Source of the DNA: Prevotella dentasini JCM 15908
GTDB taxonomy: Bacteria > Bacteroidota > Bacteroidia > Bacteroidales > Bacteroidaceae
Direction: 5' to 3'
Assembly (NCBI RefSeq): GCF_000614065.1
Contig: NZ_BAKG01000003.1
Coordinates: forward strand, 62,001-126,000
Length of the DNA: 64,000 nucleotides
Both the position numbers and the translations under genes were made by a program. This document shows positions 1 through 64,000 of the stretch, one piece after another. Every line of letters starts with the position of its first letter. Positions within the stretch are counted from its first letter, which is position 1. Below the pieces are notes generated by a model. It was not told where the DNA came from. It saw only the letters and a program-made list of their open reading frames with translations, and made no database searches.

Positions 1-309
1 AGTTAAGGATACTGCAAAAGTACGACAATTCTGTTATATTATTTGTTGCTTATCTGTCTTTTTGCTTAAGAAATCGGGCGTTTAGTTGAAAAGTGGCATG
101 TCGCTCGGGGTTTCCCTTGGGCGTTGTGGCGGCTGTGTGATGTATGTGCGGCAGGTCTGATGGTGTATGTTGAAGTGGTGATGCCTGTATCGTTGAGGCT
201 GCAAAATGCCGTAAAGGCAGACAGGGAAGAACGATGTTGTACCGTTCTTCCCTGTCGGATGATTTGCAGTTATGCGGAGAGTGTGCCGGAAACGGCCCTG
301 TGCATGGGG
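1..309. other. non-coding region downstream of hutI
   Basis: No convincing gene is visible. The open frames here are shadows of hutI or low-quality frames. The main structure is a strong hairpin at 220-256, listed separately. Any gene to the left lies outside the window. Confidence 0.5.
220..256 (-). terminator. hairpin after hutI, probable end of the hut operon
   Basis: A 14-bp perfect inverted repeat (GACAGGGAAGAACG and its complement) with a short loop lies about 55 bases past the hutI stop. Reading on the minus strand it is followed by a second small stem (TGCC/GGCA) and TTTT. This fits transcription termination of the hut operon, although the T-run is weak. Confidence 0.5.
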
Positions 310-1557
310 CTATCCCCGTATATACTCTTCGCCCTTGAGGAATACGCGCTGAATGATGGGGGTAGTGTAGGCGTAGGGAATAAAGTCGATGGACGGGATG
401 GGGGCGGTGATGTAGAAGTTGGCGACCTTTCCTACGGTTATCGAACCGTAATCCTCGCTCAGTCCCATGGCGCAGGCGGAGTTCAGTGTTGCCGCATTGA
501 TGGCTTCGGCCGGCATCAGACGCATCTTGATGCAGGCCAGCGATACGGCAAACTTCATGTCGCCTGACGGCGTGGAGCCGGGATTGTAGTCGGAGGCTAT
601 GGCCACCGGCAGTCCTGCCTCTATCATCTTTCTGGCCGGAGCAAACGGCATGTTGAGGAAGAACGACGTGCCGGGCAGGGCAGTAGGTATGGTCTCGGAA
701 TCCTTGAGGAGCTGGATGTCGTGGTCGTCCATCGCTTCGAGATGGTCTACGGAGAGGGCATTGCACTCTACGCCCACCTCTACGCCACCCGAAACGGCAA
801 GTTCCTCGCCGTGTATCTTGCCGCGCAGGCCATACTTGGCGCCGGCCTGCAGCAGTCGGCGGGTTTCGTCGGGGGTGAAGAAGCCTTCGTCGCAGAAGAC
901 GTCGATGAAGTCGGCAAGGTTTTCCTTTGCCACTGCCGGGAGCATGTCGTTGATGATATGGTCTACGTATTCTGCCTGCCGGCCTGCATAGGCCCGTCCT
1001 ACGGCATGTGCACCGAGGAAGTTTGCCACCACCTTTACGGGAGCGGTCTCCTTGATACGGCGGATGACGCGCAGCATCTTCAGCTCGTCTTCGAGGTTCA
1101 GTCCGTAGCCGCTCTTTATCTCCATTGCGCCCGTACCCTTGCGGATGACTTCGTCTACGCGCTTCATTGCCTGCTCGTAGAGTTCGTCTTCCGAAAGTTC
1201 GTGCAGCCGGTCGGCGGAATTGAGGATGCCGCCGCCTCGTTTGGCAATCTCCGCATAGCTCAGTCCGCGAATCTTGTCTACAAATTCGCCCTCGCGGCTT
1301 CCTGCATAGACGACGTGGGTGTGGGAGTCGCAGAATGACGGCAGCACTGCACCGCCTTCTGCATCCACAATCATTGTGCTGCGGTCTACCTGCGGCGTGT
1401 CAATGCGTGGGCCATACGACACGATGCGTCCGTCTTCTACATAGAGGAAAGCATTTTCTATGGCATTGAGTTGTGCCATTTCCTCGCCTTTCAGGCAGTG
1501 TTTGCCGTCGTGTCCGATACCTGCGAGGATGCCTATGTTTGTTATTAATAGTTTCAT
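310..1557 (-). CDS. hutI: imidazolonepropionase
   Basis: HutI hydrolyses 4-imidazolone-5-propionate to N-formimino-L-glutamate, the third step of histidine breakdown, in the cytosol. The 415-residue protein is the usual family length. It has the amidohydrolase metal-binding pair H79-T-H81 in the stretch SFCDSHTHVVYAG, and later the HGEELA and SVDHLEAM segments with the further metal-site histidines. It is the last gene of a four-gene minus-strand set (ftcD, hutU, hutH, hutI) and lies about 196 bases after hutH, with a hairpin between them. The start chosen gives the normal N-terminus MKLLITNIG. The frame is intact. Confidence 0.95.
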   Translation of the reverse strand: MKLLITNIGILAGIGHDGKHCLKGEEMAQLNAIENAFLYVEDGRIVSYGPRIDTPQVDRSTMIVDAEGGAVLPSFCDSHTHVVYAGSREGEFVDKIRGLSYAEIAKRGGGILNSADRLHELSEDELYEQAMKRVDEVIRKGTGAMEIKSGYGLNLEDELKMLRVIRRIKETAPVKVVANFLGAHAVGRAYAGRQAEYVDHIINDMLPAVAKENLADFIDVFCDEGFFTPDETRRLLQAGAKYGLRGKIHGEELAVSGGVEVGVECNALSVDHLEAMDDHDIQLLKDSETIPTALPGTSFFLNMPFAPARKMIEAGLPVAIASDYNPGSTPSGDMKFAVSLACIKMRLMPAEAINAATLNSACAMGLSEDYGSITVGKVANFYITAPIPSIDFIPYAYTTPIIQRVFLKGEEYIRG

Positions 1558-1710
1558 AGTAGAGGCCTTTCCCTCTGTCCTCCCTCAAAGCGAGGGGAGG
1601 GGAAACATGAGGAGGGATAGGATTTTGTTATAGGGTTAATGATGATTTAACAGCTTCATAGTTCTCTTGGAAAGAAAGGGAACAGCCTGCAATACGGCAA
1701 GTAGCGGTAT

Positions 1711-1742
1711 CCGTTTCCCCCTCTCCGGTTCGGAGAGGGGAA
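1711..1742 (-). terminator. hairpin between hutH and hutI
   Basis: An inverted repeat (CTTCCCCTCTCC, loop GAACC, GGAGAGGGG) begins about 12 bases after the hutH stop on the minus strand. No T-run follows, so it may be a processing or attenuating hairpin that lowers hutI expression rather than a full terminator. Confidence 0.4.
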
Positions 1743-1753
1743 GCGGATTTTAT

Positions 1754-3228
1754 TTACTTGCGCAGGAACTCCACCGACTTGGCGATGTGCGGAGCATGAA
1801 CTGGTCGTTCTCGACGAACGGCACTACCTTGCGGTAGGCATCGAAGATGGCTTCGATGGCCGGAGAAGACTTCAAAGGGCGACGGAACTCGAGTGCCTGT
1901 GCTGCATTGAAGAGTTCAATGGCGAGCACGCGCTCGGTGTTCAGCACTACCTGATAGAGCTTCGTGGCTGCGTTGGCACCCATGCTGACGTGGTCTTCCT
2001 GTCCCTGCGAGGAAGGAATACTGTCGGCAGAAGCCGGCGTACAATACATCTTGCTCTGGCTTACGATGGAGGCTGCGGTGTACTGCGGAATCATGAAGCC
2101 GCTGTTTACGCCCGGTTTGGCAACCAAGAAGCTTGGGAGGTCGCGTGTGCCGGAAACGAGCTTGTAGATGCGGCGTTCGGAGATGTTGCTGAGTTCGCAA
2201 AGTGCGATGGCAAGGAAGTCCATCGGCTGTGCGATAGGCTCACCGTGGAAGTTGCCGGCAGAGATGACGAGGTCTTCGTCGGGGCAGACGGTCGGATTGT
2301 CGGTAGCTGCGTTCACTTCGATGTCAATGACTGACTTCACGTAGCGGATAGTGTCCTTCGATGCACCGTGAACCTGCGGCATGCAACGGAAGGAGTATGG
2401 ATCCTGCACGTTGACCTTTGGCTGCTTGATAAGCTCGCTGCCTTCGAGCAGTTCGCGGATGCGTGCAGCGGTCTCTATCTGTCCCTGATGCGGACGGACG
2501 GCGTGTACGGCGTGTGTGAACGGTTCGATGCGGCCGTCGTAAGCCTCGAGCGACATGGTTCCAATCTTGTCTGCCCAGTCGCTCAGACGCTGTGCCTGAA
2601 GCAGGCACCAAACGGCAAATGCGTTCATGTTCTGCGTGCCGTTGAGCAGTGCCAGACCCTCTTTGGACACGAGCTGGATGGGCTTCCAGTTCATCTTCTT
2701 CAGCATTTCTTCGCCGGAGATTACCTCGCCGTTCAGTTCCACGCTGCCGATTCCCAGCAGCGGAAGGCAGAGGTGAGCCAATGGCACGAGGTCGCCCGAT
2801 GCCCCGAGCGAGCCTTGCATGTATACAACGGGATAGATGTCGTTGTTGAAGAAGTCTATCAGACGCTCTACCGTTACGAGCTGACAGCCGGAGAAGCCGT
2901 AGCTCAGGGACTGAATCTTCAGCAGAAGCATTATCTTCACGATGTCATTAGGCACGCGTTCGCCCACACCGCAGGCGTGCGACATCATCAGGTTCTTCTG
3001 AAGGTCGGAGAGCTGCTGCTTGTCGATGGAGATTTTGCAGAGCGAACCGAAGCCGGTAGTTACGCCGTAGATTGGTTTGTCTGATGTCTCTATCTTCTTG
3101 TCCAAGTATTCGCGGCAACGGACAATGCGCTGGCGTGCGTCGTCAGAGAGTTCAAGTTTGATACCTTTTTCTATTATCTCCCCGATGCGTTCGATGGAGA
3201 GATGTTCTGCACTTATTTGATGTGTCAT
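1754..3228 (-). CDS. hutH: histidine ammonia-lyase (frameshift near its end as sequenced)
   Basis: HutH removes ammonia from L-histidine to give urocanate, the first step of the pathway. The A143-S144-G145 triad in GSLGASGDLVPLAHL forms the MIO electrophile, and YGVTTGFG at residue 54 is the family signature. The length, about 490 residues, is normal. The last codons as sequenced read LRTSPSRWSSCASK and stop at 1750. Restoring one G near 1795 (ATGCTCC to ATGGCTCC) gives the expected tail APHIAKSVEFLRK and a stop at 1754, which I use as the end. I regard this as a base-calling error rather than a real mutation. Confidence 0.93.
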
Positions 3229-3321
3229 TGTTGTTGATTTGTTATATTATTATTAAGGATGGGGAAACAGCCGAAAGCCGTTATGCCCGGGCGGTGCAAA
3301 CGCTTTCTTGGGAGCGGCCGA

Positions 3322-3413
3322 AGGACTTCCTTGGAAATCTCTTTAGGACTTTCTTAGGAATCGCTTTAGGGCTTCCTTGGGAACCATTTGAGGGCTTCCC
3401 CGGGACGTTTCCG
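3322..3413. repeat. four degenerate 23-bp tandem repeats
   Basis: In the 214-base gap between hutU and hutH there are four consecutive 23-bp units starting at 3322, 3345, 3368 and 3391. Each begins AGG(A/G)CTTCCTTGGGAA or a close variant, and a partial unit precedes them. The core CTTCC..GGAA is itself weakly palindromic. The period is about two turns of DNA. No gene lies here. Confidence 0.55.
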
Positions 3414-3442
3414 CTGCTTCCCTATCCTCTTGTTTTCATTGA

Positions 3443-5437
3443 TTAAAATGCTTTGTTGATGATGTCGTCTTCCACGAGGTTGGGAAGCGTTACGGTCAGG
3501 CCCGGAGTGCGCTCCATCTCACGCTTGATAGCGTCCATTGAACCCTTGTTGCGTGCCCAGCTGCGGCGCGAGATGCCGTTGTTCACGTCCCAGAGGAGCA
3601 TCTGGCGGATGTGGCGTTCTGAATCCTCGCCACCGTCGATGACCATGCCGAAGCCTCCGTTCATCACTTCGCCCCAACCGACGCCGCCGCCATTGTGGAT
3701 GGAAACCCACGTTGCACCGCGGAAAGAGTCGCCGATGACGTTCTGGACGGCCATGTCGGCACAGAATTGTGAGCCGTCGTAGATGTTGGAAGTCTCGCGG
3801 AACGGAGAGTCGGTGCCGGAAACGTCGTGGTGGTCGCGGCCGAGAACGACAGGACGGCTGATTTCGCCACGCTTGATGGCCTCGTTGAAAGCCAAGGCTA
3901 TCTTTGTACGGCCTTCAGAGTCGGCGTAGAGAATACGGGCCTGCGAGCCGACTACGAGCTTGTTCTTGCCTGCTTCCTTAATCCAGTGGATGTTGTCGTC
4001 GAGCTGGCCGATGATGTCGGGCGTTGCGGTCTTTCGGATTTCTTCGAGCACTTCTGTGGCGATGCGGTCGGTAGCCTCCAAGTCCTTCGGGTCGCCTGAC
4101 GAGCATACCCAGCGGAATGGGCCGAAGCCATAGTCGAAGAACATCGGGCCCATGATGTCCTGCACGTAGGAAGGATAGCGGAACTTGCCGTTCTCGCCCA
4201 TGATGTCGGCACCTGCGCGGCTCGACTCCAAGAGGAAGGCGTTGCCGTAGTCGAAGAAATACATACCGTTGGCAGTCAGTCTGTTGATGGCTGCTACCTG
4301 ACGGCGCAGCGACTCCTGCACCTTCTCCTTGAACTTCTCCGGCTCTTCTGCCATCATGCGCTTGCTCTCCTCCAACGAGACACCGACGGGATAGTAGCCT
4401 CCTGCCCATGGGTTGTGGAGCGAGGTCTGGTCGGAGCCGAGGTCTACGTGTACGTTCTCTTCTGCGAGACGCTCCCAGAGGTCTACCACGTTGCCGACGT
4501 ATGCCATGGAAACTACGCGCTTCTCTTCGACGGCCTTGCGGATGGCAGGTATCAGCTCGTCAAGGCTTTCGTGGAGTTCGTCCACCCAGCCCTGCTCATA
4601 ACGCTTGCGTGCTGCGAGCGGATTGATTTCAGCCGTTACGCTCACCACGCCTGCGATGTTGCCGGCCTTTGGCTGTGCGCCCGACATACCGCCGAGACCG
4701 GCAGTTACGAAGAGCTTCATGTTATCGCCGCCTACCTTGCGTGCGGCGTTCAGCACGGTGATGGTAGTTCCGTGAACGATACCCTGCGGGCCGATATACA
4801 TATACGAACCGGCAGTCATCTGGCCGTACTGGCTCACGCCCAGTGCATTGAAACGCTCCCAGTCGTCCGGCTTTGAGTAGTTGGGGATGACCATGCCGTT
4901 TGTTACAACCACGCGCGGTGCGTTCTTATGCGAGGGGAAAAGTCCGAGCGGATGGCCGGAGTACATCACGAGGGTCTGCTCGTCGGTCATTTCGCTCAGG
5001 TATTTCATCACGAGGCGATACTGTGCCCAGTTCTGGAACACGGCACCATTGCCGCCGTATGTGATAAGCTCGTGCGGATGCTGTGCCACAGCCTTGTCGA
5101 GGTTGTTCTGTATCATCATCATGATGGCGGCAGCCTGCTGCGACTTGTGCGGATATTCGTCAATGGGACGGGCGTACATTTCGTATGTAGGACGGAAGCG
5201 ATACATGTAGATGCGTCCGTAGGTTTCCAGTTCGTTGGCAAATTCGGGTGCGAGCGTTGCGTGGAATTTCTTTGGGAAATAGCGCAGTGCGTTGCGCAGC
5301 GCGAGCTTCTTCTCCTCTGCTGTCAGGATGTCCTTGCGCTTCGGGGCGTGGTTGATTTCCTTGTCGTAAGCCTGCAATTCAGGCAGCGTGTCGGGAATGC
5401 CGGCACGTATGTCAGCTATAAACTGTTCTTTAGTCAT
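3443..5437 (-). CDS. hutU: urocanate hydratase
   Basis: HutU converts urocanate to 4-imidazolone-5-propionate using tightly bound NAD+. At 664 residues this is the longer form of the family. The glycine-rich segment TAGLGGMSGAQPKA at residues 246-258 is the NAD-binding signature. Other conserved pieces are ITYGGNGAVFQNWAQY near 126 and MYSGHPLGLFPS near 158. It starts 19 bases after ftcD ends, on the same strand, so the two are probably co-transcribed. The frame is intact. Confidence 0.95.
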   Translation of the reverse strand: MTKEQFIADIRAGIPDTLPELQAYDKEINHAPKRKDILTAEEKKLALRNALRYFPKKFHATLAPEFANELETYGRIYMYRFRPTYEMYARPIDEYPHKSQQAAAIMMMIQNNLDKAVAQHPHELITYGGNGAVFQNWAQYRLVMKYLSEMTDEQTLVMYSGHPLGLFPSHKNAPRVVVTNGMVIPNYSKPDDWERFNALGVSQYGQMTAGSYMYIGPQGIVHGTTITVLNAARKVGGDNMKLFVTAGLGGMSGAQPKAGNIAGVVSVTAEINPLAARKRYEQGWVDELHESLDELIPAIRKAVEEKRVVSMAYVGNVVDLWERLAEENVHVDLGSDQTSLHNPWAGGYYPVGVSLEESKRMMAEEPEKFKEKVQESLRRQVAAINRLTANGMYFFDYGNAFLLESSRAGADIMGENGKFRYPSYVQDIMGPMFFDYGFGPFRWVCSSGDPKDLEATDRIATEVLEEIRKTATPDIIGQLDDNIHWIKEAGKNKLVVGSQARILYADSEGRTKIALAFNEAIKRGEISRPVVLGRDHHDVSGTDSPFRETSNIYDGSQFCADMAVQNVIGDSFRGATWVSIHNGGGVGWGEVMNGGFGMVIDGGEDSERHIRQMLLWDVNNGISRRSWARNKGSMDAIKREMERTPGLTVTLPNLVEDDIINKAF

Positions 5438-5456
5438 TGTAGTAGGTTTTTTGAAA

Positions 5457-7160
5457 TTACAATTTTGCTTCTACGGTCTTCATGATTTCCGCCTCTGCCT
5501 CGTTGGCTTTCTTGATGAGCTCGTTAGCCTCGGCAACGAGCTTGTCGGCAGTTTCGCGGTCTTTCAGGCCGGAAGCGTTGATTTTGACGTTCAGGCCTGC
5601 GCCCAGTACGGCGGCACGGGCAGCGAGTACGCCTACGCCTGCGTCGGAAACGCTGTTCGGGTTGCCTTCCTCTGCCATCGCCTTGCAAAGTTCGAACACC
5701 TTGAACGATGCCTGCATGGTGTGCAAAGGAACTTGGGTCGCAAACAAAGTAGCAGCCTGAATGGCGGCAGAGCGGGCAGCCTTTTCCTCGTCTGTTCCCT
5801 TCGGCAGTCCGAATGCTTCCATGATACGGTTGAAGGCCTCGGTGTCTTCGTCTACGAGCATCATCAGCTCTGCCTGTATGGCCTGGCCCTTCTCGGCCCA
5901 GTTGCTGAACTCTTCCCAACGGTCGTCCCAGCCGGCCTTGTGACTCGAGAGGTTGGCTACCATTGTGCCGAGAGCCGCACCGAGTGCGCCCATGTAGGCA
6001 GAGATGGTACCGCCGCCCGGGGCAGGAGACTCGCGCGATGTCTCGTCGGCAAATCCCTTCACCGTAAGGTCTACGAGCTTGGCACTCTTCTGTGCGTCTT
6101 CCAGCAGATACTCGATGACCTTCTCGCGTGGGTTGAACGGTTTCAGGTCGTCGAGGCCCATCGACTTGATGGCGATTTTCAGTATGTCGTCCTCCGGAAT
6201 ACCCGTAGAGCGGTTCTGTTTCTTCAGGAAGTATTTTCCTGCCTCAATCAGCGTGCGCTTCGGAATCAGTCCGACGATTTCCGTACCCGTAACCCGTACG
6301 CCGCGGTTCTGTGCGCAGCGGCACACCTCGTCGAAGGCCACGTGGAGCGGCGTAACGTTGATGTCGGTGATATTCATCGAAACCTGTGCTATTTCATACT
6401 CGTCGATATACCATCCGATGGCCTTTGTCGATTTCAGCGTACCCGGAATCATGATGGTCTTTCCGTTGGCATCCTTCATCGGCTTTCCTACTGGTGAGCC
6501 ACCTTCGCGCTGCGGACGGCCTTTTTCTCTCACGTCGAAGGCTATCGCGTTGGCACGACGCGTGGAGGTGGTGTTGAGGTTGAAGTTAGTAGCAATCAAG
6601 AAGTCGCGCGCGCCTACGGCCGTGCAGCCTGTGCGTGCCACGCCCTCGTCCCATGCGCGTGCACCGAAGTCGGGAGCTTCTTTCTCTACGGTCATTCTCT
6701 CGGGCAGCCCCTCGTATTCGCCCTTGCGGCAGATTGCCAGATTCTTTCTCTCGGGCGTTCTTGCGGCAGCCTCATAGCAGTAGCATGGTACTTTCAGTTC
6801 GGTAGCGATACGTTCTGCCAGCTGACGGGCCAGTTTTGCACACTCTTCGAGCGTGATGCCTGCGACGGGAATGAGGGGGCAGACGTCTGTCGCTCCCATA
6901 CGGGGGTGTGCGCCGTGGTGCTGGCGCATGTCGATGAGCTGTGCAGCCTTCTTCACACACTGGAAAGCGGCCTCTACGACCACTTGCGGTTCGCCCACGA
7001 AGGTTACAACGGTGCGGTTGGTGGCTTCTCCCGGGTCTACGTCGAGTAACTTGACACCCTTTACGCGCTCTACTTCATCGGTAATCTGCTTGATTACTTC
7101 CTTGTTGCGTCCTTCACTGAAATTAGGAACGCACTCAATGATTTGTTTTTCTTGTACCAT
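5457..7160 (-). CDS. ftcD: glutamate formimidoyltransferase / formimidoyl-THF cyclodeaminase fusion
   Basis: The protein moves the formimino group from formiminoglutamate to tetrahydrofolate and then releases ammonia to give 5,10-methenyl-THF. Residues 1 to about 300 match the formiminotransferase domain (start IIECVPNFSEGRN, later MRQHHGAHPRMGATDVCPLIPV). Residues about 360-567 match the cyclodeaminase domain (SPAPGGGTISAYMGALGAALGTMVANLS). The two activities are fused in one 567-residue chain, as in animal FTCD; many bacteria have separate genes. It is the first gene of the hut set and explains why no hutG or hutF is present: glutamate and one-carbon units are the products. Confidence 0.93.
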   Translation of the reverse strand: MVQEKQIIECVPNFSEGRNKEVIKQITDEVERVKGVKLLDVDPGEATNRTVVTFVGEPQVVVEAAFQCVKKAAQLIDMRQHHGAHPRMGATDVCPLIPVAGITLEECAKLARQLAERIATELKVPCYCYEAAARTPERKNLAICRKGEYEGLPERMTVEKEAPDFGARAWDEGVARTGCTAVGARDFLIATNFNLNTTSTRRANAIAFDVREKGRPQREGGSPVGKPMKDANGKTIMIPGTLKSTKAIGWYIDEYEIAQVSMNITDINVTPLHVAFDEVCRCAQNRGVRVTGTEIVGLIPKRTLIEAGKYFLKKQNRSTGIPEDDILKIAIKSMGLDDLKPFNPREKVIEYLLEDAQKSAKLVDLTVKGFADETSRESPAPGGGTISAYMGALGAALGTMVANLSSHKAGWDDRWEEFSNWAEKGQAIQAELMMLVDEDTEAFNRIMEAFGLPKGTDEEKAARSAAIQAATLFATQVPLHTMQASFKVFELCKAMAEEGNPNSVSDAGVGVLAARAAVLGAGLNVKINASGLKDRETADKLVAEANELIKKANEAEAEIMKTVEAKL

Positions 7161-7205
7161 ATAATTATATAGATATTAAACTTTAGGCGTTTAGCTTTTC
7201 GGGTG

Positions 7206-7236
7206 TAAATGTAGTAATAAGTAGCCGGAATACAAA
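7206..7236 (-). promoter_or_regulatory. candidate promoter of the hut operon
   Basis: On the minus strand TTTG (7236-7233) and TACATTTA (7213-7206) are separated by 19 bases, close to the Bacteroidetes TTTG-N19..21-TAnnTTTG pattern with one mismatch. It lies about 46 bases upstream of the ftcD start. Confidence 0.4.
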
Positions 7237-7466
7237 ATATTTATCCTTAAACTATACAAAATAATTGATTTAAGGGCGGATTTTAGTTCTAATAGAGGGA
7301 TGAGCGGCTGTCGGCAGGGTGTGTTCTCCCCGATGTCAGCCTGTTGCGCGGGCATGCCGTGGACGGCTCTTCCCGTCTGCATGGCGACTGCCGTTGCCGT
7401 CCGGAACTTTGGCAAGATGCTCTCCTTCTTCCGCCCTGCCAGAACGGGCATGGAGGAATCGTTTCA

Positions 7467-7526
7467 TGAAAGTGCCGTTTTGGCGGTGTCAAAACGGCAC
7501 TTTGACCATGCGAAAACGGCACTTTC
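7467..7526. repeat. intergenic palindromic repeat, copy A
   Basis: Three copies of a 14-bp unit: GAAAGTGCCGTTTT at 7468-7481, then its complement AAAACGGCACTTT(G/C) at 7491 and again at 7513. It is one of five related elements in the window (also 30491, 35393, 43653 and 58149). It lies between the divergent hut operon and rnpB. Confidence 0.75.
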
Positions 7527-7598
7527 ACCTTACGGTTCTGGCAGGCTGTTTTCGCACAGAGGCTTCTGCCGCCCATCTGCCTAAAAAATATAAATATA

Positions 7599-7630
7599 TT
7601 TGGGTTTTCGTTTCCTTTGTGCTATCTTTG
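7599..7630 (+). promoter_or_regulatory. promoter of rnpB
   Basis: TTTG (7599-7602), a 20-base spacer and TATCTTTG (7623-7630) match the Bacteroidetes housekeeping promoter exactly. The inferred RNA start follows about 7 bases later. Confidence 0.8.
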
Positions 7631-7636
7631 CAGTTC

Positions 7637-8020
7637 TAAAGGCAGTTGTCTGGCTTTGTCGCTGACATTCTTGAAGTGTGAGAGGAAAGTCCGGGCAGCA
7701 TAAGGCATCCTGCTTCCGAAAACAGAAGCTATTGGTAACAGTAGATGTAGGCAGAAGAGAATAACCGCTGCCCTTGGGCAGTAAGGGTGAGAAGGTGGTG
7801 TAAGAGACTACCAGCAGGCTGGCGACGGTCTGGCTGTGCCGTTCAGGAGCTGCAAGTTCATGTATACCGTCGTTTGAGGATTGCCTGTCCGAGCCAAGTG
7901 CACGACGGAGGGTAGAACGCTGAAGCCACAGGGCGACTTGTGGATTGGATAAATGACAAGCACCTCGCTTGCGGAAACGCACGGGAGGGACAGAACCCGG
8001 CTTATAGGACAACTGCTTTT
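7637..8020 (+). ncRNA. rnpB: RNase P RNA
   Basis: This is the catalytic RNA of RNase P, which trims the 5' leaders of tRNA precursors. The conserved core GAGGAAAGTCCGGGC lies near 7680, and the matching 3' core ACAGAACCCGGCTTA lies near 7990; together they form P4 and its neighbours. The ends pair as helix P1 (AAAGGCAGTTGTC at 7638 with GACAACTGCTTT near 8008-8019). The length of about 384 nt is normal for bacterial type A RNase P RNA. Ends are set from P1 and from the promoter; they are accurate to a few bases. Open reading frames here are spurious. Confidence 0.93.
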
Positions 8021-8094
8021 ACCCATACTCCCTGCTCTGCCTGCCGACCGACCGGGTGGGGGAGAAGGTGAGAGGGGCTTCATGGAGGAATATT

Positions 8095-8520
8095 ATGAAC
8101 GATTTGGAAGAAAGATATACGACCGTTCTGGACGATTTCCAGCATCGTATAGAGAATAAAATCAAGCATCATAAGGACGAGGCCGGCTTTCCGCAGATGC
8201 CTCACGGACTGGACGAGCAGGAACTGTCTGACTATCTGTTCGACTATCAGGCGGCATTGGACAGCGAGGGGACGGAGCGGTCGCAGTATACGGTGGCAGG
8301 GATATTGCTCTGCCTTCCTATTCTCGTCATGTCGGCTTTCCCGGAGAAGAGCCTTCCTTTCCGGGGATATCTGAATGTCGTGGCTGCCATAGCCGTCGGG
8401 TTCGTCCTCTTCGGCATCTATAAGGTGCTGATGAAGGCTTTGGTGCGGAAGCGCATAGCACGTGCCAACCGCGACTATCCGAAGGCGAAAGAGTATGTGG
8501 ATGCCGTCCGGCAATTTTAA
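8095..8520 (+). CDS. small membrane protein of unknown function
   Basis: A 141-residue protein starting MNDLEERYTTVLDDF at 8095, preceded by GGAGGAATATT. An upstream in-frame start at 8056 would add 13 residues but has no clear ribosome site and comes close to rnpB. The first 60 residues are charged and probably helical. Two hydrophobic segments follow (VAGILLCLPILVMSAF and YLNVVAAIAVGFVLFGIYKVLM), then a basic C-terminus. I do not recognise the family. It precedes a DUF1232 gene by 21 bases, so the two may be co-transcribed. Confidence 0.7.
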   Translation: MNDLEERYTTVLDDFQHRIENKIKHHKDEAGFPQMPHGLDEQELSDYLFDYQAALDSEGTERSQYTVAGILLCLPILVMSAFPEKSLPFRGYLNVVAAIAVGFVLFGIYKVLMKALVRKRIARANRDYPKAKEYVDAVRQF

Positions 8521-8541
8521 TGACGATTAAACATCAGGTTT

Positions 8542-8949
8542 ATGGAACTTCCCGATTTTCTGTCCTACAAGGACAAGTTTTCTCAAGAGGGTTTCGTTGA
8601 GAAGATTCAGCGAGTGGCAAAGCGGGCCGGTGCCAAACTGGTCTATGCAGCACTGCTGTTATACTATACGTTGGAAAGCGACAAGGTGTCTGTAAAGGAC
8701 AAGGCTATCATACTGGGAGCACTCGGCTATCTGATTTCTCCGCTTGACGTTGTTCCCGATGCCATCCCTATTGCCGGGTTGGGCGACGACCTTGCAGTGC
8801 TCATCTATGTGCTTCATAAGTTTTGGGGACAGGTGAGCGAAGAAGTAAAGGCGAAGGCCCGTGCGCGGTTGCTGCGGTGGTTCGACGAGGAGGAAGTCGG
8901 TGCTGTGGACAGCTTGTTCTCCGACAATCCTACGGAGGGGCCTGTCTGA
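8542..8949 (+). CDS. DUF1232 (YkvA-like) membrane-associated protein
   Basis: A 135-residue protein with the DUF1232 signature in KAIILGALGYLISPLDVVPD followed by IPIAGLGDDLAVLIYVL (about residues 52-92). The family has two short hydrophobic stretches separated by the SPxDxxPD turn. Its biochemical role is not known. The C-terminus is charged and acidic. It follows the small membrane protein gene at 8095-8520 on the same strand. The start MELPDFLSYKDKF follows a purine-poor leader, but no better in-frame start exists. Confidence 0.85.
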   Translation: MELPDFLSYKDKFSQEGFVEKIQRVAKRAGAKLVYAALLLYYTLESDKVSVKDKAIILGALGYLISPLDVVPDAIPIAGLGDDLAVLIYVLHKFWGQVSEEVKAKARARLLRWFDEEEVGAVDSLFSDNPTEGPV

Positions 8950-9244
8950 CGTTTCCGTCCCTTTATGGGGGAGTCAGGATAAACCGGCATTTCGTGTCCC
9001 GGGGCATGGTATGGGCTGTCCGATAATTTATTAGTAGGCTCTATGTTGATACAGTATGGTTTCGTAGCTGTCTTCGTCTTGTCGGCCGTAGCTATGCGGT
9101 CTGGCTCGTCGTGAAGGCTGTCAGGGCTGCCAATGACCCTTGTCATGGATGCAGCGGATGTGCCGTACGCGAGCAATTTCAGCGGCAGCAAAAGAAGAGA
9201 ATAGGGAGAAAAGCAGTCTGTCCCGATAAAAAGTAAAGGAAAGA
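8950..9244. other. intergenic region, nothing recognised
   Basis: Between the DUF1232 gene and the tRNA-Cys promoter I see no gene, RNA or repeat I can support. A minus-strand open frame over 8814-9191 overlaps the DUF1232 gene and has no family features. Confidence 0.5.
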
Positions 9245-9276
9245 TTTGGAGGGATAGATTCTTTTTATTACCTTTG
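9245..9276 (+). promoter_or_regulatory. promoter of tRNA-Cys
   Basis: TTTG (9245-9248), a 20-base spacer and TACCTTTG (9269-9276) match the Bacteroidetes promoter. It lies about 48 bases ahead of the tRNA. Confidence 0.75.
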
Positions 9277-9323
9277 CAACCGCTTAAGTGAAATCATTGC
9301 GGTGGTTGATACAGCGAGCAAAT

Positions 9324-9394
9324 GGTGCCTGGGCCGGGAGGTTAGGTAACGGTCTGCAAAACCGTGTAGGGCGGTTCGATTCCGCCAGGCACCT
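9324..9394 (+). tRNA. tRNA-Cys (GCA anticodon)
   Basis: The acceptor stem GGTGCCT (9324-9330) pairs with AGGCACC (9387-9393), discriminator T. The anticodon loop CTGCAAA carries GCA, giving cysteine. The T arm GGCGG-TTCGATT-CCGCC is canonical. The D arm is of the bacterial tRNA-Cys kind (GAGGTTAGGTAAC). The length is 71 nt. CCA is not encoded. Confidence 0.97.
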
Positions 9395-9400
9395 CTAAGT

Positions 9401-9429
9401 GGCTTGAAGAATTATCTTCAAGCCTTTTT
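9401..9429 (+). terminator. terminator after tRNA-Cys
   Basis: A perfect 10-bp stem (GGCTTGAAGA / TCTTCAAGCC) with loop ATTA is followed by TTTTT. It begins 7 bases after the tRNA. Confidence 0.9.
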
Positions 9430-9544
9430 CGTTATATCCGGTTATAGCTTGGCGATGCAGGGGCATTGGTTTCTGTCTGATCATCAGCTGTTCTTTGGCT
9501 TCTGTTAATAACGTATGGGCAGCTGATGTTCGCGTCGTGGGGAG

Positions 9545-10087
9545 CTAACGGCGTTTCCTTGCCTTATTCTTTCCTGTTGCAGGCTTCTCCTTGGGCAGCA
9601 TGTCGGCATTGAGATGCGAAAGGATTATTTGTCTGCTGCCTTTGATGATGTTCAGTTTGTAGACTCCTCCCTGTCGGTCTTTCCTGACATATTGGTAGGC
9701 TGAGTTGTTGGTTTCCCAGCAAGAGTCTCTCATGGCTATACTGTCAAGCAGGGTGTAGAAGTGTTTTTCGGGAACGGTGTCTAACAGGAGGGTTGCAAGG
9801 TAGTTGCCGCTTGCAGGGGTCTCCTCGTCCATGGACAGGCTGACCGAATCGGGCGTAATGGACTCTTCCGACTTAATTTTGTATTTTGGAAACCTGATGC
9901 CGGTAATGGTTTTCAGGTCTATCGGGAGTAGCGTGTCGCCCTGTAGTGGGGCAAACTCGCTGGCAGCCACGGTATCTCCGATAGGTCCTACTTCTGTTCT
10001 GCCAGCACGGCAGGAGGTGAGGGCAGCGATAATTATCATGGCTGTGGCAAAGAGGGGGAGGAGTTGGTGAGTGTTTGTTGCTTTCAT
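9545..10087 (-). CDS. putative lipoprotein
   Basis: A 180-residue protein with an N-terminal hydrophobic stretch LLPLFATAMIIIAALTSC ending in a lipobox (LTSC, Cys at about residue 26), so it is probably lipid-anchored. The mature part has a middle section rich in Ser/Thr/Asp and a very basic C-terminus (ATGKNKARKRR). The central part (IKGSRQIILSHLNADMLPK) suggests a small beta-rich domain. I do not recognise the family. It lies 134 bases downstream of the helicase gene on the same strand and may be its own unit. Confidence 0.75.
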   Translation of the reverse strand: MKATNTHQLLPLFATAMIIIAALTSCRAGRTEVGPIGDTVAASEFAPLQGDTLLPIDLKTITGIRFPKYKIKSEESITPDSVSLSMDEETPASGNYLATLLLDTVPEKHFYTLLDSIAMRDSCWETNNSAYQYVRKDRQGGVYKLNIIKGSRQIILSHLNADMLPKEKPATGKNKARKRR

Positions 10088-10221
10088 GTTGCGTTGGGTG
10101 TGAGAAGTTGAGTTCTTGTCTTTGCTTGGTAAATGGGATAATTGTTGTTGCCCTTTTGGTTTTCAGATACTTTTTAAGTAAACCGTCGGACAGAGATGGG
10201 TATTCTTCTTGGCGGTCAGAT

Positions 10222-11979
10222 TCATGTAGGATGGTCTTCCAAGCGTTTTAGCCTTTTGGTGGCAGTCGGGTGTTCGGGGCATAGTTCCAGTGCCTTCTTG
10301 TAGTTGTTGATGGCTGCCTCCGTCATTCCTTCGTGCTCACATTCCTTTCCCATCAGTACGTATTCGGCCGACAGCTTTTTCAGATAGTCTTGCTGTCGGA
10401 CTTGTTCGGCACGAAGTGCCTTGTTCTCTTCTTTCAGTTGGTTGATGATATTGAGTTTCTGACGGAAGTAGCGTTTGGCAGCAGGTTTCTCAATGTCGTA
10501 CCTGCTGTGAATGGCAAGGAAGAAGTTGTCTATGAACGCATCGAAGTCGCCACGCTTGAAGGCCTGTGCTGCATCGAAATATTCCTTGTCGGCCTTGCTC
10601 TGCCTCAATGCCAGGTGGATGGCCTTGTTGTCGTTGTAGTGCCGGGCGAAGCTGACTACCTCTGCCTTGATGAATATCTCGCTTCTGCGGACGGGTTCTG
10701 CCAGTGTGATGCCGGGAAGCGAGGTGCACCGGGAAAGGGCAACGTATGCCTGTCCTCCTGCGAAGACGCCTCCAGAGAAGTCTATCCGTACCTTCTTGAA
10801 TGTGAGTCCCTGACTTTTGTGTACGGTAATGGCCCATGCCAGCTTGACGGGAAACTGGGTGTAGGTGCCTATCAGCTCCTCTTCTATCTTTTGTTCCTTT
10901 TCGTTGAATCGGTAGCGTAGGTTCTCCCACATCTCGCGTTGCACCTGCAGGTCTTTCCCATCGTCGGTATGGATGTAGAGCAGTCCTGCCTCCTCGTCAA
11001 TACCGATGATGATTCCCAGTGTTCCGTTGACCCATTGTTTTTCCGAGTCGTTCTTGATGAACATGACGTGTGCCCCTGTTTTCAGTGTCAGTTCTATCGG
11101 GGTGGGGAGACTGCTTTCAGGGAATTCTCCCTTGATTTCGCCTTCGAACATGATAGGTTCTTCCGGTAGTTTGTCAAGCTCCTGATTGTTTATCCAGTCC
11201 ACCGTATCACGTTTGGTGGAAAGCGTTATGGTCAGGTCTTCTTCTACCGGATTCTCCTTGGGCTGTACGCGCTGGTTGATAAGGCGCAGGTCAGCTTCCG
11301 ATGCCTGATTGGTTCGGATGTGGTCGAGGATGGAAATAAAGACGGGGTCGGTCTGGCGATAAACTTTCTGTAGTTCGATACTGATGAGCGGATAGTTGCC
11401 GAATATCTTAGCATCAAAGAAATAGTTGCTTGTATAGTAAGGTTGTAGCAGCCGGCGGTCTTCTTCCCTGACTACGGGCTCGAGCTGATAGATGTCTCCT
11501 ACAAACAGCATCTGCTTGCCGCCGAAAGGTTCGCGCATATTTCGGTTGTAGATGCGGAGCACCTTGTCTATGAAGTCTATGATGTCTGCCCGCACCATGC
11601 TGATTTCGTCAATGATGAAAAGTTCTACCTCGCGAAGCAGCTTGCATTTGTCTCCGTTGTACTTTAGTGTTTTTCTGATGTTCCTTGCCGAGTATCGGAT
11701 ATCGTTGGGTAGCAGTGGATGAAAGGGCAGTTTGAAGAAGCTGTGCAGTGTGCTGCCACCGGCATTGATGGCAGCAATGCCCGTCGGGGCAAGCACAACG
11801 CACTTCTTGCGGGTGGTTGTGGCTATGTGGCGGAGGAAGGTGGATTTTCCGGTTCCTGCTTTTCCTGTGAGGAAAAGGGAATTATGCGTAAACTGAATAA
11901 TCTGGAGTGCTTGTTGCAACTCCGGATTATTCAGGTCTATTTCTGTTGTTTGTTGTAGTTCTGACGCCGTTCTCGTCAT
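10222..11979 (-). CDS. Pif1/RecD-like ATP-dependent DNA helicase with TPR tail
   Basis: A superfamily 1B helicase. Walker A GKAGTGKS is at residues 39-46, Walker B DEISM at 124-128, and FVGDIYQLEPVV follows (motif III, GD..QL..V). Near residue 385, AITVHKSQGLTF is motif V and YVALSRCTS is motif VI. Residues about 500-585 are helical and end with a TPR-like repeat (AAINNYKKALELCPEHPTATKRL). Pif1/RecD2-type enzymes unwind DNA 5' to 3'. The tail may mediate protein contacts; this is inference. The start lies only 2 bases after the end of the penicillin-binding protein gene, so the two are likely co-transcribed. Confidence 0.88.
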   Translation of the reverse strand: MTRTASELQQTTEIDLNNPELQQALQIIQFTHNSLFLTGKAGTGKSTFLRHIATTTRKKCVVLAPTGIAAINAGGSTLHSFFKLPFHPLLPNDIRYSARNIRKTLKYNGDKCKLLREVELFIIDEISMVRADIIDFIDKVLRIYNRNMREPFGGKQMLFVGDIYQLEPVVREEDRRLLQPYYTSNYFFDAKIFGNYPLISIELQKVYRQTDPVFISILDHIRTNQASEADLRLINQRVQPKENPVEEDLTITLSTKRDTVDWINNQELDKLPEEPIMFEGEIKGEFPESSLPTPIELTLKTGAHVMFIKNDSEKQWVNGTLGIIIGIDEEAGLLYIHTDDGKDLQVQREMWENLRYRFNEKEQKIEEELIGTYTQFPVKLAWAITVHKSQGLTFKKVRIDFSGGVFAGGQAYVALSRCTSLPGITLAEPVRRSEIFIKAEVVSFARHYNDNKAIHLALRQSKADKEYFDAAQAFKRGDFDAFIDNFFLAIHSRYDIEKPAAKRYFRQKLNIINQLKEENKALRAEQVRQQDYLKKLSAEYVLMGKECEHEGMTEAAINNYKKALELCPEHPTATKRLKRLEDHPT

Positions 11980-11981
11980 TC

Positions 11982-14507
11982 CTATTCGCTTTCGATGGGT
12001 TCTATGTGTGGCCTGCGCGAGGATCTGGATGCCGGTTGTCCTTCCTGCGTATTGTTGTTTTCTGTAGCAGGCTGGGCCGTGTTGTTATTTTCATTCTCGG
12101 CATCCTGTTCGTCTGTGTTTTCGTCCCCATCCTCATTGTCGTGCTGTCTGTGCCGGTCGTTCTCCTCATCTCTGTAATAGGCATTGATGCTGTCGGGCAA
12201 CGGTTTGTATGTTGTCTGCGACTGACAGTTGTATAGTGTGGGGTCGATGTCTTCGTTAGGTTCCGTCGGCCATTTGGCATGATATTTCTGGAAAGCTTTG
12301 TCGCGCATCACGTCGTAGATGAAATTGCCGCAGATAGGGAGGGCCGTCTTGGAGCCTTGTCCCAGTGCGCCTGTGCGGAAATGGATACAGCGATATTCAC
12401 CTCCGACCCATGAGCCGACTACCAAGTTGGGACTCACTGCCATAAACCAAGCATCTGAATGGTTGTTGGTGGTGCCGGTCTTGCCTCCCCAGTCGGTATC
12501 GGCTGTAATATACTGGCGGAGCGACTGGCTTGTTCCGTTACTTTCGGTAAGTCCGGCCTTGAGCATCTGCTGCATAAGGAAGGCCGTCTTGTAGGGCAGA
12601 ACCTTGTTGTTGTCTCTCGGACCTACGTAGACCTCATTGCCATTCCGGTCTACGATACTTGAGACGACAACAGGCTCGTGATGCTCGCCGTCGTTGGCAA
12701 CGGTGCAATAGGAGTTGACCATTTCCAAGAGGTTGACGTCGCTGGAGCCAAGAGCCAGTGAAGGCTCGTCTTCCAAGGGGCTTTTGATGCCCATGTCCTG
12801 TGCTGTCCGGATGATGTTCTTGATGCCCATCTCCTGTCCCAGACGAACAGCGACCGAGTTGATGCTTCGGGCAAAGGCCACTTTCAGGGGAAGGGAGTCA
12901 TTGGAGAATCTTCCGTTGGCATTGTTGGGAGTCCATGTTTTCATTAGCCCAGTCTTCTTGTCGAGCACCTGCATGCTGATATATTCGTCGCGTCGCTTGT
13001 CGCAGGGGGTCAGACCTTGGTTCATTGCTTCGGAGTAGACAAAGAGCTTGAAGGTAGAACCGGGCTGACGCTCAGCGGTAACCTTGTCGTATTTCCATGT
13101 GTTGAAGTCTATGTCGCCTACCCATGCACGCACGGCTCCTGTCTGCGGCTCCATGGCGACCATTGAGCAGTGCATGAACTTCACCATGTATCGGATAGAG
13201 TCCATGGACGACATTTCCTTTTCTATATAGCCTTTCTCGTAGTCGAAGAGCTTCACCTTGTGCGGTTTGTTCAGGTAATAAAGTACGCTGTCTTGCTGAT
13301 TGGGGTATTTCTGTACCAGTTTCTTGTAGAATGGCTGATGCTCGGCTATACCTTCTATGAATCCGGGAACAAGGTTACCTTTCGCATCACGCCACGGATC
13401 TTGGCCACGCCAGTGGTTATCGAAGTCGCGCTGAATCTTCCGCATTTGCTTGGTTACTGCTTTCTCTGCGTATTTTTGCAAGCGCGTGTCTATGGTTGTG
13501 TATATTTTAAGACCGCTGCTGTATAGATCGTAGCCATTGTCCTTGGCCCATTCCTTAAGGTAGTCGGCTATATAGCTGCGGAAATATTGTGCCTGTCCGT
13601 CGTAAGTTTCTTCTACATGGACGTCTAACCTGATGGGCAGCTGTGCCAGTCTTTCATACTGGTCTTTGGTTAGCTTATGGTGAGTAACCATGTTGTACAA
13701 TACCGTGTTGCGACGGGAAATGGAATTCTTCGGGTTGCTGATAGGATTGTAGAATGTTGTAGCTTTCAGCATGCCCACAAGAGTGGCTGCCTGCTCCGTC
13801 GTCATCTTGGAGGGAGTCGTATTGAAGTAGGTTTTGGCGGCTGTTTTTATGCCGTATGCATTGTTGCCAAAGTCTACGGTGTTGGCGTACATTGTGATAA
13901 TTTCCTTCTTGGAATATACCATTTCCAGCTTGATGGCAATAATCCACTCCTTGCTCTTCATAACGAGCATGCGCAGTCCGGGCACATGGCCGAGCAGACC
14001 TGTGGAGTATTGTGTGCGGACGCGGAACATATTCTTTGCCAACTGTTGGGTAATCGTCGACGCACCGCGGGCATCACGATGGGTAACGGCATCTTTTATG
14101 GCACCTGCAATGCCCATGAAGTCGACCCCATGGTGGCTGTAAAAACGTTCGTCCTCGGTACTTACGAGAGCGTGCCAAAAGTCAGACGTTACTTCGTTGT
14201 ATTTTACAGGTGTTCTGTTTTCCTTGAAGAATTTCCCAATAAGAACAGAATCGGCACTGTAAATCTCTGAAGCTGCGTATGTGGGAGGAGTCTTTATTTC
14301 AATGAATCCGGGTGATTTGCCAAACAGCCATAGGAAATTGATGTCTACCATGCCGAGGTAGAGAAAGATGGCTACAAAGAATGAGACTATTCCGAGAGCA
14401 GTCTTGGTATACCATGTACGGCCTTTATAGAGTTTTGCATACCAAGGAAAAAAGTTGATAAACCCTCGAACAATCTTTTTGGCAAAGTTGATGAATCCTT
14501 TTATCAT
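11982..14507 (-). CDS. class A penicillin-binding protein (transglycosylase/transpeptidase, PBP1A-like)
   Basis: A bifunctional peptidoglycan synthase anchored by one N-terminal membrane segment (TALGIVSFFVAIFLYLGMV, about residues 36-54). The glycosyltransferase domain shows EDERFYSHHGVD with the catalytic Glu, and STITQQLAKNMF. The transpeptidase domain shows the active-site serine in PGSTFKLF, SxN in the RSINS region, and KTGT (GGKTGTTNNHSDAWF). The C-terminal 70 residues are acidic and low-complexity (DEENDRHRQHDNEDGDENTDEQ), as seen in other Bacteroidetes homologues. At 841 residues the length is normal. It sits between miaA and the helicase gene on the same strand. Confidence 0.93.
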   Translation of the reverse strand: MIKGFINFAKKIVRGFINFFPWYAKLYKGRTWYTKTALGIVSFFVAIFLYLGMVDINFLWLFGKSPGFIEIKTPPTYAASEIYSADSVLIGKFFKENRTPVKYNEVTSDFWHALVSTEDERFYSHHGVDFMGIAGAIKDAVTHRDARGASTITQQLAKNMFRVRTQYSTGLLGHVPGLRMLVMKSKEWIIAIKLEMVYSKKEIITMYANTVDFGNNAYGIKTAAKTYFNTTPSKMTTEQAATLVGMLKATTFYNPISNPKNSISRRNTVLYNMVTHHKLTKDQYERLAQLPIRLDVHVEETYDGQAQYFRSYIADYLKEWAKDNGYDLYSSGLKIYTTIDTRLQKYAEKAVTKQMRKIQRDFDNHWRGQDPWRDAKGNLVPGFIEGIAEHQPFYKKLVQKYPNQQDSVLYYLNKPHKVKLFDYEKGYIEKEMSSMDSIRYMVKFMHCSMVAMEPQTGAVRAWVGDIDFNTWKYDKVTAERQPGSTFKLFVYSEAMNQGLTPCDKRRDEYISMQVLDKKTGLMKTWTPNNANGRFSNDSLPLKVAFARSINSVAVRLGQEMGIKNIIRTAQDMGIKSPLEDEPSLALGSSDVNLLEMVNSYCTVANDGEHHEPVVVSSIVDRNGNEVYVGPRDNNKVLPYKTAFLMQQMLKAGLTESNGTSQSLRQYITADTDWGGKTGTTNNHSDAWFMAVSPNLVVGSWVGGEYRCIHFRTGALGQGSKTALPICGNFIYDVMRDKAFQKYHAKWPTEPNEDIDPTLYNCQSQTTYKPLPDSINAYYRDEENDRHRQHDNEDGDENTDEQDAENENNNTAQPATENNNTQEGQPASRSSRRPHIEPIESE

Positions 14508-14579
14508 TTTATGTTATCGAATTGTCTGAATATATTCCTACTTAGAGAGATGGATATACAAAAATAGCGAAATAGTTGA

Positions 14580-15477
14580 TTACAAGCTGTTCAATGCTAT
14601 ATAATTTAAGATTTCTTCAATGTTGTCGGGATGAAACCAGTGTACGTCAGAATCGCGCTTGAACCATGTCAGCTGCTTTCGGGCGTAGCGGCGAGTGTTG
14701 CTCTGTATCTGGAAAATCGCTTCATCCAAAGTGAGAAGTCCGTCCAAATAGTTAAATAGCTCCTTGTAGCCGACGGTGTTCAGAGAATTTAGCTCTCTGT
14801 ATGGATAGACTTGCCTCGCTTCTTCTATCATTCCCTTATCAATCATTTGTAGTACACGCTGATTGATGCGGTCGTATAGTTCTTGGCGTGCCCTGTTTAG
14901 GCCAATCTTGATGATTCTGAATGGCCTTTCTTTCTTGCGGTTAGACCTGAAGGACGAATAGGTCTTCCCTGTTTGCAGGCATACTTCCAAGGCATGTACA
15001 ATTCTTCTTGGATTGTTTGGGTCGACTATTTTCCCGTGCTCAGTCTAATTCCCGGAGTTGTGCAAGCAGTGCAGGGAGTCCTTCTGTCTCTAGACGTTTC
15101 TTGAGACTGTCCCGGAGTGGCTGGGATATGGTTGGAATGTCGTCAATGCCATTGCAAACGGCATCAATATACATCATAGAACCTCCGGAAAGGAGTGATA
15201 GCTGGGAAGGCTGCCTGTCTATAAGCTGCAAAACATCGTGTTCAAAAAGGCTTGCCGAATAATAATCTGTAAGGTGAAGGCTGCCGACAAAGTAATGTTC
15301 AGCTCGCTGAAGCTCCTCTTTCGTGGGGGCAGCCGTACCGATTGGAATCTCGGAAAATATCTGACGGGAGTCGGCATTGAGGACTGGGATGTGGAAATGC
15401 TCTGCCAGTCGGAGTGTCAACTCCGTTTTGCCTACTCCCGTCGGACCGGTAATGACGATTAGAGTCTTGTCTTTCAA
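14580..15477 (-). CDS. miaA: tRNA dimethylallyltransferase (frameshifted as sequenced)
   Basis: MiaA adds a dimethylallyl group to A37 of tRNAs reading codons that begin with U. The P-loop GPTGVGKTE is at residues 11-19, followed by DSRQIF near 36-41 and [13 protein letters not shown]. The C-terminal part ([34 protein letters not shown]) is in another frame. The break is at 15041-15045: the coding strand reads GACTGAG, where GACCCTGAG would give the expected [17 protein letters not shown] and join both halves. So two Cs appear lost. It follows lpxA by 9 bases, as part of the lipid A gene set. Confidence 0.88.
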
Positions 15478-15486
15478 ACTCGTAAC

Positions 15487-16257
15487 TTATTTTATAATAC
15501 CGCGTTGCGAGGCTTCTACAAAGTCTATGATGTTCTGTATTTCTTTGGTGATTTGAAGCTCGCTCTTGATTTTCTGAATATTCTCGGAGCGTGTACCCTG
15601 TCCATAGAGTATGCGGTAGGCATTGTGTATGAGTTCTATCAGCTCGCTGGAGAAGTTGTGGCGGCGCAGGCCGATGATGTTGATTCCCATATATCGCGTA
15701 GGCTCCTTGCCTGCTATAATATAAGGTGGAATATCCATCGAAAACCGACTGCCGCCCTGTACCATGACATATCCGCCTATATGGCAGAACTGATGGCAGA
15801 GCACGGAGGCAGAAACAATGGCATTGTCGTCTACAACAACCTCACCGGCAAACTTCGTGGAGTTTCCGATAATCAGATGAGAACCAAGTACACAGTCGTG
15901 GGCAACGTGCATGTTCTCCATCAGCAGATTGTCGCTGCCAACCTTGGTAGTTCCTTTCGATGCCGTGCCACGGGAGATGGTAACATTCTCACGGATGGAA
16001 TTGTTGTCTCCCAACTCGCAAATAGTGTCCTCGCCTCTGAACTTCAAGTCCTGCGGCTTGGTAGAAATGCTTGCTCCCGGGAATATCTCGTTACCATTGC
16101 CTATGCGTGCTCCATAGTTGATTGTAACGCTATTCTGGAAGATGTTGTTATCACCGATGACAGTATTCTTGTCAATATAGCAGAACGGGCCTATGATGTT
16201 GTTGTCGCCTAACTTTGCTTCCGGGTGTATAAAAGCCAGCGGACTTATCTGATTCAT
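15487..16257 (-). CDS. lpxA: acyl-ACP--UDP-N-acetylglucosamine O-acyltransferase
   Basis: LpxA performs the first step of lipid A synthesis, 3-O-acylation of UDP-GlcNAc. The 256-residue protein starts with the hexapeptide-repeat region (ISPLAFIHPEAKLGDNNIIGPFCYID, GARIGNGNEIFPGASI), and contains the conserved AHDCVLGSHLIIGN segment with the catalytic His in the VAHD motif. The C-terminal helical part begins near LRRHNFSSELIELIHNAYRILY. It follows lpxC/fabZ by 10 bases and precedes miaA by 9 bases. The frame is intact. Confidence 0.95.
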   Translation of the reverse strand: MNQISPLAFIHPEAKLGDNNIIGPFCYIDKNTVIGDNNIFQNSVTINYGARIGNGNEIFPGASISTKPQDLKFRGEDTICELGDNNSIRENVTISRGTASKGTTKVGSDNLLMENMHVAHDCVLGSHLIIGNSTKFAGEVVVDDNAIVSASVLCHQFCHIGGYVMVQGGSRFSMDIPPYIIAGKEPTRYMGINIIGLRRHNFSSELIELIHNAYRILYGQGTRSENIQKIKSELQITKEIQNIIDFVEASQRGIIK

Positions 16258-16267
16258 TTTGTCTGAT

Positions 16268-17655
16268 TTACTTGTTCTTTACAATTTGTGCGGTAAATGA
16301 CGCTTCGGCTACAACGTGGTCGCCTACGAACATATAGCCCTTCATAGAACTGATGCCGTGACGGACGGGGCCGAGTAGTTCGACGCGGAAGAGGAGTGTG
16401 TCTCCGGGAACTACTTTCTGTCGGAATTTGACGTTGTCTATTTTCAGGAAATAGGTCGACCAACGTTCCGGCTCTTCCAGTTGGGAGAGTACGAGCAGAC
16501 CGCCGCACTGTGCCATGGCCTCTACCTGAAGTACTCCGGGCATTACCGGCTCCTGTGGGAAGTGTCCTTGGAAGAACGGTTCGTTGTTGGTTACGTTTTT
16601 CACACCGATAATACTGGTGGCACCCATAGCTATGACTTTGTCTACCAACTGCATCGGATAACGGTGGGGCAGCAGCTCGCGGATGCGGATGTTGTCCATC
16701 AGCGGTTCCTCGTTCGGGTCGTATATAGGAGCCTGTACCTCGTGTTTGCGGATTTCCTTACGCATCAGTCGGGCAAACTTGTTGTTTACCGTATGTCCCG
16801 GCCGTGTGGCACGATGCGTCCCTTAATGGGTTTTCCTATCAGTGCCATGTCGCCGATGATGTCCAGCAGCTTATGGCGGGTACATTCGTTGTCCCACATC
16901 AGCGGCTTGTGCTGGATGTAGCCGATGCTCGCTGCGTCCATGCGCGGCACCTTAAGCAGGTCTGCCAGTTGGTCGAGTGTGTCTTGCGCAACCTGTCGCT
17001 CATAGATAACGATGGCATTGTCCAAGTCTCCTCCCTTTATGAGATTGGCCTCAATCAGGGGCATAATGTCGCGTACAAAAACGAAGGTACGGGCAGGAGA
17101 AATTTCTTCTGCAAACTTGTTGATGTCGTCAAGTGTAGCAAACTGGCTGCTGATGAACTTGGAATCAAACGAGCACATTGCCGTGATGGAAAACTGCTCG
17201 TCGGGGAGAATGGTAATGACCGAGCCGCGTCCGTCCTTTATTTCTATCTTCTTGCGAATGATATAATAGTCTTTTGGTGCGTTCTGGTCAACGATTCCGA
17301 TTTCGTTTATCTTCTCTACATACATGGCGGCCGAGCCGTCAAGGATGGGGAATTCCGGGCCGTTGATTTGGATAAGGCAGTTGTCTATTCCCATGGCATA
17401 GAGGGCTGCCATGCCGTGCTCTACAGTGCTGACGCGCGCTTCGCCCTTAGCGAGTACGGTACCCCGTTGTGTGTCTACGACATTCTCGGCTACAGCATCA
17501 ATGACAGGCTGTCCTTCAAGGTCGATACGCTGAATTTTATATCCATGATTCTCTGGAGCCGGATTGAACGTTACGGTGAGGTTCAGTCCCGTATGGAGTC
17601 CTTTCCCGAAGAGGGAGAAACTTCCTTTGAGCGTTTTCTGCTTTGTTGTTTCCAT
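16268..17655 (-). CDS. lpxC/fabZ: bifunctional UDP-3-O-acyl-GlcNAc deacetylase / 3-hydroxyacyl-ACP dehydratase (frameshifted as sequenced)
   Basis: In Bacteroidetes LpxC (committed step of lipid A synthesis) is fused to FabZ (fatty-acid dehydratase). Here residues 1-289 form the LpxC part (FSLFGKGLHTGLNLTVTF, VSTVEHGMAALYAMG, and the zinc-site segment ECTRHKLLDIIGDMALIG). A further 165 residues form FabZ (LLPHRYPMQLVDKV, PFFQGHFPQEPVMPGVLQVEAMAQ with catalytic His and Glu). The two frames join if one G is restored at about 16810 (GTGCCACACGG to GTGGCCACACGG), which gives RPGHTVNNKFARLMRKEIRKH, the expected linker. I therefore call one gene. If the break were real the deacetylase would still be nearly complete. 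Confidence 0.88.
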
Positions 17656-17826
17656 TGTCTGTTATGTGAGGGTCAGGGTAGATGAGGAACTGATGCTTTC
17701 TGCCTTGGGGTGTCGTTCCACCATACATCGGGTAGGGGTGCCGGGCATCATCCTGTTTGCTTATCCGTGTCCGATAAAACGGACTTTCTTCTTTTCTCTT
17801 TATATCCCTGAAAATTAAACCGTCTG

Positions 17827-18867
17827 TTATTGATTCTTCTTCAGTTCGTCTACTTGTTTCTGCAAGTCGTTTATCTGCTTGTACAGGTCGGGAAGACGCT
17901 GGAAGATAGCTTGCGACTTGAAATAGGGACGTGGCTCCATGGGCGGTGTGCCGATGAGCGACTGATTGGTCTTCAGGCTGCCCGGTACGCCTGATTGCGC
18001 ACCGAGGAAAACCTTGTCGCCGATGGTGATATGGCCTGCGATGCCCACTTGTCCGCCGAACATGCACCATTGTCCTACCTTGGTAGAACCTGCAATGCCT
18101 ACTTGGGCGGACATGACGGTGTTCTCGCCGATATCCGTATTGTGTGCTATCTGAACAAGATTATCGAGTTTTACGCCCTTGCGCAGGTAGGTACTGCCCA
18201 TGGTAGAACGGTCTATACAGGTGTTTGCTCCTATTTCCACATCGTCCTCAATAGTAACAATGCCTATTTGGGGAATCTTATCGTAGGCGTTGGAGGTGGG
18301 GTTGGGGGCAAATCCGAACCCGTCAGAGCCAATCACGCTGCCCGAGTGTACGATGACGCTGTTGCCGATGCGGCACTCGTGATAGATGCTCACGTTGGGA
18401 TAGATGATACAGTTCTTGCCAATCTGAGTGCCGTCCATGATGGTGGCATGGGGGTAGACCTGACATCCGTCGCCCAGCTCTACGTTGTCGCCAATGTAAG
18501 CAAACGCGCCTATATATACATTTTCGCCAATCTTTGCCTTCGGGGAGATGAAGGCCAGTGGGTCTATCCCCTGCTTCTTCGGTTTCATTCCCTCATAGAG
18601 TTGCAGCAGCTTTGCAACGCAGTCTCTCGCATTTTTCACGCGGATTAGCGTCGCGCCGACGGGCCGGTCAATCTGAATGTCCTCGTCGACAAGCACGACA
18701 GAGCATTGTGTCTCGTAAAGGTAATGTGTATATTTGGGATTGGCCAGAAACGAAATGGCCCCGGGTTTGCCTTCCTCTATCTTGGCAAACGTGCTGATGG
18801 TAGCATCTTCGTTGCCTTCGACACGGCCTTGTATGAATTGCGCTATTTGCTTTGCAGTAAATTCCAT
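17827..18867 (-). CDS. lpxD: UDP-3-O-acylglucosamine N-acyltransferase
   Basis: LpxD adds the second acyl chain in lipid A synthesis. It has an N-terminal uridine-binding domain (residues 1 to about 100, [34 protein letters not shown]), then a left-handed beta helix of hexapeptide repeats ([29 protein letters not shown]), HNTDIGENT with the catalytic His region, and a C-terminal coiled helix ([22 protein letters not shown]). The 346-residue length is normal. It lies 46 bases after the HD gene and 171 bases ahead of lpxC/fabZ on the same strand. Confidence 0.95.
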
Positions 18868-18913
18868 TCCTTATATATATGGTCTTTAATTGTGCAAAGA
18901 TAACAAACTTTTG

Positions 18914-20134
18914 TCAGAATCGTTGATAACAAAAGTAATATTTACGAATTTTTTTTGAAAGAAGTTCCACGTTGAGCAGGTCTGACGCCTCTGCAATGTC
19001 TTGCAGCGTGCCGTCTTTGGCGAGTATGTCGATATGGTCGTCGTCAATATTGTACATGTCTTTCTGCACGGTGGCAACGTCCATCAGGTAGGCAGCCTCG
19101 GCCTCGCTGATGCCCATTTGCGAGGCTATCTCAAGCCTTTTGGCTGCAATCCGCTCCCCGGGGAAGGGGTCGCGGCTGACTTCTACCTTGAAGATGCGGC
19201 GGTTGACGAAGTCGGAGGCCAGCAGGGCGAGGATGCGGTCGTCGCTGTGCTGCCAGACCTTGATGGCCGTCCAGAGGTCGTTGTCGTCGAGTTCGGCATA
19301 GTTGTCCAGCGCCTCGCTGTGGGAATGGAAGACCGCTGCATCCACGTCGTTGTAGAGAAAGTAACGCAGGGCAGGCGAGGCAAACAGCTCTACGCCCTGT
19401 CTTGTCAGATACTTTGCACGTCGCAGGGCGTTCACGAGTACCTTCTCGTAGCCGACGGTAGTCTTGTGCAGGTACACCTGCCAGTACATCAGGCGGCGCG
19501 AGGTGAGGTAGTTCTCTATGGAGTAGATGCCGTTCGACTCCACGACGAGGGCATCGTCTACGACGTTCAGCATCTTGATGATGCGTGCCGAGCCTATGTT
19601 TCCCTCGGTTACTCCCGTGAAGAAGCTGTCGCGCCGGAGGTAATCAAGCCGGTCCATGTCGAGCTGGCTCGATATGAGCTGATGAAGGAACTTCTTCGGG
19701 TACTCGTCCTTGAAGATGCTGATGGCAAGGTTCAGTGCCCCGTGCTTCTCGCGGTTGATGCGGTCCATCATCATCAGCGATATTTCTTCGTGGGTGATGC
19801 CCGATATGAGGGTATTCTCCAAGACGTGCGAGAACGGCCCGTGCCCGATGTCGTGCATGAGGATGGCTGCCTGTACCGCCTCCGCCTCGCTGTCGAAGAT
19901 ATAGATGCCTTTCTGCTGAAGCAGCAGGATGGCCTCGCTCATGAGGTGGAAGGCACCGATGGAGTGCTGGAAGCGGGTGTGCTGTGCTCCGGGATAGACC
20001 ACTTGGTTCAGTCCCAGCTGCCTGATGCGCGTGAGCCGTTGCATGAGCGGATGGCGCACGACGTCGAGGAGCAGTCCGCGCGGCACTTTGATGAATCCGA
20101 ATACCGGGTCGTTGATAATCTTGCTGTCTGCCAT
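18914..20134 (-). CDS. HD-domain phosphohydrolase (SAMHD1/dGTPase-like)
   Basis: A metal-dependent HD hydrolase of about 406 residues. From the start MADSKIINDPVFG at 20134, the HD signature includes H52-TRFQ-H57 S, then H94-D95 in ILMHDIGHGPFSH, and a later Asp in LDMDRLDYLRRDS. The family includes dNTP triphosphohydrolases and proteins of unknown substrate. An in-frame start at 20203 would add 23 residues without conserved features; MADSKIINDPVFGFIKVP is the usual N-terminus. It stands just upstream of lpxD, an arrangement I believe is common in Bacteroidales; a role in lipid A synthesis is not shown. Confidence 0.85.
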   Translation of the reverse strand: MADSKIINDPVFGFIKVPRGLLLDVVRHPLMQRLTRIRQLGLNQVVYPGAQHTRFQHSIGAFHLMSEAILLLQQKGIYIFDSEAEAVQAAILMHDIGHGPFSHVLENTLISGITHEEISLMMMDRINREKHGALNLAISIFKDEYPKKFLHQLISSQLDMDRLDYLRRDSFFTGVTEGNIGSARIIKMLNVVDDALVVESNGIYSIENYLTSRRLMYWQVYLHKTTVGYEKVLVNALRRAKYLTRQGVELFASPALRYFLYNDVDAAVFHSHSEALDNYAELDDNDLWTAIKVWQHSDDRILALLASDFVNRRIFKVEVSRDPFPGERIAAKRLEIASQMGISEAEAAYLMDVATVQKDMYNIDDDHIDILAKDGTLQDIAEASDLLNVELLSKKIRKYYFCYQRF

Positions 20135-20453
20135 ATTCTGTTGGATTGTTGGAGGAGTGGGGAGCGTCGGATAAATCCCTTTCCCGTTGTATATAACAGC
20201 CAAAGTGGGTCTTTATTGCCCTCGGTCTGGTTTTGTTGTGGGCGTGGGTGGGACAGGACAGGGCGTTCGGAAAGGTGGAGGCTGTTCCGGAGCGTGCGGA
20301 AGGGAGGAGCAAGGCTCGCAGGGCGGCCGTTCCGGGGAAGTGGAGCTATGTTTGTTTTTTGTTAAAAAAAACGTGTCGTGAGTAACCGTTCTTGTAAATT
20401 TAGCGTACTTTTGCACGCAATTAAACGATTATCAAATCAATGTTTGTATAGTT

Positions 20454-21353
20454 ATGAAGAAGATTAGAGCAGCTGTTGTCGGCTATGGCAATATCGGCAG
20501 ATATGCCGTTGAGGCACTGGAGGCAGCAAGTGATTTTGAGATTGCGGGTGTCGTACGCCGTCAGGGCGGAAAGGACAAGCCGCTGGCACTGACCCCGTAC
20601 GAGGTGGTGGACGATATAGAGAAGCTGAAGGACGTAGATGTGGCCGTGCTTGCCACTCCTACGCGAAGTTGCCCGGAGTATGCCGAAAGGATAGTGGCTC
20701 TCGGCATCAATACCGTCGACTCTTACGACATTCATACGGGAATACTCGACTACCGCAGCCGGCAGATGGAGCTTTGCAGGAAGGCGGGCCGCGTCAGCGT
20801 CATTTCGGCAGGATGGGACCCCGGCTCCGACTCGGTCGTCCGCGTACTGGTGGAGAGCCTCGCTCCCAAGGGATTGTCATATACCAATTTCGGCCCGGGC
20901 ATGTCGATGGGGCACTCTGTCTGCGCCCGTGGCAAGAAAGGGGTGAGGAACGCCCTGTCTGTAACGATTCCGCTCGGTGAGGGAATCCACCGCCGCATGG
21001 TGTATGTGGAACTGGAAGAGGGTGCAAGGCTCGATGAGGTTACTGCCGACATCAAGGCAGACCCCTATTTCGCCCACGACGAAACGCATGTCTTTGCCGT
21101 TGCCAGCGTCGATGACGTCCGCGATATGGGGCATGGCGTGAACTTGGTCCGCAAGGGCGTCAGCGGCAAGACTCCCAACCAGCGGTTCGAGTTCAACATG
21201 AGCATCAACAATCCGGCCCTCACCGCTCAGGTGTTGGTCAACGTTGCCCGTGCGAGCATGCGTCTTGCCCCGGGATGCTATACGATGCCGGAGATTCCGG
21301 TCATCGATATGCTTCCGGGAACGCGCGAGGAAATAGTAGCAACGCTGGTGTAA
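20454..21353 (+). CDS. ddh: meso-diaminopimelate D-dehydrogenase
   Basis: Ddh makes meso-diaminopimelate from tetrahydrodipicolinate in one NADPH-dependent step, supplying lysine and peptidoglycan. The Rossmann motif is at the N-terminus (VVGYGNIGRYA, residues 8-18). The conserved GWDPGSDSVVR and NFGPGMSMGHS segments near residues 120 and 144 bind substrate. The 299-residue length matches the family. It is a single gene with two hairpins directly downstream. Its -7-like element TACTTTTG is at 20406-20413, but I see no matching upstream TTTG. Confidence 0.94.
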   Translation: MKKIRAAVVGYGNIGRYAVEALEAASDFEIAGVVRRQGGKDKPLALTPYEVVDDIEKLKDVDVAVLATPTRSCPEYAERIVALGINTVDSYDIHTGILDYRSRQMELCRKAGRVSVISAGWDPGSDSVVRVLVESLAPKGLSYTNFGPGMSMGHSVCARGKKGVRNALSVTIPLGEGIHRRMVYVELEEGARLDEVTADIKADPYFAHDETHVFAVASVDDVRDMGHGVNLVRKGVSGKTPNQRFEFNMSINNPALTAQVLVNVARASMRLAPGCYTMPEIPVIDMLPGTREEIVATLV

Positions 21354-21364
21354 CCGGTTGTATG

Positions 21365-21395
21365 CGGCAGGATGCCGGCCGTATTGGCATCCTGC
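21365..21395 (+). terminator. first hairpin after ddh
   Basis: A perfect stem GGCAGGATGCC / GGCATCCTGCC begins about 11 bases after the ddh stop. No T-run follows; it sits directly before a second, stronger terminator. Confidence 0.5.
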
Positions 21396-21407
21396 CCTGT
21401 TAATGGC

Positions 21408-21457
21408 GCGTGGCCGTTGTCGTGTAGTCTGAATTACCGACAGCGGCCACGCTTTTT
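21408..21457 (+). terminator. terminator after ddh
   Basis: A 15-bp stem GCGTGGCCGTTGTCG / CGACAGCGGCCACGC with one mismatch is followed by TTTTT. It is a classic intrinsic terminator. Confidence 0.8.
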
Positions 21458-21558
21458 GCGGCTTAGGCCGTTTGGTGTACATGGACAGGCTTGTCTGGCG
21501 TACAGGACGACAGTCGGATATACGTAGTCTGTAATGCCGGTGCAGGGCTTCTGCTATC

Positions 21559-21646
21559 GTCTCACTATTATGAGACGATTGTCCCACTGTTATGAGACGA
21601 TTGTCTCACTATTATGAGACGGTTGTCTCACTATTGTGAGACGGTT
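21559..21646. repeat. four tandem 22-bp palindromic units
   Basis: Four contiguous 22-bp units start at 21559, 21581, 21603 and 21625. Each holds a palindrome of the form GTCTCA-CTATTA-TGAGAC (with 1-2 changes) plus a GATT/GGTT spacer. The unit is two helical turns long. It lies between ddh and ettA, about 360 bases before the ettA promoter. The rest of the 21458-22001 gap has no recognised gene. Confidence 0.85.
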
Positions 21647-22001
21647 ATTTCAATACGCTGAGAAGTTTACTGACTAAGGACTTCGACCATTGTAGGCATG
21701 CTGTCGTGGCAATGGCGATGCGCATAGCGTATATGAAGGCCACGGCGCAAATCCCTTATGCTTTCCGTCCTGCCTTGGTTGCCTGAGACAGAAGGCTGCC
21801 CTTTCGGCCTTTCCCGTTCATAGTATCTTTTGCCGGGCGAGGGCGGGGTAATCGGGGCTGTATCAAAAAAAGTCTGTCAGAGGCGTAGGTATATCAATGA
21901 AATGGACATGTAGAAGACCTGAAGCGGCCTGTGGACAAGCCCCCTGCCGTCTAAGGGCCGGTCTTGTCTCTCCCTGTCTGCCCTTGCAGGCAGGGTGCCG
22001 A

Positions 22002-22033
22002 TTTGCCTATATGGATTATTTTCCTTATCTTTG
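22002..22033 (+). promoter_or_regulatory. promoter of ettA
   Basis: TTTG (22002-22005), a 20-base spacer and TATCTTTG (22026-22033) match the Bacteroidetes promoter exactly. The ettA ATG is 24 bases further on. Confidence 0.75.
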
Positions 22034-22057
22034 TGGGCAAAACAAACGAAACAATCA

Positions 22058-23755
22058 ATGGCAACAGTAGACGACAAGAAGATTATCTTCTCAATGGTGG
22101 GCGTATCGAAGATTATCCCACAGAACCAGAAACAGATTCTGAAGAACATTTACCTCTCGTTCTTCTATGGTGCGAAAATAGGCATCATAGGTCTTAACGG
22201 TGCAGGTAAGTCCACGCTGATGAAAATCATCGCCGGACTTGTAGAGCCTACGCAGGGCGAGGTAGTGTGGAGTCCGGGCTATTCGGTGGGCTATCTGCCG
22301 CAGGACCCGCCGCTTGACGAGACTAAGACCGTCAAGGAAAATGTAATGGAAGGAGTTCAGAAGATTTACGACGGACTGAAGGAGTACGACGAAATCAACG
22401 TGAAGTTCGGAATGGAAGAGTATTATTCCGACCCCGGCAAGATGGATAAGCTGATGCAGCGTCAGGCCGAGCTTCAGGACTTCATCGATGCTACCGACGC
22501 TTGGAACGTCGACTCCCGGCTGGAGCGTGCGATGGACGCACTGCGCTGTCCGAAGGGCGACCTGCCCGTAACCAATCTCTCGGGTGGTGAGCGTCGTCGC
22601 GTGGCACTCTGCCGCCTGCTGCTTCAGAAGCCCGATGTGCTTCTTCTCGACGAGCCTACCAACCATCTCGATGCCGAGAGCATCGACTGGCTCGAGCAGC
22701 ACTTGCAGCAATACGAGGGTACGGTGATTGCCGTTACCCACGACCGTTACTTCCTCGACGACGTGAGCGAGTGGATTCTCGAGCTCGACCGTGGCGAGGG
22801 CATACCTTGGAAGGGCAACTACTCTTCATGGCTTGACCAGAAGACAAAGCGCATGGAGCAGGAAGAAAAGTCGGCATCCAAGCGGCGCAAGACCTTGGAG
22901 CGGGAACTGGAATGGGTGCGCATGGCACCGAAGGCGCGTCAGGCAAAGGGCAAGGCCCGTCTGAACTCCTACGAGCAGATGCTCAACGAGGAGCAGAAGC
23001 AGCGCGAGGAAAAGCTCGAAATCTTTATCCCGAATGGTCCCCGACTCGGTAATAAGGTGATAGAAGCGCAGCACGTGCAGAAAGCCTTTGGCGAGAAAGT
23101 GCTCTTCAGCGACCTCAACTTCATGCTTCCGCCTAACGGCATCGTCGGTGTCATCGGCCCGAATGGTGCAGGCAAGACAACGCTCTTCCGGCTGATTATG
23201 GGCTTGGAACAGGCCGACGGCGGCACATTCGAGGTGGGCGAGACCGTAAAGCTTGCCTACGTGGACCAGCAGCACAAGGATATTGACCCCTCGAAGACGG
23301 TTTACGACGTTGTTTCGCAGGGAAACGAAACCATCCGCATGGGCGGACGCGACATCAACTCCCGTGCCTACCTTTCCCGTTTCAACTTCTCGGGAACCGA
23401 TCAGAGCAAGCTCTGTTCCGTCCTTTCGGGCGGCGAGCGCAACCGCTTGCAGCTTGCCTTGGCACTGAAGCAGGAGGGTAACGTGCTTCTTCTCGACGAG
23501 CCGACCAACGATATAGACGTGAATACGCTCCGCGCCTTGGAGGAGGGTCTGGAGGCCTTTGCCGGTTGTGCCGTTGTCATTAGTCACGACCGTTGGTTCC
23601 TCGACCGTATCTGTACCCACATCCTTGCCTTTGAGGGCAATGGAGAGGTAGTATTCTTCGAGGGCGGATTCTCCGATTACGAAATCAACAAGGCCCGCCG
23701 CTTGGGCAATGAGGATATAAAGAAAGGGCGGTATCGCAAGCTGATGGAAGAATAG
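22058..23755 (+). CDS. ettA: ABC-F translation factor EttA
   Basis: EttA is a soluble ATPase with two ABC domains that binds the ribosomal E site and gates the first peptide bond according to energy state. The first Walker A, GLNGAGKST, is at residues 45-53, with signature LSGGERRRVAL and LLLDEPTNHLD. The second domain has GPNGAGKTT, LSGGERNRLQLALAL and LLLDEPTNDID, the last being typical of EttA. A charged helical linker lies between (KRRKTLERELEWVRMAPKARQ). I chose the ATG at 22058 because the promoter at 22026-22033 excludes the in-frame start at 21995. Length is 565 residues; the frame is intact. Confidence 0.95.
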   Translation: MATVDDKKIIFSMVGVSKIIPQNQKQILKNIYLSFFYGAKIGIIGLNGAGKSTLMKIIAGLVEPTQGEVVWSPGYSVGYLPQDPPLDETKTVKENVMEGVQKIYDGLKEYDEINVKFGMEEYYSDPGKMDKLMQRQAELQDFIDATDAWNVDSRLERAMDALRCPKGDLPVTNLSGGERRRVALCRLLLQKPDVLLLDEPTNHLDAESIDWLEQHLQQYEGTVIAVTHDRYFLDDVSEWILELDRGEGIPWKGNYSSWLDQKTKRMEQEEKSASKRRKTLERELEWVRMAPKARQAKGKARLNSYEQMLNEEQKQREEKLEIFIPNGPRLGNKVIEAQHVQKAFGEKVLFSDLNFMLPPNGIVGVIGPNGAGKTTLFRLIMGLEQADGGTFEVGETVKLAYVDQQHKDIDPSKTVYDVVSQGNETIRMGGRDINSRAYLSRFNFSGTDQSKLCSVLSGGERNRLQLALALKQEGNVLLLDEPTNDIDVNTLRALEEGLEAFAGCAVVISHDRWFLDRICTHILAFEGNGEVVFFEGGFSDYEINKARRLGNEDIKKGRYRKLMEE

Positions 23756-23824
23756 GGCGTTTATTGATTGGCCTCTCCTCCTTTCCAAAGATAGGGGAGG
23801 GGCGTCTAAGGCTGGATAACGTAT

Positions 23825-23876
23825 GCAGGGCTTGACGGCTTGTACCCATTACTTGCCTGTTAAGCCCTGCTTTTTT
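23825..23876 (+). terminator. terminator after ettA
   Basis: GCAGGGCTT pairs with AAGCCCTGC across a 28-base loop and is followed by TTTTTT. Confidence 0.7.
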
Positions 23877-23901
23877 ATAGTAGGATGGCATCAGGCCATA
23901 C

Positions 23902-23937
23902 GAAAAGTCCCCACGGCCAAATGGCTGTGGGGACTTT
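23902..23937 (-). terminator. terminator after rpsO
   Basis: AAAGTCCCCAC(A/G)GCC and its complement form a long stem with A- and T-rich flanks, so it could work in both directions. It lies about 20 bases past the repaired rpsO stop. Confidence 0.85.
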
Positions 23938-23956
23938 ATTTCTGTCAAGACAGGTC

Positions 23957-24231
23957 TTACTTGCGGAGGCCGAGAGCTTGATGATGGCACGGTAACGTTC
24001 AATGTCGATTCTGTAGAGATAGTCGAGGAGCGCACGACGCTTACCTACGAGCTGCGTCAGCGAGCGGGTAGTAACGAAGTCCTTGCGGTGCTGCTTTACG
24101 TGCTCGGTGAGGTGCTTGATGCGGTAGGTGAAGAGTGCAATCTGGCTTTCAGCCGAACCAGTGTCGGTTGTGCTCTGTTCCTTGCCATACTGTGAGAAAA
24201 TCTCTGTCTTCTTTTCCTTGCTTAAATACAT
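23957..24231 (-). CDS. rpsO: 30S ribosomal protein S15 (frameshift near its end as sequenced)
   Basis: S15 binds 16S rRNA early in 30S assembly. The protein has the conserved GSAESQIALFTYRIKHLTEHVKQHRKDF core and LVGKRRALLDYLYRIDIERYRAIIK. As sequenced the frame then drifts and runs on to 23875, adding 27 unrelated residues. Restoring one G at about 23977 (AAGCTCTCGG to AAGGCTCTCGG) gives the expected ending ALGLRK and a stop at 23957, just before the terminator at 23902-23937. This is an essential gene, so a real mutation is unlikely. It is divergent from typA. Confidence 0.93.
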
Positions 24232-24434
24232 AATTCTAAGTTGATTAATGTTTTGTGCAATTACATCCTTCCGTCGCCCTACCTGCCTTAATCACAACAG
24301 GTTGCAACATCGAATGTATCGGATTGTCCGAAAATGCGGTGCAAAGTTACAACTTTTTATCTGAACCACAAGCCTTTTCCGAATATTATTTGTAATTTTG
24401 CACCTGATTTTAGAAAGACTTTTAAGTATAATTC

Positions 24435-26236
24435 ATGCAAGATATTCGTAACATCGCAGTTATTGCGCACGTTGACCACGGTAAAACGACCTTGGTAGAC
24501 AAGATGATGCTCGCTGGCAAACTGTTCCGTGACGGACAAGACAACAGTGGGGAAGTACTCGACTCCAACGACTTGGAGCGCGAGAGAGGGATAACAATTC
24601 TTAGTAAGAACGTAAGTATCAATTGGAAAGGAGTAAAGATTAATATTCTCGATACACCGGGACACTCCGATTTCGGTGGCGAGGTGGAGCGCGTGCTCAA
24701 TATGGCGGACGGCTGTCTGCTGCTTGTCGACGCTTTTGAGGGGCCGATGCCGCAGACGCGCTTCGTGCTCCAGAAGGCCTTGCAGCTGGGATTGAAGCCC
24801 GTAGTTGTCGTGAATAAGGTAGACAAACCCAACTGCCGCCCCGAAGAGGTCTACGAAATGGTGTTCGACCTGATGTGCGACCTCAATGCGACCGAGGACC
24901 AGTTGGATTTCCCAGTCGTCTATGGTTCTGCCAAGAACGGCTGGATGAGTTCGTCGTGGAAGGCGGCTACCGACAACATTGACTATCTTCTCGACCTTAT
25001 AGTTAAGGTGATACCTGCACCGAAGCAGTTGGAGGGAACACCTCAGATGCTCATAACTTCGCTCGACTATTCAAGCTACACGGGGCGAATAGCCGTAGGC
25101 GCGTGCATCGCGGGACACTGAAAGACGGTCAGAATATCACCATCTGCCATCGCGACGGCAGCCATGAACGCACAAGGATTAAGGAATTGCACACGTTCGA
25201 GGGAATGGGACACAAGAAGACCGACCATGTAGACTCTGGCGACATCTGTGCCGTTATCGGGTTGGAGCGTTTCGAGATTGGCGACACGATTGCCGACTTT
25301 GAGCATCCCGAGCCATTGCCGCCTATTGCCGTTGACGAACCGACCATGAGCATGCTTTTCACCATCAACGATTCGCCGTTCTTCGGGCGCGAGGGTAAGT
25401 TCTGTACTTCGCGGCACATCAGTGAGCGGTTGGCAAGGGAGCTGGAGAAAAATCTCGCTTTGCGAGTCCGTCAGGTGGAAGGCTCTATGGACAAGTGGAT
25501 TGTCAGCGGCCGTGGTGTGCTCCACCTGTCGGTACTGATAGAGACAATGCGCCGCGAGGGCTACGAGCTTCAGGTTGGACAGCCGCAGGTAATTTACAAG
25601 GAAATAGACGGACAAAGGTGCGAGCCTATTGAGGAGCTGACCATTAATGTTCCGACCGACTTCTCCAGCAAGATGATTGATATGGTTACCCGTCGTAAGG
25701 GAGAGTTGCTCGGTATGGATGCTGAGGGCGAACGTGTCAACATCACTTTCGAGATACCTTCGCGTGGTATTATCGGCCTGCGTACCAATGTGCTTACTGC
25801 TAGTCAGGGTGAGGCGATTATGGCACACCGCTACAAGAACTATCAGCCGTACAAGGGCGATATTGTTCGTCGCACCAATGGATCCATGCTTGCCTTGGAG
25901 GCAGGTACGGCCTACGCCTATGCCATTGACAAGCTGCAAGACCGCGGTAAGTTTTTTATTGATGCTGGAGAAGAGGTGTACGGTGGGCAGGTTGTCGGTG
26001 AGCATGTTCACGATAACGACCTTGTCATCAACGTTACCAAGGCTAAGCAGCTGACCAATGTCCGCGCGTCAGGTTCCGACGAGAAGGCGCGTGTTATCCC
26101 CAAGACGGAGATGAGCCTTGAGGAATGTCTGGAATATATCAAGGTAGACGAGTATGTTGAGGTAACGCCGGAAAACATTCGTATGCGTAAGATTACACTC
26201 GACCACTTGGAGCGCAAGCGAGAGAATAAGGAGTAA
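24435..26236 (+). CDS. typA: translational GTPase TypA/BipA (frameshifted as sequenced)
   Basis: TypA is a ribosome-binding GTPase of the EF-G family needed for growth under stress and for 50S assembly. Visible GTPase motifs are AHVDHGKTT (residues 11-19, G1), [16 protein letters not shown] (G3) and NKVDK (G4). The second half carries the EF-G-like domains and the TypA C-terminal domain ([27 protein letters not shown]). The frame breaks between 25100 and 25101: GTAGGCGCGTG should read GTAGGCCGCGTG, giving [17 protein letters not shown]. Restored length is about 600 residues. It is divergent from rpsO. Confidence 0.93.
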
Positions 26237-26375
26237 GTCTTATCCTGAATTGTAAGTCGGGAGGTGGTTCCGGCATAGCAGTGCATCCATCTCCAAGTAT
26301 CCATGAGTTTTGGACAGGCAGATGGCTTCGTTTTTCAGTTTGCTTAGTAAAACTCATTTCATATCATCAAAACAC

Positions 26376-26412
26376 GAAGGACAAAGTCTCAAGACTTTGT
26401 CCTTCTTTGTTT
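26376..26412. terminator. bidirectional terminator between typA and the SPFH operon
   Basis: GAAGGACAAAGTCT / AGACTTTGTCCTTC is a near-perfect stem followed by a T-rich tract on the plus strand and preceded by an A-rich one. It serves the convergent ends of typA and the small membrane protein gene. Confidence 0.8.
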
Positions 26413-26432
26413 GTCGTTATCTGTATCCTTTC

Positions 26433-26642
26433 TTATTTCTTAAATTCTTTGCTTGATATTAAATAGACAAGGATGCCTGTGATTAGGGCAGTGGGCAGCG
26501 TGTTTAGAAATGTTATAATATCGCGAGGAAAAAATGGTTCAAATCCAGTGAGGAACAAAATGACGGCAAGCACAATGGCACACTTTCGTAGCGTATAGCC
26601 TATCAAAGGCAGCTGCCTGCTAACTCTTGTAGGAAAGGACAT
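26433..26642 (-). CDS. small membrane protein in the SPFH operon
   Basis: A 69-residue protein with two hydrophobic segments (CAIVLAVILFLTGFEPFF and LPTALITGILVYLISS) and a basic C-terminus (KEFKK). I do not recognise a named family. It is the last of three minus-strand genes, 45 bases after the ribbon-helix-helix gene, and so likely co-transcribed with the SPFH gene. Its two membrane segments suggest it could sit beside the SPFH protein in the membrane; this is inference. Confidence 0.6.
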   Translation of the reverse strand: MSFPTRVSRQLPLIGYTLRKCAIVLAVILFLTGFEPFFPRDIITFLNTLPTALITGILVYLISSKEFKK

Positions 26643-26687
26643 GCTTGTTTCGTCCTGTTCAAGCGTATATTTCCCATATTCTTGCTT

Positions 26688-26906
26688 TTATTTCACATCT
26701 GTCTGACTATCTTCTGGTGCTTCCGTGTTTGTTCTTATCCTTTTCTTGGGCAGTCGGCGAGCCTTGTTCAGTGCTTCGGTGATAATCCATTGCAGTTGCC
26801 CGTTGGTAGACCGAAACTCGTCAGCAGCCCATTTCTCTATGGCTGCCATGACATCGGCATCTACCCGTAGGACGAAGCTCTTTGTCTTGCTCTCTTTTTT
26901 AGCCAT
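26688..26906 (-). CDS. Arc-like ribbon-helix-helix protein
   Basis: A 72-residue protein beginning MAKKESKTKSFVLRVDADVMAAIEKWAADEFRS. This has the beta strand followed by two helices of the Arc/MetJ fold (KSFVLRVDADVMAAIEKWA, then TNGQLQWIITEALNKA), the form used by small DNA-binding regulators and antitoxins. The C-terminus is basic, then acidic and disordered. It lies 38 bases after the SPFH gene. A role as an autoregulator of this operon is possible. The wording antitoxin is not supported because no toxin gene is present. Confidence 0.8.
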   Translation of the reverse strand: MAKKESKTKSFVLRVDADVMAAIEKWAADEFRSTNGQLQWIITEALNKARRLPKKRIRTNTEAPEDSQTDVK

Positions 26907-26944
26907 GCTAACCCTTTAATACAAAAGACTGTTGCGAAATAGTG

Positions 26945-27904
26945 TTACATGTTCAACGTGCCCGTATTGACTACCGGCTGCGTGCCGTTCTCGCTACACA
27001 GAACCACCATCAGGTTGCTGACCATAGTTGCCTTTTTGTCCTCGTCCAATTCTATGATGTTGTCTTCACTCAGTTTCTTCAGTGCCATGTCTACCATTGA
27101 GACAGCTCCTTCCACAATTCGCTCGCGTGCGGATATAATGGCACTTGCTTGCTGACGGCGAAGCATCACGGCGGCTATCTCGGGAGCGTATGCCAGATAG
27201 TTGATTCTCGCTTCGACAATCTCTATGCCTGCCATGTCGAGACGCTCGTCAAGCGTAGTTTCGAGTAGTTTGTTGATTTCTTCGCTGTTGTCACGGAGTG
27301 TTTGGGATTCATTTTCGTCCTCGTTGTTGTCGTAAGCGTACAGCCCGGCAACTTGGCGCAAGGCGGCGTCGCCCTGAATCTTGACAAAACGCTCAAAAGC
27401 CCTCATCAGGTCGTTTACCTTGTTGGTAGTTACCGCTCCGCCTGCCATCGTCTCGGAGTCTATCTCGAAAATAGCCTTGTAAGTGTCTTTCAGCTTCCAT
27501 ACCAACACCATGCCAATCATGACAGGATTGCCCATCTTGTCGTTCACCTTGATTGGCTCTGCGTCGATGTTGCGAGCGCGGAAAGAGAGGCGTTTGGTTA
27601 CGATGAAAGGATTTACCCAGTTGAATCCCACTTTGGTGAATGTTCCTTTATATTGTCCGAAGAACATCATCACGCACGCTTCGTTGGGTTCAATCTTCAC
27701 GAAGCCACGCCATGTCAGTATTCCCAAAAGGCCTAAGAGGATTCCTCCAATCAGCATGTAGGTACCCGAATAGTCATAGTTGTCAAGTTTGACAATGCCG
27801 ATAACCGCAAGATAGCCAGCTGCCAAAAGCATGATAATGTCAAGAATCAGCATGACAAAGCCATTGATTACAACTCCTGAGAATGAACATTCTTTCGTTT
27901 CCAT
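26945..27904 (-). CDS. SPFH/Band 7 membrane protein
   Basis: A 319-residue protein with two N-terminal membrane segments (GFVMLILDIIMLLAAGYLAVIGIV and YMLIGGILLGLLGILTWRGFV) followed by an SPFH (stomatin/prohibitin/flotillin/HflK) domain: EPNEACVMMFFGQYKGTF, FRARNIDAEPIKVNDKMGNPVMIGMVLVWKL, and LDERLDMAGIEIVEARINYLAYAPEIA. Such proteins form ring-shaped scaffolds in the inner membrane and often modulate proteases or lipid domains. It is first of three co-directed genes. A -7-like TATCTTTG lies on the minus strand at 27960-27953. Confidence 0.88.
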   Translation of the reverse strand: METKECSFSGVVINGFVMLILDIIMLLAAGYLAVIGIVKLDNYDYSGTYMLIGGILLGLLGILTWRGFVKIEPNEACVMMFFGQYKGTFTKVGFNWVNPFIVTKRLSFRARNIDAEPIKVNDKMGNPVMIGMVLVWKLKDTYKAIFEIDSETMAGGAVTTNKVNDLMRAFERFVKIQGDAALRQVAGLYAYDNNEDENESQTLRDNSEEINKLLETTLDERLDMAGIEIVEARINYLAYAPEIAAVMLRRQQASAIISARERIVEGAVSMVDMALKKLSEDNIIELDEDKKATMVSNLMVVLCSENGTQPVVNTGTLNM

Positions 27905-28534
27905 ATTTCTATTTGTTTTAAGTTAATACGTTGTGATATTAAAATGATATTGCAAAGATATGCTTTTTGTTTTATATTTGTGATAGGTTTGTTTGTGTTT
28001 TTAGTATTGATTAACAGATGGGCTCTAAAGCAGATGTTCTATATCTTTTCGTTTCTCATGCTTTATCAGAGAGCATGGATGTTATCCCCATGTCCTGTCA
28101 ATTTAGGTTATCCGTTCCGGGTGTTTCTTCCTTGTGTTTCCTCTATTTATTTACCCATGCTTTCAACCTACGGAACAGCTAAAAAGTTTTTTTGTTTTTT
28201 CTGTCATTCTGTCAAGTTGCGTAATACTTTGATTATCAATGGGAGAAATGTTAAAAACGTTGACGGGTTGACAGCAAACTCCTGTCAGCCAGACTGGAAG
28301 ATAGATTTTTTATCAGGAGAAGTCTGCCCTGTTTATTTGGATTGCCTCCTTTGTGTATAACGCTCTTTGTAATACCCAGTCAGAATAATTTTATGCACAA
28401 ATCGTATTTCGTATCATTCTTTTTACTACCTTTGTGGTTGAATTAAGGTATAAGGATTTCCATGGGCTACATTGTCAGATGTCCCCATGGCATACTTGAC
28501 AACATGAATGATAAACTATAAGACCAGACTTCTG
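27905..28534. other. AT-rich intergenic region
   Basis: About 630 bases without a convincing gene, richer in A+T than its neighbours. The plus-strand open frame at 27944-28360 is hydrophobic at its start only because the DNA is T-rich, and its remainder looks random. A TACCTTTG element at 28427-28434 may be the -7 box for the lipoprotein gene at 28535; I see no good TTTG at the right distance. Confidence 0.5.
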
Positions 28535-29442
28535 ATGGAAAAAGAGAATACTTATATGTCCTTACCTCTATTGCTGAATATTAGGAAGATCGTTGTACTG
28601 ATGGCGGTTATGCTGACTTTAACATCTTGCATGCGTGCGCAATCTCCTGACAAGGAGAATCGGCAGGAGGCGAAAAACAATGAGACAACCGCAGGGGCTG
28701 ACCCTCTGTCTGTTTTTCATTCATGTGGCTTGCCTGATGATGCCTACCCCGCAGCCTATCTTGGGCAGGACACCATTCCGTATGGCCAGTTGGAAGCATC
28801 CCGAAAGCAGGCCTATCTCCAGCAAAGCTGCCTTGCCAACGGCGTCCATGATTTTGGAACATTCTATTTCTTTGTTCAGCCTATTGCTGATTCCGAGGAT
28901 GAGACCTGTGACTTCTATAATATTTGGATGTATGATAAGTCGGCAAGGAAACTCAGTAAGATTTTCTCACACCATATAGGTGCATATACGGAGATGCAGG
29001 TTGATGAAGTGCATTGGAATTATGATATACAGACAGAAGACGAACCTTATATTACCCTAACAGGGTGAAGGGTGCAATTCATAAGAAAAAGGCAAGCCCT
29101 GTTGTCGTGATAGCAGGAAGGACTGTTCTTTATACTCCACATCCCGGTTTCTTAACCGTCATTATCAACCCTGTAACGAACAGGCATACTGTGCTAAAGG
29201 AGAAGTTTGTAGGCTTCATGGGTATGGACGACAAAAGCCTTCCCGCTGCGGAGCAAGAATTTGCAAGGAGGATGGTTCTGACAACTACGGTAAAGCTGTC
29301 GCATGAAGACCTTCCCGCACCCGAGGATGCTGATTTCGCTGTTAGGAACTTCATTCATCCTTCTCTGCACGCTTATTCTACAGATGGAGTCCGACTGGGG
29401 AGTATGGAGCTTCCGCACGAGGAGATAGATGTTGTAAGATAA
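28535..29442 (+). CDS. putative lipoprotein (two frames, probably one gene)
   Basis: The first frame gives MEKENTYMSLPLLLNIRKIVVLMAVMLTLTSC, a lipoprotein signal with lipobox LTSC, then about 145 residues ending PYITLTG at 29068. A second frame starts at 29065 and continues 125 residues to 29442 (VKGAIHKKKASPVVVIAGRTVLYTPHPGF...). The immediate continuation and lack of a second ribosome site suggest one gene of about 300 residues split by a one-base loss near 29060. I do not recognise the family. Start choice is uncertain (28508, 28535 or 28556). Confidence 0.55.
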
Positions 29443-29664
29443 AATGTCAAAAGACGGAAACTTATGTTAGGTGCAATCATTGGAGACATTGTTGCTGTGG
29501 CTTGCTGTTTTGGGGAATGATTCGGGAGGATGCAGGAGCCATCCGTAGTCGTAGGGACAGACACTTGTGTATTTGTTTTCAAGCAGACCATCAGGGAAAA
29601 TCTTCCTCCTTGATATAATAATCCTTTTCGCATGGCGTTTTATAAGAAAACAACATTATAAATT

Positions 29665-30366
29665 ATGAAGCGTCTTATTGCTATTTTTTCCGTATTGACA
29701 GCTGTATTGGGTGCAAGCGCACAGGCAGAGTTGGGAACATGGTCGGTTGTTCCGCATATCGGGGCATCGGTTTCGACATTGACTCCTGATGGAATCTTTA
29801 TAGGCGGCTCAAGCAGCGATAACCCTATGTCAAGCAAATATGCCTCGGGATTCTCCGGGGGCGCGGATGTTGTCTATCAGATGACCGTCGGGTCGGCCTT
29901 GTCTGCCGGTGTCGCCTATTCGCGGTTGGGCTGCGGATATGAGGATGCTATGGTTATGACGGATGCCAACAAGGGTACTGTCTTCCACGACACCTACATC
30001 AGCTTGGACTATATTGAGATACCCATCATGGAGAATATTTATCTTGCGAAAGGCTTTGCCATCAAGGCGGGTGTCCTGCCCCGTTTCCTGATTGGCGCAA
30101 AAATGCACAGTGAGAATCAGGACTTCACCATTGACACCGATACCGGGGCACGAACGTACGGGCAAAACGATGCGTGGGAGACGACGGGTACACATTCTCT
30201 GAGGAAGTTTGACATTGCAATCCCGTTGGGCATCAGCTACGAGTATCAGCACGTGGTTTTGGATGCACGCTATAATGTCGGCCTGACCAAGATATATAAA
30301 TATGGTTTTGGCTCGTCTAAGAACCGTTCTTTTTTGTTCACCCTTGGCTATAAGTTCGATTTGTAA
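29665..30366 (+). CDS. outer-membrane beta-barrel protein
   Basis: A 233-residue exported protein. The signal peptide MKRLIAIFSVLTAVLGASAQ ends with a clear ASA-Q cleavage site. The mature part has alternating hydrophobic strands with Gly and aromatic residues and ends FLFTLGYKFDL, with a terminal hydrophobic-charged strand typical of outer-membrane barrels inserted by BamA. It resembles the porin/PorT-like family of small Bacteroidetes barrels. The function is unknown. It is flanked by repeat copy D downstream. Confidence 0.82.
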   Translation: MKRLIAIFSVLTAVLGASAQAELGTWSVVPHIGASVSTLTPDGIFIGGSSSDNPMSSKYASGFSGGADVVYQMTVGSALSAGVAYSRLGCGYEDAMVMTDANKGTVFHDTYISLDYIEIPIMENIYLAKGFAIKAGVLPRFLIGAKMHSENQDFTIDTDTGARTYGQNDAWETTGTHSLRKFDIAIPLGISYEYQHVVLDARYNVGLTKIYKYGFGSSKNRSFLFTLGYKFDL

Positions 30367-30759
30367 CGGTCGGTAGGTGTGCTTTTCTGTTCTAACGAAT
30401 TTGCTCCCCCTTGTCTCCGATTGTAAATAAAATTCGCATTGACGGAAGGGGAGGGGCAAGATGATAAGGTCAGAGTGATGTTTTCATGCTGCGAAAGTGT
30501 TGTTTTCGCATCCTCAAAATGCCACTTCCGCAATGTGGAAGTGGCATTTTGAATGGATTGAAAAGTAATGTCTTGTGAGCCAAGGTGTTAGCTGACTGTG
30601 GCGGATGGTGTACTATCGTCGGGCAGAAGTGTTTCGGAATTTGTTTAGTAAATATTTATTACGGTACAGACCGTGTCCTGTCCGCTTGTTAGGCGGATGG
30701 CTTTGCTATAGGCTTAGACTTATATATCGCTGTCAAAACGAACGAAATTATATGGCAAG
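30367..30759. other. intergenic region holding repeat copy D
   Basis: Nothing gene-like is visible. It contains the palindromic repeat at 30491-30550 and a T/A-rich stretch before the next gene. Confidence 0.5.
30491..30550. repeat. intergenic palindromic repeat, copy D
   Basis: GCGAAAGTGTTGTTTTCGCA is followed by AAAATGCCACTTCC and then GGAAGTGGCATTTT, so an outer unit and an inner inverted pair. It is more diverged than copies A and B but has the same GAAAGTG..TTTTCGC plan and length. Confidence 0.55.
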
Positions 30760-31407
30760 ATGAAGAAGTTGATATTTTTATCGTGTGTTGTCCTGTTGGT
30801 GCTGACGGCTTGCAGGACGGGGGAGGATGTCTCCTTCACGGTAGCGGAAAACTATTTCTGCAACGGCGAAACACCGACTCCTGCCAGTGAGAAAATCACT
30901 TCGCAGCAAGAGTTCGACCGCCATTTTGGCATGGCGGCTTTCATGGGAAAAGGTGGCGGGACCACACGGATAGATTTCTCCAAGCAGTTCGCCATCGTGA
31001 AGGTACTCCCCGAGACATTCCGCTCTACGGAGATAAGGCTCTTGTCAATGAAGAAAAAGGGCAGCAATACTTTGGCCCTGACTTATCAAATCTGTCAGGA
31101 CGACGCACAGAAATATATCACCCGGCCTTTTTTAATCGTACTCGTGAATAATCGGTACAAAGACTTCGATATAGAGGAGCATGTACCGAATAACCGGCCA
31201 TGCGAATGTCGGTGGCTGGGCGAGATGGTTTGTTGTCCTTCCCCGTCTCTTATTGGGGATAGTTCAGGTTCTCTTCCCGTATATTGTCCAGCACTTCCGC
31301 AAGAAACTTTCGTGCTTCCCACTTTGCCATGGGCAGGTCTTGCAGCAGGTAGTTGCCGCAGTCGCGTGGTGCCGCGCCGGGAATGTCGCCCTTATAGTCG
31401 GCAATGA
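30760..31407 (+). CDS. putative lipoprotein, C-terminus uncertain
   Basis: Starts [26 protein letters not shown] with a lipobox LTAC (Cys18). The next 130 residues look like a real small domain ([60 protein letters not shown]). After about residue 145 the frame runs through the 3' end of luxS on the other strand and reads like noise ([24 protein letters not shown]). The true end is probably near 31190-31240, possibly hidden by another frameshift. The family is not recognised. Confidence 0.6.
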
Positions 31408-31729
31408 AGCGGAATGTACGGCGCATCAATTCTACGATGTCCTTCGATTCATAGTCGCCACGCAGCAGAAGGTAGTTGCCCGTCAGGCATCCCATCGGCC
31501 CCCAGTAGACGATGCGGTCTTTCCATTCCGGGTCGTTGCGCAGGTAGGTGGCGGCAAGATGCTCGATGGTATGAAGCGCACCTACGTGCAGGGCCGGCTC
31601 GCGGTTGGGTTCTTTCATTCGTATGTCGAATGTCGTTACGGTCTCATTGCCGACCGCATCCTTGCGGCTGACATAGATGCCACGGAGTAACAGCTCGTGG
31701 TTGATGGTGAAGGAGGGGATTTTATCCAT
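31250..31729 (-). CDS. luxS: S-ribosylhomocysteine lyase
   Basis: LuxS splits S-ribosylhomocysteine into homocysteine and DPD, the precursor of autoinducer-2. The metal site H53-T-I-E-H57 and C124 (PRDCGNY) are present, and the catalytic Cys is C81 in [11 protein letters not shown]. The 159-residue length is typical. It lies 60 bases after mtnN on the same strand, so two consecutive steps of the activated methyl cycle are encoded together. The gene is intact. Confidence 0.96.
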
Positions 31730-31789
31730 AGTCTTGAATGTTGAAGTTTGGATTAGGAGTTTATTGCTGACGCAATTATGAGTGATACA

Positions 31790-32496
31790 TCATGAATTGG
31801 GAATTGCCTCAATAAAGTGCTTTGTTACCTCAAAACTGCCCTCGGCAATCCGGCTCCAGAAGTCAAAGTACTGGCTGGCATTGCTGTCTTTGAGGGGCAC
31901 GTCGCTGATGACGCGGAACGAAACGAAGGGAACGTCGTAGATATGGCATACCTGTGCGATGGAGCAGCTCTCCATATCAACGGCCGTGGCCGTGGGGAAG
32001 CGGTTGAGGATGGACTGCATTTTCTCGCGGCTGTTCACGAACCATTCACCGCTGACGGTCAGTCCGGCACGCACGGTGGTCTTTCCCTCCCATTGCAGGT
32101 CGTTCAGCGACAGTGCCTTGTCAATGTATTCCTGCTGCGTCCTGAACCGGGCCGCATGCCGATAATCTGTCCGAACTCCACCTCGTCGCCACAATAGGCA
32201 TCGTGGTAGACACATTCCGAGGCGACAACTACGTCGAGCACGTTGAGCGATGTGTCGGCACCACCGGCGCAGCCACTTGATACTATCAGGTCGGGATGGT
32301 AGTTGCTGATAAGCTCAACGGCTCCTACAGCGGAATTTACCTTGCCGATGCCGCACTTCTGTAGTACTACCTCCTTGCCTCCGACCTCTCCTACAACGAA
32401 GTCTTTATGATGATGGCGTTCCGTTGTCGCCTTGTCAAGAATGGATTTGAGCTGGGCAAACTCCTTGTCCATTGCTACTATAATTCCTATTTTCAT
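31790..32496 (-). CDS. mtnN: 5'-methylthioadenosine/S-adenosylhomocysteine nucleosidase (frameshifted as sequenced)
   Basis: MtnN removes adenine from SAH and MTA, giving the substrate for LuxS. The first half (MKIGIIVAMDKEFAQLKSIL, GIGKVNSAVGAVELI, SSGCAGGADTSLNVLDVVVASE) runs into a wrong frame after QIIGM. The second half (ARFRTQQEYIDKALSLND, AVDMESCSIAQVCHIYDVPFVSFRVISD) continues in the next. The catalytic Glu is in VDMES and the Asp in VISDV. The break is at about 32153, beside GGCC: restoring one base after ATGC gives GMPARFRTQQ or GMRARFRTQQ. A -7-like TATCTTTG lies at 32508-32501 on the minus strand. Confidence 0.92.
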
Positions 32497-32594
32497 AGTG
32501 CAAAGATACGAAAAAGTTGACGGACGGGGCTGTAACTAACGAGTTTTTTGTATCTTTGCAAGCATCTTATCAAATAACAAACAGACAAGAATAT

Positions 32595-35093
32595 ATGAAT
32601 ACTTTGAAGAAGTGGCTGCCTGATGTGCTCGTTGTAGTGCTTTTTGCAGCAATCTCCTTTGCCTATTTCTTCGTGCCCGTAACGCAGGGAAAGATTCTCT
32701 TCCAGCACGATGCGGCTGCCAGTGTTGGCTTGGGCAAGGAACTGAAAGACTATCAGGAGGCAACGGGCGAGACTTCCCGTTGGACCAATGCCGTCTTCGG
32801 CGGTATGCCGACCTATCAGCTCGCCCCGTCGTATAGCTCTACCGACGGTCTGTCGCAGGTGATGAGTGCCTACCACCTGTGGCTTCCCGACTATGTGTGG
32901 TTCCTCTTTGCCTATCTTCTGGGCTTCTACATCCTGCTCCGTGCCTTCGATTTCCGCCAGTCGTTGGCCGCATTGGGCAGTATCCTCTGGGCGTTCTCTT
33001 CCTATTTCCTCATCATTATTGCTGCCGGACACCTCTGGAAGGTGATGGCGTTGGCCTATCTGCCCCCGATGATAGCCGGTATCGTGCTCGCGTATCGCGG
33101 GAAATATCTTTCCGGCTTTATCGTTACGGCTCTCTTCACGGCGTTTGAGGTGAAGGCGAACCATGTGCAGATGACTTACTACTATCTGTTCATAGTTCTT
33201 TTCATGGTCATTGCCTACCTTGTGAAGGCCATTCGGGAGAAACAGCTCTCCGGATTCCTCAAGGCATCGGCACATTGGCCGTCGCGGCAGCCATAGGAAT
33301 AGCCATTAACATCTCGAATCTGTACCATACGTGGGAGTATCAGAAGGAGAGCATGCGCGGAAAGAGCGAGCTGACGAAGGCGAATAGTGCCAACCAGACC
33401 AGTTCCGGGCTTGACCGCGACTACATTACGCAGTGGAGCTACGGCATAGACGAAACCATGACGCTCCTCGTACCCGATGCCAAGGGTGGTGCAAGTGTAC
33501 CATTGAGTCAGAACGAGCATGCTATGGCAAAGGCCGACGGACAGATTCAGTCTATGCTGCCGCAGATTTACGATGCCTTCCCACAGTATTTCGGCACACA
33601 GCCCGGTACGAGCGGCCCTGTCTATGTGGGTGCGTTTGTCATCTTCCTCTTCGTTCTCAGCCTCTTCCTCGTCAGAGGCCCCATGAAATGGGCACTGCTC
33701 GGAGCTACCGTCCTTTCCGTCCTGTTGGCTTGGGGTAAGAACTTCATGGGCTTCACCGACTTCTTTCTCGACTACATACCGATGTATGCCAAGTTCCGAA
33801 CGGTGGCGAGCATCCTCGTCATAGCCGAGTTCACCATACCGCTTTTGGCCGCCTTGGCCCTGAAACGCATTGTGGATGAGCCCGATGTGCTCCGTAAGAA
33901 CATGAAATTTGTCTACATCAGCCTTGCCCTGACGGCAGGTGTGGCTGCCCTGATAGCCCTGATGCCGGGCATGATGGTCCGTTTGTCAATGCGCAGGAAA
34001 CGCAGATGATAGCCGGTATTCAGGGAATGGACTCGTCAACTCAGAGCATGATTCTCGCCAACATCGCCTCGATGCGCGAGGCCATGGTCAGCGCGGACGC
34101 TTGGCGTTCGGTGGCCATTATCCTTATAGGCTTTGCAGCCTGATTCTTTACAGGTACGGGAAGCTCCGTGCCAACTATATGATAGTGGTGCTGGCCGTGC
34201 TTTGTCTGGTTGACCTGTGGCAGGTGGACAAGCGTTATCTCAACGACGGCATGTTTGTGCCGAAGAGCGAGCGCGAAATGCCGCAGCAGGCGACGGCTGC
34301 TGACAGCCAGATTTTGAACGATAAGAGCCTCGGCTATCGTGTGCTGAACTTCTCTACGAGTACCTTCAACGACAATACTACCTCCTACTTCCATAAGAGT
34401 ATCGGTGGCTATCACCCTGCAAAGCTCCGCCGCTATCAGGAGATGATAGACAAGTATATCGCTCCCGAGATGCAGGCTGCCATGCGCGAGATTTCCGCCA
34501 AGGGAGGAAACATGGCCGAGATTCAGGGATACAAGACCTTCCCTGTACTGAATATGCTCAACGCCAAGTACTTTATCCTCCCGATGCAGGACGGCACTAC
34601 AGTACCATTGACGAACATTCACGCACAGGGCAACGGATGGTTTGTGGACAAGATTGACTATGTGGCCGATGCCAATGCGGAATATGCCGGTGTAGGCAGG
34701 ATAGACGTGCGCCATGAGGCAGTCGCTGACCAACGCTTTAAGAGCGTGCTCGGAGGGGCAAGGGCGAACGATTCCACTGCCACCGTGAAGCTCGAAAGCT
34801 ATGCCCCGAACCATTTGGAGTACGCCGTCGGCTCGAAGAACGGCGGCATCGTGGCCTTCTCCGAAATCTATTATCCCGGATGGACGGCAACGGTAGACGG
34901 AAATCCTGTGGTGATAGGGCGTGTCAACTACATTCTCCGCGCGCTCAACGTGAAGGCAGGACAGCACAAGGTGGTGCTTGACTTCCATCCGTCGAGTGTC
35001 CAGACGACCGAGACCATCGCCTACATAGCCATCGTCATCTTGCTGTTGTCTATCATCGGTGCTGGCTATCTGGAGTGGAAGCGACGCAAGTAG
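32595..35093 (+). CDS. YfhO-like multi-pass membrane protein (three frameshifts as sequenced)
   Basis: A large integral membrane protein of the YfhO family, thought to be glycosyltransferase-like proteins acting on cell-envelope glycans. Many hydrophobic segments are visible (LVVVLFAAISFAYFFVPV, YVWFLFAYLLGFYILL, VGAFVIFLFVLSLFLV). A luminal beta-rich tail near the end (GGIVAFSEIYYPGWTATVDG) is typical of the family, followed by a last membrane helix. It breaks at about 33271 (TCGGCACATTGG from TCGGCCACATTGG), 33970 (GGGCATG, probably GGGCCATG) and 34139 (GCAGCCTG, one base lost). Restored length is about 833 residues. A TATCTTTG box at 32551-32558 precedes it. Confidence 0.85.
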
Positions 35094-35110
35094 AGCCTTG
35101 AAATATCAAG

Positions 35111-35147
35111 AGAGAAAGGGGCGCAAGGGGCTTGTGTCCCTTTCTCT
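35111..35147 (+). terminator. hairpin after the YfhO-like gene
   Basis: AGAGAAAGGG pairs with CCCTTTCTCT across a loop rich in G, 18 bases past the stop. Only a short T tract follows. Confidence 0.55.
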
Positions 35148-35564
35148 GTTATAGGGAGGAATGTTCCCGTTTGCAGAAAATGTTTTTCCGCAGCATTGTG
35201 CTGTCCGCAATGGCGGTGCATCGGACGGGATTTTTCTTGTCCATTGTCACGGGATAGGAATGTGTGATGGCCTTCTGCTAATATGTATATGGCAGTCTCC
35301 TATGTACGGGAGTACCATGACAGTTAGGCCGGGATAGCAGGCGAAGCCCACGATATAGTCGGGCTGCCGTTGCGAGTAAGCCATAAAGGCAAAGCGAAAG
35401 TGCCGTTTTCGCAGCGCGAAAACGGCACTTTGACCATGCGAAAGCGGTACTTTCGTTTTTCCATTTGTATGAGGTTGAGAGACAGGTTGTTACCTCCCGG
35501 TCTTTCCGTCGGTATCTGTCTTGCATCGAAGATGGTCTTGCCGTGGGGCAAAGGCGGAATAGTC
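35148..35564. other. intergenic region between convergent genes, with repeat copy B
   Basis: No gene is visible. The region separates the YfhO-like gene from the nitroreductase gene, which points towards it. It contains repeat copy B at 35393-35455. Confidence 0.5.
35393..35455. repeat. intergenic palindromic repeat, copy B
   Basis: GCGAAAGTGCCGTTTTCGC is followed by GCGAAAACGGCACTTTG and then CCATGCGAAAGCGGTACTTTCG. This is the most complete copy: an inverted pair plus a third, slightly changed unit, exactly as in copy A. Confidence 0.75.
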
Positions 35565-36305
35565 CTATTTCAGGAAACCCTGCCGTTTCAGTGCTTCAAG
35601 CAGCCCTTCAGATATCGCCTCGTTGTCTTTTTTAGTATATCGGAGGTCGGTGAAGACCTGCGCAAGCGTCTCCTTGTTGTTGATTTCCACAAAATGGCGG
35701 TTCTTCTCAAGCTGTTCCTTGGGCGAATAGTATTCGTCAATGAGCTGAGGCGTATAGTCCCGATAAGTCTCTTCGTGGACAATGCTTTCCAAGGGCAGCC
35801 GGTCGGTGAGTGCAGGCTGCTCGTCGGGCCATCCAAGGGTAATCGTCGCTACGGGCATGACGAGGCGTGGCAGGCGGAAAGCATCGATGAGAGCCTGCGG
35901 CTGATAGATGGTCGTTCCGAGGAAGCAAGTGCCGAGACCTTCCGCCTCGGCAAGATTGCAGAATGTCTGGCAGTAGAGCAAGGCATCGGTAGCCGCATTG
36001 AGAAACGACAGAAAGTTGTCGTAGCCCGGGGTTGCTTTCCGGTTCTCGGCCCAGACGGTGGTACGGCGGAAGTCGGCACAGAAGGTCAGCACGACGGGCG
36101 CGCCCGCAACCATGGGTTGGTTGAAGTGTGCCGGTGCTATTTTTCGTTTCATTTCCTTGTCGCGTGTAACGATGACGGAGTAGAGCTGTAGGTTGCCCAT
36201 GGTCGGGGTTCGCTCGGATTCGCTCAACAATCTCTTCAAGAGCGTGTTTGAAACTTCTTTCTCAGAGTACTTTCTGATGGTCCGTCGTGTATTGATAGTG
36301 TTCAT
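35565..36305 (-). CDS. nitroreductase family protein
   Basis: A 246-residue FMN-dependent oxidoreductase. The start MNTINTRRTIRKYSEKEV at 36305 is the usual nitroreductase N-terminus (TRRTIRKY binds FMN phosphate); longer frames upstream are shadows of nrdJ. Conserved parts are SERTPTMGNLQLYSVIVTRD, GAPVVLTFCADFRRTTVWAENR and AEAEGLGTCFLGT. The C-terminal 60 residues are a helical extension. Substrates cannot be told from sequence. It is divergent from nrdJ across 93 bases holding a long palindrome that covers both promoters. Confidence 0.88.
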   Translation of the reverse strand: MNTINTRRTIRKYSEKEVSNTLLKRLLSESERTPTMGNLQLYSVIVTRDKEMKRKIAPAHFNQPMVAGAPVVLTFCADFRRTTVWAENRKATPGYDNFLSFLNAATDALLYCQTFCNLAEAEGLGTCFLGTTIYQPQALIDAFRLPRLVMPVATITLGWPDEQPALTDRLPLESIVHEETYRDYTPQLIDEYYSPKEQLEKNRHFVEINNKETLAQVFTDLRYTKKDNEAISEGLLEALKRQGFLK

Positions 36306-36327
36306 TTTTAGAAATTTTATTGCTACA

Positions 36328-36371
36328 AAGTTACGTAATTGTTTCCGATTTCGGAAAACAATTCGTAACTT
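36328..36371. promoter_or_regulatory. palindrome covering the divergent nitroreductase/nrdJ promoters
   Basis: Left arm AAGTTACGTAATTGTTTCCG (36328-36347) and right arm CGGAAAACAATTCGTAACTT (36352-36371) are near-complete inverted repeats. Each arm contains a -7-like box: TAACTTTG on the minus strand (36333-36326) towards the nitroreductase gene, and TAACTTCG on the plus strand (36366-36373) towards nrdJ. A dimeric regulator bound here could close both promoters. The identity of the regulator is unknown. Confidence 0.6.
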
Positions 36372-36398
36372 CGCACTCACAAAAATTACTAAACGAAC

Positions 36399-38996
36399 AT
36401 GGAAGAAAGTCAGACTTTTTCGTCTGAAGAGGCCTACAGGGCGTCTTTGGAATACTTTGGCGGCGACGAATTGGCAGCCAGAGTTTGGGTCAATAAATAT
36501 GCAATGAAGGACAGCTTCGGCAATATCTACGAGCAATCGCCCGCAGATATGCACTGGCGCATTGCCAACGAGATAGCAAGGATAGAGCGTAAGTATCCCA
36601 ACCCGTTGAGTGCGCAGCAGGTGTTCGACCTTCTCGACCATTTCCGCTACGTTATTCCTGCAGGCAGTCCCATGACGGGAATCGGCAACAATCATCAGGT
36701 TGCGTCGCTGTCCAACTGCTTTGTCATCGGCTTGGACGGTGATGCCGACTCGTATGGTGCCATTATGCGCATCGACGAGGAGCAGGTTCAGCTGATGAAA
36801 CGGCGTGGCGGAGTAGGGCATGACCTCAGCCACATCCGTCCGAAAGGGTCGCCGGTCAACAACTCTGCACTCACCTCGACGGGGCTTGTGCCCTTTATGG
36901 AGCGTTACTCTAATAGTACGCGCGAGGTGGCACAGGACGGACGGCGGGGCGCGCTGATGCTCTCTGTCAGTATCAAACATCCCGATTCGGAGGCCTTTAT
37001 CGATGCAAAGATGGAGGAGGGAAAGGTTACCGGTGCCAACGTCTCGGTGAAGATAACCGACGAGTTTATGGAAGCAGCCATCGGCGACAAGCCCTATCGG
37101 CAGACCTTCCCGACCAACTCGGACAACCCCGAGTTCAGCAAGGAAATATCGGCAGCCAAGCTCTGGGAAAAGATTGTTCACAATGCGTGGAAGAGTGCAG
37201 AGCCGGGCGTGCTCTTCTGGGACACTATCATACGCGAGAGCATCCCCGACTGCTATGCCGACTTGGGATTCCAGACCGTCTCTACCAACTTGCGGTGAGA
37301 TACCGCTTTGCTCTTATGACAGCTGCCGCCTGCTTTCCGTCAACCTTTATTCGTATGTGGTCAATCCGTTTACGAAGGATGCCCGTTTCGATTTCGAAAA
37401 GTTCACACAGCATGTTGTCCTTGCGCAGAGGCTGATGGACGACATTGTCGACCTCGAAATGGAGAAGATAGACCTCATCATGGCTAAAATCAAGAGCGAC
37501 CCGCAGACTTCTGAGGTCAAGGATGCGGAATATCACCTTTGGGAAAAGATACGGCGCAAGAGCGGAATGGGACGCCGTACAGGAGTCGGCATCACTGCCG
37601 AGGGCGACATGATAGCCGCTATGGGACTCTGTTATGGAACACAGGAGGCAACCGACTTCTCGGTCAGCGTGCACAAGGCCTTGGCCCTCAATGCCTACCG
37701 TTCGTCGGTTACGATGGCGAAAGAGCGTGGGGCATTTGAGGTTTACGACGCAGAGCGCGAACAAAACAATCCGTTTGTCAACCGCATCAGGGAGGCCGAC
37801 CCTCAGCTCTATGAGGATATGGTGAGGTACGGACGCCGGAATATCGCCTGCCTGACAATAGCCCCGACGGGTACAACCTCGCTGATGACACAGACCACAT
37901 CGGGCATTGAGCCAGTATTCATGCCTGTCTACAAGCGTCGGCGCAAGGTGAATCCGAACGATAAGGACGTGCATGTGGACTTTGTCGACGAGGTGGGCGA
38001 TGCCTTTGAGGAGTATATTGTCTATCACCGCAAGTTCTTGGAGTGGATGAAGATTAACGGCATTGATACGACCAAGAAGTATTCGCAGGCGGAAATCGAC
38101 GATTTGGTCAAGCGTTCACCTTATTATAAAGCCACAGCCAACGACGTTGACTGGCTGATGAAGGTGCGCATGCAAGGAGCCATACAGAAATGGGTAGACC
38201 ATTCCATCTCCGTGACGGTCAATCTGCCGAACAATGTCGATGAGGCTTTGGTCAACAAACTCTATGTCGAGGCTTGGCGGAGTGGTTGCAAGGGCTGTAC
38301 CATCTATCGTGATGGCAGCCGTTCGGGTGTGATGATTTCGGTCTCGAAGAAAGATAAGAAGAAGGAAGGCAAGCAAGACGAGGAGAAGGAGAAAGACCTC
38401 TCTTCTGCCGAGGAGAAGCACGAGCACCTATGCTGCATACGCCTCACGTGGTGGAGGTGCGTCCGAAGGAACTTGACTGCGACGTGGTGCGTTTCCAGAA
38501 CAACAAGGACAAGTGGGTGGCGTTCGTCGGGCTGCTCGATGGCTATCCCTACGAGATATTTACGGGTCTTCAGGACGACGAGGAGGGCATTGCTCTTCCG
38601 AAGAGCGTTACGAAGGGAAAGATTATCAAGAACTCCAATCCCGACGGCTCCCACCGCTACGACTTCCAGTTCGAGAACAAGCGCGGATATAAAACCACCG
38701 TCGAAGGGTTGTCCGAGAAGTTCAATCCTGAGTATTGGAACTATGCAAAGCTCATTTCCGGAGTGCTGCGCTACCGTATGCCTATCGACCATGTCATTAA
38801 GCTCGTCGGTTCGCTGCAGCTGAAGACCGAGAGCATCAACACATGGAAGAATGGTGTAGAGCGTGCGCTGAAGAAGTATGTAACCGACGGCACGAAGGCA
38901 AGCGGGCAGACCTGTCCTGTCTGTGGGCAGGAGACGCTTGTCTATCAGGAGGGATGCCTTATCTGTACCAACTGCGGTGCATCGAGATGTGGATAG
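36399..38996 (+). CDS. nrdJ: adenosylcobalamin-dependent ribonucleotide reductase, class II (two frameshifts as sequenced)
   Basis: NrdJ reduces ribonucleotides to deoxyribonucleotides using coenzyme B12, independent of oxygen. Conserved pieces are RRGGVGHDLSHIRPKGSPVNN, STN(PCGEIPLCSYDSCRLLSVNL) with an active-site Cys, and APTGTTSLMTQTTSGIEPVF. Near the end there is a charged linker (DKKKEGKQDEEKEKD) and a C-terminal zinc-ribbon with two CxxC (CPVCG..CTNCG) that carries the redox cysteines. Breaks are at 37289 (AACTTGCGG, which needs AACCCTTGCGG) and at about 38428 (CACCTATG, probably one base lost). Restored length is about 866 residues. The start follows a purine stretch. Confidence 0.92.
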
Positions 38997-38997
38997 T

Positions 38998-39381
38998 ATG
39001 CGGGTGATGTCAAGCTGTATTCATCTGAAGGGACTGCGCTTCCACGCCTTTATCGGTGTGGGAGAGCAGGAACAGAAGGTTGGCAACGAATACGTTGTTG
39101 ACCTTCGCCTGCGATACCCCTTTGCGCGTGCGATGGAGTCGGACGACGTTGCCGACACGCTGAACTATGCCGAGGTGTTTGCCGTTGTCAAGGCAGTGAT
39201 GGCACAGCCCTGCCGTCTCTTGGAGCACGCGGCAGGCAATCTGGCGCGGAGGCTGGAGGAATCGTTTCCGGAAATCTCTGCTTTGGATATTGAGTTGACC
39301 AAGCTCAATCCGCCGATGGGCGCAGACTGTACGGGCGCAAGTGTGGAATTACATTTAATAAATGATAAAACCAAGGAGTAG
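38998..39381 (+). CDS. folB: dihydroneopterin aldolase
   Basis: FolB cleaves dihydroneopterin to hydroxymethyl-dihydropterin in folate synthesis. The protein has the compact tunnelling-fold sequence: LKGLRFHAFIGVGEQEQKVGNEYVVDLRLRY, DDVADTLNYAEVFAVV with the family DTLNY, and RLLEHAAGNLARRL with the catalytic Glu region. Its C-terminus carries LTKLNPPMGADCTGASVELHL, matching KPxxP..... of the family. The start MRVMSSC is one base after the nrdJ stop; an alternative is 39007. Length about 127 residues, as expected. Confidence 0.92.
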   Translation: MRVMSSCIHLKGLRFHAFIGVGEQEQKVGNEYVVDLRLRYPFARAMESDDVADTLNYAEVFAVVKAVMAQPCRLLEHAAGNLARRLEESFPEISALDIELTKLNPPMGADCTGASVELHLINDKTKE

Positions 39382-39432
39382 AACCTCTGTTTTAAGCTGA
39401 AAATTAGTATCTTTGTCTCTCATTAGTTTCGT

Positions 39433-40720
39433 ATGGTCAAGAAGATATTCCTCCTCTTTGTATTGAGTTCTGTCTTCCTTTTGGCTCCTTCGTGTGCCAA
39501 GGGGAAGTTTACGCTTGTTATAGATGCCGGACATGGCGGGCACGATACGGGTGCTGTCGGGGTCTTTTCGCAAGAGAAAAATATCAATCTCAAGGTTGCT
39601 TTGGCTTTCGGGCGGTATGTCGAACAAAATCTGCCGGAAGTTCGGGTGATATATACGCGAAGGACGGATGTGTTCATTCCGTTGCATGAGCGTGCCGGAA
39701 TAGCAAACCGGGCAAAGGCTGATCTCTTTATTTCCGTGCATACAAACTCTGTTCCTGCAGGTCATTCGAGCGTTGCGGGATTTCAGGTTTATACGCTCGG
39801 TATGCACCGTGCGAAGGACAATCTTGATGTGGCCATGCGAGAGAACTCGGTTATTTCGTTGGAGAAAGGCTACCAACAAACCTATCAGGGGTTTGACCCG
39901 AAGTCGTCGGAGAGCTATATTATGTTTGAGTTTATGCAGAATGCGAACATGTCAAAGAGCATAGAGCTTGCTAAATTGATTCAGCGTTCGGTCTGCGGTT
40001 CGGCTCACCGGGCTGACAAGGGGGTCCATCAGGCAGGCTTCCTCGTCCTTCGTGAGACTTCCATGCCGAGTTGCCTGATAGAGCTGGGTTTCATATCCAA
40101 TGACGAGGAAGAGCAGTTTCTTAACTCTGACATGGGTGTAGAAGTCATGTCGCGTGGCATTTACGAAGCGTTTGTACAATATAAGAACATGTACGATGAC
40201 CATCTTGTATTGCCTTATCGTGGAGCGAACAACCGACAAATATCGGTCGGTCGTGTTCTGCCGTCGTCGGTAGAGGTGGCAGCACCTGCGAGACAATCCC
40301 TGAAACCCGTCAAGGTGAGTTCGCCTGCCGGGCGTACAGCTGCGTCTGCCAAGTCTGCTCCGGCACAGCCTTCCGGCAAAAAGAAAGAACAGAAGCCCAA
40401 GGCGCAGAAATCTGCTGCGGCAGTCTCGCCCGAGTCCAATCTTCAAGGTGCAGATTTTTGCCGTTAACCGTCAGCTGCGTCCGGGCAGCGAACAGTTCAA
40501 GGGACACAAGGACGCGGTGTATTTTATGGATGGCGACATGTTTAAGTATACCATCGGGGAAAGTCAGGACTATAACGAAATGGTAAGGCTCCGCAATAAA
40601 CTGAATAAGGATTTCCCACAGGCATTTGTCGTAGCCTTCAAGAAAGGCAGGCGGATAAACACCAGTGAGGCCATAGCAGAGTACGTAAAGAATAAGAAAA
40701 CTAAAGCAGAGACGAAATGA
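39433..40720 (+). CDS. N-acetylmuramoyl-L-alanine amidase (Amidase_3) with SPOR-like C-terminus (frameshifted as sequenced)
   Basis: A secreted zinc amidase that cuts the peptide from N-acetylmuramic acid, as AmiC-type enzymes do in daughter-cell separation. Signal MVKKIFLLFVLSSVFLLAPSC may be a lipoprotein signal (Cys21). Zinc-site motifs: DAGHGGHDTG (31-40), then SVHTNS, then CLIELGFISNDEEEQFL with the catalytic Glu. A Pro/Ala/Lys-rich linker follows, and then a SPOR-like domain (VQIFAVNRQLRPGSEQFKG, AFVVAFKKGRRI). The break is after 40440: AATCTTCAAG would read AATCCCTTCAAG with two Cs restored. The stop overlaps the MCE gene by four bases (ATGA). Confidence 0.9.
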
Positions 40721-41697
40721 AAAAATTATTTACTCCTGAAGTAAGGATAGCTCTTGTGGCAATAGCAGGCATTGTCGTGTTGTTTTTCGGGATGCAATTC
40801 CTGAAAGGACTCGACCTTTTTGCCTCCGAATCACACTACGAAATGAAGTTCAACAATATAGACGGACTGAGCATTACCAGTCCTGTCTATGCGAACGGCT
40901 ATAAGATTGGAGCAGTGAAAAGCATCAACTACGACTTCGCCAATCCGGAGAAAGGCATATCGGTGGGAGTGGATGTAGACGAGAGCATGAAGATTCCGGT
41001 AGGTTCTACGGCTGAAATCGTCAGCGACCTGATGGGCAACGTGAAGGTGAATCTTATCCTTGCCCATACCAACGAGTACCTTGCAGTCGGCGGAACGATT
41101 GACGGACGTGTCAATGACGGTGCCTTGGGTGAGGCAAAGAAGATGGTTCCGGCCATTGAGAAGATGCTCCCGAAGATAGACAGCATCCTTGCCAGTGTGA
41201 ACGTGCTCCTCTCTGATCCGGCCGTTAAGGCTTCTGTGCACAACGTCAGCAAGATTACGGCCGACCTTACTACTTCTACCCGGCAGCTCAATGCGCTCAT
41301 GGCGCAGGTCAACGGGGCTTTGCCGGGTATGATTGCCCGTACCAATGGGCTGCTCGGCAATGCCAGCGGAATGATGGCCAATGCCAATGGTGGCATAACG
41401 GAAGCCCGTGGTGCTATCCGCGGAGCGAGTGGAATGATGGACAATCTAAATAATAAGGTGAACGAAGTAGACCTTGCAGGTACAATGAGCAAGGTCAACC
41501 AAGCCCTTGAGCATATCAATACGCTGACTGCAAAGCTGAACAGCAACGAAGGCAGCATGGGGCTTCTGATGAACGATCCCTCGCTCTACCACCACCTGTC
41601 CAATACTGTGCGCGATGCTGACAGCCTGCTTGTCAATCTGAAAGCGCACCCGAAGCGTTACGTGCACTTCTCTATCTTTGGACGGAAGGACAAGTAG
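40717..41697 (+). CDS. MCE/MlaD-type lipid transport protein
   Basis: A 326-residue inner-membrane protein. It has a single N-terminal membrane helix (VRIALVAIAGIVVLFFGMQFLKG, about residues 9-31) and then the MCE domain (YEMKFNNIDGLSITSPVYANGYKIGAVKSI, with NLIL after AEIVSDLMGNVKV), which forms rings for phospholipid transport across the periplasm. A long helical part follows with repeats rich in Gly, Ala, Asn and Met. It starts inside the amidase stop codon, so the two are translationally coupled. The hairpin at 41755-41787 ends the unit. Confidence 0.9.
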   Translation: MKKLFTPEVRIALVAIAGIVVLFFGMQFLKGLDLFASESHYEMKFNNIDGLSITSPVYANGYKIGAVKSINYDFANPEKGISVGVDVDESMKIPVGSTAEIVSDLMGNVKVNLILAHTNEYLAVGGTIDGRVNDGALGEAKKMVPAIEKMLPKIDSILASVNVLLSDPAVKASVHNVSKITADLTTSTRQLNALMAQVNGALPGMIARTNGLLGNASGMMANANGGITEARGAIRGASGMMDNLNNKVNEVDLAGTMSKVNQALEHINTLTAKLNSNEGSMGLLMNDPSLYHHLSNTVRDADSLLVNLKAHPKRYVHFSIFGRKDK

Positions 41698-41754
41698 CGG
41701 GTAATTTAGAAGTAGTCTAAATAGCTCAACTAAAGTTCCACACTTTAAGTCAAA

Positions 41755-41787
41755 GGCATAACGGCTTTGAGAATCAAGCCGTTTGCC
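41755..41787 (+). terminator. hairpin after the MCE gene
   Basis: GGCATAACGGCTTTG / CAAGCCGTTTGCC forms an 11-13 bp stem with a short loop about 58 bases past the stop. No strong T-run follows. Confidence 0.5.
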
Positions 41788-42075
41788 TCCCCATAAAGGA
41801 TGTTTCACCATCATTGTTCTTTTGCTTTCTACTTCCTGTAAGTCTTTGAAATATAAGGGGTTGGATATATACAACCATCGAAAATATAATGTTCGTTTGG
41901 TGATATGGCTAAGCCCCAATAACAGAAAGGCTTACACGGCTTTTAGAGCGGACGGAGGCAATTTGCGATAAATAAGGTTTCATATTTTTTTTCTAACTTT
42001 GCAGTTGCAAGTTAACAATTGACTCAATAGATTGGAAGATTTGCCGAAAGACATAAAGATAACATATCTGTAAAC
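41788..42075. promoter_or_regulatory. region upstream of dnaA
   Basis: This holds the dnaA promoter: a TAACTTTG -7 box at 41994-42001, with an AT-rich stretch before it (a T-run before TAACTTTG). I looked for clusters of TTATCCACA-type DnaA boxes as evidence for an origin and saw none convincing, so I do not call oriC. Nothing gene-like is present. Confidence 0.4.
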
Positions 42076-43482
42076 ATGAACGTACAACCCAAGATGCTCT
42101 GGGAGCAGTGTCTCCAGCTCATAAAGGAAAATGTCTCCGAGCAGCAGTACAATACGTGGTTCAAGCCCATAGCCTTCGAGTCGTATCAGCCGGCTACGAA
42201 GACGCTGTTGGTACAGGTATCCAGCCCGTTTGTATATGAGTATCTGGAAGGCAACTACGTCAGTTTGCTCAGCAAGGTACTGACACGTGTTTACGGACAA
42301 GGCGTGCGCCTGACTTACCGTGTGGTTACCGATAAGGCGCACAACCTCACACAAGATATTCAGGCAGACACTGCCGAAGACATTTCTTCGCAGAATCCTA
42401 CTGTCAGAGCCAATCAGAGTCCGACCGTACTCGACGCAGCCGAGCAGGAACTCGACCCGCAGCTCGACATCCATAAGACATTCAACAACTACATTGAAGG
42501 CGACAGCAACAAGCTGCCGCGTTCCATCGGTCTGTCCATTGCCGAGCATCCGAACACGTCGCAGTTCAATCCGATGTTTATTTACGGCCCTTCCGGTTGC
42601 GGAAAGTCTCATCTCGTCAATGCCATCGGACTGCGCACGAAGCAGCTCTACCCGCAGAAGCGTGTCCTGTATATCTCCGCGCGATTGTTTCAGGTGCAAT
42701 ATACCAACTCCGTACTGCACAATACGACCAACGACTTCATTAATTTCTATCAGACAATAGACGTTCTTATTGTTGACGATATTCAGGAATGGGCAACGGC
42801 AACGAAGACGCAGGATACTTTCTTCCATATCTTCAACCATCTCTTCCGCAACGGCAAGCGCATCATTCTGGCCTGCGACCGTCCGCCGGTAGAGCTGAAG
42901 GGAATGAACGACCGCCTGCTGACCCGTTTTGCATGCGGTCTTATCGCGGAGTTAGAGAAGCCGAATGTGCAGCTTTGTGTCGATATTCTCCACAATAAAA
43001 TAAAGCGCGACGGTCTCAACATCCCCGAAGACGTTGTCCGCTTCATTGCCGAGACTGCCAATGGAAGCGTCCGCGACTTGCAGGGTGTCATCAATTCGCT
43101 CCTCGCCTACAGCGTGGTCTACAACAGCGACATTGACATGCGACTGGCGGAAAGGGTCATCAAACGTGCCGTGAAGATTGACGACGAGCCGCTGACCATC
43201 GACGATATTCTGGAGAAAGTGTGCACCCACTATAATGTAACGGCCACGGCGGTCAACTCGCGTTCGCGCAAGAAAGACATTGTCATAGCCCGTCAGGTGA
43301 GCATGTATATGGCGCAGAAGTACACGAAGATGCCTGCCAGCCGAATAGGAAAGCTCGTCGGCAACCGCGACCATAGTACCGTCATTCATAGCTGCACGAA
43401 GATTGAAGACCGCCTGAAAGTGGATAAGGGTTTCAATGCCGAGATTGCAAGTATTGAAAACTCCTTCAAGCTGAAGGCATAG
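42076..43482 (+). CDS. dnaA: chromosomal replication initiator protein
   Basis: DnaA opens the replication origin. Domain I (residues 1 to about 85, LWEQCLQLIKENVSEQQYNTWFKPI) is followed by a short Gln/Asp-rich linker. The AAA+ domain has Walker A GPSGCGKSH at 171-179 and Walker B LIVDD at 231-235. Domain IV ends with the DNA-binding signature RIGKLVGNRDHSTVIHSC. The 468-residue length is normal. It stands alone, with a strong terminator behind. In many Bacteroidetes dnaA marks coordinate 1 of the chromosome; here the neighbours are not the usual replication genes. Confidence 0.97.
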   Translation: MNVQPKMLWEQCLQLIKENVSEQQYNTWFKPIAFESYQPATKTLLVQVSSPFVYEYLEGNYVSLLSKVLTRVYGQGVRLTYRVVTDKAHNLTQDIQADTAEDISSQNPTVRANQSPTVLDAAEQELDPQLDIHKTFNNYIEGDSNKLPRSIGLSIAEHPNTSQFNPMFIYGPSGCGKSHLVNAIGLRTKQLYPQKRVLYISARLFQVQYTNSVLHNTTNDFINFYQTIDVLIVDDIQEWATATKTQDTFFHIFNHLFRNGKRIILACDRPPVELKGMNDRLLTRFACGLIAELEKPNVQLCVDILHNKIKRDGLNIPEDVVRFIAETANGSVRDLQGVINSLLAYSVVYNSDIDMRLAERVIKRAVKIDDEPLTIDDILEKVCTHYNVTATAVNSRSRKKDIVIARQVSMYMAQKYTKMPASRIGKLVGNRDHSTVIHSCTKIEDRLKVDKGFNAEIASIENSFKLKA

Positions 43483-43500
43483 ATACATCCAAAAACCATA

Positions 43501-43536
43501 AATCCTGCTTCCCGGATGGGGAAGCAGGATTTTTTC
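43501..43536 (+). terminator. terminator after dnaA
   Basis: AATCCTGCTTCCC / GGGGAAGCAGGATT is a 13-bp stem followed by TTTTTT, 19 bases past the stop. Confidence 0.92.
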
Positions 43537-43950
43537 ATTTCGTCTTATGGAAGGCCTGATAAGATGGCCGTTGTCTATCGCATCAGTGAATAGGGGGGAG
43601 CGTTGTTCCGGGCATTTGGCACTCATGTTTTGGATGAGTTTTTCCTGATGAACGAAAGTACCGCTTTCGCATGGTGAAAACGGCTTTCCGACACAGCGAA
43701 AGCGGCACTTTCGTTTTGCCGCTTCGTCATAGTCATTTTACGGTTAGTCTTTCCTGTTTGTTTTGTTGATGGGCGGCCATCGTCGGAGACGGTGCATGCT
43801 CTGCCGCTCTTCTTTTTCGTCATCTTGTCCGAAGGTTGTTTTTCTGACGGAGAAGTGTGGGCTTTTGAATAAAAAAGACTATCTTTGCAAGGACGAGATG
43901 TTGTTTTCTGTGTCAGCAGAGAGCGGCAGTTACCGATAAAAGATGATGTT
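43537..43950. other. intergenic region with repeat copy C
   Basis: No gene supported. It contains the repeat at 43653-43713 and a TATCTTTG box at 43880-43887 that may serve the gene at 43951. Confidence 0.5.
43653..43713. repeat. intergenic palindromic repeat, copy C
   Basis: CGAAAGTACCGCTTTCGCA is followed by GTGAAAACGGCTTTCCG and then GCGAAAGCGGCACTTTCG. The outer units are inverted and share the GAAAGTG/CGC core of copies A and B. Confidence 0.7.
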
Positions 43951-44673
43951 ATGGCGAAAGGAAAATCAACTTGCAAGGTGCTGAAAGAGATTCGGCAACG
44001 GATAGCGGATGCGAACGGCATCAGCTACCAGCCCCATGAGTGCCATTACGAAGGGGACTGCCCGGGTACTTGTCCGGCGTGCGAGCAGGAAGTGCGCTAT
44101 TTGGAGAAACAGCTCAAGGAACATTCCCGAAGTGGTCTGGGAGCAAAGGTGGCAGGGGTGGCTGCCGGAGTATGCGCTGCCATAATGCCCCTGTCAGCTG
44201 CTGCACAGAGTGCGGACGAAGCTCCTGTAGTCCGGGGTGCTGCACCTGTGATAAAGAAGGACACGGTTCAGGTGAAAGACTTGTCGGGCGGTCGTGCCGA
44301 TTCGGTAACGGTGCGTGGGAAAGTTGTAGGCGCGACAGACGGCGAACCCCTGATAGGGGCCAGTATTCTTTTGGAGGGAACGAATAAGGGAACAATAACG
44401 GATATGGACGGTATGTTTGCCGTGCGCGTCCCTGCGGACGGCTCGTTGGTTGTAAAGTATATCGGCTATAACGATAAGACGATAAAGGTGGAAGACCTTT
44501 CAACCTCGTGGTACAATGCTATTGTCTTGGATGATAATGACCTTGAATTGCAGGGCGAGGTGGTTGTCTTAGGCGAGGTGAGCGCTGTTAATGGGGACGA
44601 TATGTATTACAGACAAAACGACAAACCCAAGTCGCACAAGGAGAAATGCGAGAAACAACAGCTCCCTTTATAG
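43951..44673 (+). CDS. membrane protein with Cys-rich N-domain and carboxypeptidase-like regulatory domain
   Basis: A 240-residue protein with three parts. Residues 1-60 hold five cysteines (C8, C31, C37, C41, C44) in CKVLKEIRQRIADANGI and CHYEGDCPGTCPACE, a pattern that could bind zinc or an iron-sulfur cluster. Residues about 63-86 (LGAKVAGVAAGVCAAIMPLSAAAQ) look like an internal membrane or signal segment ending AAAQ. Residues about 118-190 (TVRGKVVGATDGEPLIGASILLEGTN to VKYIGY) match the CarboxypepD_reg-like fold. The topology would put the Cys domain in the cytosol. The 3' end overlaps a radical SAM gene by 28 bases. The start at 43951 follows a purine-rich leader. Function unknown. Confidence 0.78.
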   Translation: MAKGKSTCKVLKEIRQRIADANGISYQPHECHYEGDCPGTCPACEQEVRYLEKQLKEHSRSGLGAKVAGVAAGVCAAIMPLSAAAQSADEAPVVRGAAPVIKKDTVQVKDLSGGRADSVTVRGKVVGATDGEPLIGASILLEGTNKGTITDMDGMFAVRVPADGSLVVKYIGYNDKTIKVEDLSTSWYNAIVLDDNDLELQGEVVVLGEVSAVNGDDMYYRQNDKPKSHKEKCEKQQLPL

Positions 44674-45271
44674 GTATCGGCAGGCACAGAATGGCTACCG
44701 ACGGAGTGGGAGTAACGACGCTCGTTGCCTTTCATGGCTGTCCGCTTCGCTGCCGGTATTGTCTGAATCCGCAATGTCTGAATGGTGATGGCGTTTGGCG
44801 GACAATGACGCCCGGCGAACTATACGGTGAGGTGGAAATGGACGACCTTTACTTTGTCGCGACAGGTGGTGGTATCTGTTTCGGCGGCGGCGAACCGCTG
44901 TTGCAGACAGAATTTATCCGGTCGTTTTCTGACATAATGAATCCTGCTTGGAAACTGACGCTTGAGACTTCGCTGAATGTGCCCGTCGCTTCCGTACAGG
45001 CTGTTGCTCCGCTTGCCAGTGAGTGGATTGTAGATATAAAGGATATGGACGCTTCTGTCTACAGGCTTATACGGGTAGCAGCAATCTGTTTGTATGTCGT
45101 AATCTGGAATGGCTGGCAAGTCAGAATTTACAGGAAAAGGTACTGGTTCGCTTGCCTTTGATACCGAGTTTCAATACGGAAGAAAACCGGGCAGCAAGCG
45201 AAATGGAGCTGAGAAAGATGAGCTTCACGCGTTTTGAAAGGTTCAAGTATAGGAGACTATACCTGAAATAA
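44646..45271 (+). CDS. radical SAM protein, glycyl-radical-activating-enzyme-like (frameshifted as sequenced)
   Basis: A radical SAM enzyme with the iron-sulfur motif C32-x3-C36-x2-C39 in HGCPLRCRYCLNPQC and the SAM-binding GGGEP in FGGGEPLLQTEF. The N-terminus PFIGIGRHRMATDGVGVTTLV resembles glycyl-radical activating enzymes. As sequenced the frame breaks near 45065: TACAGGCTTAT reads on as TACAGGGCTTAT with one G restored, joining SVYR to AYTGSSNLFVCRNLEWLAS. Restored length is about 209 residues. There is no glycyl-radical enzyme nearby. Its only partner is the upstream Cys-rich protein, which it overlaps. Confidence 0.83.
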
Positions 45272-45414
45272 AAATCGTTTTCAAGCCCTTTCCAAGAGCG
45301 AAGAGCTTGAAATATATACAGAAATATATCGGAGATTCGGACAAACGGCAGTGTAGGGACAATTGTCCCTGCACTGTGATAGGATGAACGGTGCTTCTTT
45401 TGCCAGTAGGAATC

Positions 45415-46357
45415 CTATTGTATTCCCCACACACGGGCAATATTCTCTCGTGGCAGTGTCTCTATGTGTTTCTCAATGTCATCGGGCAGATTGCAGAAAA
45501 AGTCGATTCCCGTCAGCTGTTCCAGTTCGTTGATATTGCGGATGTACGGCGAGGAGAGCCTGCTGTCGTCTGACTTGTGCTCAAACCACAGCCCGATGGC
45601 CATATAGCTGCTGCCTTTCTTGCAGAGGATGGCAGCAAAATAATATTTCGGGACGATGAGCGTTGCCCAGCCTCCTGATGATTTTGTCGCTGCTGTCTAT
45701 CGTTCCGCCTTTCACTACATAGAGTGTGTCGCGGAAAGAGGCCTTGTTCATGCTGCGCAGCCATGTTTCCATCTTCTCCCACACACCGGCATTGAAGGTG
45801 TGCAGCTGTGGTTGCATGTTGGTAAGATAGAAGGTCTGGATGTTTGACTCGCGTGTGCTGACTCGGTCTTGCGACGGACAGATGTGTCCGTGGTCGTATC
45901 CCGAGCGGTAGAAAGGGTCTGAATTGAATCCGTAGTTACTTCCGAGGAGCGGATTGAAGGGATACTGCACTTCGCCCTTAGAGGTGTCGGCAACGTATCG
46001 GGAGACGTTCTGTATGCTGTTGTTGCCGTACATTTGGTAACAGCTCCAGCGTTGCGACTTCAGGCCGGTGTCCCATTCGGTGCTGTAATTGATTCCATAC
46101 TCGTATGAAGTGTTCTTGTTCCTGTTTGGAATGGCCAATTGTGCTTCGTGAACAAGGACAAGGCTGCTGCCGCCCTTGACCTTTGGAAACTCCAGACGGT
46201 GGGTGGCAGTGTTGGAATTAAGCAGGTTGGAGTTGACGTTTGCAATCGCCGGGGTGCTGCTGCTGTTGTCGGGATTGTCGTCGTCGCTGCTGCAAGCGGT
46301 CAGGCAGAGTGCAAGGGCGAAGTAAAACAGAAATGGTAAGTTCTTATTGTGGGGCAT
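45415..46357 (-). CDS. secreted DNA/RNA non-specific endonuclease, lipoprotein (frameshifted as sequenced)
   Basis: A nuclease of the Serratia/NucA type. The start at 46357 (MPHNKNLPFLFYFALALCLTACSSDDD) gives a lipoprotein with lipobox LTAC; the longer frame to 46423 is not needed. The catalytic region is YDHGHICPSQDR, a form of the DRGH motif with the general-base His, followed by FYLTNMQPQLHTFNAGVWEKMETWLR. The break is at 45660: GGCAACGCTC should read GGCAACGCCCTC, joining RRLGN to ALIVPKYYFAAILCKKG. Restored length is about 314 residues. It lies on the same strand as, and downstream of, the TonB receptor and two OB-type lipoproteins, with rpmE2 in between. Confidence 0.88.
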
Positions 46358-46447
46358 GTCAGTGGGCTTTTGGTGGATAGAAAAAGTGCGGGCAAGCATA
46401 TATGCAACTATGCCGGTCCGCACTTTATGTGATAGGGTATTAATCTT

Positions 46448-46699
46448 CTACTTCTTCAGCTTACCGTAACGGTTCATGAAGCGGTCTACGCGACCAGCAG
46501 TATCAACAAGCTTGCTCTTGCCGGTATAGAACGGGTGAGAGGTGCTTGAGATTTCAATCTTTACCACTGGGTAAGTTTCGCCTTCAAATTCTACTGTCTC
46601 TGTAGTCTTGCATGTAGACTTTGAGAGGAACATATCGCCGTTGGACATATCCTTGAATACGACGGGGCGATAGTTTTCGGGATGAATACCTTGTTTCAT
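46448..46699 (-). CDS. rpmE2: 50S ribosomal protein L31, type B
   Basis: An 83-residue L31 starting [24 protein letters not shown]. The zinc-binding CxxC of type A is missing, and the type B tail [26 protein letters not shown] is present. It binds the large subunit near the central protuberance. Type B genes are often repressed by zinc in other bacteria; I cannot show that here. A 9-bp perfect inverted repeat at 46785-46818 stands just upstream around its putative -7 box. Its position inside the nuclease/receptor cluster is odd and may be chance. Confidence 0.94.
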
Positions 46700-46784
46700 T
46701 TTCTGTTTATGATAATTTGTTAATACTATTTTCCTGTTCTTGTCAGTGTGTTGCCTTGGCTTCGTTGAGCCGTATAGACACTCA

Positions 46785-46818
46785 CAGGGTGCAAAATTAC
46801 GAATAATTCTGCACCCTG
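46785..46818. promoter_or_regulatory. inverted repeat upstream of rpmE2
   Basis: CAGGGTGCA (46785-46793) and TGCACCCTG (46810-46818) are perfect 9-bp inverted repeats 16 bases apart. The minus-strand interval contains TAATTTTG, a fair -7 box for rpmE2, so a repressor could bind across it. It is also 20 bases past the end of the DUF6359 lipoprotein gene and could be a terminator hairpin. No T-run follows. Confidence 0.45.
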
Positions 46819-46838
46819 CCAAATATTTCAATTGTTTT

Positions 46839-48182
46839 TTACTTTACTACGACGTTCTTTACTTCCCATGTTGGAGCGGCCTTGTCGGTGCTGGTATAGA
46901 GGAAGGCTATGTAGACGGCAGACTTGCCTGCGTAGGATGAAAGGTCGCAGGTGGCATCTACGAATTTCCAAGACTGCCCGTCAGGATAGGCCGAAATGGT
47001 GAGGTCTTTCCATGTCTTGCCGTCGGTAGAAACCTGTACCTTGCACTCGTCTGCCGCAGTTCCGAAGTATTTGCCGGTGTGCTGGAAAGAGAGGGTGGCG
47101 TTTTTCAGGCCTTCAAGGCTGAAGGCAGGGGAAACGAGACGGCTCTGTGCGGCATAGTTCTTCTTGTCTTTGTAGGCCGATGCCTTCATTTGGCTGTTGT
47201 CGGCATCGTGTTTCCATACGAAGGTGAGTTCTGCCGGAAGGGTAAGGTCTACGATGGTGAAGTTGCCCATGTCCTTGGCGAAAGTTACATTGAGACCTGT
47301 TGATGAGTGTTCGCCGCTTTCCGATAGGGCGACAATCTTGCTGCTCTTGTCCATTTCCATTATAGTCTCGCCGGCCTTGTTGGTATATGCCTTCAGGATT
47401 CCCTTGACAACGACGGTCTGGCCAGCCTTCAAGTCGTCCTTGGAAGCGAAGTCTGCCCCGTTAAGGCCTTTGCCGGAATAAATCTGGAGAGCTTTTTCCT
47501 TGCCGTCGTCAGAGATGTAATAGGTAATGCTCTTGTATTGTTCGTTGTAAGAAACAACCTCTGAGATGATACCCTTCACGTATGCTTCGCCTGAGAGGGC
47601 GTTGCCGCCGTTGTCCTTAATCTTCTGGATGGCGTCTGCAACCGTCCAAGCGGTAGCCTCGGTATTGAGGTCTGCTACAGGCTCTGAGCTGTCCTTGGCT
47701 CCGTTGAGGGAGTAAATGTAGTTGCCTTGGGTAAACTCCTTTGTACCGTTGAAGTTGACCAGTTTTCCGTAAACGACAACCTTGTCGCCTGCCTTGATTT
47801 GATTGGCAGAGGTGAAGTGCTTGTTTCCGAGAGCGTATCCGCGGTAAACGGTCAGCTGACCTGCTGCCTTGCCGTCGTCAGATATATAATAAGTGGCATT
47901 GCCGAAGCTGCCAGTATCAATTTCCTTGACGCTGACGATAGTGCCGGAAACGTAGACTTCCTTGTCGAGATTTTCGCCTGCTTCTATATATTTCATAGCA
48001 GCCGCAACGTTGAATGGGTCTGCCTCCGTTCCTGTTCCCTTAGGTTCTGCCGTCGAACCGGGTGTAGGCGTGCTGCCTTGCTCTTCAAAAGTCATGTCGT
48101 AAGGCATGGGTACATCTTCACAGCTTGTGAAACCGAAAGCTGCCGCGGCCAGTGCCATCATGGAAAAAAATATCTTTTTCAT
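46839..48182 (-). CDS. surface lipoprotein with two DUF6359-like OB domains and a C-terminal jelly-roll
   Basis: A 447-residue lipoprotein ([21 protein letters not shown], Cys21). Residues about 50-170 and about 175-285 are two related OB-type domains of the DUF6359 kind. The first has [29 protein letters not shown] and [17 protein letters not shown]. The second has [22 protein letters not shown] and [16 protein letters not shown]. The last 150 residues ([20 protein letters not shown] to [24 protein letters not shown]) look like a galactose-binding/choice-of-anchor beta sandwich. OB folds often bind nucleic acid or oligosaccharide. It follows the DUF5689 gene by 27 bases on the same strand. 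Confidence 0.85.
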
Positions 48183-48209
48183 ATTGATTTTGTTTTATTT
48201 CTGTTGTTG

Positions 48210-49436
48210 TTATTTGATTTCTATAATCCAATTGTTTTTGTCTACTTCCGGCGTACCGTTGTAGAGCTTCAGCTTGCCGATGATAAGCACCTGCATACCC
48301 TGCCGGAGTTGGTCGGCAGAGGTGAAGTTCTCGCCATTGATGAACTTGCCGCGGAAGACCATGAGCTGCTTGTCGGTTTTGCCGTCGTTTGAGATGTAGT
48401 ATGTGGCGTTGCCATATTGTGTGGAAATCTCGTCTATCTGGGAGATGATGCCTTCGATATAATAATCTGTGGCATCGGCTTTCCCGGAATTAGCAAGGCT
48501 AAGTGCACGTACGACATCGAAAGGATCGTCTTTCGTTCCCTTGCCTGTACCGTCCAAACCATTGAGAGGGTCAACTGTCTGAGCCGGCTGAATGTCGTCG
48601 AGAGAGCGGATAATGATTTCCCACTGGTTGTTGAAACGCTTGAAGATACCTGTGATGTCTACCTTTTCTGTCGGAATCTTCGCATTGGCAAAGTCGGCAT
48701 AGTTGCTGTTGTAGACAATGACAGATTTGCTGTCCTGCTCGTTCAGTGTCCAGCTAACGCTGCCCGCACCACCATTGGGATTGGCGAAAGTACCGTCAAC
48801 TCCCTTGTCGTTGCTCTTGAAGCTGACGTTGCGGATGATTCCGAGCTTCCCACCGTCGGTGTTGATGTCCCATTTGGTCGGGTTTGAGCCTACGGCAAAC
48901 TCTGCCGGCTCTACGTTGCTGACCTTGCCGAGTATTTTGTAATGGCTGTCCCATGTGGCACGGCTCATGCGTCCAACGTATGTGGCGTTGTTCTTATTGG
49001 TTGTCGGCACACCTATTTCTGCCTGTTTTCCGTAATTGCCTACGTAGAGATCTTTGAGGTTTACCAATACCTGAGTACCTACGGGAAGGCTTCCGTAGAT
49101 GCCGCTCTGCGCTACGGCAATGATGATGGCACCTGTTTCGTCCTGCAAGGCTATCTCGTTGTAGATGTTGCCCTGTGCGTCGCTGCTGGTTACAACGCCC
49201 TTGATCTGCATGTCTTCCTTTACCTGCGCATAGCTGACACCGTTGCGGTAGTCAGTCGCAATATAGTTCGCAAACTTCTCTTTCAGCTTTGCAATGCTGA
49301 CAACGTTGGTCTCTGTCAGTTCGTTATTGCCGTAGGGAGCCGGTGCGTCTTCGTCGGTTCCGGCGTAGCTGTCGCCCATGCAGGAAGCGAACAGGGCGCA
49401 TACGGCTGCCATGAATATATATTTCAGATTCTTCAT
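48210..49436 (-). CDS. surface lipoprotein with DUF5689- and DUF6359-like domains
   Basis: A 408-residue lipoprotein (signal MKNLKYIFMAAVCALFASC, Cys19). Residues about 40-230 fit DUF5689: VVSIAKLKEKFANYI, MQIKGVVTSSDAQGNIYNEIALQDETGAIIIAV, and VGTQVLVNLKDLYVG, an OB-type barrel. Residues about 295-408 repeat the DUF6359 pattern ([64 protein letters not shown]). It lies 14 bases after the TonB receptor and 27 before the second lipoprotein. Such lipoproteins are expected on the cell surface as binding partners of the receptor. The ligand is unknown; nucleic acid is my suggestion. Confidence 0.87.
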   Translation of the reverse strand: MKNLKYIFMAAVCALFASCMGDSYAGTDEDAPAPYGNNELTETNVVSIAKLKEKFANYIATDYRNGVSYAQVKEDMQIKGVVTSSDAQGNIYNEIALQDETGAIIIAVAQSGIYGSLPVGTQVLVNLKDLYVGNYGKQAEIGVPTTNKNNATYVGRMSRATWDSHYKILGKVSNVEPAEFAVGSNPTKWDINTDGGKLGIIRNVSFKSNDKGVDGTFANPNGGAGSVSWTLNEQDSKSVIVYNSNYADFANAKIPTEKVDITGIFKRFNNQWEIIIRSLDDIQPAQTVDPLNGLDGTGKGTKDDPFDVVRALSLANSGKADATDYYIEGIISQIDEISTQYGNATYYISNDGKTDKQLMVFRGKFINGENFTSADQLRQGMQVLIIGKLKLYNGTPEVDKNNWIIEIK

Positions 49437-49450
49437 AATGGTCCTAACAT

Positions 49451-52029
49451 TTAGAATTTGTAAGCTATGTTCAGCATACCGTTGATACCGTTGACGTAAT
49501 ACTTCTTAGGGTTGCGGTAGAAGTCGTAGGTACGGGCTGACGTTTCGCTTGTTGTTTGGTTGACAGTGTAGTTGCTGCGGCTTTGTTCATAGCCACCGCT
49601 GACTATTCTCTGGTTGTTCAGCAGATTCGTAATCATTAGATTGATGGACAGGCTTCCGTGCGGCAAGTAGATGCTCTTGCCGATGGAGGCATCGAGCATG
49701 AAGCCGCCCTTGCCTTCACTCTGTGCATACGGTGTATAATTGCCGTCTGTATCAATGCCGCCGAACTTGGTTCCCATTGTCGTTAAAGTCTTTCCATAGC
49801 GCAGGCTTGGTGCGTATGAAAGATAGATGCGGTCGTAGTAGTTGCCCGAAAGGTCAATGAACCAGCCCGACTTATGGAAACTGATGATGGCACTATAGGC
49901 AGACAGCGGAGTGCTTGCCTCGTGCATACCTTTATTATATACAATGTCCTTGTAGTAGGTGTTCTTGGTAGAGTTCATGTAAACAACGTCTGCGTTGTTG
50001 ATGTTCTTGGCCTCGCTCCATGTGCCGAGTGTCTTGAAGTTAAGGAAGCTCGTCAGTTTGAAGTCCAGCCCGAACTCTACGCCATAGTAATCCTTCTTGA
50101 TGCCTGTCATACTGACGTAGGTAAAGGAGTTGGCGTCATCGAAATAGAAGTTCTGCCATTCGGTTACATGTGTCAGATGATTATAGTAGGCACTCAGATT
50201 GGCGTGAAGCCAACTGCCGGAATACTGATAGCTGAGTTCGCTGGAGAAGATGCGTTCGTTGCGGAGGTTCTTGATGAAGTCGTTGTTCATCTCCGGCGAG
50301 ACGAAGGCATTGCTGGCATTGGGTGCACGATGCTCATAGCCGAGACCGAGAGAGAGGGCGTTTCCGCCTCCGATAGTCCATGTTCCATTGAATTTCATGC
50401 CTCCAGAGACGAAGTCAGCATGCTTTCCCTTGCCGAAGGAGTTGTCTGCAAACATGCCGTTACGCATGTGTCCGTGGCGGTACATGTTGTCGTAGCCCAT
50501 CTTGGCAGCAATCATATAGTGGATGTGGCCGATGGTTTGGGCATAGTTGGCCCATATTTTGGCACGACGGACGTTGAGGTTGTAATCGTAGCCGAACTTG
50601 TCTCCCTCATAGACGAGGTTGCCAAGGCCTTGTGTGCCCATTGTGTTAAGGTCGTACTGAACGCGTGGATCTGATGCGTCATAGGTGCCGATGGCATACG
50701 TGTTGACGTTGTGGAAGCTCTTGGCACCAAGCAAGTCCTCCATTGTCTGGTAGTGGCGGCCAAGATTCTGTCCCAAGATGAATCCGGCATTGAAGAGCTT
50801 GTCCTTGCCGATATGGTTGGTGAAAGAAGACGACAGGGTGGTCAGCAGGTTGTCGTTGTGCTTTGCCTGTACATAGTAGAGGGCATCCTGACCATTCTGT
50901 GCAGCCTGTCGGTTAGCGTAGTAGAGGCGGTCCCACTGAATCTGTCTGTTCTCCTTGCTTCCCCACCAAGCCACTGCCGTGTTCCAGTCGGCAAAAGCCT
51001 GCGAGGTGCGGAGGCGTGCCTCATTCTGCCCCCATACGTCATAGTAGCTGCTCGGGAGATTTTTCCAGTAGTCGGGTTGAGGATTATCGCTGTTGTTATA
51101 ATTCAGCTTCGTGCTCTTATACATCGAATACTTGGCAAAGAGACTCGTTGTCAGCCTCATCTTCTTGTTGATGTCCCAGTCCCATGTGAGGATAGCAGAC
51201 GGTGCAAAATCGTTGACGACGCGGCTGTTGCGCTTGTGTCCGTTCTGATAGCCCCAGTATGGATTGTACTGATAGTCGTTGGCAAGCCAGTAAACCTCGT
51301 CGGTGCTCGCTCCCTGAGAAGCACGCTCGGTGGGATTTCCCCATGTGGAGAAGCTGAGAGAGTTACCGTTTTCCCATTTCTTCTGCACGCCGAAGAAGTA
51401 GGAGAGCGAGTTGTAGAATGTTCCTTCGACGTATCCGCGGTTTGCCCATCGGTAGGCCACGCTGGCGGCAATGGCCCATCCCTTGGAATTGAAGCCGCTG
51501 GCATAGTTGTACATGGTGCGGATGGTGTAGTTGCGGTTAGCTCCAGAGAGTGTCAGGCGGTTGCCTGCTGCCATAGAACCGGCACGGAAATCATAGTTGT
51601 TGCTTCCTGCCAGCCCCGTCATGGAGAAGTTGTTGTTTTCGAATGGCAGCGCGAAGTCGACGTTGCGGGTCTGTTGGTTGATACCGCCTACCATAGAGTA
51701 GCGGAACTGTCCCGACTCCATGTCGTTCATCGGAGCACCGTTGATGTAGACATCGTTGTACTTCTGGTTGAGCGCGCGGTAGCGGAAGCGCATGGGCGAA
51801 TAGAGATAGCTACCTGAGAAGCATAGACATTGGTGTTGGAATTGAGGATTGTAATGTTGTCCGTCATTTCATTGTCCTCTCCCAACTGTGCTTCCGTGAA
51901 GGTAAATGCCGATTCATCCATCGTGTTTGCCGTTTGTTCCTGTCGGTTGGCATCGGTCTTGGGATTCTGGGCGAATACCACCGACGAGCTGCAAAGAGCA
52001 AGCAGGGCAATTGTCAGCTTTTTCTGCAT
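49451..52029 (-). CDS. TonB-dependent outer-membrane receptor (frameshifted as sequenced)
   Basis: An outer-membrane importer of about 859 residues. Signal MQKKLTIALLALCSSSVVFAQ starts at 52029. The short N-terminal plug region has VYINGAPMNDMESGQFRYSMVGGINQQTRNVDFALPFENN. The long barrel ends with aromatic-rich strands and YYVNGINGMLNIAYKF, a terminal Phe as in other outer-membrane proteins. There is no clear N-terminal carboxypeptidase-like domain. The break is at 51810: GTAGCTATCTC should read GTAGGCTATCTC, joining NVYASQV to GYLYSPMRFRYRALNQ. It is followed directly by two OB-type lipoproteins, and diverges from a secreted EEP nuclease gene 272 bases away. Confidence 0.9.
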
Positions 52030-52301
52030 AGTTGATATATAGTTAATTGATTTTATAATTTGGCGGTATGGATAAAATAGACAGAGTCTGCAAATCCTTG
52101 TCTGCAAACAGCTCGTCTACAGACTACCTTGTGCAAAGTAACAAAATATATTTTGAAATTAGAAGCATTTTTTGATTATTTTTTTATGAAAGATGCTTAT
52201 TTTTCGGAATAATTCACGATATTTGCAGAGCAGATGCCGTCCCCGGGACTTTTCTCGCAGGTAGTCTGACTCTTTCATCGAATAAAAACAAGTAAACAAT
52301 A

Positions 52302-53345
52302 ATGAGAAAACATTTATTTTTCCTTTTGGCTGCGGTCTTGGTATGTATGCCTTTGGCAGCTCAGAAAAAGTATTCCGTCTATGCCGTTGGGTTCTATAAT
52401 CAGGAGAATCTTTTCGATTACACCCACGACGAGGGGAAAAACGACTATGAATTTACGCCTGGAGGTTCCTATAAATGGAACGAAATGAAGTACACGCACA
52501 AGCTGCACAACATGTCGCGTGTGCTATCGGAGATGGGTACGGACGTACTGCCAAACGTGGGATGTGCCGTTATCGGCCTGAGCGAGGTAGAGAACGCGCA
52601 TGTTATGGAAGACCTCGTGGCACAGCCGTCGTTGTCAGGTCGTGGTTATAAATACATACATATAGAAGGCCCCGACCACCGTGGCGTTGACTGCGCGCTG
52701 CTCTATAATCCCCAGTTATTCACCGTCTTTGACAGCAAACTCGTCCCATACGTCTACGACTTGCCGAAAGACAGTGCCCGTGCTACCCGTGGTTTCCTGA
52801 CCGTCAGCGGTACATTGGCAGGCGAGCATGTTACTTTTATAGTCTGCCATCTTCCGAGTCGTGGTGCCGGTTCGTATTATCGTGAGTCGGGCGGCAGGCA
52901 GGTGAAGGCGCTGAAAGACTCGCTTCTTGCTGACGACCCACAGGTGAAAGTCATTGTCATGGGCGACATGAACGATGATCCTACCGACAAAAGCATGCAC
53001 GAGTGTTTGTCGGCAAAGGGAGAAATCAGTAAGGTTGGTGCAGGAGACATGTATAGTCCGTGGTACAATATGCTGGTAAAAGAAGGTACGGGTACGTTGC
53101 AGTATCAGGGAAAATGGAATCTTTTCGACCAGATTATCCTTTCTCCGGGACTTCTGAACCTTAACGGACAAAAGGACTTCAGCTCTCTGAAATACTGGAA
53201 AAGTCAGATTTTCCGTCGCGACTATCTCTTTCAAGAAGCTGGAAAGCATAAGGGAAACACCAAGCGAACCACTGCCGGCGGTGTCTGGCTGGACGGCTAC
53301 TCCGACCATTTGCCCGTTGTAACCTATTTGGTAAAGGAACAATAA
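52302..53345 (+). CDS. secreted endonuclease/exonuclease/phosphatase-family protein
   Basis: A 347-residue exported enzyme (signal MRKHLFFLLAAVLVCMPLAAQ). The EEP motifs are all present: FYNQENLFD near the start, IGLSEVEN (metal-binding Glu), GVDCALLYN, CHLPSRGAGSYY, VMGDMNDDP (catalytic Asp-Asn), and YSDHLPVVTY (catalytic Asp-His). The family includes DNase I and AP endonucleases; exported Bacteroidetes members are often DNA- or RNA-degrading. It is divergent from the TonB receptor gene, across 272 bases, and so may be controlled with it. The frame is intact. Confidence 0.9.
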   Translation: MRKHLFFLLAAVLVCMPLAAQKKYSVYAVGFYNQENLFDYTHDEGKNDYEFTPGGSYKWNEMKYTHKLHNMSRVLSEMGTDVLPNVGCAVIGLSEVENAHVMEDLVAQPSLSGRGYKYIHIEGPDHRGVDCALLYNPQLFTVFDSKLVPYVYDLPKDSARATRGFLTVSGTLAGEHVTFIVCHLPSRGAGSYYRESGGRQVKALKDSLLADDPQVKVIVMGDMNDDPTDKSMHECLSAKGEISKVGAGDMYSPWYNMLVKEGTGTLQYQGKWNLFDQIILSPGLLNLNGQKDFSSLKYWKSQIFRRDYLFQEAGKHKGNTKRTTAGGVWLDGYSDHLPVVTYLVKEQ

Positions 53346-53552
53346 TATTCCGCTGAGTAGCAGAATCAGGAGGAGCTGTAGGAACTGAGCCTGCAGCTCC
53401 GTTGGATGGTGGGTGGCAAGCATGAGATGTCGGGCAACAAGGAGTTCCGAATAAGATAATAGACAGGCAGCCAACATTCATCCCCCGTCTCCCTATAGAC
53501 ATTTGCCTTAGCTCCTATAGTTCCCTTAAATCCTCATATAGAATTAAAGAAA

Positions 53553-54149
53553 ATGGACATAGAGACTCATCCTTTTGAGCCTTGGCTACCCAAGAATGGC
53601 CGTCTGCTGTTGCTCGGGACTTTTCCTCCGGCACCGAAACGATGGTGCATGGACTGGTATTATCCTAACTACACCAACGATATGTGGCGTATTTTCGGAT
53701 ACATCTTCTTTGGAGACAAGCTCCATTTCGTTGATGAGGAGAACAAAACCTACCGTCTCAGCCTGCTGAAACCTTTCTTGCAGGAGAAGGGCATAGCCAT
53801 CTTCGATACAGCCCTGCGCATCCGTCGCACGACGGGGACGGCTTCGGATAAGGATTTGGAGATAGTAGAGCCTGCCGACCTTGATGGCATGCTGCGCTCG
53901 TTGCCCGATTGCAAGGCTGTTTTGGCAGCCGGACAATTGGCAACGAAAGTCTTCACCGGCCATTATGGCATTGATGCACGCAAGATGAAGATGGGCGACT
54001 ACCGGGAGTTTTCTTTCGAGGGCAGGGTGCTGCGCCTTTACCGTCAGCCAAGCAGCAGCCGTGCCTATCCCATGAAAGTGGAAAAGAAAGCAGAGTACTA
54101 TGAACAGATGTTTAAGGAGATAGGCCTGTTGGGAGAATCCGGATTGTAA
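53553..54149 (+). CDS. uracil-DNA glycosylase superfamily protein
   Basis: A 198-residue protein with motif LLLGTFPPAPKRWCMDWYYPNYTNDMWRIFGYIF at its start (residues about 20-52), which corresponds to the uracil-binding loop GxxPxx of the UDG fold. A later AVLAAGQLATKVF and the C-terminal YRQPSSSRAYPM correspond to the product-binding strand and the HPS-like loop (here QPSSS). UDGs of the Mug type repair uracil or G:U mismatches in DNA. The family specificity is inferred. It lies 207 bases after the EEP nuclease and is followed by udk 59 bases later. The frame is intact. Confidence 0.78.
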   Translation: MDIETHPFEPWLPKNGRLLLLGTFPPAPKRWCMDWYYPNYTNDMWRIFGYIFFGDKLHFVDEENKTYRLSLLKPFLQEKGIAIFDTALRIRRTTGTASDKDLEIVEPADLDGMLRSLPDCKAVLAAGQLATKVFTGHYGIDARKMKMGDYREFSFEGRVLRLYRQPSSSRAYPMKVEKKAEYYEQMFKEIGLLGESGL

Positions 54150-54208
54150 GTCGTGCAGAGCCGGGCAGTCCCATTTCCAGAACAGCAAAAGCAAAACCAA
54201 ACAATAAA

Positions 54209-54835
54209 ATGGAAGATAAGATAACCATTATCGGCATTGCCGGAGGCACAGGGTCAGGCAAGACCACTGTCGTGAAGAAGATAGTCGAGGCCTTGCCACC
54301 TCACTATGTGGCCGTCGTTCCGCAGGATTCGTACTATAACGATACCACCCACATGACCGAAGAGGAGCGTCGCGCCATCAACTTCGACCATCCTGATGCC
54401 TTCGATTGGAAGCTGCTCATCAGGCAAATCAACGAACTTCGCGAGGGCAAGGCCATAGAACAGCCTACTTACAGCTATATTCTGTGCAACCGGCTGTCCG
54501 AGACCATACATGTGGAACCGAAGCCGGTTATCATCGTCGAGGGCATTATGGCACTTATCAACAAACGCCTGCGCGAGATGATGGACCTGAAGATATTCGT
54601 AGACTGCGACTCCGACGAACGGTTGATACGCAACATTCAGCGCGACACCATCGACCGTGGCCGTACCGTCTCTATGGTGGTAGACCGCTATCTGAAGGTG
54701 CTGAAGCCCATGCACGAGCAGTTTATCGAGCCGACCAAGCGGTATGCCGATATCATCATTCCGCAGGGAGGCGAGAATGTCAAGGGTATCGGTATCCTCT
54801 CCAAGTATATCGAAGGTCTGGTGCCGCAGGAATAA
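54209..54835 (+). CDS. udk: uridine kinase
   Basis: Udk phosphorylates uridine and cytidine in the salvage pathway. The P-loop GIAGGTGSGKTTV is at residues 9-21. Further conserved are YYNDTTHMTEEERRAINFDHPDAFDW and EGIMALINKRLREMMDLKIFVD, and RDTIDRGRTVSMVVDRYL. The 208-residue length is typical. It is 59 bases after the UDG-like gene. Salvage of nucleosides would fit nucleic-acid scavenging nearby, but udk is also a common housekeeping gene. Confidence 0.94.
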   Translation: MEDKITIIGIAGGTGSGKTTVVKKIVEALPPHYVAVVPQDSYYNDTTHMTEEERRAINFDHPDAFDWKLLIRQINELREGKAIEQPTYSYILCNRLSETIHVEPKPVIIVEGIMALINKRLREMMDLKIFVDCDSDERLIRNIQRDTIDRGRTVSMVVDRYLKVLKPMHEQFIEPTKRYADIIIPQGGENVKGIGILSKYIEGLVPQE

Positions 54836-55196
54836 ACACTCTGCACAGGGCCGGCAGGACTCCTTTCCAAGTCTTTCCGAAAGGAAAGAAAGCTGTATCG
54901 CCCTTTTTTGTTGATATTTTCGGATTGCTATTAGTAATTTCTCGGATGGGCCATGACGGCTTTCGGGCTTGTCCGGCCAGTTGGAATGGCAAGGCAAGCC
55001 CGAAAGTTCTTTTTGGTGGATAGGCCAAGTCTATCCTTCCACGGTGTTGCGTCTCTTTGGTTTCTACGCTGGCGGGGAAGTCGTACTGTCTGTTTGCAGA
55101 CTTTCCACGTATTGATAAAGGAAGCTCTGACCTTCTTTTTCTGCTTCCCTGTCGGGCACATTCCTCCTTCGGGGGGAGAAAGAGGCAGCGGGTGTT
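54836..55196. other. intergenic region with one strong hairpin
   Basis: No gene is supported. The main structure is the inverted repeat at 54960-55006. Confidence 0.5.
54960..55006 (+). terminator. hairpin downstream of udk
   Basis: CTTTCGGGCTTG (54960-54971) pairs perfectly with CAAGCCCGAAAG (54995-55006) and is followed by TTCTTTTTGG. It is 125 bases past the udk stop, far for a terminator but in the right direction. Confidence 0.5.
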
Positions 55197-55817
55197 TTAT
55201 TCCTTTATCTCTATTCCCGTTACTATTTTGTTTTCCTCGTTCTTGTCGAACGTCCGCTTCATTTGGTTAATCTTCAGAGCGTTCAGCAGCTCAACCACTC
55301 CGTAGAACATCAGGCACCACCCGATAATCTTCAGCGGAAGCGTGGCCGTTTCCATTGGTTTGGAAACGACGATGATGCCAACAATCAGCGTTACTACGGG
55401 AAAGAGCCAGTAGGCAACGGGCACGTGAGCAAACCGCCGTGCCGCAGCCAGATTCATAAACTGGTTGATAGAACCGAGAATAAGGATGGCTGCAAGGATG
55501 TAGACTACCCATGTGATGAATGTACCGGGCATCATCGCGAGGATGATACCGAGAATGAGGCTTCCCAAGCCTACGATGGGGAACATGGGAGCCTTGAGGG
55601 CAACTTCGTTGCTGTTCTTGTCGGGTTGGGCATTGAGTCGTGCCGTCCGCTCGCGTTCCATGTAATAGGCGATACACGAAACCGCTCCAGAAAGGAAGAA
55701 CAGCAGACCTACGGTAATGGTCATCCATGTCATGGTCTCTTCCCGGTACTTGACCAGAAGCACACCTACTACGATTGCCACAATGGCACGGATAACCGAA
55801 CTTTGCAATACTTTCAT
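55197..55817 (-). CDS. DUF308 (HdeD-like) membrane protein
   Basis: A 206-residue multi-pass membrane protein with six hydrophobic segments in the DUF308 pattern: AIVAIVVGVLLVKY, WMTITVGLLFFLSGAVSCIAYYM, FPIVGLGSLILGIILAMMP, WVVYILAAILILGSINQFMNL, VAYWLFPVVTLIVGIIVVSKP and IIGWCLMFYGVVELLNAL. The C-terminus is charged (KRTFDKNEENKIVTGIEIKE). HdeD-like proteins are linked to acid resistance in Escherichia coli; the function in Bacteroidetes is unknown. It is convergent with udk and divergent from the phosphatase gene. Confidence 0.85.
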   Translation of the reverse strand: MKVLQSSVIRAIVAIVVGVLLVKYREETMTWMTITVGLLFFLSGAVSCIAYYMERERTARLNAQPDKNSNEVALKAPMFPIVGLGSLILGIILAMMPGTFITWVVYILAAILILGSINQFMNLAAARRFAHVPVAYWLFPVVTLIVGIIVVSKPMETATLPLKIIGWCLMFYGVVELLNALKINQMKRTFDKNEENKIVTGIEIKE

Positions 55818-55947
55818 AATTGTTTCTTATAAGTGTAACAGACGATAGTCGTCTATGTCGGATTATGGTGCAAATGTACAAAATATTATCTGTTGTGCTC
55901 GCTTACCTGAGCGTTTTTTCGTACTTTTGCGTTAAATATAAACATCT

Positions 55948-56466
55948 ATGACAACATTACTATTGGTTCGGCATGGTGAGACGGTCGACAATGTTAACCG
56001 CATTATGCAGGGGCAGACACCGGGACAGCTCAACGAACACGGTGTGGAACAGGCACGTGAGGCTGCCACGGCCTTGCAGGAGAGGCACATCGATGCTTTT
56101 GTGTCGAGCGATTTGCAGCGCAGCATCGATACCTGTACCATCCTTGCCGCTCCTCATGGGGGGAGCGTTGCCGTTACTCCCTTGTTGCGTGAGCGCGATT
56201 GGGGTTCGTTTACGGGCAAGCATATTCCCAGCCTTTCCCATCTCGACGACCCCACGCTGTGGCCGAAAGACATTGAGACGCTTCCGGCAATGAAGGAGCG
56301 TGCCGAGAAGTTCTTGGCTTGGATTCGCGGGAAATATCCCGGTCAGACGGTGTTGGCCGTCGGACATGGCATCATCAACAAGGCGGTGCAGAGTGTTTAT
56401 TATTCCAAGCCGATGAATGAGATTTTGCCAATGAAGAATCTGGAAGTGCGGGTGCTGGAGCTTTAG
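55948..56466 (+). CDS. histidine phosphatase family protein
   Basis: A 172-residue phosphoglycerate-mutase-like protein. The phospho-His motif LLVRHGETVDN is at residues 5-15, the second Arg in SSDLQRSIDTCTI, the Glu in LRERDWGSFTG, and the second catalytic His in LAVGHGIINKA. The family hydrolyses phosphate esters of many kinds (for example alpha-ribazole phosphate or sugar phosphates); I cannot tell the substrate. A TACTTTTG -7 box is at 55922-55929. The frame is intact. Confidence 0.92.
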   Translation: MTTLLLVRHGETVDNVNRIMQGQTPGQLNEHGVEQAREAATALQERHIDAFVSSDLQRSIDTCTILAAPHGGSVAVTPLLRERDWGSFTGKHIPSLSHLDDPTLWPKDIETLPAMKERAEKFLAWIRGKYPGQTVLAVGHGIINKAVQSVYYSKPMNEILPMKNLEVRVLEL

Positions 56467-56789
56467 AACTGCATCATGCAGTACGGCTCTCTTTTCCCTT
56501 GACTGTCAGATAGGGTGCTCGGCAAGGTTTGTCCGTCGTTTTTTCTGAGGGAATATAGTCCTGCCGCTGCCGTCACAGACATGTCAGGTTTCCCGTTGCC
56601 GGTATAAAAACAAGAGGAACTCTACATCTCGTAGAATTCCTCTCTCTCTGTAAATAACTCTCTAATTGCCTTTTATTATCTATGTGAGTAGGCTTGTGTC
56701 TGCTATTATCGCGAATTGTAGTGCAGTTGGTAATGTATATATATTGTATCAAGTGGCTTTTGTTGTTACTGCATCTCTGTTTGTCTGTC

Positions 56790-57712
56790 TTATCTGTGTC
56801 CTCCAAAACTACCGCTGCGGTTTCCTCCGAAACTTCTCGTACTGCCTCCGAAACTGCGGCTGGGCGAGCTGAATGAGCGGTTTGTCCTGAATGAGCTTCC
56901 CGATGTGCCAAACGACCTGTTGGGAGTGCTGTAGGTGCGGTTTCCTCCCGACGGCGTGAACGACCTACTGGGGGAGTATTGTTGCGTGTCGTTGAAGTTT
57001 CTGCTTCTTCCGGGTGCTCCCGCTCCGTTGCCGAAGGGACGTTGTCCGCGGCTTACGGTCGTCCGTGTAGAGCTTTCGCGTGGTATTCCTGTTCGGTTTC
57101 CTCCGAACGAGCGCGTCGGATGATTGCCGAATGAACGTGTCCTGTCGTTCTGTGCAAATCGTGTCGGACGCCCGTCGAATCCGTTTCTGTAGTCTCCTCT
57201 ATGGAATCTGTCTCTCATTCCGAACCTTGCGCTATCGTTCCGCCGTCCGTAAAAGTTTCGTTCTCTGTACCAGCTTCTTCCTCCGTTCATTCTCCAGCTA
57301 TGGCCTCCGCGGTAGTGGGCGTAGAATCTTGCCGGCCAAAGTAGAAGTAGTCTCGGTGCGGATAGCGTGCATAGATGCCGAAATGCCAGTAGCCTGCATC
57401 CCACCAGAGGGGGCGGTAGAAGTAAGATGCGGCTACGAACGACCTGTATTGCCAGTCGAGCAGTATGTAGCAGAGGTCCTGATTGCGGTGCGCCCAGTAG
57501 GTTCCGTAGAGGTCGTCTGCCGTGTTGACGCTCATCAGGTAGTCAAGATTAATCTCGTAGGCAGCTTCGTACTGCTCTTCGGTAAGGTTCAGTTCATATG
57601 CCATCTTGTCGGTCAGGAACAACGCCTGCCTTCGAGCCTGTTCGTAACTCATGCCGCTTGCCGTTACTATGAAGGCAAATAAAGCGACAAAGGCTGTTAA
57701 TATTCTTTTCAT
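56790..57712 (-). CDS. secreted protein with Arg/Ser/Phe/Gly-rich tail (frameshifted as sequenced)
   Basis: The protein starts MKRILTAFVALFAFIVTASG (signal peptide) and has a conserved-looking first half (YEQARRQALFLTDKMAYELNLTEEQYEAAYEINLDYLMSV, SYFYRPLWWDAGYWHFGIYARYPHRDYFYFGR). The second half is in another frame and is low-complexity and very basic, built from RSFGG, NRSF and SFRT repeats. They join if one base is restored at 57331 (CCGGCAAGATTC to CCGGCCAAGATTC), giving FGRPRFYAHYRGGHSWR. Restored length is about 307 residues. I recall similar secreted RSFG-rich proteins in Prevotella, without known function. Confidence 0.75.
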
Positions 57713-58148
57713 ACTCTTTTCTCCTTATTGTTATAATTAGCTTAAGTGTCAGACTCGCTGTATCACGTTGCAAAGAAACGAATAAAAAACAAGCAATGGA
57801 AAGGATTTTCCCTAATAAGGTGGGGGAATTTCCCTAAAGGTGTCGGTGGGCAAGCCGAGAAGACGGAAGGGGCGGTGCGGTTGTTTCTGTCTGCCTATTA
57901 TACTAAGGTGGTGTTGGCTGCGTAGGCTTGTGGCTTGCGCATGGGCTATAATGAGGAGGAAGGTATCGGCTTTCTGATGATGGATGGAAGGGGAATGGAT
58001 GAATTTATTTTACACGATTCTTTCATCCTTATCTTTGTAGTCTTTCGGATGGCTTTGAATACTCTGTTTGTAATTATCTGATAATTAGATATATACGAAT
58101 CTCTCTTAAAAGCGGCTGCACGGTGTTGCGAAACAGCCTGATGATGAT

Positions 58149-58205
58149 GCGAAAGCGGCACTTTGAGCATGCGAAAGTGGCACTTCGACTGGGCCAAAAC
58201 GGCCT
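58149..58205. repeat. intergenic palindromic repeat, copy E
   Basis: GCGAAAGCGGCACTTTG, then GCGAAAGTGGCACTTCG, then CCAAAACGGCC. Two direct units share the GCGAAA..GGCACTT core, with a degenerate inverted unit (TTGCGAAACAGCC) upstream at 58127. It is a partial copy. Confidence 0.55.
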
Positions 58206-58239
58206 TGTCGCACCGCAGGCACATAACATTTACGGATTT

Positions 58240-58269
58240 GTCAATATCTTTTTGTTGAAAGATATTGAC
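58240..58269 (-). terminator. hairpin after dinB
   Basis: GTCAATATCTTT (58240-58251) and AAAGATATTGAC (58258-58269) are perfect 12-bp inverted repeats with a 6-base loop, 25 bases past the dinB stop. It is AT-rich and has no long T-run. Confidence 0.45.
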
Positions 58270-58293
58270 AGACTCTCGTCCCGCTCCATCTGA

Positions 58294-59409
58294 CTAATGG
58301 AACTGCAAATATCCCTCCACCCATTCCTGCCATGGTTTCTGACCGTCGGAATCGTGGACTGGAGACGAAACCGACAGCCCCATCAGCCGGACAGGGCGGC
58401 TGCCGTACTCCGTCTGTGACAAAAGCCGTTTAGCCAAAGGGAGTATCTCGTCCTTTGTGCGGAGTGCCTTCGTATGGGTAATGCTGCGCGTAATCTGAGT
58501 CATGGCATCCCACTTCAGTTTCAGCGTCAACGTCCTGCCCTCGAAGCCGGAACGCTCCAGCCGTTCCACCAACTCCAGTACGGTGTGGTAGAGTTCTATG
58601 ATAACGGTAGATTTCGAGCTGATGTCTTCCATGAAAGTACGTTCGCAGCCCACCGATTTTCTCTCGTGGTCGACGACAACAGGGCGGTTGTCTATCCCCC
58701 GGGCGAAGTCAAAATAAATCTTTCCCTGCTTTCCAAACCGTTGTAACAGATGGCTCAGCGAAACCTCCCTCAGCTGTTCGCCCGTAACGATACCCATCCC
58801 GTGCATCGTCTGAGCTGTCTTGGGCCCCACACCCCAAAACTTCTCAACGGGCAGACGCCCGACAAAGTCAAGCGCACGGTCGGGATGGACGAGGAAAAGA
58901 CCGTCGGGCTTCCGATAGTCAGACGCTATCTTTGCCAGAAACTTATTGTAGCTGACACCTGCCGACGCCGTCAGTCCCGTCTTCTCGTATATCTCCCGTT
59001 TGATGGCACGGGCAATGTCGATAGCCAACCCCATGCCCTTCTTGTTCTCCGTTACGTCGAGAAAGGCCTCGTCTATGGAGAGCGGCTCAACCAAATCGGT
59101 GTACTCATGGAAGATAGCGTGTATCTGGCCAGATACCTCCTTGTAACGCCCGAACCGCGGCGGTACTATCAGCAGACCGGGACAGCGTTTCTTGGCCTGC
59201 ATAATGGACATGGCGGAGCGCACACCGAAAGGACGCGCCTCGTAACTTGCCGTGGAAACCACGCCACGCGGCACGTCGCGGCCTATTGCCAAGGGCAATC
59301 CGCGAAGTTCGGGACGGTCGTGCTGTTCTACAGAAGCGAAGAACGCATCCATGTCTATATGTATTATTTTACGTTGCAAAGCAGGTTTCTCCATCCTAAT
59401 GCGTTGCAA
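58294..59409 (-). CDS. dinB: DNA polymerase IV
   Basis: DinB is a Y-family translesion polymerase. Motifs: IIHIDMDAFFASVEQ with the first catalytic Asp residues, GVVSTASYEARPFGVRSAMS (nucleotide-binding Arg, Tyr), SIDEAFLDVT with the catalytic Asp-Glu, and GVSYNKFLAKIASDYRKPDGLF. The little-finger domain occupies roughly the last 110 residues (ERTFMEDISSKST). No C-terminal clamp peptide is obvious. The length, 371 residues, is normal. The start could be 59394 (MEKPALQRK); I give the first ATG. A TATCTTTG box lies at 59414-59407 on the minus strand. Confidence 0.94.
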   Translation of the reverse strand: MQRIRMEKPALQRKIIHIDMDAFFASVEQHDRPELRGLPLAIGRDVPRGVVSTASYEARPFGVRSAMSIMQAKKRCPGLLIVPPRFGRYKEVSGQIHAIFHEYTDLVEPLSIDEAFLDVTENKKGMGLAIDIARAIKREIYEKTGLTASAGVSYNKFLAKIASDYRKPDGLFLVHPDRALDFVGRLPVEKFWGVGPKTAQTMHGMGIVTGEQLREVSLSHLLQRFGKQGKIYFDFARGIDNRPVVVDHERKSVGCERTFMEDISSKSTVIIELYHTVLELVERLERSGFEGRTLTLKLKWDAMTQITRSITHTKALRTKDEILPLAKRLLSQTEYGSRPVRLMGLSVSSPVHDSDGQKPWQEWVEGYLQFH

Positions 59410-59510
59410 AGATACACAAATTTTATTCGGGAAATAAATAAAAAAACGTACCTTTGCAACAAAATACGAATAATTCAGTTATATAGAACGAGAAAGTACG
59501 CAAGAAACAA

Positions 59511-60131
59511 ATGACGCTACACCATGGCCGTGCACCGCTGAACTGGGCACAAAAGACTATCAAGAGACTGCTGGACTTCTGTCTGGCCCTCCTTGGACTT
59601 GTCGCATTGTCTCCCGTATTCGCCATAATCGCCATTGCCATGAAGCTGCAGGGCAACGGACCGGTGTTTTTCCGGCAGGTCAGGATAGGATACAAAGGCC
59701 GCCCGTTCGTCATCTTCAAATTTCGGACAATGAGCAGCGTCGTCGAGGAAGAGGGACCCAGACTGGTCGCCCAGTGCGACAGCACGACCTCAACCCCCCT
59801 CGAGCAGCTCCTGCGCAACCATCATCTCGACGAGCTTCCGCAGCTTTGGAATGTCGTCCGTGGAGATATGTCGTTCGTAGGACCTCGTCCTGAACGCAAA
59901 TACTTCATAGACAAGATTATGGAGCATACCGACCGCTATCCGCTCATATATCAGGTTAGGCCGGGACTAACGTCGGAGGCAACCATCTATAACGGCTACA
60001 CGGACACGATGGAGAAGATGCTCCGACGCATGGAGATGGACATCCACTATATGCAACACTGGTCGCTGTGGATGGATTTCTCTATCGTTGTCAAGACCGT
60101 ACTAAAAATTATCAGTGGCAAAACATTCTAA
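59511..60131 (+). CDS. sugar transferase (undecaprenyl-phosphate glycosyl-1-phosphate transferase family)
   Basis: A bacterial sugar transferase of 206 residues, the membrane enzyme that starts an exopolysaccharide or capsule repeat unit on undecaprenyl phosphate. It has one N-terminal membrane helix (LLDFCLALLGLVALSPVFAIIAIAMKL, about residues 21-47), then GPVFFRQVRIGYKGRPFVIFKFRTM and the signature DELPQLWNVVRGDMSFVGPRPE. It is the short monotopic form like WcaJ's C-terminal part. It precedes the Wza-like gene by 7 bases. A TACCTTTG -7 box is at 59449-59456. Confidence 0.93.
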   Translation: MTLHHGRAPLNWAQKTIKRLLDFCLALLGLVALSPVFAIIAIAMKLQGNGPVFFRQVRIGYKGRPFVIFKFRTMSSVVEEEGPRLVAQCDSTTSTPLEQLLRNHHLDELPQLWNVVRGDMSFVGPRPERKYFIDKIMEHTDRYPLIYQVRPGLTSEATIYNGYTDTMEKMLRRMEMDIHYMQHWSLWMDFSIVVKTVLKIISGKTF

Positions 60132-60138
60132 AAGGAAT

Positions 60139-62756
60139 ATGAAAAGATACATTCTGCTTTTTCTGATGGCATTGTGCACACTCGGCACTTTCGCCCAGTC
60201 GTCCATGACCGATACGCAGGTGATGGACTTCATCGTCAAGGAACAATCGAAGGGAACGGCACAGGCACAGATTATTACCAAGCTGATGCAAAACGGCGTG
60301 GATATATCGCAGATACGAAGGGTAAGGAAAACATACGAGAAAATGAAGAAAGGCGATGTTGCCATTGGATCAACCACCGACAAGACCGCCGACCGCAACC
60401 GGACCAACAACGGACAACAACGCCCCGGAAAGAACAAGAAGCAGATAGCAGACGAAACACGTCAGGAGTACAGCCGCGACCAGCAGGAGACTGAACTCTA
60501 CTCCAACGGACGCATATCCAATAACCGCTCCCGGCAACACACGTACGACGAGGAGGACGGAGAGTTCCTGATGATGCAGGACGAAATGGATAACTGGCTG
60601 CCGCAGGACACGGCTGCCATGTACGAAATGCTGCTCAAGCAACTCAGCCATAATAAAAAAGAGGTGTGGGGACGCGATATTTTCAGCAACAAGAACCTGT
60701 CGTTCGAGCCGAACATGAACATGGCACTGCCGCGCAACTACCGGCTCGGGCCGGGCGATGCCGTATTCATCGACATTTACGGGGCTTCGCAGAAATCCTA
60801 TCAGACCACTGTTGCTCCCGATGGGGTTCTTACCATAGAGGGGTTCGGCCCTATTCAGGTAAGCGGTCTGTCTGTAGAACAGGCCAACAGACGCATCCGA
60901 GAAAAGCTGGGCAAACGCTACAGCAGCTCGAGCATCCGGCTTTCCGTCGGGCAGACGCATACCATTATTGTCAATGTTGTGGGTGAAGTGAAGACCCCGG
61001 GTACCTACACGCTGTCTGCCTTTGCCACCGTCTTCAACGCGTTGTATATGGCAGGCGGTATCGGAGAATTGGGTACACTGCGTAATATTAAGGTATATAG
61101 AGGAGGATCGCTCATCAGTACGGTTGACGTTTACGACTTTCTGCGCCGCGGCCATCTGAGTGGAAACGTGCGGTTGGCGGACAACGACGTGATTGTTGTA
61201 GGTCCTTACGACATGATTGCGCAAGTGAGCGGAAAGGTGAAACGCCCCATGTACTACGAGATGAAGCGAGGCGAGAACCTCAAGACGCTCATCGGATATG
61301 CCGGAGGCTTCGCAGGCGATGCCTACACCCGGTCGGTACGTGTACGCAGAAAGACGGGGCGGCAGTATTCTATCTTCAATGTCAACGAGTTTGACATGAA
61401 CAGTTTCCGAATTTCCGACGAGGATTCAATCAGCGTAGACTCCGTTATCCCACGCTACGAGAACATGGTAGAGGTGAAGGGAGCCGTGTTCCGCCCCGGC
61501 ATGTACGAGGTAGGCGGACAGATAAACAGCGTGCGCGGACTGGTCGATGCGGCAGAAGGACTGACTGAAGTCGCCTTCGGAGGGCACGCAATCCTGCATC
61601 GGCAGAAGGCCGACCGCTCGCTCGAAGTCATTTCTGTAGACATTGACGGCATACTGACAGGAAAGGCTGCTGACATTCCCTTGCAGAACGAGGATGTTCT
61701 CTTTGTACCGACAAGGACGGATGTACAGGAAGAACAGACCATCACCATCCACGGCGAAGTGCTCTACCCCGGCATCTACAAGTATGCAGACAACGAGACG
61801 TTGGAGGATTTCATTATTCAGGCCGGCGGCTTGAAGCAGACTGCATCTACCGTCAGGGTCGACGTCGCCCGTAGGATAATCAATCCTCAGGCAATGAGAA
61901 CAGACTCCATCATTTCCCATTCCTACTCTTTTGCCCTTAAAGACGGATTTGTTATTGATGGCGTTCCCGGATTTACACTGCAGCCATACGACGAGGTCTA
62001 CGTGCGCAAAAGTCCGGGTACGTCCGATTTGAAGAACGTTAGTGTTGAGGGAGAGGTCATGTTCGCAGGCAACTATACGCTGACGTCGCGCTCTATGCGG
62101 TTGAGCGACCTGTTCAAGGCAGCCGGAGGAGCTACAGACTTAGCCTATATTCAGGGTGCACGACTGGAACGCCGCCCCAACGATATAGAAAAAATGCGTA
62201 TGGAAACCGCCTTCAGGCAACAGCAGGAAGAGGAGCAAAAGAACCTGCTGGCAATGGCCTCCAAGACCAATAACGCCTCCGTGCTTCAGGCAGCACAGCA
62301 AAGTAATGAGCCAAACTGAAGAAATTCAGAGTGCCGGAGACCTATCCTGTAGGCATAGAGCTTGACAAGGCTATTGCAAACGTTGGCAGCGATGCCGACA
62401 TTATCCTCCGAGAGGGAGACCGCCTGATTATTCCACAATACAATGGTACGGTGAAGATAAACGGAGCGGTTATGAATCCGAACACCGTAGGATACGTAGA
62501 AGGCAAGAGCGTCAGCTATTACATTGATCAGGCCGGCGGATTTTCCAGCGACGCCAAGAAGCGCAATACTTACATTTTCTACATGAATGGCATGCAGGCT
62601 AAGGTTGGACACAACGCCAAGGTTCGTCCGGGATGCGAGATTATTGTCCCCACCAAGGCACAGAGCAAGCTGAGCCTTGCCGAGACCCTGAGTATCGGAT
62701 CAAGTGCGGCAAGTATTGCGGCTGTCATTGCAACCATCGCCAACCTGCTGAAATAA
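60139..62756 (+). CDS. polysaccharide export (Wza-like) SLBB-domain protein (frameshifted as sequenced)
   Basis: A periplasmic/outer-membrane polysaccharide exporter. Signal MKRYILLFLMALCTLGTFAQ starts at 60139, after AAAGGAAT. A helical region and Asn/Arg-rich linker come first. A polysaccharide-export domain follows (NYRLGPGDAVFIDIYGASQKSYQTTVAPDGVLTIEGFGPI, about residues 198-260), and then several SLBB repeats (TIIVNVVGEVKTPGTYTLSAFATVFNALYMAGG, VEGEVMFAGNYTLTSRSM). The frame breaks at 62310: GAGCCAAACTG should read GAGGCCAAACTG, joining QQSNE to AKLKKFRVPETYPVG. The last SLBB unit and a hydrophobic C-terminus (SSAASIAAVIATIANLLK) follow. Restored length is about 872 residues. Confidence 0.92.
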
Positions 62757-62828
62757 ACAGGAAAGCTATACGGGTATAACGGATTCTATATCCTGAACAA
62801 AGAGATTATAGAACCGACACCTGCCGCA

Positions 62829-62921
62829 TGATGCACCCCCCAAAGTATCAGATACATTTTATGAGCGATACCTATCTCGTGAACGACATCATTCTGGAGC
62901 TGAGAGAGAAGCAAGGTTAAT
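62829..62921 (+). CDS. possible 30-residue peptide ORF between the Wza- and Wzz-like genes
   Basis: A small open frame reads MMHPPKYQIHF then MSDTYLVNDIILEL and REKQG, stop, in the 193-base gap. It has no clear ribosome site and no family I recognise. The downstream gene starts 29 bases later. It may be translated or just a chance frame, or a remnant. Confidence 0.2.
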
Positions 62922-62949
62922 GGCAAACAAACATAGAGACATACCCAAA

Positions 62950-64000
62950 ATGAATATATTTGACTTAAAACGCAAGTGGATTGCCCTGCAAGAAAGGTGG
63001 AAGAAAACCCCTGCTACGGACAGCGCCGGGGAGGCAGAGGATATTTCCAATAAAAAATACATGGAAATGCCAAAGGAAGACGGCAACAACGACACTGCCT
63101 CCGACGTAAAAGAAGAAGGCAAAGAAGAGCGGGCAAAACATTCTTCCCCAAACCCTCAACAGGCCAATGACGAAAAGCCAATAAGGAAAAGCAAGATTGG
63201 CTTCAACGTAGTCGGGCTATTCCGTGCAATGAAAAAGGACTGGTGGATACCCACTGCCTGCACGGTTGCCTTTGCAGTATTGGGCATTTGGGCAGCCTTT
63301 CAGATACCCAAGATATACAAGGCCAACGTAATGCTTGCACCGGAAACGGCCAACAACAACATGTTGTCGGGCGTTTCGTCGCTCGCCTCAATGGTCGGAC
63401 TATACAACGATGCCAACCCGACCGGCGATGCCATCTATCCCGAGATTTATCCCGACCTAATGAGTTCCAACGACTTCATTATCGGTTTGTTCGATATTCC
63501 AGTCGAAACCCTTGACAAATCCGTCCACACCACCTATTACGATTATCTCCGACACCACCAAAAGCAACCTTGGTGGAGCAAACAGATGGAAAGCTTTACC
63601 AAATACATCGGGAAAAAGTTCATCAAGAAGAAAGAAATAAGCCGCGGAGACTCCACAAAGGTCAATCCATTCGAGCTGACCAAAGACCAGTTCAACATTG
63701 TCAGCTCCATTAAGGGAGATATTGCCTGCTCAGTAGACAAGAAGACCAATGTCATCAACATAGAAGTTACCAGCCAAGACCCCTTGGTATCGGCAACCAT
63801 GGCAGACTCCGTTAAGAAACGCCTCCAAGTATATATCACCCGATACAGGACTTCCAAGGCACGCAACGACCTCAAATACATGGAGCGGCTATTTCTGGAA
63901 GCCAAGAAGAACTACGAGGACGCACGAAAGAAGTATGCCGTCTTCAGCGACGCCAACACCGACATAGTACTGGAGTCTATCAGGTCTCAACAGGAAGACC
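62950..64000 (+). CDS. Wzz-like polysaccharide chain-length determinant (partial, cut by window end)
   Basis: The gene starts at 62950 (MNIFDLKRKWIALQERW) and runs open for 350 codons past the window. It has an unusually long N-terminal charged, low-complexity cytosolic part (residues about 20-95, many Lys/Glu/Asp/Ala). A membrane helix comes at residues about 99-120 (WWIPTACTVAFAVLGIWAAFQIP), followed by KIYKANVMLAPETANNN, typical of the Wzz domain start after the first helix. The second half begins a coiled-coil region (RRYRTSKARNDLKYMERLFLEAK-like). The distal second helix and any kinase domain are not visible. It follows the Wza-like gene. Confidence 0.85.
   Translation, partial: MNIFDLKRKWIALQERWKKTPATDSAGEAEDISNKKYMEMPKEDGNNDTASDVKEEGKEERAKHSSPNPQQANDEKPIRKSKIGFNVVGLFRAMKKDWWIPTACTVAFAVLGIWAAFQIPKIYKANVMLAPETANNNMLSGVSSLASMVGLYNDANPTGDAIYPEIYPDLMSSNDFIIGLFDIPVETLDKSVHTTYYDYLRHHQKQPWWSKQMESFTKYIGKKFIKKKEISRGDSTKVNPFELTKDQFNIVSSIKGDIACSVDKKTNVINIEVTSQDPLVSATMADSVKKRLQVYITRYRTSKARNDLKYMERLFLEAKKNYEDARKKYAVFSDANTDIVLESIRSQQED

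Follow-up and report, generated by a model that had tools for sequence, protein, structure and literature searches.

A conserved palindrome between divergent nitroreductase and nrdJ genes of Prevotella dentasini is a likely operator of ribonucleotide reductase genes

Introduction

NrdR, a protein with a zinc ribbon and an ATP-cone whose binding to DNA is set by ATP/dATP, has a DNA box that reads approximately ACACWATATATWGTGT. It is described as the ribonucleotide reductase (RNR) repressor of most bacteria in excerpts of PMC9110341, and excerpts of PMC12051234 give three helical turns between the centres of paired boxes as common and optimal, with four tolerated. The system described here resembles the NrdR regulon in two features: RNR genes of several classes are its targets, and palindromic boxes are, in relatives, paired at integral helical turns, four in this case, as in those excerpts of PMC12051234. 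It differs in its box, AAGTTTTCC-N5-GGAAAACTT, which is unlike that of NrdR, and in that no NrdR gene was found in the genus genomes searched.

Two other kinds of system are close. Shared operators of divergent gene pairs also consist of a single symmetric site between two promoters, but the motif here is common to further RNR promoters, with the other gene of the pair being mainly a neighbour, it appears. The promoters of Bacteroidota that are read by sigma-ABfr have the consensus -7 TAnnTTTG and -33 TTTG, according to excerpts of PMC7366714. The -7 boxes of this locus fit that consensus (nitroreductase) or nearly fit it (nrdJ) and their position is kept, whereas the promoter type has no inner palindrome and the -33 elements found here, TTTC, fit poorly. 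Among the literature titles and abstracts searched, none concerned an RNR operator of Bacteroidota. RegPrecise 3.0 holds 35 regulogs for the Bacteroidaceae according to excerpts of its description (PMC3840689), so an earlier prediction is possible.

Results and Discussion

The window is the whole stretch of DNA analysed, 64,000 nucleotides of the draft genome of Prevotella dentasini JCM 15908. Within it a nitroreductase-family gene (35565..36305, - strand; PF00881 over cut-off, no NCBIfam model over cut-off) is separated by 93 bp from nrdJ, which encodes a class II RNR (36399..38996, + strand). The nrdJ gene lies in three frames; the first two pieces match TIGR02504, each under the cut-off for the whole protein, and PF02867 is over cut-off. 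The nrdD gene of the same genome (G000:C18 near 9275) is likewise split, into two frames, and these splits are probably assembly indels of the draft genome.

A sequence-only reading had placed a long palindrome at 36328-36371, across the -7 boxes of both genes. It lies exactly there. The arms AAGTTACGTAATTGTTTCCG and CGGAAAACAATTCGTAACTT flank the loop ATTT, and 16 of the 20 arm positions pair without gaps, or about 19, judged by eye, if one T is shifted. When the 93-bp gap was shuffled 3,000 times with its dinucleotides preserved, pairing of at least 16/20 with a loop of 0-10 arose in 4 cases. Since 11 further places in the 64-kb window, merged by hand, satisfy the 16/20 criterion, the symmetry alone is unremarkable genome-wide, and the inverted repeat by itself would be thin evidence. 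An automated repeat search of the window, which used a seed rule, did not list this pair of arms. A terminator, an attenuator or the end of a mobile element would also place an inverted repeat within a short gap. Such a structural origin seems extremely improbable: the palindrome is upstream of both -7 boxes, and a 201-base match was found once in the genome, so that it is not a genome repeat. A link to phages was considered as well; the exact matches in four viral contigs all fall within predicted frames and were taken as chance.

The gap was compared with its orthologs, using 80 loci of named genomes as relatives for nrdJ and genomes of the same genus for the nitroreductase and the gap. Starts of a nitroreductase and of nrdJ face each other across 73 distinct gaps, although at two or more of these (L123, L168) the nrdJ side is only an NrdJ fragment. 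Fourteen are short (93-97 bp): those of the window, Prevotella jejuni DSM 26989 (L011), Prevotella sp. RUI040 (L010) and 11 genus genomes. The -7 box of the nitroreductase promoter is CAAAGTTA at 36326..36333, or TAACTTTG on the - strand, and is found at a fixed distance in all 14. That of nrdJ is TAACTTCG at 36366..36373 on the + strand, and it matches TAnnTTYG in all 14. The starts of CAAARWTA and TAnnTTYG are exactly 40 bp apart in every short gap (the window and 13 others). TAnnTTTGC was found in 57 of 80 nrdJ upstream regions, as against a mean of 1.7 and a maximum of 6 in shuffles. Both -7 boxes that the sequence-only reading had put in the arm ends are present, with the qualification that the nrdJ box is one base off TAnnTTTG, a single change that persists in relatives; the nitroreductase box fits TAnnTTTG. 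In one respect the view of the 44-bp palindrome has to be revised. The palindrome (36328..36371) is a composite in which an operator core is joined by portions of both -7 boxes. The symmetry of its ends arises from their both being -7 elements, and what is conserved is the stretch of 19-27 bp inside them. No conservation of the outer arms past the -7 boxes is visible by eye in the gap alignment.

Ungapped alignment with the 13 orthologous gaps delimits a 27-bp candidate operator, AATTGTTTCCGATTTCGGAAAACAATT, at 36337..36363. Its conserved core, GTTTCC-GATTTCG-GAAAAC (36341..36359), differs at one of 12 positions from GTTTTC-N7-GAAAAC, which lies between the -7 boxes exactly in 9 of the 14 short gaps and with one mismatch in the other 5, the window included. 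GTTTYC-N7-GAAAAC is retained at fixed spacing in all 14. This conservation in related species and the inner palindrome between both -7 boxes support the proposal of one symmetric site common to the two divergent promoters. Of the 18 gaps of 107-220 bp, 11 show the palindrome, as judged by eye, at a distance of 5-7 bp on the upstream side of the nitroreductase -7 box.

The symmetry might come from nothing but two sigma-ABfr promoters set back to back, their -33 elements interleaved, without any regulator. The conserved -7 boxes at fixed spacing lend this reading some weight, as does a TTTC seen by eye 20 bp upstream of each of them (36342-36345 and, mirroring it, 36354-36357), where TTTG would be the -33 element. 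We regard it as unlikely. The palindrome also occurs, paired at 43 bp, upstream of nrdD, a gene that lacks such a divergent partner in the loci read, and in long gaps the palindrome is near one promoter only.

Occurrence upstream of further RNR genes

When 20 genomes were searched with the pattern, pairs of palindromes with starts 42-43 bp apart emerged, and the gene behind them is nrdD, which encodes the anaerobic class III RNR (TIGR02827 is over cut-off in both proteins tested). When nrdD upstream regions were pulled by protein similarity alone, 24 of 27 distinct ones had a site with at most 2 mismatches in the 12 core positions. The training set of a 27-bp matrix consisted of 33 nrdD upstream regions, six of them retrieved with the pattern. 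Applied to the nitroreductase-nrdJ gaps of up to 430 bp (61 of the 73), which were outside the training set, it was significant in 48 of 61 (p≤0.02, 100 shuffles each) and without significance in 13. By class, significance at p≤0.02 was reached in 12/14 short, 15/18 middle and 21/29 long gaps. At a threshold of at least 15 bits, the loci L009-L088 gave 43 matches in 30.9 kb of DNA upstream of nrdJ versus 1 in the other 496 kb, and that lone match is 435 bp before nrdJ in L012.

The window site itself scores 8.0 bits with this matrix (p=0.02 in its own gap) and ranks third in the window behind matches at 47758 and 17172. It is degenerate and one of the weaker sites; it was assigned by alignment and fixed spacing, not by score.

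A second type of nrdD, in which the own genome's nrdD is included, has a site at p≤0.01 in 8 of 11 relatives and also in the own genome. Upstream of nrdA (class I RNR), a site is found at p≤0.02 in 4 of 9 regions, and 5 of 9 have no significant site. Membership of nrdA and of the second type of nrdD was decided from the similarity of the N-terminus and from length, and one member of each was checked with an HMM. Where nrdJ has no nitroreductase nearby, 14 of 31 upstream regions have a significant site and 17 do not; where a nitroreductase has no full nrdJ alongside, it is 3 of 14, and 5 of these 14 face an NrdJ fragment. Judged from these sequences, the motif tracks RNR genes (nrdJ, nrdD and sometimes nrdA) more than the nitroreductase. 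The difference between the two groups suggests that the nitroreductase is probably co-regulated mainly by virtue of its neighbourhood. That the enzyme has a role in cobalamin or redox chemistry for the class II RNR is a guess.

Genome-wide distribution

A final model, R1, built on sequence alone from 79 sites, was applied to 28 genomes with 150 candidates scored per genome; strands were merged, tallies were made by hand, and the listing of sites reaches to about E=0.33. Genes were assigned to sites by coordinates and fetched regions, and the gene in G147 was called nrdD from its length. At E≤0.003 there are 40 unique sites, 39 of them before RNR genes, which are the targets that characterise the NrdR regulon. 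Twenty-three are before nrdD, 14 before nrdJ (with or without a nitroreductase), 2 before nrdA and 1 at an NrdJ fragment; this last, the fortieth best site (G205), is between a nitroreductase and a gene with the C-terminal part of NrdJ only. Nine genomes that contributed no row to R1 hold fifteen of these sites, each of them at an RNR gene, although some of the genus genomes in the run are possibly close to named genomes used in the model.

At E≤0.05 the count rises to 61 unique sites, of which 52 are at RNR genes or an NrdJ fragment and nine are elsewhere. The nine include one in the own genome between pyrB and a gene resembling those of penicillin-binding proteins, one in a methylase-like frame, again of the own genome, whose matched sites are also listed for G010 and G173, three in predicted frames (G086, G000:C38 and G010), one where a porin-like gene begins (G134) and one upstream of a lipoprotein-like gene (G065). 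Three of the nine belong to the own genome, in which R1 found no RNR site at E≤0.05; its best site adjoins pyrB, and the window's own site is not listed at E≤1. The pyrB site (G000:C33:39000-39022; L170, L274) is strong and stands alone, with 26.3 bits and E 0.003, and no RNR gene was seen in its 3-kb locus.

The search of the own genome for the palindrome, which the sequence-only reading had recommended, was of limited help as a count of raw patterns: with 3 mismatches and the correct spacing there were 20 places versus 13 in the control, and in many genomes the counts were hardly above control. They are near control because each genome has few sites, which we read as specificity. Initial scans, with six bases separating the arms GTTTTCC and GGAAAAC, gave 17 places versus 12 in the control in the own genome, with little enrichment, and the orthologue alignment corrected the spacer to five.

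The DnaA box is TTWTNCACA. The half-site TTTTCCAAA is similar to it, and DnaA, a nucleoid protein or another DNA-binding factor of general function could act here in place of a regulator dedicated to RNR. We consider this quite improbable, given that 52 of the 61 sites at E≤0.05 (28 genomes, hand tally) are at RNR genes or the NrdJ fragment and that the symmetric half, by eye, does not fit the DnaA box.

Paired copies four helical turns apart

In nrdD upstream regions 23 of 27 site pairs are spaced by 43 bp, which is about four helical turns. In nitroreductase-nrdJ gaps 11 of 39 pairs have this spacing, and the runner-up spacing has 3. The nrdJ upstream regions of L009-L088 (e.g. L047) show 18 pairs at 43 bp, 6 at 65 bp (about six turns) and 5 at 44 bp. 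In the window a vestigial second copy of the operator is found 43 bp to the left, over the start codon of the nitroreductase gene (36294..36320, -2.6 bits). Across the 14 short gaps, only the main site has a higher mean score than offset -43, which reaches -5.4 where the offsets average -38.6 (sd 9.7), and the copy is strong in L024 (14.4 bits), L032 (23.0) and L039 (18.2). Pairing of boxes at integral helical turns is clear in relatives and vestigial in the window. Compared with the spacing given in excerpts of PMC12051234, the 43-bp pairs make the architecture NrdR-like, but the box and the protein are not those of NrdR.

NrdR and the search for a regulator

The motif differs from the NrdR box in sequence, and NrdR (TIGR00244) is over cut-off in none of 24 genus genomes, the own genome (86% complete) included, as against 9 of 14 controls. 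These results bear out the earlier suggestion of a regulator other than NrdR. Among 40 relatives overall NrdR is over cut-off in one, G023, of the same order; it is clear there (L204), at 170.9 bits. Five of the 28 R1 genomes were covered by the NrdR search and 16 of 28 by a search for ATP-cones. A diverged NrdR would account for RNR targets and for boxes paired at integral turns, as excerpts of PMC12051234 report for NrdR. It is already disfavoured, and we consider it very unlikely: besides the contrast between genus genomes and controls, in which the own genome counts as only 86% complete, no small ATP-cone protein was found in the 16 genomes (all ATP-cones are in RNR-sized frames, except in the split own nrdD), and matches to the NrdR box ACACNATATATNGTGT at ≤3 mismatches number 3 in the window, where 1.6 are expected, with none in the gap.

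A gene for the regulator was not recognised adjoining nrdD or nrdA in the frames of the six neighbourhoods read, nor by eye within the long nitroreductase-nrdJ gaps. Autoregulation would predict a site before the regulator's own gene, but among 20 fetched regions none had a site before a gene recognised as a regulator.

Proposed mechanism

We consider it likely that the inner palindrome is the operator of an NrdR-like RNR regulon, serves the promoters of nrdJ and of the divergent nitroreductase gene alike, and is bound by a protein that is not NrdR. Given its position within the two promoters, repression of both is the most likely effect. The protein, probably a dimer, would bind GTTTTC-N7-GAAAAC between the -7 boxes and keep RNA polymerase off both promoters. 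In many relatives a second dimer would bind 43 bp away, four turns along on the same face of the helix, and cooperativity between the two is probable. Loss of binding, in response to a signal that is plausibly the dNTP state, would open nrdJ and the nitroreductase gene together. The same operator, usually doubled, also stands before nrdD and some nrdA genes, and therefore would mark an RNR-centred regulon that does the job done elsewhere by NrdR.

A broader proposal has about an even chance of being correct, namely that in Bacteroidales an unrelated regulator dedicated to RNR has taken the place of NrdR. It would read pairs of AAGTTTTCC-N5-GGAAAACTT four turns apart and control the RNR genes of classes II and III and some of those of class I. 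If true, this would be a convergent solution by a new protein family. The genus genomes searched are without NrdR, yet many share a conserved operator that is found almost only at RNR genes. Control of the dNTP supply in these bacteria thereby becomes directly testable, and a dominant gut group may have a new regulator.

NrdJ C-terminal fragments

Eight genus genomes have a nitroreductase gene opposed by an intact frame of 158-239 amino acids that keeps the C-terminal domain of NrdJ (L122:1600-2205 (+), L123:521-1237 (-), L147, L157, L164, L165, L168 and L169). The fragments are about 80-91% identical over 131-132 amino acids, have at most a remnant of the N-terminus and lack the catalytic barrel; in the two scanned, Pfam TSCPD gave a weak match below cut-off. 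In the boldest version of the broader proposal this domain, alone opposite the nitroreductase in eight genomes, would be involved in the regulation; a fold search that considered it as a DNA binder gave no support for this. The C-terminal piece of the window NrdJ has a predicted structure with mean pLDDT 85.6. The model gave no Foldseek match at E≤0.001, a PDB sequence search with the domain gave no match, and VIA-align scored best with PmrD (Z 3.7) and then Pur-alpha (3.5). The operator is weak or absent at four of the fragment loci and clear at the other four (22.1, 23.0, 30.4 and 18.8 bits).
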